From: Jiangella asiatica
Lineage (GTDB): Bacteria > Actinomycetota > Actinomycetes > Jiangellales > Jiangellaceae
Assembly (NCBI RefSeq): GCF_004349065.1
Contig: NZ_SMKZ01000059.1
Location: forward strand, 1 to 40,446
Reading direction: 5' to 3'
DNA: 40,446 nucleotides
Part shown: one piece after another, positions 1-40,446 of the stretch
Layout of the letters: every line of letters starts with the position of its first letter
Numbering within the stretch: the stretch's first letter is position 1
Made by a program: the position numbers and the translations under genes
The notes under the pieces: model-generated
The model's database searches: none
Told to the model about the DNA's origin: nothing
The model's input: the letters and a program-made list of their open reading frames with translations, nothing else

Positions 1-222
1 GGCCACGACCCACCCACACCACACACAACCCCAGTCAACGGCACCACCGGTGCCCACCGGCGGCCTATGCGGGCACGGCAGCGCGATCCCGCCGACCTGA
101 GTTGGGCCACATAGGTGCGTAACTACCTGGTGGAGGCGGTCGAGTGCGGGTGGCTGGTCTCCGGTCGCGATGTAGCCGTCATCGACGGTGAGCGCAGCCC
201 GGTGACGAAGATGCGCCCCTGA
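1..222 (+). pseudogene. Broken reading frame at left edge
   Basis: Reading frame 1 is open from the window edge to an in-frame TAG at 112-114, then open again to a TGA at 220-222. The second part reads like ordinary protein (…VRNYLVEAVECGWLV…), which suggests the C-terminal end of a gene interrupted by an amber codon, or chance. I cannot name a family. The upstream part lies outside the window, so a degenerate gene end, a sequencing error and coincidence cannot be told apart. Confidence 0.2.
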
Positions 223-239
223 CGTGCGGCACCGGCGGC

Positions 240-1160
240 TCAGCGCATTCCAGCCCGGCGGAGGCGTTCATGGGCTTCGTCGTGGGTCAGGACGGTAACT
301 GGTTGTCCGGCAGCGTGCTCCTGCTTGGCGTCGAAGGCCCTCGTCCAGACGCCTGCGGCCCAGCAGCGCTGTAGCTCTCCGGGACTGAAGGGCCGTCCGC
401 GGGCGGTGGCGTAGGCGTCGAGGAACTCGCGGGTCTCGGTCACGGTGGCCAGCGCCGGGTACAGGTAGATGGCCGCAGCCAGGCCGGCGATGACCGCTTC
501 GCTGTCGGCGATCAGGCTGTCCCAGTCGTAGGCCACCAGCAACTGGTTGCCCTGCCAGCGCAGGTTGTCCGTTATCCAGTCACCGTGTCCGATCACGGTC
601 TGGTCCTGTCCTTCCCGCAGCTTCTGCCAAGCAGCCTGACCCGCCGCATCGATCCAGCCCGGCCCATCCACCTGGTTCAGGTCCACGTCCAGGTCCTCGG
701 GCCGAGGCCACAGCCCGCCCTGGCTGTGGTTCCATGCTGCCCACGGTGGCGCGGGCGCTAGGGAGGGCATTCGCCCGGGCCCGGGAGCCAAATCCACCAG
801 TTGCGCGAGCGCTGCGGCAAAAGGCTGGGCGATGCGTCCGGAGTCGGGCAGCACGACCCCACCCGCGACGTGGCTCTCAGCGGTGGCCTCATACTCACCG
901 AGCGGTGCCGGGCCAGCCAGCGGCCGCGGACAGGGATATCCGGAATCGAACAGGAGGCGCTGGACCTCGGTGCAGCCAGTGATCCGCGGCGCGGCCGGGC
1001 GGACTCTGACCACGACCTCGCGCCCGTCGGCCAGCCGTGTTCCGATCACGCGGGTGAGGTGACCGGTCCGGAACAGCTCGTTCTCCGCCGGACTGCCTAG
1101 ATGCAGCTCGCACCACGTGGCCAGGCTCGCCGCATCGACCGCAGGTAGTTCGAATGCCAT
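240..1160 (-). CDS. Aminoglycoside phosphotransferase-fold (APH) family protein
   Basis: A 306-residue protein of the APH/choline-kinase-like fold. The Brenner-type catalytic motif HGDW lies near residues 192-195, followed by N at about 199, and the metal-binding YDWD lies near 211-214. The N-lobe strand VVVRVRP (about 49-55) would hold the ATP-binding residue, with Arg where Lys is commoner. Such proteins phosphorylate small molecules, and the substrate cannot be deduced; resistance to an aminoglycoside is not implied. The ATG at 1158-1160 is preferred over an upstream start because an AATAAT hexamer lies 6 nt upstream of it on this strand, so the mRNA is probably leaderless and no Shine-Dalgarno sequence is seen. 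It is not part of the conserved block that follows. Confidence 0.75.
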   Translation of the reverse strand: MAFELPAVDAASLATWCELHLGSPAENELFRTGHLTRVIGTRLADGREVVVRVRPAAPRITGCTEVQRLLFDSGYPCPRPLAGPAPLGEYEATAESHVAGGVVLPDSGRIAQPFAAALAQLVDLAPGPGRMPSLAPAPPWAAWNHSQGGLWPRPEDLDVDLNQVDGPGWIDAAGQAAWQKLREGQDQTVIGHGDWITDNLRWQGNQLLVAYDWDSLIADSEAVIAGLAAAIYLYPALATVTETREFLDAYATARGRPFSPGELQRCWAAGVWTRAFDAKQEHAAGQPVTVLTHDEAHERLRRAGMR

Positions 1161-1166
1161 CTGGCC

Positions 1167-1172
1167 ATTATT
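1167..1172 (-). promoter_or_regulatory. -10 element for the APH gene (leaderless)
   Basis: AATAAT on the minus strand, one base from TATAAT, stands 6 nt before the ATG. Transcription would start at or next to the start codon. No clear -35 hexamer was found. Confidence 0.45.
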
Positions 1173-1681
1173 GTGAACCGTCGCACCAGGGCCTAACGCG
1201 CTCGATGTCCGCACCCCGACCCGTACCGCAGTCGCGCAGCACCGCCGCATTCGGCCCGACGCGATGCCGTCATCATGTTCGCTCGCGGATGTCTCCGATC
1301 CCGGCGCGACCGGGACGATCCACGCTGAGCTGCGTGACCGCTTCCGATGGGCACGCTCGGTGACGCCGGCATCGGCACCACCGGGTGCCGGCTGACACCA
1401 GTCTCACAGCGTCGGAGAGGGCGGTCTCCGGATGTCTGGCCGCACCACGGACGCTGGCAGCGTGGCGCACGCTGACCGGGGCGCGCAGGCGTCATGCGAG
1501 GGTCCGCGATTCCGCGGTGCATGGCGCCATGGTGTCCGGCGATCCGGGTACAGCCCCCACAGCGTCATTCCCGTGGCTGGGGCGGCCCGTGAGAGCCGCC
1601 TGCGCTGGACCATGCGCGGCACGTGGCGACACCGCTGCGGCGCTCTGATCGACCGCACGAGAGAATGGTGGCAACGACACG
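1173..1681. other. Intergenic stretch, no gene recognised
   Basis: About 0.5 kb between the leftward APH gene and the rightward TPR gene. Several frames are open, as expected at this GC content, but none has a start signal or family motif. The one structure noted is a hairpin at 1373-1390 (CGGCACC, loop ACCG, GGTGCCG). In M. tuberculosis tyrS and lprJ lie upstream of the TPR gene; neither is seen here. Confidence 0.5.
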
Positions 1682-1699
1682 AGGAATGAGGAATCGTTG

Positions 1700-3055
1700 A
1701 TGTCTGGTCGTGACCGCCAGGGTGAGCCGGATCCGTCGGAGGACGGCCGAGCTGGACGCGGCGGTGGCCGGGAGGGCGGCACTGGGCGCGGCGCCGGTGG
1801 ACAACGCGGCACAGGCGGACAGCGAGGCTCTGGTGGGCGCGACGACCGTGCTGGTGGCCGGCGTGGCGGAGGCGATGGTGGCTCGCGAGGGACATCGGGC
1901 TCCGGAGGACGGCGCTCGGGCCCGACCGGCGGTGACCGTGACCGCTCGACGGGTGGGCGGTCGACCGGCGGGCGCCCCTCTGGCGGCGACCGGCGCGGCG
2001 GTGACCGCCGATCCGGTAGCGAGCGGCGACCCGACGGCGACCGGCGGGGGGTGAGGGGGTCTGGCGATGACCGGCGGGGCGGCCGGCCAGGCGGTGACCG
2101 CCGATCCGGCGGCACCGATGGCGAGCGGCCCGGTGCACGACGGTCCGGCCCAGCCGCTGCCGGCCGATCGGGCGGTGAACGACGCGGAGGTCCGCGCTCG
2201 GGGCGCACGGACGGCGAGTGGCGCAGCGGCGATCGTGCGCGGGGCGAACGGCCCGGCGGCGCACGACGCGGCGACCGCTCGGCCGACGATCGCGACGGAT
2301 CGCCTCGCCGTCCGCGTGACGGCGGTGAGCGTGGCCGCGCCGACGGACCGCAACCAGCTGGCGCGCCCGCGCAGTCGCGCGTACCTGACCCCGTCGTGGA
2401 CGAGGACGTGACCGGTCGCGAGCTCGACCAGGAGATCAGGGACGAGCTCAGCGCGCTGTCCGGTCCGGCAGCGGCCGCAGTGGCCCGCCACCTGGTCATG
2501 GCGCAGCGGCTGCTCGAGGACGACCCGCAGCAGGCCTACGAGCACGCCATGGCGGCTCGTCGCCGGGCCGGGCGCATCGGGGTGGTCCGCGAGGCTGCCG
2601 GCGTCGCGGCGTACCTCGCCGGCAAGTACGCCGATGCGCTGGCCGAGCTGCGTGCTGCTCGGCGGATCACCGGCTCGGCGGAGTACCTGCCGATGATGGC
2701 CGATTGCGAACGCGGGCTGGGCCGGCCGCGTCGCGCGCTGGACCTCTCGCACGACCCCGCCGTCACCGCCCTGGACACCGCGGGTCGCGTGGAGATGCTG
2801 ATCGTCGCGGCCGGTGCCCGGCGCGACCTCGGCGAGGACGAGGCCGCGGCGGTGTCCCTGCAGGTACCGGAGCTGCGGTCGACGGCGCGGGCGGAATGGG
2901 TGGCCCGGTTGCGCTACGCGTACGCGGACGCGCTCCTGGCCGCGGGCCGCGACAAGGAGGCGCTGCGGTGGTTCATGCGAGCCGCCGACGCCGACCTGGA
3001 AGGCGAGACCGACGCGGCCGAGCGGGTCGCCGAGTTGAGCCACGACAACGGCTGA
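1700..3055 (+). CDS. TPR-domain protein with long Arg/Gly/Asp-rich N-terminal region (Rv1691-like)
   Basis: A 451-residue protein in two parts. Residues 1 to about 235 are low complexity, built from G, R, D, S and P with many repeats of GGDRR and RSG; this part must be disordered and strongly charged. Residues from about 240 to the end are alpha-helical and contain tetratricopeptide-like helices (DPQQAYEHAMAARRRAGR, KYADALAELRAARR, AGRDKEALRWFMRAADAD). By position it corresponds to the TPR protein upstream of the HAD phosphatase and tlyA in other actinobacteria, whose exact role I do not know. The ATG at 1700 has GAGGAA six bases before it; a TTG directly upstream is less likely. The Arg/Gly-rich tail suggests RNA or nucleic-acid contact, but that is inference. 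Confidence 0.8.
   Translation: MSGRDRQGEPDPSEDGRAGRGGGREGGTGRGAGGQRGTGGQRGSGGRDDRAGGRRGGGDGGSRGTSGSGGRRSGPTGGDRDRSTGGRSTGGRPSGGDRRGGDRRSGSERRPDGDRRGVRGSGDDRRGGRPGGDRRSGGTDGERPGARRSGPAAAGRSGGERRGGPRSGRTDGEWRSGDRARGERPGGARRGDRSADDRDGSPRRPRDGGERGRADGPQPAGAPAQSRVPDPVVDEDVTGRELDQEIRDELSALSGPAAAAVARHLVMAQRLLEDDPQQAYEHAMAARRRAGRIGVVREAAGVAAYLAGKYADALAELRAARRITGSAEYLPMMADCERGLGRPRRALDLSHDPAVTALDTAGRVEMLIVAAGARRDLGEDEAAAVSLQVPELRSTARAEWVARLRYAYADALLAAGRDKEALRWFMRAADADLEGETDAAERVAELSHDNG
1997..2109 (+). repeat. In-frame 20-bp direct repeat pair within the Arg/Gly-rich tail
   Basis: The same 20 bases occur at 1997-2016 and 2090-2109, exactly 93 bp (31 codons) apart, and both encode GGDRRSG in the same frame. 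They are the clearest copies of a looser repeat that fills about 1900-2350. This fits slippage or unequal exchange in a coding repeat. Confidence 0.7.
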
Positions 3056-3229
3056 CGAGCCGGTTGTGCGGCACTCGACCGGATCGGCAAGGACCACTCT
3101 GACGACTGTTGTCCACAACCCCTGCGAGCTGGGCCTCGTCATCCACAAATCGGCTCCGCGTGGGTGCGCGGCCCTGGCGTTCGGCCCACCATGGGTGTCA
3201 GATCCCGACCCCGTCGAAGGAGCTCTCCC

Positions 3230-3628
3230 ATGAACACGACATCGGTGCCGATCGTCGAGCACTCCAACGAGGTCCGGCTGGTCGGCCGGGTCGCGGCCGA
3301 GCCAACCGTAGTGCTGCTGCCCAGCGGCGACCAGCTCGTCACCGCGCGCCTGGTGGTTCAGCGCCCGCGCCCGCCGGCAGGGCTGGGCAGCCGGCGCGGC
3401 GTCGACACCATCACCTGCACGGCGTGGTCGCCGCACCAGCGGCGCCGCCTGCGCGTCTGGAACGCCGGCGACACCGTCGAGGTCACTGGCGCGCTCCGGC
3501 GCCGGTTCTGGCGCGGCTCCGCCGGCCCGCAGAGCAGGTTCGAGATCGAGGTCGAGAGCGCGAAGCGGCTGGCCAGATGCCCGCCGGAGGAACGAGGAGC
3601 ACGACTGAGGCTGGAGAGCGTGCCGTGA
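3230..3628 (+). CDS. Single-stranded DNA-binding protein-like (short OB-fold paralogue)
   Basis: A 132-residue protein with an SSB-type OB fold: strands NEVRLVGRVAAEP (about 13-25), GDQLVTARLVVQRP, ITCTAWSP and AGDTVEVTGALRRRFWR. SSBs coat single-stranded DNA during replication and repair. This one ends shortly after the fold (…RLRLESVP) and lacks the Gly-rich linker and the acidic DDDxPF-type tail by which the main SSB recruits partner proteins, so it is probably a secondary paralogue. The ATG at 3230 is preceded by GAAGGAG, which rules out a longer in-frame start at 3164. It stands alone, 174 bp after the TPR gene and convergent with the DUF1015 gene. Confidence 0.8.
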   Translation: MNTTSVPIVEHSNEVRLVGRVAAEPTVVLLPSGDQLVTARLVVQRPRPPAGLGSRRGVDTITCTAWSPHQRRRLRVWNAGDTVEVTGALRRRFWRGSAGPQSRFEIEVESAKRLARCPPEERGARLRLESVP

Positions 3629-3648
3629 GCGCGTCACCAGGCCGCTGC

Positions 3649-3675
3649 GCCGGTGGGCACCGACGGCCCACCGGC
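3649..3675. terminator. Bidirectional terminator-like hairpin
   Basis: A perfect 10-bp stem (GCCGGTGGGC / GCCCACCGGC) around a 7-nt loop lies between the ends of the convergent SSB-like and DUF1015 genes. There is no U-tract, as is common for actinobacterial terminators. It could serve both genes. Confidence 0.6.
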
Positions 3676-3736
3676 CCAGCCGGAGCAGCCCTGAGGGCTC
3701 GAGACGGGCGTCGCGGTCCCGCCCGCGCCGCGCAGC

Positions 3737-4978
3737 TCAGGTGTCGTCGGCTGCGAGGTCGCGCATGAGGAGCCCGGTCCAAGGCTTCGGCCCGAACGAC
3801 GTCGACTTGCGCGGCATGCGCGCGCCACCGTCGGCCAGCGCCAGCACGTCGGCCAGAGCGGGCGGCCGCACCAGCACGGCCACCCCGCCGGTGCGCTGCG
3901 ACATCCGCAACGCGTCGCCGATGTCGTGGTGGTAGCTGACGCGTTCGTCGGCGTCGTCGATGTTCCATAGGTGAGCCAGCACCACGTCCACGAGCACGGC
4001 GGAGTCCAGGTGTCGCCATCGGTCCGGCCGCCCGGCCGGGATCGCGTCGTCCAGCACGCCCGGACGGGCCGACCGCAGCAGCACTCGCCGGTCTCCGGTG
4101 CCGACCAGGAACGCGGTCGAGCCCTCGACGCTCAGCCGGCCCAACGGGTCGTCCGACGCCGCGAGAGGGACCACGTCAAAGCCCTTGGCGGCGCCGGCAA
4201 CGGCGTCGTCGAAGGACAGCCCGGCGATGCTGCGGTGGACTCCGCGCAGCTCCAGCGGGTGCCGGGTCGCGTCCACCAGCAGCGCGAGGCCATACCCGGA
4301 CCCGGGCTCGTGCGGATGCGCGGCGTGCACGGCGCGGTATGCGGCGAACCGATGATGTCCGTCGGCGATGAGCGCGCTGCGGTCGGCCAGGTCGGCGGAC
4401 ACGTCGGTCAGCGAGTCCGCATCGCTCACCCGCCAGATGCGGTGCACGTCGGCGCCGACGCTCACCTCGAGGTCGGGAGCGGCCGCCGCCGCGGCGTCCA
4501 CGACGTCGCTGGCGGCGCCATCGCCGTCGTAGGTCAGCAGGATCGGCTCGAACTGGGCTCGAGTCGCGGTCATGAGTGCGGCCCGGTCGGCGACCGGGCC
4601 GGGAAAGGTGTTCTCGTGCGGGAGGATCGGTCCGTCCAGGCCCACGCCGCCCACGAGCCCGATCGCGGCGGCGCCGGTGGCCGTGCGGTGCTCGTAGACG
4701 TAGAGCGCGGGCGAGGTGTCCCGGCGAAGCACACCGGCGCGCCGCCAGCGTCGCAGCTGCTCGGCGGCGAACAGGTAGCGATCGCCGTCCGCCGCGCCGG
4801 GCCGGGGCAGCGTCAGGTGGACGATGTTGTGCGGGTCCGCGGCCTCGAACTCCTCGAGGGCCCGGCTGCCGATGACGTCGTACGGCGGGCAGATGACGGC
4901 GGCGAGGTCGGTGCCCGGCGCGTAGCTGATGGCTCGGAACGGCATCAGCCGCAGCGCTCGCCTGGCATCGCTCACCAT
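3737..4978 (-). CDS. DUF1015 family protein
   Basis: About 413 residues, full length for the DUF1015 family. The N-terminus carries the family's conserved start (LMPFRAISYAPG, then VICPPYDVI, residues about 12-37). A central block includes VGVGLDGPILPHENTFPGP, and ADGHHRFAAYRAV lies near residue 210. The biochemical function of the family is not established to my knowledge, and the sequence does not reveal it. The ATG at 4976-4978 is the conventional start; however, TAGCAT at 4983-4988 lies only 4 nt away, and 7 nt from the next codon, GTG at 4973-4975, so the true product may begin there on a leaderless mRNA. It is divergent from the HAD phosphatase gene, with a short shared promoter region. 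Confidence 0.85.
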   Translation of the reverse strand: MVSDARRALRLMPFRAISYAPGTDLAAVICPPYDVIGSRALEEFEAADPHNIVHLTLPRPGAADGDRYLFAAEQLRRWRRAGVLRRDTSPALYVYEHRTATGAAAIGLVGGVGLDGPILPHENTFPGPVADRAALMTATRAQFEPILLTYDGDGAASDVVDAAAAAAPDLEVSVGADVHRIWRVSDADSLTDVSADLADRSALIADGHHRFAAYRAVHAAHPHEPGSGYGLALLVDATRHPLELRGVHRSIAGLSFDDAVAGAAKGFDVVPLAASDDPLGRLSVEGSTAFLVGTGDRRVLLRSARPGVLDDAIPAGRPDRWRHLDSAVLVDVVLAHLWNIDDADERVSYHHDIGDALRMSQRTGGVAVLVRPPALADVLALADGGARMPRKSTSFGPKPWTGLLMRDLAADDT

Positions 4979-4982
4979 GCGC

Positions 4983-4988
4983 ATGCTA
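4983..4988 (-). promoter_or_regulatory. -10 element for the DUF1015 gene
   Basis: TAGCAT on the minus strand stands 7 nt before GTG 4975. It is part of the leaderless pattern seen at several genes in this window. No -35 hexamer is evident. Confidence 0.35.
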
Positions 4989-5046
4989 CGCCGCGGGGCC
5001 GGCCCGCCGCGCCGTCGGTGCGGGGCGGGCTGCGAGGATGACACAT

Positions 5047-6294
5047 GTGCAGTCGCTGAGCCAGATCTACGACGTGGCCCTGCTGGACCTCGACGGTGTC
5101 GTCTACGTCGGTGCCCATCCGGTGCGGCACGCGCCGCAGGCACTGTGGGCGGCGCGCCACGCGGGCATGCGGTTGGCTTTCGTCACGAACAACGCCTCCC
5201 GGCCACCGGACGTCGTGGCCGCGCACCTGGCCGAGATCGGGGTCGAGGCGTTACCCGCGGAGGTCGTCACCTCCGCGCAGGCGGCGGCGCGGATGCTCGC
5301 CGAGCGGTTGCCGGACGGCTCGAAGGTGCTCGTCGTCGGCGGCGAAGGGCTCGAGGTCGCGCTGCGCGAGCGCGACCTGGTCCCCGTCGCCACCGCCGAC
5401 GATGGTCCCGCGGCGGTCGTACAGGGATTCTCGCCGCGGGTGGGTTGGCCGATGCTGGCCGAGGGCACCTACGCGGTCGCGGCTGGCCTGCTGTGGGTGG
5501 CCACCAACCTCGATCCGGTGGTACCGACCGACCGCGGCCGGGCTCCCGGCAACGGCACCCTGGTCGACACGATCCGGACCGCCACCGGCCGCGAGCCGCT
5601 CGTGGCGGGCAAACCCGAGCCGCCGATGCACCGCGAGGCGATGCTGCGCTCGAACGCGACGCGGCCGCTCGTGGTCGGCGACCGTCTCGACACCGACGTC
5701 GAGGGCGCCAACGCCGCGGGGGCCGACAGCCTGCTCGTGCTCACTGGCGTCACCGATCCGGAGGAGGTGGTCCTCGCGGCGGCGCACCTGCGTCCGACGT
5801 ACGTCGGCACCGACCTGCGGGCGCTGCGCGAGCCGCCCGAGCACCTGACCGTGCGGACGGGGGAGGCCCGGGCCGGCGCATGGCGGGCCGCCGTGGTCGA
5901 CGGTGCGCTGCGGCTGACGCGCGATGCCGCGCCGGCCGAGTCCGCTATGCGCGACGTAGCGGTGGGCGAGGTCGCGGTGGGCGAGATCGTGACGGAGAGC
6001 CAGGCGCCGGCAGACAGTGGTGCCGACGGGCTCGCGCCGCTCGATCCGGCCGACCAGGACGCCCTGGACGCCCTGCGGGCTGCCTGCGGTGCGGTCTGGG
6101 CCGCCGCGGACCAGGCAGGCGGCAGAGTTGCGGGCCGGACAGGCGACCGGCCTACGGTGCAGGCAGCCGGCGGCCGCACCGACAAAGCCGTTGGCGGTGC
6201 CGACGGGGCCGCAGCCCAGTACGTCGACCCGGCCAGCGTGCGTGCGGCGCTGGACGCGGCCCGAATCGCCCGTGGCCGGGCGTCGTCGTACTAG
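5047..6294 (+). CDS. HAD-IIA hydrolase, glycerol-3-phosphate phosphatase-like (Rv1692-like)
   Basis: A 415-residue HAD-superfamily phosphatase of the NagD/IIA branch. Motif I is LDLDGVVYVG (about 13-22; nucleophile first Asp, acid/base second), motif II is TNNAS (about 47-51), the motif III Lys lies in AGKPEP (about 188), and motif IV is GDRLDTD (about 211-217). The cap domain lies between motifs II and III, as in subclass IIA. Its M. tuberculosis equivalent by position, Rv1692, dephosphorylates glycerol 3-phosphate; the same activity here is inferred. A variable Ala/Gly-rich tail of about 100 residues follows the catalytic core and ends in a short helix (SVRAALDAARIARG). The GTG at 5047 was chosen because GAGGAT lies 7 nt upstream; an ATG at 5038 would have its GAGG directly abutting it. 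Confidence 0.85.
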   Translation: MQSLSQIYDVALLDLDGVVYVGAHPVRHAPQALWAARHAGMRLAFVTNNASRPPDVVAAHLAEIGVEALPAEVVTSAQAAARMLAERLPDGSKVLVVGGEGLEVALRERDLVPVATADDGPAAVVQGFSPRVGWPMLAEGTYAVAAGLLWVATNLDPVVPTDRGRAPGNGTLVDTIRTATGREPLVAGKPEPPMHREAMLRSNATRPLVVGDRLDTDVEGANAAGADSLLVLTGVTDPEEVVLAAAHLRPTYVGTDLRALREPPEHLTVRTGEARAGAWRAAVVDGALRLTRDAAPAESAMRDVAVGEVAVGEIVTESQAPADSGADGLAPLDPADQDALDALRAACGAVWAAADQAGGRVAGRTGDRPTVQAAGGRTDKAVGGADGAAAQYVDPASVRAALDAARIARGRASSY

Positions 6295-6297
6295 CGT
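6292..6297 (+). promoter_or_regulatory. -10 element for the small gene at 6305
   Basis: TAGCGT overlaps the stop codon of the HAD gene and lies 7 nt before ATG 6305, which has no Shine-Dalgarno sequence. This suggests a leaderless internal transcript for the small gene and tlyA. Confidence 0.35.
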
Positions 6298-6304
6298 TGT
6301 CGTC

Positions 6305-6544
6305 ATGCGGGAACTGACCGACGAGGGCCAGGACGACACCGGCGACGCGCGAGTCGACGAGGCGCTGCGGGCGCTGGAAACGCTCGACCGGGTGCCGGTG
6401 CACCAGCACGCGGACGTGATCGACGACGTTCATCGAGCCCTGCAGGATCGGCTCGCCGCCGACCCGACGGCCGAATCGCCGCCCACCGACGCGGGGCCTG
6501 GCGACGTGCCGCCTGGAGACCTGCGCGCCGACGCGGAGGGCTGA
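6305..6544 (+). CDS. Small conserved protein (Rv1693-like position)
   Basis: A 79-residue acidic protein. The first about 50 residues (RVDEALRALETLDRVPVHQHADVIDDVHRAL, here split as RVDEALRALETLD, VPVHQHADVIDDVHRAL) look like two amphipathic helices; the rest is a Pro/Asp-rich tail. The order HAD phosphatase - small protein - tlyA is found in other actinobacteria (Rv1692-Rv1693-tlyA), which supports a real gene. Function is unknown. It starts 10 bp after the HAD stop and ends 5 bp before the tlyA GTG, so the three are probably co-transcribed. No ribosome-binding site is seen. Confidence 0.75.
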   Translation: MRELTDEGQDDTGDARVDEALRALETLDRVPVHQHADVIDDVHRALQDRLAADPTAESPPTDAGPGDVPPGDLRADAEG

Positions 6545-6549
6545 GGCCG

Positions 6550-7356
6550 GTGCCGCCTCGACGCCGCCTGGACGCCGAACTGGTTCGGCGCGGGCTGGCC
6601 CGCTCCCGGGACCACGCCGCATCGCTGGTCGCCGACGGACGGGTGCTGGTGAGCGGTCGTGCCGCCACGAAGCCCGCCACGGCGGTCGACCCCGCCGACG
6701 CCGTGCTCGTCACCGAGCCGGCCGAGGGCGACGAGTACGTCTCGCGGGGCGGGCACAAGCTGGCCGGCGCACTCGACGTGTTCGAGCCGCGCGGGTTCGG
6801 CGTCGCCGGGCGGCGGTGCCTCGACGCGGGCGCTTCCACCGGCGGCTTCACCGACGTGCTGTTACGGCGGGGCGCGGCCGGGGTGGTCGCGGTGGACGTC
6901 GGGTACGGGCAGCTGGCGTGGTCGCTGCGGTCCGATGAGCGGGTCCGGGTGCTCGACCGCACGAACGTCCGCGACCTCACGCCGGAACGGGTCGGTGAGC
7001 TGGTCGACGTCGTCGTGGGTGACCTGTCGTTCATCTCGCTGCGGCTGGTGTTCGCGCCGCTGCGCGCCGTCAGCAGCCCGCAGGCCGATTTCGCGCTCAT
7101 GGTGAAGCCGCAGTTCGAGGTCGGGAAGGACCGCGTCGGCAAGGGCGGCGTCGTCCGCGACCCCGAGCTGCGCGCCGAGGCCGTCCTGGAGGTCGCCGAC
7201 GCGGCCGCCGGGCTCGGGCTGGGCGTCGCCGGTGTCACCGCGAGCCCGTTGCCGGGGCCGTCCGGCAACGTCGAGTACTTCCTGTGGCTGCGGGCCGGCG
7301 CGCCCGCGGTCGATCCCCACGAGGTCAGGCGCGCCGTCGCGGAAGGACCGCAATGA
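6550..7356 (+). CDS. tlyA: TlyA rRNA (cytidine-2'-O)-methyltransferase
   Basis: A 268-residue protein, the usual TlyA length. It has an N-terminal S4 RNA-binding domain (residues about 4-60, RRRLDAELVRRGLARSR) and a C-terminal FtsJ-like Rossmann methyltransferase domain. The SAM motif is CLDAGASTGGF (about 90-100). The K-D-K-E catalytic tetrad can be placed at Lys70, Asp158, Lys186 and Glu242, in line with the M. tuberculosis enzyme. In mycobacteria TlyA 2'-O-methylates 16S and 23S rRNA cytidines and its loss gives capreomycin resistance; I infer the same reaction. The GTG at 6550 follows the small gene by 5 bp, and the stop overlaps the nadK start (ATGA). Confidence 0.95.
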   Translation: MPPRRRLDAELVRRGLARSRDHAASLVADGRVLVSGRAATKPATAVDPADAVLVTEPAEGDEYVSRGGHKLAGALDVFEPRGFGVAGRRCLDAGASTGGFTDVLLRRGAAGVVAVDVGYGQLAWSLRSDERVRVLDRTNVRDLTPERVGELVDVVVGDLSFISLRLVFAPLRAVSSPQADFALMVKPQFEVGKDRVGKGGVVRDPELRAEAVLEVADAAAGLGLGVAGVTASPLPGPSGNVEYFLWLRAGAPAVDPHEVRRAVAEGPQ

Positions 7357-8258
7357 CCAGGACCGTCCTGCTCGTCACGCACACCGGGCGCGAAGAGGCC
7401 CGGCAGGTGGCCGGCGAGGTGGTCCGGCGGCTGGGCGAGGCCGGCATCGGCGTGCGCGTCTTCGCGGACGAGCGGAGCGAGCTCGGGCTGCCCAACCCGC
7501 TGGACGGCACCGTCACCGTCGTGCCGGACGGCCTCCAGGACGCCGCGGCGGGCTGCGAGCTCATCGTCGTCATCGGCGGCGACGGGACGATCCTGCGCGG
7601 TGCCGAGATGGCCCGGCCGTCGGGCACCCCGATCCTCGGCGTCAACCTGGGGCACGTCGGCTTCCTGGCCGAGGCCGAGGTCGACGACCTCAGCTTCACC
7701 GTCGACCACATCGTCACCAGGAGCTACGCGGTCGAGGAACGCATGACCGTCGACGTCACGGTCCGGCACGACGGAACCGTGACCGCGGACAACTGGGCGC
7801 TGAACGAGGTGAGCGTCGAGAAGGCCAGCCGCGAGCGGATGCTCGACCTGGTCGCCGAGATCGACGGGCGGGCGCTGTCCCGGTGGGGCTGCGACGGCGT
7901 CGTCATGGCCACGCCCACCGGATCGACGGCGTACGCGTTCAGCGCCGGCGGCCCGGTGGTGTGGCCGGAGCTGGAGGCACTGCTCATGGTCCCGATCAGC
8001 GCCCACGCGCTGTTCGCCCGGCCGATGGTGGTGGCGCCGTCGTCGGAGCTGGCCGTCACGGTACAGCCCCGCACGCCTGGCGCGGTCCTGTGGTGCGACG
8101 GCCGGCGCGCCGTCGAGCTGCCGCCCGGCGCCCGGATCGAGGTACGGCGCGGCGCCAAACCGGTCCGGCTCGCCCGGCTGCACCATGCACCATTCACCGA
8201 CCGGCTGGTCGCGAAGTTCGCGCTTCCGGTCGAAGGTTGGCGAGGCGCGCGGGCATGA
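7353..8258 (+). CDS. nadK: NAD kinase
   Basis: A 301-residue ATP/polyphosphate NAD kinase that makes NADP. Visible signatures are GGDGT (residues 75-79), NLGHVGFLAE (about 98-107), the NE pair at 151-152 and TPTGSTAYAFSAGGP (about 187-201). It is full length. The ATG at 7353 overlaps the tlyA stop by 4 nt, indicating translational coupling, and this overrides a longer start at 7284 inside tlyA. The tlyA-nadK-recN order is conserved across actinobacteria and in many Firmicutes. Confidence 0.95.
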   Translation: MTRTVLLVTHTGREEARQVAGEVVRRLGEAGIGVRVFADERSELGLPNPLDGTVTVVPDGLQDAAAGCELIVVIGGDGTILRGAEMARPSGTPILGVNLGHVGFLAEAEVDDLSFTVDHIVTRSYAVEERMTVDVTVRHDGTVTADNWALNEVSVEKASRERMLDLVAEIDGRALSRWGCDGVVMATPTGSTAYAFSAGGPVVWPELEALLMVPISAHALFARPMVVAPSSELAVTVQPRTPGAVLWCDGRRAVELPPGARIEVRRGAKPVRLARLHHAPFTDRLVAKFALPVEGWRGARA

Positions 8259-8286
8259 CATCCCGGACCACAGCGGCACACCTCGA

Positions 8287-8292
8287 TAGGCT
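8287..8292 (+). promoter_or_regulatory. -10 element for recN (leaderless)
   Basis: TAGGCT lies exactly 8 nt before GTG 8301, in the same layout as the hexamer before the pyrG upstream ORF (TAGGCT, 8 nt, GTG). recN has no Shine-Dalgarno sequence. A LexA-type SOS box was looked for and not recognised. Confidence 0.45.
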
Positions 8293-8300
8293 GAGGTCCC

Positions 8301-10019
8301 GTGCTTGAGGAAATCCGAATCCGTGGTCTGGGCGTCATCGACGACGCCCAGCTCGAGCTGGGCCCGGGGCTGACCGTCGTCACCGGCGAGACCGGCGCGG
8401 GCAAGACCATGGTGCTCACCGGCCTCAACCTGCTCATGGGCGGCCGCGCCGACGGCGGCGCCGTCCGCACCGGCGCCGGCAAGGCCCTGGTCGAGGGCCG
8501 CGTCAGCCTCCCGGCGGGCAGCCCGGTCGCCGAACGGGCCGCCGACGCCGGTGCCGAGCTCGAACCGGCCGGCGGCGACGACGTCGAGCTGCTGCTCAGC
8601 CGGACCGTCATGGCCGAGGGACGGTCGCGAGCGCACGTCGGCGGCCGCAGCGCACCGGTCAGCGTCCTGACCGAGCTGGCCGAGGGCCTGGTCGCGGTGC
8701 ACGGGCAGAGCGACCAGCAGCGGCTGCTGCGCCCGTCCCGGCAGCTCGGCGCCCTGGACCGGTACGCGGGCGCGGCCGTCGCGGAGCCGCTGGCCGACTA
8801 CACGACGCGGTACGCGCGGCTGCGCGCCGTCGAGGCGGAGCTCGACGAGGTCACGTCGAAGGCACGGGAACGCGCGCAGGAGGCCGACCTGCTGCGCCTC
8901 GGCCTGGCCGAGGTGGAGGCCGTCGACCCGCGGCCGGACGAGGACGAAGCGCTGCGCGCGGAGGAGGGACGGCTGGCGCACGCCGATGCCCTGCGCACCG
9001 CCGCCGACGCCGCGCACCAGAGCCTGTCCGCCGACGACACCGTGCCCGACCAGCCCGACGTGCTCAGCCTGCTCGCGCACGCCCGGCAGGCCCTCGAGGG
9101 CGAACGCGAGCACGACCCCGAGCTGGCGGCGCTGGCCGACCGGCTCGCCGAGGCCGCCTACCTGGTGGGCGACGTCGCCGCCGACCTCGCCTCGTACGGT
9201 GCCGCCATCGACACCGACCCGGAGCGGCTGGCGGAGGTCCAGCAGCGCCGTTCCGCACTCACCGCCCTCACCCGGAAGTACGGCGAAACCATCGCAGCGG
9301 TGCTGACCTGGGCGGAGGCCGGCTCGCGCCGGCTGCTCGAGCTCGACGGCGACGACGACCGCGTGACGGCGCTGCGCGAGGAGAAGGAGACGCTGCTCAC
9401 GCAGCTGGGCGACCTCGCCGCCGCCATCACCAAAGCCCGCACCGAGGCCGCCGCCAGGTTCTCCGACGATGTCAGCGTCGAGCTGACCGCGCTGGCCATG
9501 CCGCACGCGCGCATCGTCGTCGAGGTCCGTCCGCGCGACGGATTCGGCCCGACCGGCGTCGACGACGTCGAGATCCTCTTCACCGGGCACAACGGCGCCC
9601 AGCCGCGGCCGCTGGACAAGGGCGCCTCCGGCGGCGAGCTGTCCCGGCTGATGCTCGCCATCGAGGTCGTGTTCGCCGGTGCCGACCCGGTGCCCACGTT
9701 CGTGTTCGACGAGGTCGACGCCGGTGTCGGCGGCAAGGCGGCGGTCGAGGTCGGTCGCCGGCTGGCGATGCTGGCCAAGCACGCACAGGTGCTCGTGGTG
9801 ACCCATCTGCCGCAGGTCGCCGCCTTCGCCGACCAACACCTCAAGGTCGTCAAGTCCGACGACGGCCGGGTCACCAGCAGCGGGGTGGAGGCGCTCGACG
9901 ACGCCGGGCGCGTCGGCGAGCTGTCCCGGATGCTCGCCGGACTGGAGGGGTCCGCGTCGGCGCGGGCGCACGCCGAGGAACTGCTGGAGACGGCTACCAG
10001 CTCCAAACGCGACGTCTGA
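8301..10019 (+). CDS. recN: DNA repair protein RecN
   Basis: A 572-residue SMC-like ATPase acting in double-strand-break repair. The Walker A motif GETGAGKT is at residues 29-36; the ABC-type signature GASGGELSRL begins at about 441, and Walker B FVFDEVD lies at about 467-473. Between them are two charged, Ala/Glu/Leu-rich coiled-coil arms (about 150-370), as in RecN. The start is the GTG at 8301, 42 bp after nadK, probably leaderless because TAGGCT stands 8 nt upstream. In M. tuberculosis steA follows recN directly; here a five-gene insertion separates them. Confidence 0.95.
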   Translation: MLEEIRIRGLGVIDDAQLELGPGLTVVTGETGAGKTMVLTGLNLLMGGRADGGAVRTGAGKALVEGRVSLPAGSPVAERAADAGAELEPAGGDDVELLLSRTVMAEGRSRAHVGGRSAPVSVLTELAEGLVAVHGQSDQQRLLRPSRQLGALDRYAGAAVAEPLADYTTRYARLRAVEAELDEVTSKARERAQEADLLRLGLAEVEAVDPRPDEDEALRAEEGRLAHADALRTAADAAHQSLSADDTVPDQPDVLSLLAHARQALEGEREHDPELAALADRLAEAAYLVGDVAADLASYGAAIDTDPERLAEVQQRRSALTALTRKYGETIAAVLTWAEAGSRRLLELDGDDDRVTALREEKETLLTQLGDLAAAITKARTEAAARFSDDVSVELTALAMPHARIVVEVRPRDGFGPTGVDDVEILFTGHNGAQPRPLDKGASGGELSRLMLAIEVVFAGADPVPTFVFDEVDAGVGGKAAVEVGRRLAMLAKHAQVLVVTHLPQVAAFADQHLKVVKSDDGRVTSSGVEALDDAGRVGELSRMLAGLEGSASARAHAEELLETATSSKRDV

Positions 10020-10120
10020 CGCCTTCAGGCGAGTCCGCGCCCCGCTCCACGGCCGCGGTCTATCGTGATCACAGGTGGCGTGGGGAACGGCGTGCCAGCG
10101 ACTGGACCCAGGGGGCGTCC

Positions 10121-10534
10121 ATGGTCTCGGCTCTCATCGCCTACGCGGTGCGCAACGGGTTCGCCGCCCAGGCGGTCATGATGGAGGACCGCGGCGCGAA
10201 CGACGCGTTCCGGCGAAGCCGCGCGGTGGTCCGTGGCCAGTGGTGGCGGGCGACGGCGGTGGCGGCGCTGGTCGTCGGGCTGGGCGCGATCACCGGGCCG
10301 CTGGTCGGTGTGATCCTGCTGCTCGTCTCCGACGGCTCGTTCGACCTGATCAACCTCATCACCGCCGTCGTCTACGTGGCGACGATCCCGTACGTCGCCC
10401 TCGTGCTCGGATACCTGTACCTCGACCTGTCGATCCGCGCGGAGGAGGACGACGTGGCGCGCGAGGGCGGCCCGTCGCCGGCGCCGGTGTCGCCGTCACC
10501 GCCGCCGGCGGCGGAGGTCACCTCATCCGGGTGA
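10121..10534 (+). CDS. Membrane protein, C-terminal part of a YciC/GDPD membrane-domain type protein
   Basis: A 137-residue protein with two or three hydrophobic segments (ATAVAALVVGLGAITG, VGVILLLVS, TAVVYVATIPYVALVLGYLY) and a Pro-rich cytoplasmic tail. The stretch MMEDRGANDAFRRSRAVVRGQWWR resembles the loop found before the last helices of large multi-pass proteins of the YciC or glycerophosphodiester phosphodiesterase membrane-domain type, in which several helices would precede it. They are missing here, so the gene is either a short variant or truncated at its 5' end. The ATG at 10121 follows GGGGG. A TATCGT hexamer at 10061-10066 could be its promoter. Function unknown. Confidence 0.65.
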   Translation: MVSALIAYAVRNGFAAQAVMMEDRGANDAFRRSRAVVRGQWWRATAVAALVVGLGAITGPLVGVILLLVSDGSFDLINLITAVVYVATIPYVALVLGYLYLDLSIRAEEDDVAREGGPSPAPVSPSPPPAAEVTSSG

Positions 10535-10579
10535 TGCCGTCGGCCGGCACCGCGCGCCAGTCTGGCGCGGGGAGGCGAG

Positions 10580-11281
10580 GTGACGCCGATGCACCCGGAC
10601 GCGACGGACGCTGCCGCCTGGCCGCTGCCGCTGCGCGCGCTGGACCGCGCCGGCACGGTCCTCAGCGGCGGCGCCGGCCTCCTGCTCCGGGCCGGGCGGG
10701 TGGCCCTCCACACCGACGACGACGGCGACGGTGTCGGCTCGCGCTCCCCGCCGCTCCACGGCGCGGCCGGCCGGGCGTTCACGGTCGTCGGCGACGCCGC
10801 ATGGGGCGTTGGGGCGATGGCACAGCGGCGCACGTTCGACGTCGCCGCGGCGGCGGCGCTCCCCGTCCAGGCAGCCGGGGCCGTGCTGCTCCGGCTGGCC
10901 GGCAAGGCCGCGCAGCGGGCCGGAGTCGCGACACCCCTGCGCGAGCTGGCCCAGGGCGGCCGCGAGGTCCGGCGGTACAACGAGGGGGAGGCCGCCCGCG
11001 CCGCGCGCGGCGCCGTGCGGCGGATCGTGGCCGCCGCGAGCGCACAGATGGACGTGGACCAGGTGGTCGCCCGGGTGGACCTGGACGCCGTGATCGCGCG
11101 GCTCGACGTCGTCGAGATCGTGGACCGGGTCCTCGACGACGTGGACCTCAGCCGGATCGTCCGCGAGTCCAGCACGACGATGACCGCGGAGACCGTCGGA
11201 ACCGTCCGGGTGCAGAGCCGGCGGGCCGACCAGGCGCTTGGCCGGTTCGTCGACCGGGTGCTGCGGCGGGACGCGGCGTGA
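10580..11281 (+). CDS. Actinobacterial protein of unknown function, upstream of RDD gene
   Basis: A 233-residue Ala/Arg-rich protein with no named domain that I recognise. Its first half is weakly hydrophobic (AGTVLSGGAGLLLRAGRVAL, VAAAAALPVQAAGAVLL). The second half holds short repeats with alternating Val/Asp (MDVDQVVARVDLDAVIARLD, VVEIVDRVLDDVDL), which look like a regular helical or membrane-surface repeat. It is preceded by GGGGAGG and its stop overlaps the GTG of the RDD gene by 4 nt, so the two products are probably made together. The pairing suggests a role linked to the RDD membrane protein, but the function cannot be read. Confidence 0.75.
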   Translation: MTPMHPDATDAAAWPLPLRALDRAGTVLSGGAGLLLRAGRVALHTDDDGDGVGSRSPPLHGAAGRAFTVVGDAAWGVGAMAQRRTFDVAAAAALPVQAAGAVLLRLAGKAAQRAGVATPLRELAQGGREVRRYNEGEAARAARGAVRRIVAAASAQMDVDQVVARVDLDAVIARLDVVEIVDRVLDDVDLSRIVRESSTTMTAETVGTVRVQSRRADQALGRFVDRVLRRDAA

Positions 11282-11745
11282 GCGCCGTCGCGCCGGCCGT
11301 GGACGCCCGGACCGGGCGGGCGGGCCTGGTGTCGCGGCTGCTGGCCGGCCTGCTCGACCTCGCGGTACTGACGACGGCGAGCGCGCTGGTGGTCTTTTTT
11401 GTCAGCGGTGCCCGGTACGTGCTGGGCGGGCCGCCCTTCGGCCTGCCGGAGCTCCCCGGCTGGGTGCTGGGAGCGGGGCACTCGCTGCTGGTGGTCGCCT
11501 ACCTGGTGACCTGGTGGGTGATCACCGGCGCCACGATCGGCCAGCGGGTCCTCGGGCTGCGAGTGGTCCACGCGTCCCAGCTGGGCGAGGCGCCGCGACC
11601 GGTCCAGGCGGCGCTGCGGGCCGTGGTCTGCGTGGTGTTCCCGATCGGGCTGGTGTGGGTGGCGGTGAGCCGGCGCGGTGCCGCCGTACACGACCTGGTC
11701 GCGCGGACCGCGGTGATCTACGACTGGACCGGCTCGGGGGAGTGA
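11278..11745 (+). CDS. RDD family membrane protein
   Basis: A 155-residue protein matching the RDD family: an Arg and Asp within the first helix (SRLLAGLLDLAVL, about 16-28) and three membrane segments (about 20-45, 62-85 and 105-125). The stretch TIGQRVLGLRVV before the last helix is typical. RDD proteins are integral membrane proteins of poorly defined, sometimes transport-related, function. The GTG start lies in a GTGA overlap with the preceding gene; its own stop is again overlapped by an in-frame GTG of the next gene. Confidence 0.85.
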   Translation: MSAVAPAVDARTGRAGLVSRLLAGLLDLAVLTTASALVVFFVSGARYVLGGPPFGLPELPGWVLGAGHSLLVVAYLVTWWVITGATIGQRVLGLRVVHASQLGEAPRPVQAALRAVVCVVFPIGLVWVAVSRRGAAVHDLVARTAVIYDWTGSGE

Positions 11746-11756
11746 CGAGGTCCACC

Positions 11757-12299
11757 ATGGAGCCCAACCGCCGTCGCATCGCCGCCCACGTTTTGCGCAG
11801 CGTCGCGACGCTGGCGTGCGCCCTGCTCGTCTACTACGGACTGCCGCTGCGCGGGTTCGACCATCCGTCAGCGGCGGCGGGGCTGATCCTGCTGGCGGCG
11901 GGCATCGCCGGGCTGGTGTGCCTGGCCGCCCTCCAGGTCCGGCGCTTCGTTGCCCGGCCGGAGGACACCGGGCTCCGGGTGGCGAGCCTGTTGTCGGTGC
12001 TCTACGTCGTCGTGGTGTTCTTCGCCGCGGCCTACTACCTGATCGAGCGGACCGATCCGGCACAGTTCGACGGCCTGGACACCCGGACCGACTCGCTGTA
12101 CTTCGTCGTGGTCACCCTGGGCACGGTCGGGTACGGCGACGTGCACGCCGCCGGCCAGGTGGCCCGGGCGGCGACGATGATGCAGATCGTGTTCGACCTG
12201 GTGGTGATCGGCGCCCTCTTCGCGGTGATGTCGTCGCAGATCGCGCGCCGGCTCGACCGGGCGCGCGTCCAGCGCGACGCGGCCGGCACCGACCGATGA
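11757..12299 (+). CDS. Potassium channel family protein
   Basis: A 180-residue membrane protein with four hydrophobic helices: about 10-30, 37-60, 78-100 and 140-162. Between the last two is a pore loop with the K+ selectivity filter TVGYGD (about 124-129). This is the ion-channel-2 pore with two extra N-terminal helices. No cytoplasmic RCK/TrkA-N sensing domain follows, so gating cannot be predicted. The ATG at 11757 has GAGG six bases upstream; a GTG at 11742 overlapping the RDD stop is the alternative start and would add five residues. The tight spacing suggests co-transcription with the two genes before it. Confidence 0.85.
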   Translation: MEPNRRRIAAHVLRSVATLACALLVYYGLPLRGFDHPSAAAGLILLAAGIAGLVCLAALQVRRFVARPEDTGLRVASLLSVLYVVVVFFAAAYYLIERTDPAQFDGLDTRTDSLYFVVVTLGTVGYGDVHAAGQVARAATMMQIVFDLVVIGALFAVMSSQIARRLDRARVQRDAAGTDR

Positions 12300-12307
12300 C
12301 ATGTCAT
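12296..12307. repeat. 12-bp perfect palindrome over the K+ channel stop codon
   Basis: ATGACATGTCAT is self-complementary and spans the end of the channel gene. It could be a regulator half-site pair for the gene at 12443, or chance. No second copy was seen nearby. Confidence 0.25.
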
Positions 12308-12442
12308 GACGTACCGGTTTCACCCGTTCAGGGTGAGGATCCCGGCCCGTCCCGGCGCGATCGTGGTGCTGCGCCGCGACGCGCGGCGTGACGGGCGCGC
12401 GGGCCGGTGCGCCGGCGTCGTCGCCAGACCAAAGGAGTCCCG

Positions 12443-12859
12443 ATGGACGACTATCCGCTGCTGGAGCTGTTCTGGACGATGCTGTGGTTCTTCCTCTTCG
12501 TCGCCTGGATCTGGCTGCTGATCTCGCTGCTGACCGACATCTTCCGCAGCGACGACCTTTCCGGCTGGGCCAAGGGCCTCTGGACGCTGTTCATCATCGT
12601 CCTGCCGATTCTCGGCGCGCTCGTCTACATCATCGCCCGCGGCACCGGCATGACCGAGCGGCAGCTGGCTCACTACCAGCGTCGCGAAGAGGAGTTCCGC
12701 GAGTACATCCGCGACACCGCTGGCACGTCGTCGAACTCCGGTGGCGCACCGGGCGGTCCCAGTACCGCGGACGAGTTGACCAAGTTGGCCCGCCTGCGCG
12801 ACGAGGGCGTCATCAGCGTTGACGAGTTCCAGACGCAGAAGACCAAGCTGTTGGCCTGA
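12443..12859 (+). CDS. PLDc_N and SHOCT domain membrane protein
   Basis: A 138-residue protein. Residues about 10-65 form two membrane helices with the PLDc_N pattern (LFWTMLWFFLFVAWIWLL, LWTLFIIVLPILGALVYII, then ARG). The C-terminus (STADELTKLARLRDEGVISVD, positions about 105-125) is a SHOCT motif, a short helical hairpin found at the ends of many oligomeric proteins. Such proteins are common in actinobacteria; they are often stress-induced but have no defined function. The ATG at 12443 has AAAGGAG five bases upstream. A strong hairpin begins within its stop codon. Confidence 0.85.
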   Translation: MDDYPLLELFWTMLWFFLFVAWIWLLISLLTDIFRSDDLSGWAKGLWTLFIIVLPILGALVYIIARGTGMTERQLAHYQRREEEFREYIRDTAGTSSNSGGAPGGPSTADELTKLARLRDEGVISVDEFQTQKTKLLA

Positions 12860-12879
12860 CAGCGGTGCTCCGGCTGTCA
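12857..12879 (+). terminator. Hairpin starting in the stop codon of the SHOCT gene
   Basis: TGACAGC and GCTGTCA form a perfect 7-bp stem with a 9-nt loop. The first three bases of the left arm are the TGA stop. It has no U-tract. Confidence 0.5.
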
Positions 12880-12900
12880 GGGCGGCGACGGTCATCTCGA

Positions 12901-12924
12901 CGGTCGGCCAAAGCCCCCCGACCG
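12901..12924 (+). terminator. Second hairpin upstream of steA
   Basis: CGGTCGG and CCGACCG form a 7-bp stem with a 10-nt loop, 21 nt after the previous hairpin. The tandem pair would insulate the steA operon from the genes before it. Confidence 0.4.
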
Positions 12925-12981
12925 CCAACACGCGGCGCACCGATGCGACATTGCGGCGCCGGGCATGGCAGGATTCGGCTA

Positions 12982-14166
12982 GTGAGGATGCCTGCACTGC
13001 GCCGCCGCAAGCCCGATGACCTGCCCGGGGTCAGCGGCGTGGTGCGTCTGGACCACCGCACCAAGAACCTGACGAAACGGCTCAAACCCGGCGAGATCGC
13101 CGTCATCGACCACCTCGACCTCGACCGCGTGAGCGCAGAGGCGTTGGTCGCCTGCCAGGCCGGTGCCGTCGTCAACGTCCGCCCGTCGGTCAGCGGGCGC
13201 TACCCGAACCTCGGCCCCGACATCGTCGTCCGAGCCGGCATCCCGCTCATCGACGATGTCGGGCCCGACCTGTTCAGCGCGCTACGCGAGGGCGAGCGAG
13301 TCCGCGTCGACGGCAACACCATCTACCGCGAGGGCAACGGCGAGGCCACCGGCGTCGGCATCCGCCACGACGAGGAGACCCTCAGCAAGCTGATGGGCGC
13401 GGCCCGCGAGGGGCTGTCCGCCCAGCTCGAGGCGTTCGCGGCCAACACCATGGAGTTCCTCAAACGCGAGCGCGAGCTGCTGCTCGACGGCGTCGGCGTG
13501 CCGGACATCCGCACCGACCTCGACGGCCGGCACGTGCTCATCGTGGTGCGTGGCTACGACTACAAAGAGGACCTGGCCACGCTGCGGCCCTACATCCGTG
13601 AGTACAGCCCGGTCCTGATCGGCGTCGACGGCGGGGCCGACGCGCTGCTCGAGGTCGGCCTGAAGCCGGACATGATCGTCGGCGACATGGATTCCGTCTC
13701 CGACGACGCGCTGTCCAGCGGCGCGGAGCTGGTGGTGCACGCCTACCGCGACGGCCGGGCGCCGGGGCTGGGCCGGTTGGAGCGCATGGGCCTGTCCGGT
13801 GTGCCGTTCGCCGCCACCGGCACCAGCGAGGACATCGCCATGCTCCTCGCGGACGACAAGGGCGCCAGCCTCATCGTCGCCGTCGGTAGCCACGCCACGC
13901 TCGTCGAGTTCCTCGACAAGGGCCGCTCCGGGATGGCCAGTACGTTCCTCACCCGGCTGCGGGTGGGCAGTAAGCTCGTCGACGCCAAGGGTGTGAGCCG
14001 GCTCTACCACAGCCGAATCCCGGTCTGGATGCTCGCCGTGCTGGTCATCGCCGGCATCATCGCGGTCGGCGCCGCGATGTACTCCACGCCGACCGGCCGG
14101 GCCTACCTCGACATCGTCGGCTCGTGGTGGGACCGCTTCTACTTCTGGGTGCAGGGGCTTTTCTGA
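12982..14166 (+). CDS. steA: SteA, cytokinetic-ring/cell-separation protein
   Basis: A 394-residue protein with the features of SteA (Rv1697-like). The N-terminus ends in RLDHRTKNLTKRLKPGEIAVIDH. The centre resembles a thiamin-pyrophosphokinase catalytic fold (GVDGGADALLE, then VGDMDSVSDDAL, residues about 215-240). One membrane helix lies near the C-terminus (WMLAVLVIAGIIAVGAAMY, about 350-368). In Corynebacterium SteA and its neighbour SteB act in the RipC-FtsEX cell-separation pathway; I infer the same here from gene order and sequence type. The GTG at 12982 was chosen over ATG 12988: GCAGGA lies 8 nt before it, or CAGGAT 7 nt before it if leaderless. The next gene begins 1 nt after the stop. 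Confidence 0.9.
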   Translation: MRMPALRRRKPDDLPGVSGVVRLDHRTKNLTKRLKPGEIAVIDHLDLDRVSAEALVACQAGAVVNVRPSVSGRYPNLGPDIVVRAGIPLIDDVGPDLFSALREGERVRVDGNTIYREGNGEATGVGIRHDEETLSKLMGAAREGLSAQLEAFAANTMEFLKRERELLLDGVGVPDIRTDLDGRHVLIVVRGYDYKEDLATLRPYIREYSPVLIGVDGGADALLEVGLKPDMIVGDMDSVSDDALSSGAELVVHAYRDGRAPGLGRLERMGLSGVPFAATGTSEDIAMLLADDKGASLIVAVGSHATLVEFLDKGRSGMASTFLTRLRVGSKLVDAKGVSRLYHSRIPVWMLAVLVIAGIIAVGAAMYSTPTGRAYLDIVGSWWDRFYFWVQGLF

Positions 14167-14167
14167 C

Positions 14168-15142
14168 GTGATCGACTTTCGATATCACCTGGTCTCGATC
14201 ATCGCCGTCTTCTTCGCGCTGGCGGCCGGCATCGTGCTGGGCGCTGGGCCGCTCGGCGAGACCGTCGACGACAACCTGGCCGAGCAGACCTCGGCGCTAC
14301 GCGACGAGAACCGCGAGCTGCGCGAACAGCTCGATGCCGCCCAGACCGACCTCGACTTCCAGGAGCAGTTCATCCAGGAGGTCATGCCGCGGTTGGTGGC
14401 CGGCCAGCTGGACGGCGAGCACGTCGGCATCATCGCGATGCCCGGCGCGGACGAGGACACCGTCGCCTCCGTCCGCGAGACGTTGCAGACCGCCGGCGCT
14501 ACCGCGGACCTCACCGTGCGCATCGAGCCCACCTGGACCGATCCCGACTCCGAGCCGGTCCTCGACGAGCTGGCCAGCGAGCTGGTGACGTCGGGCACCG
14601 AGCTGCCGACCGAGGGCGGCGGCTACACGCGCGGCGCGACGGTTCTGGCCGCGGCGCTGCTGGCGCAGCCGAGTGGCGAGCCCGGCGGCGGCGCGCACGA
14701 GACCGTCGACACCGCCGCCGTCACCGCGTTCCAGGAGTCCGAGCTCATCGTCCTGGAGCAGGACGCCTCGGTGGCGCCGACGCTGGCGGTCATGGTCGCC
14801 GGTTCGGTCTCCGGCGACGACGCCGAGGAGCGGCTGGGCCGGCTGACCGACCTGGCCGCGCAGTTCGACGCTGCCGGCGCCGGCAGCGTCGTGGCCGGGC
14901 CTGCTTCCACCGCGGAGGACGGGGTGGTCCAGGCCATCCGCGAGGGCGGCGACATCGCCGACGCCGTGTCCACGGTCGACTCCGCGGACCTGCCCAGCGG
15001 CCGCGCCGCCATCGTGTTCGCGCTGAACGAGCAGGAGGAGGGCGGCGCCGGACACTACGGTGTCGTCGGCGAGACCGACGGCGTCCTGCCGCCGGTGCCC
15101 GAGACGCCCGGTGCCGACCCGACCGAGGAGGAGAGCTCGTGA
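14168..15142 (+). CDS. steB: SteB/MctB-type envelope protein (copper transporter family)
   Basis: A 324-residue protein that begins with the family's conserved start IDFRYHLVSIIAVFFALAAG, a membrane anchor at about 3-25. It is followed by a coiled coil (about 36-66, rich in Leu/Glu/Arg) and a long extracytoplasmic domain. Orthologues by position are Rv1698 (MctB/OmpS, linked with copper resistance) and the corynebacterial SteB (cell separation). These two published roles are not reconciled, and the sequence does not decide between them. The GTG start lies 1 nt after the steA stop; the stop overlaps the next start. Always lying next to steA argues for a joint role. Confidence 0.88.
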   Translation: MIDFRYHLVSIIAVFFALAAGIVLGAGPLGETVDDNLAEQTSALRDENRELREQLDAAQTDLDFQEQFIQEVMPRLVAGQLDGEHVGIIAMPGADEDTVASVRETLQTAGATADLTVRIEPTWTDPDSEPVLDELASELVTSGTELPTEGGGYTRGATVLAAALLAQPSGEPGGGAHETVDTAAVTAFQESELIVLEQDASVAPTLAVMVAGSVSGDDAEERLGRLTDLAAQFDAAGAGSVVAGPASTAEDGVVQAIREGGDIADAVSTVDSADLPSGRAAIVFALNEQEEGGAGHYGVVGETDGVLPPVPETPGADPTEEESS

Positions 15143-15993
15143 TGAGCGGACTGGTCGGGAAGCTCGTCGCCGCCGGGGTGGCCGGCGCCGGCGCGGCGCT
15201 GGTCGCCCGCCGGATCGGCGCCACGTTGCCCGGCGGCAAGGAGCGCTGGGAGCGCAAGAACTTCCGCGGCTCGACGGTGACGCTCGCCGGCGGTCCCGCG
15301 GTCGCCGCCGGTGCCGCTGCCGGCATCGCGCTGGCGCCCGGGCTGCCGGCCCGGGCTCGCACCGCCGGCGTGGCCGCCGCGGTCACCGTCGGCGCCGTCG
15401 GACTCTACGACGATTTCGCCCCCGTCCTCGAGGGGACAACGTGTCTCGGCCGGTTCGCTGGCACGACGTCCAGCAAGGGCCTGCGCGGTCACCTCTCGGC
15501 GCTGCGCGAGGGCGAGGTCACCAGCGGCGTGGTGAAGATCGGCGTCATCGGCGCGGCCGGCCTGGTCGGCGCCGCGCTGGTCAGCGACAACGCCGTCGAC
15601 GCCGCCATTGGGGGCGCCGCGGTCGCCGGGCACGCCAACCTGCTGAACCTGCTCGACCTGCGGCCAGGACGGGCCAACAAGGCCGTGCTGCTGCACACGC
15701 CCGCGGTGCTGGCCGGCCCGGCGGCGCCACTCGGTGCGGCCGCGGTGGGTGCGGCGCTGGCCAGCCTCCCCGACGACCTCGGCGAGCGCATCATGCTCGG
15801 CGACTCCGGCGCCAACGCGCTGGGCGCCCTGCTCGGCCTGGCGCTGATCGCCCGCGAGGGCCGGCTCGGCCGGCTGGCCCACCTCGCCGCTGTCACGGGC
15901 CTCACCCTGGCCAGTGAGAAGGTCAGCTTCACGAAGGTCATCGAGAGCACCCCGGTCCTGCGGGAGCTCGACGGCCTCGGCCGGCTGCGCTGA
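15142..15993 (+). CDS. MraY/WecA-like phosphoglycosyl transferase paralogue
   Basis: A 283-residue Ala/Gly/Leu-rich membrane protein with the motif order of the MraY/WecA family: NFRGSTVTLAGGPA (about 40-53), YDDF with the metal-binding Asp pair (Asp90-Asp91), KGLRGHLSALREGEVTSG (about 112-129), NLLNLLDLRPGRANK (about 166-180) and ERIMLGDSGANALG (about 215-228; Asp221). Such enzymes attach a sugar phosphate to undecaprenyl phosphate. It is shorter than MraY (about 360 residues) and has fewer helices, so activity is not certain, but the key Asp residues remain. The ATG at 15142 follows AGGAGGAG; a GTG at 15139 is equally placed. The true mraY should lie in the dcw cluster elsewhere. Confidence 0.75.
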   Translation: MSGLVGKLVAAGVAGAGAALVARRIGATLPGGKERWERKNFRGSTVTLAGGPAVAAGAAAGIALAPGLPARARTAGVAAAVTVGAVGLYDDFAPVLEGTTCLGRFAGTTSSKGLRGHLSALREGEVTSGVVKIGVIGAAGLVGAALVSDNAVDAAIGGAAVAGHANLLNLLDLRPGRANKAVLLHTPAVLAGPAAPLGAAAVGAALASLPDDLGERIMLGDSGANALGALLGLALIAREGRLGRLAHLAAVTGLTLASEKVSFTKVIESTPVLRELDGLGRLR

Positions 15994-16009
15994 GCCGACC
16001 GAGACGACG

Positions 16010-17653
16010 GTGAACGCACGCCGTGTCGCCACCGGGGCCGCGGCCGGCATCGCCGGGGGAGCGGCGCTCATCGCCGTCGTCGGCGTCCTGTCCCGAGTGG
16101 TCGGCTTCGGCCGGCAGCTGGTGTTCCAGTCACAGGTCGGCGAGACGGTCCTGGGCAGCGTCTACGCCACCGCCAACGCCGTTCCCAACGTCGTCTTCGA
16201 GATCGTCGCCGGCGGCGCGCTGGCCAGCGTCGTCGTCCCGGTGCTGGCGGCGGCAGCCGGCCGCGGCGACACCGAGCACGTCCGCCAGACCGTCTCCGCT
16301 CTGCTCGGCTGGACGCTGACCCTGCTGGTGCCGGTGGCGCTGCTGGGGGTGTTGGTGGCCGGCCCCGCCATGGAGCTGATGCTGCGCGGCACCGGCGGCG
16401 ACGAGGGCGCCGACGTCGGCCGCGAGATGCTGCTGCTGTTCCTGCCGCAGATCCCGCTGTACGGCATCGCGGTGGTGACCGCCGGCGCCCTGCAGGCGCA
16501 CCGCCGGTTCCTGGCCGCCGCGCTGGCCCCGGTGCTGTCCAGCATCGTGGTGGCCGGCGCGTACGTGACGTTCGGCCAGGTCTTCACCGGCGACGCCGAC
16601 GACCTCAGCGCGTTGGACCGCGGCAGCGAGCTGGTGCTGGCCGGCGGCACGACGCTGGGTGTGCTGGCCCTCGCGCTGGCGACACTGCTGCCGATGTTGG
16701 CGCGGGTCACCGGCATCCGGGCGACGCTGCGGTTCCCCGACGGGGTCGGGCGGCGGGTCGCGCGGCTGGCCGGTGCCGGCCTGGTGACGCTGGTGGCGCA
16801 GCAGCTGGCCTACCTGACGTCGTACCTGATGTCGAACGAGCACGCCGGCAGCGGCGGAGCGGTCACCTACCTGAACAGCTGGATGGTCTTCCTGCTGCCG
16901 TACGCGGTGCTGGCGGTCCCGATCGCGACGGCGGCGTTCCCGCGGCTGTCGGAGGTGGCCGGCACCGATCGGGACGCCTACGCGGCCACGCTGGCCCGGT
17001 CTACCCGGGCGGTCGTGCTGGTGTCCCTCCTCGGCGCAGCGGTGCTCGTCGCGGTGGCCTGGCCGGTGGCGCGGTTCTTCGGGCTGATCGGAGCGGGGGA
17101 GGCGCCGCCGGACCGGATGGCGTGGGCCCTCATCGCGTTCGCACCCGGCCTGGTCGGGTACGGGCTGGTAGCGCACCTGGGCCGGGCGTTGTACGCGCGC
17201 GGGCGGGGCCGCGCCGCGGCCGCTGCAACGGCCGGCGGCTGGCTCGTGGTGGTCTTGGTCGCCGTGGTGCTCACCGGCCTGGTGGCGAGGGAGCGGGCGA
17301 CGGCCGCGCTGGGCCTGGCCCACACCGTCGGGCTGACGCTCGCCGGCGTGCTGTTGGTGACCGGCGTGTTGCGCGACTCCGGCCGGCCCGGGCTGACCGG
17401 GGTGGGCCGCGCGACGGTGGTGGGCGCGGCCGGTGCCGGGCTGGGCGGCGCGGCGGGCTGGGCGGTGGCAGCCGCGTTCCCGGCCGACTCGGTGGGTGTG
17501 CAGGTGCTCGCCGGGGTGGCGGCCGCGCTGGCGGTCGCGGTGGTGGCGCTGGCGGTGTGCTGGCCGTTCCTCCGCGGCGACCTTCGCGCCTTGGTGCCCC
17601 GCCGCTCGGCGGATCCCGATGATCACCAGTTGGGTAGAGAGGACGAGGACTGA
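16010..17653 (+). CDS. MurJ/MviN-like lipid II flippase-family protein
   Basis: A 547-residue protein of about 14 membrane segments with the MOP-superfamily MurJ pattern: LIAVVGVLSRVVGFGRQLVF (about 19-38), then ATANAVPNVVFEIVAGGAL (about 51-69) and VVPVLAAAAGRGD. The family flips lipid-linked peptidoglycan precursors across the membrane. Because it sits with a MraY-like enzyme and a glycosyltransferase rather than near the chromosomal origin region where mycobacterial MurJ is found, I take it as a second paralogue. Its start (GTG 16010) lies 16 bp after the previous gene and its stop overlaps the next ATG. A different lipid-linked glycan is as likely a substrate as lipid II. Confidence 0.85.
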   Translation: MNARRVATGAAAGIAGGAALIAVVGVLSRVVGFGRQLVFQSQVGETVLGSVYATANAVPNVVFEIVAGGALASVVVPVLAAAAGRGDTEHVRQTVSALLGWTLTLLVPVALLGVLVAGPAMELMLRGTGGDEGADVGREMLLLFLPQIPLYGIAVVTAGALQAHRRFLAAALAPVLSSIVVAGAYVTFGQVFTGDADDLSALDRGSELVLAGGTTLGVLALALATLLPMLARVTGIRATLRFPDGVGRRVARLAGAGLVTLVAQQLAYLTSYLMSNEHAGSGGAVTYLNSWMVFLLPYAVLAVPIATAAFPRLSEVAGTDRDAYAATLARSTRAVVLVSLLGAAVLVAVAWPVARFFGLIGAGEAPPDRMAWALIAFAPGLVGYGLVAHLGRALYARGRGRAAAAATAGGWLVVVLVAVVLTGLVARERATAALGLAHTVGLTLAGVLLVTGVLRDSGRPGLTGVGRATVVGAAGAGLGGAAGWAVAAAFPADSVGVQVLAGVAAALAVAVVALAVCWPFLRGDLRALVPRRSADPDDHQLGREDED

Positions 17654-18747
17654 TGAGGCTGACGATCGTCGTCGGGATGACGGCCGGCGGCGTGGGCGCT
17701 CACGTGCGCTCGCTGGTGGAACGGCTCGGCGACCACGGGGTGACGGTGGGCGTCGCCGGGCCGGCCGAGACCCAGGAGCGGTTCGATTTCGTCGGTGCCG
17801 GCGCGCGGTTCGCCCCGATCGAGATCGGCAGCGCGCCGAACCCGCCGGCCGACCTGGCCGCGGTCCGCGGCCTGCGCCGCGCGTTCACCGGCACCGACGT
17901 GGTTCACGCGCACGGCTTCCGGGCCGCCGCGCTGTCCGGGCTGGCGCTGGGCCGACGCCGTCCGGGCCGGGCACCCCTGCTGGCCACCTGGCACAACGCC
18001 GTCCTGGCCGGCGGGGTGAAGCGGGTCCTGCTGTCCGGGCTGGAGCGGCTGGCCGCCCGCCGGGCCGACGTCACCCTGGGCGTGTCGTCGGACCTGGTCG
18101 CGCGGGCCCGCGAGCTGGGCGCCCCCGACGTGCGGCTGGCGCCCGTCGCCGCACCGGTCGTCGCCGCGCCGACCCGCGACCGCGACGCCGTCCGCGCGTC
18201 GCTGGGCGCGGGCGAGCGCCCGCTGGTGCTCGCGGTGAGCCGGCTGGCCGAGCAGAAGGGCCTGGACACCCTGCTCGCCGCGGCCGCCCGCTGGCGTGCG
18301 CGGACGCCGTCGCCGCTGGTCGTGGTGGCCGGTGATGGGCCGGAGCAGGCCCGGCTGCAGCAGGTCATCGACCGCGACGGGCTGCCGGTGCGGTTGCTCG
18401 GCCGACGCGCCGACGTGCCCGACCTGCTGGCCGCGGCCGACCTCTACGTGCTGACGTCGGTGTGGGAGGGCCGGCCGCTGGTCATCCAGGAGGCGATGCA
18501 GGTCGGGCTCCCGGTGGTGACGACGGCTGCCGGTGGCGTTCCGGAGCTGGTCGGCGACGGCGCCGAGGTGGTCCCCGTCGGCGACGTCGCGGCGATCGCG
18601 GACACGGTGAGCCGGCTGCTCGACGATCCGGGACGCCGGGCCGATCTCGCTAAGCGGGCGCTTGCGCAGGCGGCCACCTGGCCGGATGAGGACGACAACG
18701 CCCGACTGGTGGCGGAGTTGTGCCGGGAGCTGCTCGGCAGCCGCTGA
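17653..18747 (+). CDS. GT4-type glycosyltransferase
   Basis: A 364-residue GT-B enzyme. The N-terminal Rossmann domain has a glycine-rich acceptor loop (GMTAGGVGAHVRSL) and VVHAHGFRAAALSG (about 83-96). The C-terminal donor domain has AVSRLAEQKGLDTLL (about 196-210), VVAGDGPEQARL and the GT4 EX7E motif at Glu272 and Glu280 (EGRPLVIQEA), followed by VVTTAAGGVPELV. The donor is probably a nucleotide sugar; the acceptor is not readable. With the MraY-like and MurJ-like neighbours it could add a second sugar to a lipid-linked monosaccharide, as MurG does, though it belongs to GT4 and not to the MurG family. Its ATG overlaps the previous stop (TGATG). Confidence 0.88.
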   Translation: MRLTIVVGMTAGGVGAHVRSLVERLGDHGVTVGVAGPAETQERFDFVGAGARFAPIEIGSAPNPPADLAAVRGLRRAFTGTDVVHAHGFRAAALSGLALGRRRPGRAPLLATWHNAVLAGGVKRVLLSGLERLAARRADVTLGVSSDLVARARELGAPDVRLAPVAAPVVAAPTRDRDAVRASLGAGERPLVLAVSRLAEQKGLDTLLAAAARWRARTPSPLVVVAGDGPEQARLQQVIDRDGLPVRLLGRRADVPDLLAAADLYVLTSVWEGRPLVIQEAMQVGLPVVTTAAGGVPELVGDGAEVVPVGDVAAIADTVSRLLDDPGRRADLAKRALAQAATWPDEDDNARLVAELCRELLGSR

Positions 18748-18762
18748 CCGTTCGAAGAAGGT

Positions 18763-18796
18763 CCGCCCCCGCCAGCCGCGAGTCCGGCGGGGGCGG
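18763..18796 (+). terminator. Strong terminator hairpin after the steAB operon
   Basis: CCGCCCCCGCC and GGCGGGGGCGG form a perfect 11-bp, all-G/C stem with a 12-nt loop, 15 nt after the glycosyltransferase stop. No U-tract follows. Confidence 0.7.
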
Positions 18797-18972
18797 TGGC
18801 CACCACGGGGGAAAGTGGCCGAAGTCAAACGTACCGGATCAAGATCGGCAAGCCACCCCGAATGGAGAAAGATCTCATCAAGGTTCAGCCTCGATCACAC
18901 GGCGGCGCCCCTCGGACCGATCGCGCGCCGGCCGTGTCCGGCGCGTCGGCACGGCCGGGCTCCCGGAACTGT
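18797..18972. other. Intergenic region before pyrG, no gene recognised
   Basis: With the terminator and the leader ORF this makes 340 bp without an established gene. A 37-codon frame at 18862-18975 has no start signal and was not accepted. The candidate promoter at 18973-18978 lies at its right end. Confidence 0.4.
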
Positions 18973-18978
18973 TAGGCT
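18973..18978 (+). promoter_or_regulatory. -10 element for the pyrG transcript
   Basis: TAGGCT stands 8 nt before GTG 18987, the same hexamer and distance as at recN. Transcription would begin at about 18985-18987 and give pyrG a leader of about 100 nt. Confidence 0.45.
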
Positions 18979-18986
18979 GGAGGTCC

Positions 18987-21297
<2,311 letters not shown>

Positions 21298-21324
21298 GGG
21301 GAACAACCTTAGTGTGTGAGCCTG

Positions 21325-21352
21325 TTACTGTACCGTCTGGACGGTCTATTTT
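21325..21352 (+). promoter_or_regulatory. Promoter of the MFS gene
   Basis: TTACTG (21325-21330), 16-bp spacer, TATTTT (21347-21352). The predicted start point lies near 21359, only about 12 nt before the ATG at 21371. The operator fills the spacer, the classical position for TetR-type repression. Confidence 0.45.
21332..21345. promoter_or_regulatory. TetR operator palindrome
   Basis: ACCGTC-TG-GACGGT is an inverted repeat with perfect 6-bp arms in the short divergent region between the TetR and MFS genes. It contains the GTC/GAC half-site style common for TetR-type operators. It is inferred to bind the regulator at 20758-21297. Confidence 0.65.
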
Positions 21353-21370
21353 AGCGTGAAGGCGGGCGAG

Positions 21371-22888
21371 ATGACGACGATGGAGCAGACGAGGGCGCCG
21401 GCCGGGCCGCGCGAGTGGGCGGCGCTCGTCGTACTGATCCTCCCGGTCCTGCTGATCTCCATCGACATGACCGTCCTGAGCTTCGCGGTGCCGCACCTGA
21501 GCGAGGACCTGGCGCCCAGCGGCACCGAGCTCCTCTGGATCGTCGATGTCTACGGCTTCATGATCGCTGGGCTGCTGGTGACCATGGGGACGCTCGGCGA
21601 CCGGATCGGCCGCCGGAAGCTCCTGCTCACGGGCGCGACGGCGTTCGGCGCCGCCTCCGCGCTGGCCGCCTACGCCTCCGACCCGGCGACCCTGATCGTG
21701 GCCCGGGCGCTCCTGGGCGTCGCCGGCGCGACCCTGATGCCGTCGACGCTCTCGCTGATCCGCAACATCTTCCACGACGTCCGGCAGCGCACGCTGGCCA
21801 TCGCGATCTGGGCGACGATGTTCTCCGCCGGTGCCGCGCTCGGCCCGATCGTCGGCGGCTGGTTGCTCGAGCACTTCTGGTGGGGCTCGGTGTTCCTGGT
21901 CGCGCTGCCGGTCATGGCGCTGCTGTTGATCCTCGGCCCGTTCCTCGTTCCGGAGTCGCGCAACCCGCACCCGGGCCGGTACGACCTCGCCAGCGCCGCG
22001 ATGTCGCTGGCCGCCATGCTGCTGATCGTCTACGGGCTCAAGGGGCTCGCGGTTCACGGGCTGTCGTGGACCTATTCGCTGGCACTGCTCGCCGGCATCG
22101 GGGTCGGGGTGGCGTTCGTGCGCCGGCAGCGCCAGCTGGAATCGCCACTGCTGGACCTGGCGCTGTTCGCGCGCCCGGCGTTCAGCGCCTCCGTCGTCAC
22201 CAACCTGATGACGACGTTCGCGATGATCGGCGCGCTGTTCTTCATGACCCAGTACCTGCAGCTGGTGCTCGACCTGAGCCCGCTGCGGGCGGGGTTGGTT
22301 CTGGTGCCCGGCCTCGCGCTGGCCATCCTGACCGGCCTGGCCGCCGTTCCGCTGACGCGGCGGCTATCGACACCGTGGCTGCTGTTCGTGTCGCTGTCGA
22401 CGGTGGCTGCCGGTTACCTGCTGATGACCCGGGCCGGGGCAGACGCCGGCGCCGTGCTCATCGCCGTCGCGTTCGTGCTGGTCGGCGGTGGCGTCGGTCT
22501 GGTGCAGACCATCACGAACAACATCATCATGAGCTCGGTCGACCCGAACCGGGCCGGCGCCGCGGCGGCGGTGTCCGAGACCGCGTACGAGGTCGGCGGC
22601 GGCATGGGCACGGCCGTCCTCGGCAGCGTGCTGACCGCCGTCTACGCTGCCGGGCTCGGGCCCGTCAACGGGGTCGACGCGGACGCGATGGACCGTGCCC
22701 GGGACACCCTCGGCGGCGCGGTCGACATCGCCGCGACGCTCGACCAGTCGTCGGGGCCGGCACTGCTGGCGGCCGCGGAGTCGGCGTTCACCACGGCCGT
22801 GCACGTCACCAGCATCATCGGCGCCGTCGTCGTGGCCGCGGCCGCCGTCCAGGCCCTCGTGGTGCTGCGCCGCGCCCCGTCCGAATGA
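21371..22888 (+). CDS. MFS drug exporter, DHA2 (14-TM) family
   Basis: A 505-residue major-facilitator protein with about 14 membrane helices, of the QacA/SmvA-like DHA2 branch that exports cationic drugs by proton antiport. Visible marks: Asp in the first helix (LLISIDMTVLSFAVPHL), motif A after helix 2 (GTLGDRIGRRKLL), and motif C-like glycines in helix 5 (AGAALGPIVGGWLLE). The ATG at 21371 is used because AAGG lies 8 nt upstream; the upstream GTG at 21356 lies only 3 nt from the -10 hexamer and could not be in the transcript. The substrate is unknown. The neighbouring TetR gene and operator point to ligand-induced expression. Confidence 0.9.
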   Translation: MTTMEQTRAPAGPREWAALVVLILPVLLISIDMTVLSFAVPHLSEDLAPSGTELLWIVDVYGFMIAGLLVTMGTLGDRIGRRKLLLTGATAFGAASALAAYASDPATLIVARALLGVAGATLMPSTLSLIRNIFHDVRQRTLAIAIWATMFSAGAALGPIVGGWLLEHFWWGSVFLVALPVMALLLILGPFLVPESRNPHPGRYDLASAAMSLAAMLLIVYGLKGLAVHGLSWTYSLALLAGIGVGVAFVRRQRQLESPLLDLALFARPAFSASVVTNLMTTFAMIGALFFMTQYLQLVLDLSPLRAGLVLVPGLALAILTGLAAVPLTRRLSTPWLLFVSLSTVAAGYLLMTRAGADAGAVLIAVAFVLVGGGVGLVQTITNNIIMSSVDPNRAGAAAAVSETAYEVGGGMGTAVLGSVLTAVYAAGLGPVNGVDADAMDRARDTLGGAVDIAATLDQSSGPALLAAAESAFTTAVHVTSIIGAVVVAAAAVQALVVLRRAPSE

Positions 22889-22957
22889 TCGCCTCGAGCA
22901 GCGGCCCAGCCGCGCCGGGCCCGACTCCGCACGTCGCCCGACGAAAGCGGCGATAGC

Positions 22958-23719
22958 TCAGGATGCGTCATCCGATCGCCCGGCTTCGAGTCGTGCCCAT
23001 TGGGCGATCGGCCGCCCGTCCAGACGGTACGGGTGCGGGTGCCCGCCCTTGCTCTCCTCCAGGTTCGGATTCGACCACGTTTGCGGCCACCCGGCCGGGG
23101 AGTCCTGCCAGAGTTCCTGGCGGCCGTAGACGGTGAGGTCCAGCAGCCGGTAGCTGTTGTCCATCGCCTCGACGCCTCGACCGCTGGTGGAGTACGTCTC
23201 GAACACGCGGTCACCGCTCCGTAGGTAGCAAACCAGGTAGAACATGCCAACGTGACGTCCGGCCAGGAGTTCCCCCACGGACTCCTGCGCCGAGTACCAG
23301 GGCACATCCCAACCCATGAAGTCCCGATAGCGGACGCTCTCCTGGTACGGCCCTTGGCAGAGCACGGCGAAGGTCGTATCGCGCGAATGCAGGATGGACA
23401 GCTCGCGAACCTGGCCGGTGTAGAACGTGCAGCCCTCGCACACCTCGGCGGTCGTGGCATCCCCATGCCACATGAAGTAGTACGCGATGAGCTGGCGACG
23501 CCCTTCGAAGGCATCCAGCAGAGTGGTCGGCCCGTTCGGTCCGACCAGCGCGCTGCCCGCGCCGACCTCGACCATCGGTAGCCGCCGACGGGCCGCGGCG
23601 ATGGCGTCGCCCTCCCGGCTATGCGCCTTCTCACGAGTCCGCAGCTGCTCCAGTTCAGCCTGGAAGGTTGCCCGGTCGACGATCACCGGCTGGTCGAGGT
23701 CTGCAGTTTCGTTCGTCAT
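22958..23719 (-). CDS. DUF899 family thioredoxin-like protein
   Basis: A 253-residue protein of the DUF899 family, which has a thioredoxin-like fold. The CxxC motif is CEGC at Cys94-Cys97, in the setting YFMWHGDATTAEVCEGC (about 81-97). GWDVPWYSAQES and the C-terminal YGRQELWQDSPAGWPQTW are further family signatures. A redox role is plausible from the CxxC, but the substrate is unknown. It is the last gene of a leftward run: the MFS gene ends 15 bp before its ATG, and GAAGGAG precedes the start. Genes of this family are often seen next to ECF sigma factors, as here. Confidence 0.88.
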   Translation of the reverse strand: MTNETADLDQPVIVDRATFQAELEQLRTREKAHSREGDAIAAARRRLPMVEVGAGSALVGPNGPTTLLDAFEGRRQLIAYYFMWHGDATTAEVCEGCTFYTGQVRELSILHSRDTTFAVLCQGPYQESVRYRDFMGWDVPWYSAQESVGELLAGRHVGMFYLVCYLRSGDRVFETYSTSGRGVEAMDNSYRLLDLTVYGRQELWQDSPAGWPQTWSNPNLEESKGGHPHPYRLDGRPIAQWARLEAGRSDDAS

Positions 23720-23734
23720 GACGTGTCTCCTTCT

Positions 23735-25147
23735 TCAGACTTCCTCGCGCCGCTTGCCGCGGACGAACCCGGCGACGGCGGTCGCCAGACCGAGGGCGGT
23801 GAGGACGGCGATGATGGCGAAGGCCGTGTGGAAACCGTGGATGCCGGATCCTGCGACCAGCGCGGTGGATACCCCGGCGACTCCGGCGGCGCCGCCGACC
23901 TCGCGCGTGGTCTCGATCAGGCCGGACGCCAGGCCCGAGTCCGATTGAGAGACGCCGGTCAGGGCGCCGATCTGAAGCGCTGGCTCGACCAGTCCGAAGC
24001 CGATGCCGGCCAGCAGGAAGGCCGGCAACACATCGGTGACGTAGCTAGCGTCGCCCGGGATCCGGGCCAGCCACAGCGCTGCGACCGCAAACAGCGAAAG
24101 CCCTGTGATCAGAAGTCGACGCACGCCCACCTTGGCGGCCAGCCGGCCGCCGGTCATGGCGACCGGGAAGATGGTAGCCGTCGTGGCCAGCCATGCCAGA
24201 CCGGTCAGGATCGGCGAATAGCCCAGCGCCTGCTGCATCAGCAGTGAGCCGATGAAGATGAACGCGAGGAACGCGCAGCTCGCCAGGAACGCGGTGAGGT
24301 TGGCGGCGACGAGCGACCGATTCCGCAGCGTTGCGGGCGGAATGAGCGGGGCCACGGTGCGTGCTTCGATCCGCACCAACGCCGACAGCAGTACGGCAGC
24401 CGCTGCGAACAGCGCCAGTGTCGACCCCGCAAGCCAGCCATCGCTGGCGGCATGGTGCAGCGCGTAAACGCACAGCAGCAGACCTCCCGTCACCGTGATC
24501 GCGCCGGCGAGGTCGAGTCGTGCGTTACGGTCGCCGGCCCGTTCGGGAGCGAAAACCACCGCGAGTCCGATCAACAGCAGTCCGGCCGGAAGGTTGATGT
24601 AGAAGGCCCAGCGCCAACCCGGTCCTGCGGTCAGCAATCCACTGGCGACCACGCCCACCGACGCGGCAATGCCGCCGACGGCGCCGAAGAAGCCCAAGGC
24701 CCGGTCACGCTCCGGTCCCTCCGCGAACGTCACGGCGATCAACGACAGGGCCGCCGGGACGATCAGCGCCGCACCGAAACCCTGCACGGCGCGGGCCGCG
24801 ATCAACACGCTGGCCTGTTGCGCTGCTCCGGCCAGAAACGACGCGCCGGTGAAGACCGCCAGCCCGACGATGAAGATGCGCCGGCGGCCCAGCCGGTCGG
24901 CCATTCTTCCGCCGAGGAGGAGGAAACCGCCGAGCAGCAGGCCGTACGCGACGACGACCCACTGCAGGGTGCTGTGTTCGACCCCGAACTCGCGCTGCAT
25001 CGATGGCAGAGCTACGTTCACGATCGCCATGTCGAGGCCTGCCATCGCCATGGCCGCACAGGCCATGGCCAACACGAGGCTTCGTCTGATCCGCTGTGCC
25101 GGTTCGGCCGCGGTGATGATCCTGGGTTGAGTCGCTACCTGTGCCAT
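23735..25147 (-). CDS. MFS exporter, DHA2 (14-TM) family
   Basis: A 470-residue major-facilitator exporter with about 14 helices. Asp lies in helix 1 (AMAGLDMAIVNVALPSM), motif A is GGRMADRLGRRRIF, and helix 5 holds GGIAASVGVVASGLLT. It is a different protein from the MFS at 21371, with little similarity outside shared family motifs. The ATG at 25145-25147 has GAGGAA eight bases upstream, and a TGTCGA-N17-CGTC promoter lies just before it, which suggests that it is a target of the sigma factor encoded upstream. The substrate is unknown; exporters under ECF control often answer cell-envelope or oxidative stress. Confidence 0.9.
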   Translation of the reverse strand: MAQVATQPRIITAAEPAQRIRRSLVLAMACAAMAMAGLDMAIVNVALPSMQREFGVEHSTLQWVVVAYGLLLGGFLLLGGRMADRLGRRRIFIVGLAVFTGASFLAGAAQQASVLIAARAVQGFGAALIVPAALSLIAVTFAEGPERDRALGFFGAVGGIAASVGVVASGLLTAGPGWRWAFYINLPAGLLLIGLAVVFAPERAGDRNARLDLAGAITVTGGLLLCVYALHHAASDGWLAGSTLALFAAAAVLLSALVRIEARTVAPLIPPATLRNRSLVAANLTAFLASCAFLAFIFIGSLLMQQALGYSPILTGLAWLATTATIFPVAMTGGRLAAKVGVRRLLITGLSLFAVAALWLARIPGDASYVTDVLPAFLLAGIGFGLVEPALQIGALTGVSQSDSGLASGLIETTREVGGAAGVAGVSTALVAGSGIHGFHTAFAIIAVLTALGLATAVAGFVRGKRREEV

Positions 25148-25182
25148 CGGTCCGTTCCTCGTCTCGCCGGTTTTGACCCACC

Positions 25183-25209
25183 GACGAAGAAGACGAGTCG
25201 GGATCGACA
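25183..25209 (-). promoter_or_regulatory. ECF42-type promoter of the MFS-DUF899 genes
   Basis: On the minus strand TGTCGA (25204-25209) is followed after exactly 17 nt by CGTC (25183-25186). This is the -35/-10 pair described for ECF42 sigma factors in Streptomyces. It lies between the sigma gene stop (25226) and the MFS start (25147), giving a leader of about 30 nt. Confidence 0.65.
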
Positions 25210-25225
25210 TCACGCCGAAAAATTC

Positions 25226-26467
25226 TCAAAGATCGTGCATGCGGCCCGTCAGATAACGGCGCTCGGCCTCGGTCGGCGCCAGGCTGAGCGCCTCCTCGTA
25301 TGCCAGCTTGGCCTCGGCCATCCGGCCGTCCCGCCGGAGCAGGTCGGCGCGGGTCGCGGGCAGCAGGTGATATCCGTCGAGGCGGCTGGACTCGGCAAGC
25401 TCGTCCACCAGCGCGAGTCCGGCAGGAATGCCGTCGGCCATCGCTATCGCCACAGCGCGGTTGAGCTCGACCACCGGGGACGGCGCCAGGCGGCCCAGCT
25501 CGCCATAGAGTGCCGCGATCCGGGGCCAGTCGGTGCTTCCCATATCTGGTGCGGTCGCGTGGCAGGCGGCGATGGCTGCCTGCACCTGATACGGCCCAGT
25601 TCCCTGCATGGTCAGCGTCTGATCGAGGATCGCCATCCCCTCCTCGATCACGGAACGATCCCACCTGGCCCGGTCCTGATCTTCGAGCGGTACCAATATG
25701 CCGTCCTTGGTACGTGTCGCTCGGCGCGCCTCGTTGAGCAACATCAATGCCAACAGGCCACGCGGCTCGGGTTCGTTGGGCAGCAGGCCGATGAGCACCC
25801 TGGCAAGGTGGATCGCCTCAGCCGTGAGCGCCCGGCGACCGTCCTGCTGGTCGTAGCCCTCGTTGTAGATCAAATAGAGTACGGCCAGCACCGCGGCTAG
25901 TCGCTCGGGGAGCAGCTCGGCGGGTGGAACGCGGTACGGGATACCGGCGTCGGCGATCTTGCGTTTGGCTCGGACCAGCCGTTGCGCCATCGTGGTTTCG
26001 GAGGTGAGGAACGCCTTCGCGATCTCCGGAGTGGTCAACCCGGCGAGGGTGCGCAGCGTGAGCGCGATCCTGGCCTCGAACGGAAGCGCCGGGTGGCAGC
26101 AGGTGAAGATCAACCGTAGCCGCTCGTCCGGAATCTCTTCCAGATTCGGCTCGTCCGGAGCATCGCGGGCCAACACCGCCAGCTCGCGAAGCTTTGCCTT
26201 GCCGGCCATGTCGCGCCGTAGCCGGTCGGTCGCACGGTTGCGTGCGGCCGTAGTGAGCCAGGCGCCCGGCCGGCTCGGTATGCCGTCGCGGCGCCAGGTC
26301 GACAGCGCGGCCGCGAACGCGTCCTGGGCGCAATCCTCGGCCAGATCCCAATCACGGGTCATGCCGATCAGGGTCGCGACCACCTGACCCCATTCATCGC
26401 GATACGCCGCGTCGACCGCGGCTCGTACCGCATCGTCGGGAGTCGTGGCGTCGTCGGAAGCGGTCAT
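25226..26467 (-). CDS. ECF42-type RNA polymerase sigma factor with C-terminal TPR-like extension
   Basis: A 413-residue protein, over twice the length of a classic ECF sigma factor. Residues about 15-85 are region 2 ([40 protein letters not shown]). Residues about 125-180 are region 4 with its helix-turn-helix ([20 protein letters not shown]). About 220 further residues form the extension typical of the ECF42 group ([14 protein letters not shown] motif here as [15 protein letters not shown], then [14 protein letters not shown] and [11 protein letters not shown]), with TPR-like helices. In this group the extension takes the place of an anti-sigma factor. The ATG at 26467 overlaps the stop of the DGPF gene (ATGA), the usual genetic partner. 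Confidence 0.93.
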
Positions 26468-26799
26468 TCCCAAACCGGGCGGATCTCGACGCTCCCGTGC
26501 AGGGCATACGGGTGACCTTTGGCGATCTCGATCGCCTCGTCAAGATCGGCGCACTCGATGAATACGACGCCGCCGACGAAGTCCTTGGTCTCCGCGAATG
26601 GGCCGTCGGACACCAAGGTTTCACCGTTGCGCACCCGGACCGTCGTCGCGTTGGCGACCGGCCGCAATCGGGCGCCGTACAACTCGGCGCGGCGCCGGTC
26701 CAGATCCGCCGACCAAGCCTGGTGTACCGGATCGGCGTTCAATTCGTCCATGCTCGGTGAGATCGACTCGTCATTGCAGATCAACAGGGCGTATCTCAT
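26464..26799 (-). CDS. DGPF/YCII-related protein, ECF42 partner
   Basis: A 111-residue protein with the signature [14 protein letters not shown] (about 64-77), which names the DGPF domain, a dimeric alpha-beta ferredoxin-like fold. It begins MRYALLIC, also typical. Genes for such proteins almost always neighbour ECF42 sigma factors and belong to their regulon; whether they act as signal proteins or enzymes is not settled. It is translationally coupled to the sigma gene. No Shine-Dalgarno sequence precedes the ATG at 26797-26799. A TGTCGT sequence at 26821-26826 resembles the ECF42 -35 element, but no matching -10 follows. Confidence 0.92.
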
Positions 26800-26938
26800 G
26801 CGCGAGAGTCTGGCACGCTCACGACACCGCCTGCGAGCTCAACCGAAGGCTCACACCGCCGCGGAGGCGGCCACGGCGCTGAGCGACCTGCCCGTCGGCA
26901 GTGTCGGCACCACGACCGATCGCTGAGCGTCATACCGG

Positions 26939-26944
26939 TAACCT
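26939..26944 (+). promoter_or_regulatory. -10 element for rpe (leaderless)
   Basis: TAACCT lies 8 nt before GTG 26953, which has no Shine-Dalgarno sequence. Same layout as recN and hisE. Confidence 0.45.
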
Positions 26945-26952
26945 GGGCGGTC

Positions 26953-27630
26953 GTGGGTATCCAGATCGCGCCGAGCATCCTGTCCGCCGATTTCGCGAAC
27001 CTCGAGTCCGAGATCGCCCGCATCGGCGACGCGGACCTGGTGCACGTCGACGTCATGGACAACCATTTCGTGCCCAACTTGACGCTGGGCCTGCCGGTCG
27101 TCGAGGCGATCCTGGCCAGCACCACCCTGCCGGTCGACTGCCACTTGATGATCGACGACCCGGACCGCTGGGCGCCCGGGTACGCCGAGGCCGGCGCCCA
27201 CAACGTCACGTTCCATGCCGAGGCGGCCGCCGCGCCGGTGCGGCTGGCCCGCGAGATCCGCCGGCACGGTGCCCGGGCCGGGGTGGCGCTCAAGCCGGCC
27301 ACCCCGGTCGAGCCGTTCGAGGTGCTGCTGCCCGAGATCGACATGCTGCTGGTCATGACCGTCGAGCCGGGCTTCGGCGGCCAGGGCTTCCTCGACGTCT
27401 GCCTGCCGAAGATCCGCCTGGCCCGGGAGATGGTGTCTCGGTCCGGCCTCGACGTCTGGGTCCAGGTCGACGGGGGCGTGTCCGGCGAGACGATCGAGCG
27501 CTGCGCAGACGCCGGCGCCGACGTGTTCGTGGCGGGCTCGGCCGTCTACGGAGCCGACGACGCGGCGAAGGCCATCGCGGACCTCCGCCGCCTCGCCGCC
27601 GACGCCGCCGACCGGACCGATCCCGCCTGA
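26953..27630 (+). CDS. rpe: Ribulose-phosphate 3-epimerase
   Basis: A 225-residue TIM-barrel enzyme that interconverts ribulose 5-phosphate and xylulose 5-phosphate in the pentose phosphate pathway. Signatures are [13 protein letters not shown] (about 5-17), [13 protein letters not shown] (about 30-42), with the catalytic Asp and metal His/Asp, CHLMIDDP (about 63-70), [12 protein letters not shown] (about 136-147) and VDGGVS (about 176-181). It is full length. Ribulose 5-phosphate is also the substrate for the butanone-phosphate branch of riboflavin synthesis, which fits its place just before the rib operon. It starts at GTG 26953, probably on a leaderless mRNA. Confidence 0.95.
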
Positions 27631-27643
27631 CCGGGGCCGACGT

Positions 27644-28093
27644 CTACTTCGTGGTGCCGAAGACGGGGCGGTTGGGCGAGACGTCCTCGTCGTCGGGCAC
27701 GCCCATGTTCTGGCAGGCGGTCAGGAGCCACCGGCCCTCTTCCTTCGCCAGGATCCACAGCGGGGAGCCGACGTCCACTCCGTCGGGGGTCTGGTACACC
27801 TGACGCAGCTTGACGGCGGCGACGTCCGCGCGGATGAACAGCAGGTGCTCCAGTTCGAACGTGACCGTCTGGTCCCGCATCCCGCCGGGAAGCACCTGAC
27901 GGGTGAACTCGGCGATCGCGTCGAGGCCGAACAGGCGCTTCCCGCCGCCCGTGGTCCAGATCGCGTCGGGTCGGAACAGGGCGAGGAACTCGTCGGGGAG
28001 CTCGTTGTTCTGGGCGTGTTCGACGGTGGCGATCACCTGCTTGATCGCTTCGGTGTCGGCGGCGGTGGTCGAGGCGTCGATGTCGGTGCTCAT
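27644..28093 (-). CDS. SnoaL-like / SgcJ-type NTF2-fold protein
   Basis: A 149-residue single-domain protein with an NTF2-like cone fold. The N-terminal helix (TEAIKQVIATVEHAQNN) is followed by FLALFRPDAIWTTGGGKRLFGLDAIAEF and by strands DQTVTFELEHLLF and VAAVKLRQVYQTP, then PLWILAKEEGRWLLTACQN. This is the pattern of the SgcJ/EcaC family (DUF4440). Members bind small hydrophobic ligands or act as isomerases or hydrolases; the ligand here cannot be told. It is transcribed against rpe and away from the riboflavin operon, and interrupts the rpe-rib order. The ATG at 28091-28093 has no clear ribosome-binding site. Confidence 0.8.
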   Translation of the reverse strand: MSTDIDASTTAADTEAIKQVIATVEHAQNNELPDEFLALFRPDAIWTTGGGKRLFGLDAIAEFTRQVLPGGMRDQTVTFELEHLLFIRADVAAVKLRQVYQTPDGVDVGSPLWILAKEEGRWLLTACQNMGVPDDEDVSPNRPVFGTTK

Positions 28094-28215
28094 GGGCGAC
28101 AGTCTTGTACCTCAACCAAACTTGAGGTCAAGCCGGACTCATGCGGAACGCCGGCGACGTAGCACTGTCGGCCGTCGTGACCCGGTCCGGGAATGCGTCG
28201 CGAGCGGGACCGGTT

Positions 28216-28221
28216 TACTCT
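28216..28221 (+). promoter_or_regulatory. -10 element upstream of the riboswitch
   Basis: TACTCT ends 13 nt before the first paired base of the FMN riboswitch, so transcription would begin just 5' of the aptamer. No clear -35 hexamer. Confidence 0.4.
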
Positions 28222-28234
28222 GGACGAGACACAA

Positions 28235-28370
28235 CGCGTGCTCCGGGGTCGGTGAAAGTCCGAACCGGCGGTGACAGTCCGCGACCCGGCCGTCGTCATC
28301 ACGAGGCGTCCGGTTGACCCGGTGGAACTCCGGGACCGACGGTGAAAGTCCGGATGGGAGGAAGCACGCG
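28235..28370 (+). ncRNA. FMN riboswitch (RFN element)
   Basis: The closing stem is CGCGTGC (28235-28241) with GCACGCG (28364-28370). Inside are the conserved RFN blocks: GGTGAAAGTCCGAACCGGCGGTGA from about 28251 in two parts (GGTGAAAGTCC and ACCGGCGGT), and GGGACCGACGGTGAAAGTCC followed by GGATGGGAGGAAGC (about 28333-28366). A variable arm lies at about 28286-28320. The aptamer binds flavin mononucleotide and lowers expression of riboflavin genes. It sits 108 nt before the ribD start, in line with a translational switch. Confidence 0.93.
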
Positions 28371-28443
28371 CGGCCGTCTCGGCTGGTCGCGCCCTGATGC
28401 GCGCCCGGCCGGCTCGGCCGTACGCGGCGCCTGTCCGCGCCTG

Positions 28444-28476
28444 CCCCGGAGCTCGCTCGAGACGAGCGAGGAGGGG
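28444..28476 (+). promoter_or_regulatory. Hairpin that can hide the ribD ribosome-binding site
   Basis: CTCGCTC (28452-28458) and GAGCGAG (28464-28470) form a 7-bp stem with loop GAGAC. Outside it CCCC (28444-28447) can pair with GGGG (28473-28476), which is part of the GAGGAGGGG ribosome-binding site of ribD. This looks like the translational output arm of the FMN riboswitch. Confidence 0.5.
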
Positions 28477-28478
28477 CC

Positions 28479-29540
28479 GTGGCCACCGAGGCCGAGCTGA
28501 CGGCGATGCGCCGGGCCGTGGCGCTGGCGGCGCGCGGCGCCCTCACCACGCCCCCCAACCCCGATGTCGGCTGCGTCGTGCTCGACGCGGCCGGCAGAGT
28601 CGTCGGCGAGGGCTGGCACGAGCGCCCCGGCGGCCCACACGCCGAGGTCGTCGCCCTGCGATCCGCCGGCGACGCGGCCCGCGGCGGCACCGCGGTGGTC
28701 ACCCTGGAACCGTGCGACCACACCGGCCGCACCGGGCCGTGTACGAGCGCGCTGATCGAGGCAGGGGTGCGCCGGGTCGTGATCGCCGTGGCCGACCCGA
28801 ACCCCGTCGCCGCCGGCGGGGCCGCCACACTGCGCGCGCACGGCATCGATGTCGAGCTCGGAGTCCTCCAGGACGACGCCGAGCGCATGAACGCGCGCTG
28901 GCTCACCCCGTTCCGCACCCGCCGGCCGTTCGTGGTCTGGAAGTTCGCCGCGACGCTCGACGGCCGCAGTGCCGCCGCGGACGGCACCAGCCGCTGGATC
29001 ACCGGTGCACAGGCGCGCGCCGACGTCCACCGGCTGCGGGCGTCCGTCGACACCGTCGTCGCCGGGGTCGGCACGGTGGTCGCCGACGACCCCCAGCTCA
29101 CGGCCCGCCCCGCGGACGAGCACGTGCCACCAGGCCAGCCGCTGCGCGTCGTCGTCGACAGCGACGGCCGCACGCCCGCCACCGCCCGAGTCCGCGACGG
29201 CTCCGCACCCACCTGGATCGCCACCGCCGACGAGGTCGGTGCCGGCGCCGACGGCCGGGTCGACCTCGCCAAGCTGCTCAGCATGCTCGACGAGCGCGGC
29301 CAGCGGTACGTGCTGCTCGAAGGCGGACCGACGCTCGCCGGCGCGTTCTGGCGGGCCGGGCTGGTCGACCGGGTCGTCGGCTACGTGGCGCCCGCGCTGC
29401 TCGGTGCCGGCGACGCCGTGCTGGCCTGCGCCGGCGTCACCACCATCGGCGAAGCCATCCGCCTCGACGTCAGCGACGTCGCCGTCGTCGGCGGCGACAT
29501 CAGGATCACCGCAACACCGCGAGAACACAGGAAGGCGTGA
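28479..29540 (+). CDS. ribD: Bifunctional riboflavin deaminase-reductase
   Basis: A 353-residue enzyme for the second and third steps of riboflavin synthesis (pyrimidine deamination, then ribosyl side-chain reduction with NADPH). The N-terminal cytidine-deaminase-like domain has the zinc site His54-x-Glu56 (GGPHAEV) and Cys79 and Cys88 (LEPCDHTGRTGPC). The C-terminal RibD_C reductase domain starts at about 148 (RPFVVWKFAATLDGR) and includes VLLEGGPTLAGAF (about 281-293). The GTG at 28479 follows GAGGAGGGG. It opens a four-gene operon under the FMN riboswitch; the next gene begins 3 bp after its stop. Confidence 0.96.
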   Translation: MATEAELTAMRRAVALAARGALTTPPNPDVGCVVLDAAGRVVGEGWHERPGGPHAEVVALRSAGDAARGGTAVVTLEPCDHTGRTGPCTSALIEAGVRRVVIAVADPNPVAAGGAATLRAHGIDVELGVLQDDAERMNARWLTPFRTRRPFVVWKFAATLDGRSAAADGTSRWITGAQARADVHRLRASVDTVVAGVGTVVADDPQLTARPADEHVPPGQPLRVVVDSDGRTPATARVRDGSAPTWIATADEVGAGADGRVDLAKLLSMLDERGQRYVLLEGGPTLAGAFWRAGLVDRVVGYVAPALLGAGDAVLACAGVTTIGEAIRLDVSDVAVVGGDIRITATPREHRKA

Positions 29541-29543
29541 GGC

Positions 29544-30143
29544 ATGTTCACCGGGATCGTCGAAGAGCTGGGAGAACTGGTCGCTGTCCGAGGCGACGCG
29601 GCCGACGGCACGCTCACCGTCCGCGGCCCGAAGGTCGTCAGCGATGCCGTGCACGGCGCGTCCATCGCGGTCGACGGGGTCTGTCTCACCGTCGTCGACG
29701 TCGACGGTGACAGGTTCACCGTCGACGTCATGCGCGAGACGTTCGACCGCACCACCCTCGCGAAGCTCTCGACGGGCGACGTCGTGAACCTGGAGCGGGC
29801 GGTGAGAGCGTCGGATCGGCTCGGTGGCCACATCGTCCAGGGCCACGTCGACGGCGTCGGCACCGTCGTGTCGCGCGAGCGCGGCCAGCGCTGGGACGTC
29901 GTGCGGGTCCAGGCGCCGCCGGGGTTGATGCCCTACATCGCCGAGAAGGGCTCCATCGCCGTCGACGGGGTGTCGCTGACGGTGTCCGCGCTCGGCCCGG
30001 ACTGGTTCGAGGTGAGCCTGATCCCGACGACGCTGCAGCTCACGACGCTCGGCCGGCGGCAGCCCGGCGACCAGGTCAACCTCGAGGTCGACGTCGTCGC
30101 CAAGTACGTCGAACGGCTGCTCGGCGCGGGAGCGACGGCATGA
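29544..30143 (+). CDS. ribE: Riboflavin synthase alpha chain
   Basis: A 199-residue enzyme that dismutates two 6,7-dimethyl-8-ribityllumazines into riboflavin and the pyrimidine precursor. It begins with the invariant [10 protein letters not shown] and contains two similar lumazine-binding barrels: about 1-95 ([12 protein letters not shown]) and about 97-190 ([14 protein letters not shown]). [11 protein letters not shown] marks the junction. Also named ribC in some genomes. The ATG follows ribD by 3 bp; the stop overlaps the ribBA ATG (ATGA). Confidence 0.96.
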
Positions 30144-31429
30144 GCGGGCCGACGAGGGACGTGCGGCTGGACACCGTCGAGCGGGCCATCGCCGACGTCG
30201 CGGCCGGCAAGGCCGTGGTCGTGGTCGACGACGAGGACCGCGAGAACGAGGGTGACCTGATCTTCGCCGCGGCGCGGGCCACCCCGGAGCTGATGGGGTT
30301 CACCATCCGGCACACTTCGGGCGTGATCTGCGTGCCGATGCTCGGCAGCGAGCTGGACCGGCTGAAGCTGCCGCCCATGACGGCGGTGAACGAGGACCGC
30401 AAGGGCACGGCCTTCGCGGTCTCCGTCGACGCCCGCCACGGCATCACCACGGGCATCTCCGCCGCCGAGCGGGCACACACGGCGCGCGTACTGGCCGACT
30501 CCGCGACCGAGGCGTACGAGCTCAGCCGGCCCGGCCACGTCTTCCCCCTGCGGGCCAGGGAAGGTGGCGTGCTGCGCCGGCCCGGGCACACCGAGGCCGC
30601 GGTCGACCTCGCGCGGCTGGCGGCTCTGTCGCCCGCGGGGGTGCTCTGCGAGATCGTCCACGACGACGGCTCGATGATGCGGGCGCCGGCGCTGCGCGAG
30701 TTCGCCGACGAGCACGGCCTGGCGATGATCTCCATCGCCGACCTCATCCGGTACCGGCGGCGCACCGAGCGGCAGGTGGAACGGGTCGCCACCACCCGGC
30801 TGCCCACCGCCCACGGCACCTTCGCCGCGCACGCCTACCGCGACGTCCTCGACGGCACCGAGCACGTGGCACTGGTGATGGGCGACGTCAGCTCCGAGAC
30901 CGTCGGCGACGACGCGGTCCTGGTGCGGCTGCACTCGGAGTGCCTGACCGGAGACGCGCTCGGCTCGCTGCGCTGCGACTGCGGCCAGCAGCTGCGCGCG
31001 GCCATGGACCTGGTGGCGCGGGCCGGCCGCGGCATCGTCGTCTACCTGCGCGGGCACGAGGGCCGCGGCATCGGGCTGGTGCACAAGCTGCAGGCCTACG
31101 AGCTGCAGGACGGCGGGCTGGACACCGTCGACGCCAACGTCGAGCTGGGACTGCCCGCGGACGCCCGCGACTACGGCACCGGCGCGCAGATCCTCGCCGA
31201 CCTCGGCGTGCGCACCATCTCGCTCATGACGAACAACCCGGCCAAGCTGACCGGCGTCGAGGGCTACGGGCTCAAGCTGGCCGAGCGGGTGCCGCTGCCG
31301 GTCTCGGCGAACCCGGAGAACCTGCGCTACCTGACCACCAAGCGGGACCGGATGGGACACGACCTCGGCGACCTGTCGGGGCCGGACGAGACCGGCGACG
31401 CCGGTGACGCGGAAGGGAACCTGGCATGA
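30140..31429 (+). CDS. ribBA: Bifunctional DHBP synthase / GTP cyclohydrolase II
   Basis: A 429-residue fusion that supplies both precursors of riboflavin. The N-terminal 3,4-dihydroxy-2-butanone 4-phosphate synthase domain (about 1-205) carries the acidic motif [11 protein letters not shown] (about 30-40) and [10 protein letters not shown]. The C-terminal GTP cyclohydrolase II domain (about 207-405) has zinc ligands Cys268, Cys279 and Cys281 ([16 protein letters not shown]) and the motif [12 protein letters not shown]. It is full length. The start overlaps the ribE stop and the stop overlaps the ribH start, each by ATGA, so all four enzymes are translationally coupled. The Asp/Gly-rich last 20 residues look dispensable. 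Confidence 0.97.
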
Positions 31430-31902
31430 GCGGTGAGGGCGCGCCGGAGCTGCGCGTGGAGAACGTGGGCGACCTCCGGGTCGCGGTCGTGGCCGCGCTG
31501 TGGCATCAGACGGTCATGGACGGGCTGGTCGCCGGTGCTCGCCGGGCTCTGGAGGAGGCCGAGGTCCGCGACGCGCTCGTGCTTCGCGTACCGGGGTCGT
31601 TCGAGCTGCCGGTCGCGGCGGCCCGGCTGGCCCGGGCCGGATACGACGCCGTCGTCGCCCTGGGGGTGGTCGTGCGCGGTGAGACGCCGCACTTCGACTA
31701 CGTCTGCCAGGCCGCCACCGACGGCCTGACCCGGGTCACCGTCGACACCGGGGTCCCCGTCGGATTCGGCGTGCTGACCTGCGACGACGAGGAGCAGGCG
31801 CTCGCTCGTGCCGGCCTGCCGGGGTCCAAGGAGGACAAGGGCTACGAGGCGACCCAAGCCGCGCTGGCCACCGTCGTGGCGCTGCGCGACAGCTACGCCT
31901 GA
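31426..31902 (+). CDS. ribH: 6,7-dimethyl-8-ribityllumazine synthase
   Basis: A 158-residue lumazine synthase, which joins the RibD/phosphatase product with dihydroxybutanone phosphate. Conserved parts are [17 protein letters not shown] (about 25-41), [15 protein letters not shown] (about 54-68), [17 protein letters not shown] (about 80-96), [16 protein letters not shown] (about 110-125) and NKG-like [12 protein letters not shown]. The family forms 60-mer capsids or decamers; which one applies here cannot be told. Last gene of the riboflavin operon, followed by a hairpin. Confidence 0.96.
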
Positions 31903-31936
31903 GCGTCTCGCGCACCGCTGGGCGGCGTCCAGATGG

Positions 31937-31957
31937 CGGGCCGGCGTGTCCGGCCCG
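31937..31957 (+). terminator. Terminator-like hairpin after the riboflavin operon
   Basis: CGGGCCGG and CCGGCCCG form a perfect 8-bp stem with a 5-nt loop, 34 nt after the ribH stop and before the hisE promoter. No U-tract. Confidence 0.55.
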
Positions 31958-31991
31958 TGAACATCGTGCGCGGCGCGGCGGCGCGTTTCCG

Positions 31992-31997
31992 TACCCT
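31992..31997 (+). promoter_or_regulatory. -10 element for hisE (leaderless)
   Basis: TACCCT lies 8 nt before GTG 32006. It also overlaps a TTG at 31997, which therefore could not be in the mRNA; this decides the hisE start. Confidence 0.45.
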
Positions 31998-32005
31998 TGT
32001 GCGAC

Positions 32006-32269
32006 GTGAAGAGTTTCGAGGACCTGTGGGTCGAGCTGTCCGCCAAGGTGGAGTCCGGTGACCCCGGCTCCGGCACGGTCGAGGCGGTCCGCCATGGCGT
32101 CCATCACGTCGGGAAGAAGGTCGTGGAGGAAGCCGCCGAAGCCTGGATGGCGGCCGAGCACGAAAGTGCCGAGCGGGCCGCCGAGGAGATCTCGCAGCTG
32201 CTCTACCACGTCCAGGTCCTGATGTTGGCACGCGGCGTCACCCTCGACGCCGTGTACGAGAAGCTCTGA
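32006..32269 (+). CDS. hisE: Phosphoribosyl-ATP pyrophosphatase
   Basis: An 87-residue MazG-fold enzyme for the second step of histidine synthesis (PR-ATP to PR-AMP). The core [18 protein letters not shown] with acidic metal ligands (about 34-51) and [18 protein letters not shown] (about 62-79) are diagnostic. It is the stand-alone HisE form, not fused to HisI. The GTG at 32006 gives the usual start VKSFEDLW; a TTG nine bases upstream is rejected because it lies inside the -10 hexamer. hisG follows after 14 bp. Confidence 0.94.
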
Positions 32270-32283
32270 GAGGCGTCACTCCC

Positions 32284-33141
32284 ATGTCCACGACCCTGCG
32301 CATCGCCGTGCCCAACAAGGGCTCGCTGGCCGGGCCGGCCGCCGAGATGCTGCGCGAGGCGGGCTACCGCCAGCGCACGAACGGCGCCCGCGACCTCGTC
32401 CTGCGCGATCCCGACAACAACGTCGAGTTCTTCTACCTGCGTCCCCGCGACATCGCCGTCTACGTCGGCTCCGGCACCGTCGATGTCGGCGTCACCGGTC
32501 GCGACCTGCTGCTGGACTCCGGGTCGCCGGCCGAGGAGGTGCTGGCGCTCGGCTTCGGCGGGTCGACGTTCCACTTCGCCGCCCGCCCCGGTACCGCCGA
32601 GAAGGTGTCCGACTTCGCCGGCCTGCGCGTCGCCACGTCGTACGCCGGACTGCTCGAGACCTACCTGGCCGAGCGCGGCGTCGACGCCGCGGTGATCCGG
32701 CTGGACGGCGCGGTCGAGACCGCCGTTCAGCTCGGTGTCGCCGACGTCATCGCCGACGTCGTCGAGACCGGGACGACGCTGCGGCAGGCCGGCCTGGAGA
32801 TCGTCGGCGAGCCGATCCTGAAGTCCGAGGCGGTGCTGGTGGCCCGCGCCGACGGCGCTCGCCCGCCTGCCGTCGAGCTGCTGCTGCGCCGGCTGAACGG
32901 CGTCATGGTCGCGCGCGAGTACGTAATGATGGACTACGACATCCGCGCCGAGCGGGTCGAGGAGGCCAGCGCGCTCACCCCCGGCCTGGAGTCGCCGACG
33001 GTGTCGCCGCTGCACCGCGAGGGCTGGGTGGCCGTGCGGGCCATGGTGCCGCGCGCGGAGGCCCAGCGCGTCATGGACGACCTGTGGGCCATCGGCGCCC
33101 GCGCCATTCTCGTCACCGACATCCTCGCCTGCCGCATCTGA
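32284..33141 (+). CDS. hisG: ATP phosphoribosyltransferase, long form
   Basis: A 285-residue enzyme for the committed step of histidine synthesis (ATP + PRPP). It begins [18 protein letters not shown] (about 5-22) and has the periplasmic-binding-protein-like catalytic fold. The PRPP-binding loop [15 protein letters not shown] lies near residues 158-172. The C-terminal about 75 residues (from about 211) form the ACT-like regulatory domain of the long HisG form, which needs no HisZ and is feedback-inhibited by histidine. GAGAGG precedes the ATG. A 60-bp palindrome begins 9 bp after the stop. Confidence 0.96.
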
Positions 33142-33150
33142 CGGTCTGCT

Positions 33151-33210
33151 CCCCGTGATCATCAACGGTTGGCGACGCCATGGCGTCGCCAACCGTTGAT
33201 GATCACGGGG
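33151..33210. repeat. Perfect 60-bp palindrome without spacer
   Basis: The two 30-base arms (left beginning CCCCGTGATCATCAACGG, right ending CCGTTGATGATCACGGGG) are exact reverse complements that meet at 33180/33181 with no loop; the symmetry stops sharply at both ends. As RNA it would make a stem of up to 28 bp. It lies between hisG and the first sigma operon, so it could terminate hisG, act as a barrier in both directions, or be a mobile palindromic repeat. Confidence 0.9.
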
Positions 33211-33222
33211 TCTCTCGCGCAT

Positions 33223-33249
33223 GCAACCCGGAACCGGCCGCCGTCCGTC
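33223..33249 (+). promoter_or_regulatory. ECF-type promoter of the first sigma operon
   Basis: GCAACC (33223-33228), 17-nt spacer, CGTC (33246-33249). An identical -35 and spacing recur at 35119-35145 before the second sigma gene. AAC/CGT pairs are typical of ECF sigma promoters, so autoregulation is likely. Confidence 0.6.
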
Positions 33250-33283
33250 ACTATGGTGAGGTCGGTTGGGGGAGGGCGGGTAG

Positions 33284-33808
33284 ATGCTTGCCATCGACGA
33301 GGCGTCGTATCGCGAGTTCGTCACGGTGCGCCGCCGTGCGCTGCTGCGCACGGCGTACCTGCTGACGGGCGACTGGCACGCCGCCGAGGACGTCGTGCAG
33401 GAGACGCTGGCCAAGCTCTACGTCTCGTGGCGGCGGGTGCGCCGGCGCGAGGAAGCCATCGGCTACGCCCGCAGGACCCTGCTCACCACCTACATCGACA
33501 GCACCCGCCGGCCGTGGCGGCGCGAACATACCGTCGACGCCCTGCCTGACCTGGTCGGCGCCGGCGACCCGGCCGACCTCGGCGCGCCCGACACCCGCCA
33601 CCGGCTCATGGCCGCGCTGGCCCGGGTGCCCGCACGGCAACGGGCGGTGGTGGTGCTGCGGTTCTGGGAGGACCTCTCCGTCGAGCAGGTCGCGGAGCTG
33701 CTGAGCTGCAGCTCCGGCAACGTCAAGAGCCAGACGGCGCGCGGCTTGGAACGGCTGCGCGAGCTGCTGGGCGCCGACGACCTCATGGCACTGAGGGATG
33801 CGGTATGA
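33284..33808 (+). CDS. SigE-family ECF RNA polymerase sigma factor, copy 1
   Basis: A 174-residue ECF sigma factor of the actinobacterial SigE family. Region 2 covers about 8-75 (ALLRTAYLLTGDWHAAEDVVQETLAKLY, in part ALLRTAYLLTGDW and AEDVVQETLAKLY; then GYARRTLLTTYID). Region 4 covers about 110-165 (RQRAVVVLRFWEDLSVEQVAELL and SSGNVKSQTARGLERL). GGGGGAGGG precedes the ATG. The stop overlaps the start of a membrane-anchored partner (ATGA). An ECF-type promoter lies 34 nt upstream of the ATG. It is a close paralogue of the protein at 35183, equal in length. The stress it answers is unknown. Confidence 0.93.
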   Translation: MLAIDEASYREFVTVRRRALLRTAYLLTGDWHAAEDVVQETLAKLYVSWRRVRRREEAIGYARRTLLTTYIDSTRRPWRREHTVDALPDLVGAGDPADLGAPDTRHRLMAALARVPARQRAVVVLRFWEDLSVEQVAELLSCSSGNVKSQTARGLERLRELLGADDLMALRDAV

Positions 33809-35103
33809 CCGACGCGAAGCTGAAGGAACTGTTCACGCAGGCACTCGCCGACGAGCCTCGCGCGCTGCCCGCCGTGGACGACGACATCGCCCGCGGTCGT
33901 GCTCTGCGCTCCCGGCGCCGGCGCACCCGCATCGGCGGGGGAGTGGCACTGCTCGCCGTCGTGGGCGCTGGCGTCCTGGTGGTGCCCGGCCTCCTGCCCG
34001 ACGGCGACGGCGCGCCCGCGGCGTCCGACCCCAGCAACCAGGTGTGGCCCTACGAGACGCCCGCCAAGATTCAGGAGCAGCGGACCAGCGGCCTACTCGA
34101 GGAGCTGGCGCAGGCCGAGTCCGGTGGCGACGAGACCGCCGAGGTCTTCACCGACTCCGCGGTCAGCGTGGGATCGGTCATCGAGCAGGAGCTGTGGGCG
34201 GCGGTCGAACCGGTCCTGCCCGACGACCTGGTGCTCGAGAGCTCCATCATCGCCCAGGGCGGGATCGGCACCGAACACGCTCTCAACTTCGCGGCCGTGC
34301 GCGGGGACACGACCTTCTCCATCGACATCGTCCTCCAGGAGTCCCGGCCGGACCTGCCGGAGTTCCAGCCGTGCCGCGAGCCGGCGGAGATTCCCGACGG
34401 CGTCGCGCAGTGGGCCCCGTGCCAGCAGGGTTACGACGACCAAGATCGCTGGCGCATCGTCGGCCAGGCCGGCGATCACACGGGTGTCGCCGTCGCCGAG
34501 GGAGGCACTGCCGCCGCTATGGTCGAATGGAGCTCGACGATCCACGACGTCGGCACCGCCACGGACACTGTCGGCGACTTCGCGGACACGCTGACCTTCG
34601 AGGAAGCGAACGCCCTGGCCGAGGCGGCCTGGTCGGTGGGTGCCGAGCACGACGAAGCCGAGCTGGTCAGCGGATGGGACATGGCGGCGGCGGCCCGGGA
34701 TGCCTGGCCGCGGATCAAGTCGGCCGTCGAGCACGGCCTGGGTCTGGGACCGCTGGCTCAGACCGGTTTCTACACAAGCGACCCGTCGACGATCGTCGCC
34801 CAGTTCCGCACCGTCGACGATGTCCGGATCGACCTGGCGATCTGGCAGGACGACCGGTTCTACGAGAACCTCTGCACCGCCTCCGCTTCGGGGGTGTGCG
34901 AGTCATGGGTCGGGAGCGTGTCCTACTTCCAGCAGATGAACGACGACGAGGCGGCGATGATCGGTGGCGGGGGGCTGGGCCTCGGTCACTACGACCTCAT
35001 CGTGGGGACGGGCGCGACCCTCGACCCCGATCGCCACCTACCCATCGGGGACGCCATTCCCCAGCATCGTGTGCCCGCAGTTCCGGCGTCGAACGAGGAT
35101 TGA
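33805..35103 (+). CDS. Membrane-anchored partner (probable anti-sigma factor), copy 1
   Basis: A 432-residue single-pass protein. The cytoplasmic part is about 45 residues (MTDAKLKELFTQALADEP, then DDDIARGRALRSRRRRTR). One helix follows (VALLAVVGAGVLVVPGLL, about 48-65), then an extracytoplasmic domain of about 365 residues. Pairs of Cys (about 194, 212 and 356, 366 by eye) may form disulfides. No zinc anti-sigma HxxxCxxC motif is present. Being coupled to a sigma gene and having a basic cytoplasmic segment that is shared with copy 2 suggests that it holds the sigma factor and senses a signal outside, but this is inference; no named domain is recognised. Confidence 0.75.
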   Translation: MTDAKLKELFTQALADEPRALPAVDDDIARGRALRSRRRRTRIGGGVALLAVVGAGVLVVPGLLPDGDGAPAASDPSNQVWPYETPAKIQEQRTSGLLEELAQAESGGDETAEVFTDSAVSVGSVIEQELWAAVEPVLPDDLVLESSIIAQGGIGTEHALNFAAVRGDTTFSIDIVLQESRPDLPEFQPCREPAEIPDGVAQWAPCQQGYDDQDRWRIVGQAGDHTGVAVAEGGTAAAMVEWSSTIHDVGTATDTVGDFADTLTFEEANALAEAAWSVGAEHDEAELVSGWDMAAAARDAWPRIKSAVEHGLGLGPLAQTGFYTSDPSTIVAQFRTVDDVRIDLAIWQDDRFYENLCTASASGVCESWVGSVSYFQQMNDDEAAMIGGGGLGLGHYDLIVGTGATLDPDRHLPIGDAIPQHRVPAVPASNED

Positions 35104-35118
35104 CGCCGGCCAGGCCGT

Positions 35119-35145
35119 GCAACCGGACAGCCAGGGCACTCCGTG
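35119..35145 (+). promoter_or_regulatory. ECF-type promoter of the second sigma operon
   Basis: GCAACC (35119-35124), 17-nt spacer, CGTG (35142-35145). It repeats the layout found before copy 1 and lies 37 nt before the ATG. Confidence 0.55.
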
Positions 35146-35182
35146 GACGGGGTGAGAACCTGGTGACCGGTGGAGGGCTGAC

Positions 35183-35707
35183 ATGCTGGCGAACGACGAG
35201 GCGTCGTTCCGCGAGTTCGTCGACGCCCGCAGCACCCGGCTGCTGCGCACGGCGTTCCTGCTGACCGGCGACTGGCACCTGGCCGAGGATCTCGTCCAGG
35301 AGACGCTGGTCAAGCTCTATGTCGTGTGGCGGCGGGTCACGCGGCGCGACGACAACGAGCCCTACGCCCGCAAGACGCTCGTCAACACCTACATCGACAG
35401 CACTCGCCGGCCGTGGCGGCGCGAGCACGCCGTCGAGGCCGTCCCGGACCGGATCGGTACCGGCGATCCGGCTGACCGCGGTGACCCCGGGACGCGGGAC
35501 CGGCTGCTCGCGGCGCTGGCCGGGGTGCCGCCCCGGCAGCGGGCGGTTCTGGTGCTGCGATTCTGGGAGGACCTCTCGGTCAACCAGGTCGCCGAGCTGC
35601 TCGGCTGCAGCTCCGGCAACGTCAAGAGCCAGACTGTGCGCGGCCTGGAACGGCTGCGCCAGGTCCTCGGCCCGCAGGTACTCGCGACTCTGGAGGAGCA
35701 GCGATGA
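35183..35707 (+). CDS. SigE-family ECF RNA polymerase sigma factor, copy 2
   Basis: A 174-residue ECF sigma factor that parallels copy 1 along its whole length without gaps. Shared blocks include LLRTA-LLTGDWH, AEDxVQETLxKLYVxWRRV, YIDSTRRPWRREH, RQRAVxVLRFWEDLSVxQVAELL and CSSGNVKSQT. The differences concentrate in the linker between regions 2 and 4 and at the C-terminus. GGTGGAGGG precedes the ATG. The stop overlaps the next gene by ATGA. The identical operon layout shows a tandem duplication of a two-gene unit. The DNA-contacting parts are nearly unchanged, so both factors may read the same promoters. Confidence 0.93.
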   Translation: MLANDEASFREFVDARSTRLLRTAFLLTGDWHLAEDLVQETLVKLYVVWRRVTRRDDNEPYARKTLVNTYIDSTRRPWRREHAVEAVPDRIGTGDPADRGDPGTRDRLLAALAGVPPRQRAVLVLRFWEDLSVNQVAELLGCSSGNVKSQTVRGLERLRQVLGPQVLATLEEQR

Positions 35708-36894
35708 CCGACCCGGTGTTGAAGGGGTTGTTCAGGACGGCTCTGTCCGACGACCCGGTGCCCGAGGTGTCAGCGGACGAGATCATCGCCCGCGGGCGGG
35801 CGCGTCGTCGGCGCAACCGTCGTGGATGGACCGCTGCTGGAGGTGCACTGGCCGTGGCGGCCACGGCAGCCGCTGTTCTGGTGGCGTCGTACCTGCCCGG
35901 TCCGGTCGACGGCCAAGTGGCCCGGCCCCCGGCCGATCCGCGTCCGGACGCGAGCGTGGATCCGTCCGTGAACGCCGACCCACTCCGTGCCGAGCTGTGG
36001 GAGGCGGTGGCCGGCGCACTCCCAGAGGAAGCCGACGACATCGCCGTGACCGCGCACCCGGGTGAGTTGGGGCTGCAGCTGAACCTCACGGTGTTCGGTC
36101 AGCTGGTGGTCATGGAGGTCTTCCTGCAGGAGGCACGGCCCGACCTGGAGCCGCTTGACTGCGACCAACTGCGGTCCGTCCCATCGGTGGAGGAAGGCTC
36201 GTGCGAGGACGGACGTGACTCCGAGGACCGCTGGCGCGTGTCGTTCGACGGGCTGCACCAGTTCACCCTCCTCGAGGGAGGGTCGGCCGCGTCGGGTGTG
36301 ACCTGGGACGTGATGCCGGCGCCCGACACGATAACCGAGCCGGCCGTCGCGGAATCGGCGGGCGATCCAACGGAGCCGGCCTTCACCAGCGAGCAGGCGG
36401 ACGCCGTGGCGGACGCCGCCTGGTCTGTCGGCGCACAGCACCCTTCCGAGGAGCTGATCCGAGGCGTCGACCTGGAGGCCACCGCCGCCAACTGGTCGGT
36501 CGCCCGGGCGACCCTGGAGGCAGACATCGGCCGGGGACCGCTCACCTACGTGGGTCCCGGCGGCACCGAACCCGCCGTGGAGATCACCGACCCGGAGCAC
36601 CAGGTCGGGACCGTGTCGGCCACCTACCGTGCCGAGGACGGCACCGAGGTCGAGCTCGTAATCCGCCAGGTGCCGCGCTTCTACGACGAAATCTGCTACG
36701 AGGAGATCGCGGTATGCGACCGGCTCACCAACTTGTCCTACGCGACCGGCGACCCGGTGATCGACGAGTCGCGGACCGGGAGGCTGGCGGTCGGCCAACG
36801 CTCGGCAGCCTGGCTGTACGTCACCGCGCCTGACGTGCTGGCGATCGAACTCTGGTCAGCGGTGTCCAACGCGGAGGTGTGGATCGGCGAGTGA
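35704..36894 (+). CDS. Membrane-anchored partner (probable anti-sigma factor), copy 2
   Basis: A 396-residue single-pass protein. The cytoplasmic segment (MTDPVLKGLFRTALSDDP, then ADEIIARGRARRRRNRRG) clearly matches copy 1, and one helix lies at about 45-65. The outer domain of about 330 residues shares scattered motifs with copy 1 (ELWEAV, VFLQEARPDLEPL with LQESRPDLPEF, EDRWR with QDRWR, ADAAWSVGAQH with AEAAWSVGAEH, ELI-RGVDLEA with ELVSGWDMAA) but has otherwise diverged. So the inner part is conserved and the outer part varies, as expected if the two sense different signals while controlling related sigma factors. Function is inferred. Confidence 0.75.
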   Translation: MTDPVLKGLFRTALSDDPVPEVSADEIIARGRARRRRNRRGWTAAGGALAVAATAAAVLVASYLPGPVDGQVARPPADPRPDASVDPSVNADPLRAELWEAVAGALPEEADDIAVTAHPGELGLQLNLTVFGQLVVMEVFLQEARPDLEPLDCDQLRSVPSVEEGSCEDGRDSEDRWRVSFDGLHQFTLLEGGSAASGVTWDVMPAPDTITEPAVAESAGDPTEPAFTSEQADAVADAAWSVGAQHPSEELIRGVDLEATAANWSVARATLEADIGRGPLTYVGPGGTEPAVEITDPEHQVGTVSATYRAEDGTEVELVIRQVPRFYDEICYEEIAVCDRLTNLSYATGDPVIDESRTGRLAVGQRSAAWLYVTAPDVLAIELWSAVSNAEVWIGE

Positions 36895-36905
36895 CCGGGT
36901 GCCGA

Positions 36906-37736
36906 TCAGCCGGCGAGCAGCTCGACCTCGTCGCCGACACGGATGACGCCGGTGCCGTCGGGGACGAGGTTGAGGCCGAACCAGACCTTGCCGTCCCAGC
37001 GCCGGTGCCGGGCCAGGGTGCGCAGCGGCTCCTTGCCCTTGGTCAGTGAGTCGGGGTCGATCGTCGTCAGCACACACCGGTCGCACAGCTTGGCCGCACG
37101 GAACGGCACGTCGCCGACGCGCAGCCGCTGCCAGGTGTCCTCCGCGAACGGCTCGGACCCGTCGACCACCACGCTCGGGCGGAACCGGCGCATCGGCAGC
37201 GGCTGGTCGGGCGGTGCCTCGCCGCGCAGCAGTGCCTCCTCGACGACCCAGTCGTTGAGCTGCCGCAGCGACGCCGTCGTGGCCATCAGCAGCGGGAAAG
37301 CGTCGGCGAAGCTGACGCGGTCGGCCGGAAGGCCGTACCGCGGGTCGACGGGCCGGCGGCCGGGGTCGTCGAGCCACACCAGCCGCACGTCGCGCTCGAC
37401 CAGGCCGGACAGCCAGGCATCGGCCTCGGGGCTGGGATGCACCGCGTCCAGCTTCGACCGCCACACCTGGACCGGGACGAGCTCGTCGCAGCCGGCCGCG
37501 TCCACCGTCAGGTCGTCGGCGTGCGGGTCGGACAGCAGCACCCGGCCGGTGCCCAGCGCCGTTGCCGTCACCGACAGCAGGGCCGGCACGATGCGAGCGG
37601 TGACGACGTAGCCGTCGGCGTCGACGACCATCCAGCGCCGGTCGTGCGCGAGGCCCCACGGCTCGACGACGGCCTCGTCCACGGGGCGCAGCCGGGTGGA
37701 CTTGACGGGGAAGAGGTTCAGCTCGGCGACGCGCAC
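36906..37736 (-). CDS. MOSC domain protein
   Basis: A 276-residue protein with an N-terminal MOSC beta-barrel domain (about 1-120; MRVAELNLFPVKSTR, GLAHDRRWMVVDADG) and a C-terminal MOSC domain (about 130-270; VSFADAFPLLMATTASL, FRPSVVVDGSEPFAEDTW, CDRCVLTTIDPDSLTKGKEP, then GKVWFGLNLVPDG). The Cys in LCDRCVLTTID (about 215) is the residue that binds molybdenum cofactor in related mARC-type proteins. Such proteins move Mo/S or reduce N-hydroxylated compounds; the bacterial substrate is not known. The start is GTG 37734-37736, with TAGCGT 6 nt upstream and no ribosome-binding site. Confidence 0.88.
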   Translation of the reverse strand: MRVAELNLFPVKSTRLRPVDEAVVEPWGLAHDRRWMVVDADGYVVTARIVPALLSVTATALGTGRVLLSDPHADDLTVDAAGCDELVPVQVWRSKLDAVHPSPEADAWLSGLVERDVRLVWLDDPGRRPVDPRYGLPADRVSFADAFPLLMATTASLRQLNDWVVEEALLRGEAPPDQPLPMRRFRPSVVVDGSEPFAEDTWQRLRVGDVPFRAAKLCDRCVLTTIDPDSLTKGKEPLRTLARHRRWDGKVWFGLNLVPDGTGVIRVGDEVELLAG

Positions 37737-37742
37737 CCGTCA

Positions 37743-37748
37743 ACGCTA
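37743..37748 (-). promoter_or_regulatory. -10 element for the MOSC gene (leaderless)
   Basis: TAGCGT on the minus strand lies 6 nt before GTG 37736 and overlaps the last codon of the neighbouring kinase gene. Confidence 0.4.
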
Positions 37749-38369
37749 GCCCAGGCCCGAGTCCGCGTGCGCCGGCGTATCGGCCACCACGACCTCGAGC
37801 TCCGGATCGTGGGGGAGCCGGGACGCGGTCTCCAGCCGCAGGTCGGCCCGGTCGCGGGTGCGCTCGGCGGCGAACAGTGCGTCCTCCTGGCGGGCCCAGC
37901 GCTCCCAGTGCGGCCCGAAGCCGTCGCCGTCGCGGGCGATGCCGCGGTCCTTGCGCACGTCGTGCGGCGCCTCCACCCAGATGATCAGCGCCAGGGCAGC
38001 CGCTGCGCGGGTGGGCGCGCTGCCGCAGCCTTCGACGAGGACCACCGGGGCCGGCGGGACGTCGACCCACTCCGCGTAGGCGTCGCCGTACCAGTCCCAG
38101 CGCCGGTACCGCGCCGGGCGGCCCGCCGCCAGCGGCAGCAGCACCTGGTCGGCGACGGCGTCGGATCCGGCCGCGAGCCCGTCCCAGCCGGGGTAGAGGT
38201 CGTCCAGGTGCACCACCGGGGCGTCGTCCAGCCGCGTCGACAGCCGCGCCGCCAGCGTCGTCTTGCCCGAGCCGGCCGGTCCGTCGATGGCCACCACCGT
38301 CGTCGGCCCGCGCCGCGGCGGCGTCGCCCGGATGCGGCCGGCCACGGCGTCCAGCGTCACCACGCGCAC
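37746..38369 (-). CDS. Uridine kinase-like P-loop NTPase
   Basis: A 207-residue P-loop kinase of the uridine kinase/phosphoribulokinase type. Walker A is GPAGSGKT (about 30-37), followed by VVHLDDLYPGWDGL (about 52-65) with the acidic residues that sit near the phosphate acceptor. PAPVVLVEGCGSAP (about 106-119) is the second conserved strand, and RDGDGFGPHWERWARQE (about 151-167) the lid. The substrate is not certain: such actinobacterial proteins are usually annotated simply as uridine kinase-like. The GTG at 38367-38369 lies 6 nt after TACCCT, so a longer frame reaching 38549 is rejected. It ends 9 bp before the MOSC start. Confidence 0.82.
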   Translation of the reverse strand: MRVVTLDAVAGRIRATPPRRGPTTVVAIDGPAGSGKTTLAARLSTRLDDAPVVHLDDLYPGWDGLAAGSDAVADQVLLPLAAGRPARYRRWDWYGDAYAEWVDVPPAPVVLVEGCGSAPTRAAAALALIIWVEAPHDVRKDRGIARDGDGFGPHWERWARQEDALFAAERTRDRADLRLETASRLPHDPELEVVVADTPAHADSGLG

Positions 38370-38375
38370 GGTTCG

Positions 38376-38381
38376 AGGGTA
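38376..38381 (-). promoter_or_regulatory. -10 element for the uridine kinase-like gene (leaderless)
   Basis: TACCCT on the minus strand lies 6 nt before GTG 38369, in the 16-bp gap after the amino-acid deaminase/aldolase gene. Confidence 0.4.
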
Positions 38382-38385
38382 TGGC

Positions 38386-39669
38386 TCAGAGGAACGTCTT
38401 GCCGTCGCCGCGGTAGGTGGCGACGGTGTCGACCAGCCGCTCGCCGCGCACCAGGTAGTAGGAGTCGAACCGCTCGGACAGCTCGCCGGCCTTGCCGTGG
38501 CGGAACCAGACGCGGTCGCCGATGGCGAGGTCGTCGGCGGGGGAACCAAGCAGCGGCGTCTGCGCCTCGCCGGCGCCCTCGGAGCGGTCCAGCGTCAGGC
38601 CCTCCGGCAGCCACGGCACCGGCAGGCGGTCTTCGCCGGCCGCGCCGCTGGCGATGTAGCCGCCGCCGGCGACCGTGACGATGCCCGGCCCCGGCCGGCG
38701 CACCACCGGAACCGCGAAGAACGCGGCCGGCCGCGGCGAGAAGCTCGTATAGCCGTCGAACAGCCGCGGCGCCAGCAGCCCGGACCCGGCGGTGACCTCG
38801 GTGATGGACAGGTCGGAGACGGTTCGCTCGATGGAGCCGCTGCCGCCGCCATTGACGAACTCCAGGTCGGCGACCTTGCGGACGGCCTCGACCGCGGCGA
38901 TGCGCCGCTCGGTCAGCTCCGACCACGAGCGGCGCTGCATGGACCGGATCAGCCGGCCCCGCCAGGCGTGCCCGGGCGGCGCGTCCTGGACGCCGGCGAT
39001 CTGCGACTCGTACCCCAGGAGCCCCACCAGCCGGAACCCCGGCCGCGAATCCACCACCTGCGCCAACCGCACGATGTCGTCGACGCTGTGCAGCGGGGAG
39101 CGCTTCGCGCCGACCCGGACCCGCCCTCCGGCCGGCCGCCAGGACAGGTCCAGCTCGAGACAGACCCGCACCTCCGCGCGGCCGTCGGTCGGCGCCACCG
39201 CGTCGACCAGGTCGAGCTGCGCGACGTCGTCGACCATCAGCGTCACGGCCTCGGCCAGCTCCTCGTCGCCGGCCAGCCGGGACAGCCCGCGCCGGTCGGC
39301 ACTGGGGTACCCGACGACGACGTCCCGGCTCAGCTCGGTGCCAGCCAGCCACAACGCCTCGGCCAGCGTCAGCGCGAGAACGCCGTCGTAGCCGTCGCGG
39401 GCCAGCACGTCGCGCAGCAGCGACCGGCTGCGCAGCGACTTGCTGGCGACCCGGATCGGCTTGCCGGCGGCCCGGCGCACCAGGTCGGCGGCGTTGACCT
39501 CCCAAGCGTCAATGTCGATGGCGGCGAGTGGAGCCTCGAAGCCGGCCGTAGCGGTGTTGAGCCGGTGGCGCAGGTCAGCCCGGGAGCTCGCCGGCGGCGG
39601 CGCGGGCGTGGACTCCGTCGGCGGGGGCGGTAGGTCTGGCACGGTGGCTTCAGGCACGGTGATCTCCAC
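38386..39669 (-). CDS. PLP-dependent amino acid deaminase/aldolase (alanine racemase-fold)
   Basis: A 427-residue enzyme of the fold-type III PLP family (alanine racemase N-terminal barrel), related to D-threonine aldolase and D-serine dehydratase. The PLP lysine is Lys77 in IRVASKSLRS. VNGGGSGSIERT (about 271-282) would bind the PLP phosphate, and VTAGSGLLAPRLFDGY follows. The C-terminal beta domain includes AGGGYIASGAAG and IGDRVWFRHGKAGELSERF, which in the related enzymes carries metal-binding His/Cys residues. The exact D-amino acid substrate is open. The Pro-rich first about 30 residues are probably disordered. It starts at GTG 39667-39669, with TAAGGA 6 nt upstream. Confidence 0.85.
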   Translation of the reverse strand: MEITVPEATVPDLPPPPTESTPAPPPASSRADLRHRLNTATAGFEAPLAAIDIDAWEVNAADLVRRAAGKPIRVASKSLRSRSLLRDVLARDGYDGVLALTLAEALWLAGTELSRDVVVGYPSADRRGLSRLAGDEELAEAVTLMVDDVAQLDLVDAVAPTDGRAEVRVCLELDLSWRPAGGRVRVGAKRSPLHSVDDIVRLAQVVDSRPGFRLVGLLGYESQIAGVQDAPPGHAWRGRLIRSMQRRSWSELTERRIAAVEAVRKVADLEFVNGGGSGSIERTVSDLSITEVTAGSGLLAPRLFDGYTSFSPRPAAFFAVPVVRRPGPGIVTVAGGGYIASGAAGEDRLPVPWLPEGLTLDRSEGAGEAQTPLLGSPADDLAIGDRVWFRHGKAGELSERFDSYYLVRGERLVDTVATYRGDGKTFL

Positions 39670-39764
39670 AGCGAATCCTTACCAGATCAGGGCGATCGTG
39701 GCCATGGGGGCAACGCCGACAATCGGCGGGTGAACCCCATCCTGCCGCAGGTTACTGGAGCCCT

Positions 39765-39770
39765 TAGTCT
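39765..39770 (+). promoter_or_regulatory. -10 element for the SixA-type gene (leaderless)
   Basis: TAGTCT lies 7 nt before ATG 39778, which has no ribosome-binding site. Confidence 0.45.
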
Positions 39771-39777
39771 GACGTAG

Positions 39778-40287
39778 ATGGCGAGGACCCTGGTATTGAT
39801 CCGGCACGCCAAGGCGGCGTCGCCCGGCGGGCTGCCCGACCACGAGCGTCCCCTGGCCGGTCAGGGCCGTCGCGACGCACCCGTGGCCGGCCGATGGCTG
39901 CGGTCGCAAGGCGTGTCGCCGCAGGTCGCGATCGTGTCCGGGGCGGTGCGCACCCGTCAGACGTATCGGCTGCTGGCCGCCGAGCTGGCCGACCCGCCGG
40001 AGCCGGTCGTCACCGACGACGTCTACTACGCCGGCGCCGGCGACCTGCTCGAGCTCGTGCGCGCGCTACCGGTCGAGGCCTCGAGTGCGATGGTCGTGGC
40101 GCACAATCCGGGCATCGGCATGCTGGCCGGCGCCCTCGACGACGGCACGTCGCAGGTTCCCGCCGGCGATCGCCCGCGCGGCGGCTTCCCGACCTCGTCG
40201 GTCGCGGTCTTCTCCGTCGACGGCGACTGGGCGGCGGTCGACCCCGGTGCGGCCCGCCTCGTCGCCTTCACCGTCGCCCGCGGCTGA
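39778..40287 (+). CDS. SixA-type phosphohistidine phosphatase (histidine phosphatase superfamily)
   Basis: A 169-residue member of the small SixA branch of the histidine phosphatase superfamily. The phosphate pocket is LIRHAKA with Arg9 and catalytic His10, then Arg58 in SGAVRTRQT and the second His at 109 in VVAHNPG. In E. coli SixA removes phosphate from histidine in phosphotransfer proteins; the target here cannot be told, and other small phosphoesters are possible. It is full length. It is divergent from the PLP enzyme gene, and its start is set by a -10 hexamer 7 nt upstream. Confidence 0.9.
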   Translation: MARTLVLIRHAKAASPGGLPDHERPLAGQGRRDAPVAGRWLRSQGVSPQVAIVSGAVRTRQTYRLLAAELADPPEPVVTDDVYYAGAGDLLELVRALPVEASSAMVVAHNPGIGMLAGALDDGTSQVPAGDRPRGGFPTSSVAVFSVDGDWAAVDPGAARLVAFTVARG

Positions 40288-40446
40288 CCTGCCACCGTCG
40301 GCCTCGCTGGTCCCGCCGTCGCGCCAGGCCTCCAGCCGTCTCATCACCAGGCCTGCCCGACCCTCATGAGGCTTGCAAGCATGGTGCGACACGAGATTTC
40401 GTGCTGAACGTGATCATTTCGGGACCACTGGGGGAGTCAGCGGACG
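40288..40446. other. Right edge, no gene recognised
   Basis: About 160 bp after the SixA-type gene. No frame with a start signal or family motif is seen. The last 60 bases are somewhat richer in A/T and may precede a gene outside the window. Confidence 0.4.

Follow-up and report, generated by a model that had tools for sequence, protein, structure and literature searches.

Tandem ECF sigma factor/membrane partner units in Jiangella asiatica: a putatively autoregulated module whose outer sensor domain has apparently been exchanged in relatives

The two consecutive sigma/partner units of the soil actinobacterium Jiangella asiatica are best read as autoregulated ECF sigma factors (TIGR02983) placed under putative single-pass anti-sigma sensors. 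We consider it quite probable that each unit works as an ECF switch that amplifies itself, that the two act as parallel channels rather than as one cross-inhibited circuit, and that the outer sensor has been replaced at least once. In the proposed mechanism, the short cytoplasmic segment of the partner would hold its sigma factor at the membrane until a signal at the outer domain leads to its release, and the released sigma factor would then transcribe its own operon from GCAACC-N17-CGT (i.e., positive autoregulation) and probably a few further genes. Two parallel channels are likelier because each unit apparently has its own sigma factor, promoter subtype and cytoplasmic segment. Across the genus, these three parts would tend to be inherited together, and the outer sensor domain would have been replaced through recombination near the membrane segment. 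This type of system, which resembles an ordinary stress switch, is already known, and its layout was correctly spotted in the original prediction.

The window is the whole stretch of DNA that was analysed, 40,446 nucleotides of contig NZ_SMKZ01000059.1 (positions 1 to 40,446), and the nearest relatives of its source genome are Jiangella. Gene calls and coordinates bear out two consecutive sigma/partner pairs, each with an ATGA overlap, as well as the presence ahead of each pair of GCAACC-N17-CGT(C/G) with identical -35 and spacing, and leaders of 34 nt (unit 1) and 37 nt (unit 2) from promoter to start codon. The features are as follows.

33223..33249, plus strand: promoter of unit 1, with -35 GCAACC at 33223-33228, N17, and -10 CGTC at 33246-33249; conserved in relatives
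33255..33259, plus strand: GGTGA block 3' of the unit 1 -10, an extended-pattern match
33284..33808, plus strand: sigma factor 1, 174 aa, SigE-family / TIGR02983, by profile matches
33805..35103, plus strand: partner 1, 432 aa, putative single-pass membrane anti-sigma factor, with residues 1-45 cytoplasmic, TM 46-64, then the outer domain to the end
33805..33939, plus strand: cytoplasmic segment of partner 1, with predicted helices 3-15 and 24-47
34159..35100, plus strand: folded outer domain of partner 1, residues 119-432, with two predicted alpha/beta halves; Cys190/206/357/365 invariant in the alignment
35119..35145, plus strand: promoter of unit 2, with -35 GCAACC at 35119-35124, N17, and -10 CGTG at 35142-35145
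35151..35155, plus strand: GGTGA block 3' of the unit 2 -10, an extended-pattern match
35183..35707, plus strand: sigma factor 2, 174 aa, SigE-family / TIGR02983, by profile matches
35704..36894, plus strand: partner 2, 396 aa, putative single-pass membrane anti-sigma factor, with TM residues 43-61

The GGTGA block after the unit 1 -10 probably lies near the transcription start. Upstream, 12 nt 5' of the unit 1 -35, positions 33151-33210 form a perfect 60-bp palindrome with 30-nt arms and no spacer. This palindrome is one member of a dispersed family whose ends, CCGTGATCA...TGATCACGG, are fixed and whose interiors vary and are largely self-complementary. The family was found at 26 places spread over eight of the 12 Jiangella genomes, against 0 for the control, and at the equivalent spot in J. 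gansuensis (G003) there is a copy with a different interior.

The order hisG-[one or two units]-MOSC is syntenic in all twelve Jiangella genomes, with two units in eight of them and one in four (G001, G005, G006 and G008); G008 has an additional unit elsewhere in its genome. The MOSC domain label was tested by profile search, while the genes labelled ribH, hisE, hisG, udk and AlaR at the locus are ones we take to be such, and the protein labelled AlaR presented no Pfam match at E <= 0.001. The same search yielded no Pfam match for a 427-aa protein encoded at 38386-39669 on the minus strand, whose identity across the Jiangella genomes compared is 85-93%. In G011 (L148, ~5654 on the reverse-complemented locus), the first of two units has decayed, with its start codon lost and its frame disturbed, and its promoter is still recognisable. 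Six units come from other genera of the family (five Phytoactinopolyspora, plus G015), and no hisG or MOSC match was found in the stretches fetched around them.

Both 174-aa sigma factors match Pfam Sigma70_r2 and Sigma70_r4/r4_2 over cut-off, i.e., they consist of sigma regions 2 and 4 only, as ECF factors do, and they score 170 and 175.7 bits against the SigE-family NCBIfam model TIGR02983, above its curated cut-off of 141.55. Their alignment is gap-free, as had been claimed, with 73% identity over 172 residues (72-73% across comparisons). Given that each unit has its own sister in J. gansuensis in the sigma trees, the pair is not a fresh duplication, and the trees indicate that the two units are old paralogs.

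Sections of PMC8103513 describe canonical ECF modules by an AAC/CGT promoter, sigma2 and sigma4, a co-transcribed anti-sigma factor, and autoregulation. In common with such membrane anti-sigma modules, the units present an AAC -35 and a CGT -10 before the operon, which were found in both, sigma2 and sigma4 only, and an overlapping downstream membrane partner. They differ in that the partner has a cytoplasmic part of ~45 aa which matches no anti-sigma family, and an ectodomain which Pfam and NCBIfam models do not recognise. SigE of S. coelicolor is a namesake that differs further: according to passages of PMC6767563, it is controlled by a two-component system with no anti-sigma factor, its own promoter is not a SigE target, and it is not autoregulated.

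The source genome presents 58 TIGR02983 match rows (some of which are two pieces of one gene), with seven genes over the cut-off. Six of the seven are followed by an ORF with a 4-nt overlap, and the seventh (L036) by an ORF 11 nt on. Only three of the seven have GCAACC-N15-18-CGT in the 200 nt preceding the matched region, and two of these are the window's. A second tandem of sigma/partner pairs exists in the same genome (C87; L236:2638-6581), with different sigma and partner types and one sigma gene below the cut-off.

Within the window, 2.14 occurrences of a loose form of the promoter motif (N15-19) are expected and two were found. In the genome scan, the exact GCAACC-N17-CGT yielded 30 matches, near the background given by 20 for the reversed control, and with these counts the check on random frequency put forward in the original prediction comes close to refuting the motif. 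The motif is rescued by its footprint in relatives: GCAACC-N16/17-CGT is present in 25 of 27 upstream regions of related units in the family, whereas 300 simulated sets averaged 0.03 such regions and reached 1 at most, and although these 27 units are not independent, the motif is still common to several genera of the family. Once GCAAC[CG] is permitted, the spacing is N17 in 26 of the 27 units; the exceptions to the motif are G015_P (GCAACG) and G001_1 (GCAAG, no -10). Of the 26 units that have a promoter, 23 also show a third block, [AG]GTG, which follows CGTN after 5 nt (21 units) or 6 nt (two units). The extended pattern TGCAACC-N16-18-CGT-N5-7-GGTGA matched at 19 places in 12 genomes, and 12 of these places are at the units, against 0 for the reversed control; a looser extended pattern had 23 places (14 units, five before one glycosyltransferase gene, and four elsewhere), against 2 for the control.

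Beyond the family, GCAACC-N17-CGT precedes 12 of 35 distant actinobacterial loci (simulated mean 0.018, maximum 1 in 500), a set in which several loci come from one genus and 23 lack the motif; 33 of the 35 were found to have a partner whose hydrophobic segment is N-proximal. Both footprints support the idea that the units share one autoregulatory promoter type, and by this comparative evidence the promoter is better supported now than the original prediction could show. As regards the overlapping regulons proposed in the original prediction, the two -10 boxes differ, CGTC in unit 1 and CGTG in unit 2, and the -10 flanks vary by sigma class. Upstream of first units in L147, L143, L140 and L138, the -10/start region lies, by eye, inside a nested inverted repeat, GTTCCG...CGGAAC around GGTGAGG..CCTCACC, which in this first-position class of relatives is perhaps an operator or a leader hairpin.

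Each partner has one hydrophobic segment, and a single N-proximal one is present in all 25 complete partners compared; with this segment and the ATGA overlap, each partner is a candidate co-transcribed anti-sigma factor. It is plausible that both partners are sensors. No Pfam or NCBIfam family exceeded the cut-off for partners 1 and 2, and their 28 relatives gave single weak matches only. The four ectodomain cysteines are invariant in 28 aligned sequences. For the ~45-aa cytoplasmic segment before the hydrophobic segment, in which two helices are predicted, no match was found to any solved chain in the PDB set, nor to anti-sigma families.

Class I anti-sigma domains (ASDI), which parts of PMC7406223 give as four helices of ~100 aa (101 +/- 33 aa), are thus unlike the segment found here. 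The CnrY-like class II anti-sigma factors, as described in passages of PMC7406223 and PMC4598750, have in common with the partners a short cytoplasmic domain of two helices (predicted here), which in the CnrY-like factors wraps around sigma2 and sigma4, but presented no sequence match to them in the PDB set; moreover, the sensor to which CnrY is linked, CnrX, is separate, whereas the partners carry a large outer domain fused. Sigma-I factors of the SigI/RsgI system of Clostridium thermocellum are, according to passages of PMC4711584 (see also PMC12203970), ECF-like only to some extent, and that system differs from the present one, where a single homologous ectodomain family has apparently been exchanged at one locus.

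The statement that the two partners are conserved in the cytoplasmic segment but differ beyond the membrane was not confirmed as written. The outer parts are also homologous, with 32% identity over 270 aa (E 3e-27), and the cytoplasmic segment is just 49% identical, less than the sigma factors. Over 300 unit pairs, sigma identity correlates with cytoplasmic identity at r = 0.71 and with ectodomain identity at r = 0.60; since the former is only slightly higher, it is mild evidence for cognate pairing. Ten pairs of one sigma class with differing ectodomains have cytoplasmic segments that are 66-84% identical, and the values between that class and WIN_1 (window unit 1)/G003_1 are 56-64%, which suggests that cytoplasmic segments follow sigma class loosely.

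These values bear on the cross-wired pair of the original prediction, in which each sigma factor would read both promoters and each partner would inhibit both, so as to form one circuit. Such a circuit would agree with the -35 and spacing being identical in both units, with the gap-free 73% identity of the sigma factors, with 56-64% cytoplasmic identity being possible between different sigma classes, and with the regulon overlap among B. subtilis ECF factors discussed in a portion of PMC6767563. However, the 49% identity of the window's own cytoplasmic segments falls below the 66-84% of the ten same-class pairs, and the CGTC and CGTG -10 boxes with their class-specific flanks also set the units apart, so that we regard one shared circuit as unlikely on balance. 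For the two units, the sequence comparisons mildly favour insulation over cross-inhibition. The proposals of cross-inhibition and of divergence outside the membrane are better replaced by a picture of probable inner cassettes with an outer sensor that is homologous and sometimes exchanged.

A candidate second target of this promoter type is a glycosyltransferase gene (Pfam Glycos_transf_1), for which every one of the 12 Jiangella genomes gave a single match at E <= 1e-90. A unit-type promoter is recognisable before it in all twelve, with TGCAACC-N17-CGT exact in ten of the upstream regions; the spacing is N16 in G005, and one -35 base is missing in G011, where the rest aligns. The site is located as follows.

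G000:C37:251120-251157 (L007), minus strand: ECF-type promoter before the glycosyltransferase gene, conserved across Jiangella

In the source genome, this gene lies within ~10 kb of NTP_transferase and dTDP_sugar_isom (rmlA/rmlC-like) genes and of other glycosyltransferases. G001 keeps the glycosyltransferase promoter although its own unit's motif is lost. In eight other family genomes that have the gene, no such promoter site was seen upstream.

The promoter might be real and yet be read mainly by another ECF factor, the units being its targets and not self-amplifying. The genome has many ECF-like genes, the promoter also stands before the glycosyltransferase gene in every Jiangella genome, including G001, and an AAC -35 is common to most ECF promoters (parts of PMC4598750 and PMC8103513). 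This reading seems improbable, however, given that in related genera the motif stays with the sigma gene at other positions in the genome, that it does so at 12 of the 35 distant loci, and that its flanks vary with sigma class, as self-recognition predicts.

In relatives, the extracytoplasmic domain has apparently been replaced while promoter, sigma factor and cytoplasmic segment stayed, as judged from trees and identities. In flanking-gene trees, G004 and G010 are sisters and G009 is next (support 100/99 and 100/100). Between G010_2 and G009_2, identity is 91% for sigma, 84% for the cytoplasmic segment and 29% for the ectodomain, and DNA identity in a sliding comparison is 95% where sigma ends, drops to 77% and is down to 33-59% past the membrane segment. 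The G010_2 ectodomain is instead up to 79% identical to that of window unit 1 (37-79% along the ectodomain). The cytoplasmic segments of G004_2 and G010_2 are 66-84% identical to those of the five remaining members of their sigma class; against WIN_1/G003_1, with which they share the ectodomain type, the identity is 58-62%. The sigma DNA tree rejects the ectodomain grouping (p-AU 0.00066), and the ectodomain tree rejects the sigma grouping with moderate significance (p-AU 0.025), the swap clades for these tests having been chosen after the first trees were seen. Two other pairs, G005_1/G008_1 (sigma 87%, ectodomain 31%, cytoplasmic 44%) and window unit 2/G003_2 (83%, 36% and 49%, respectively), may reflect whole-partner replacement or fast change, since their cytoplasmic parts diverge too.

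That the ectodomain differences are due to fast divergence and not to replacement by recombination is unlikely. In its favour, partners evolve fast throughout (their end branches have a median of 0.24, those of sigma 0.081), the trees contain long branches, and the ectodomain AU value is 0.025. Against it, the G004_2/G010_2 ectodomains are nearer those of the distant units WIN_1/G003_1 than that of G009, a neighbouring species, with sigma factor and cytoplasmic segment showing the opposite; the promoter flanks side with sigma and cytoplasmic segment, and the sigma AU value is 0.00066.

We tentatively propose, with somewhat less than even confidence, that the hisG-MOSC locus is a sensor-exchange site. 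There, a matched inner cassette (promoter, ECF sigma factor, two-helix CnrY-like segment) would be kept, and a fast-evolving, disulfide-stabilised outer domain of an undescribed family would be swapped by recombination close to the membrane segment, so that the same regulon would come to answer to new envelope signals. With these results, promoter and module are clearly defined for a large class of actinobacterial sigma/sensor pairs. Should the swap be true, it would constitute a natural domain-exchange experiment, separating the anti-sigma part tied to sigma specificity from the signal part.
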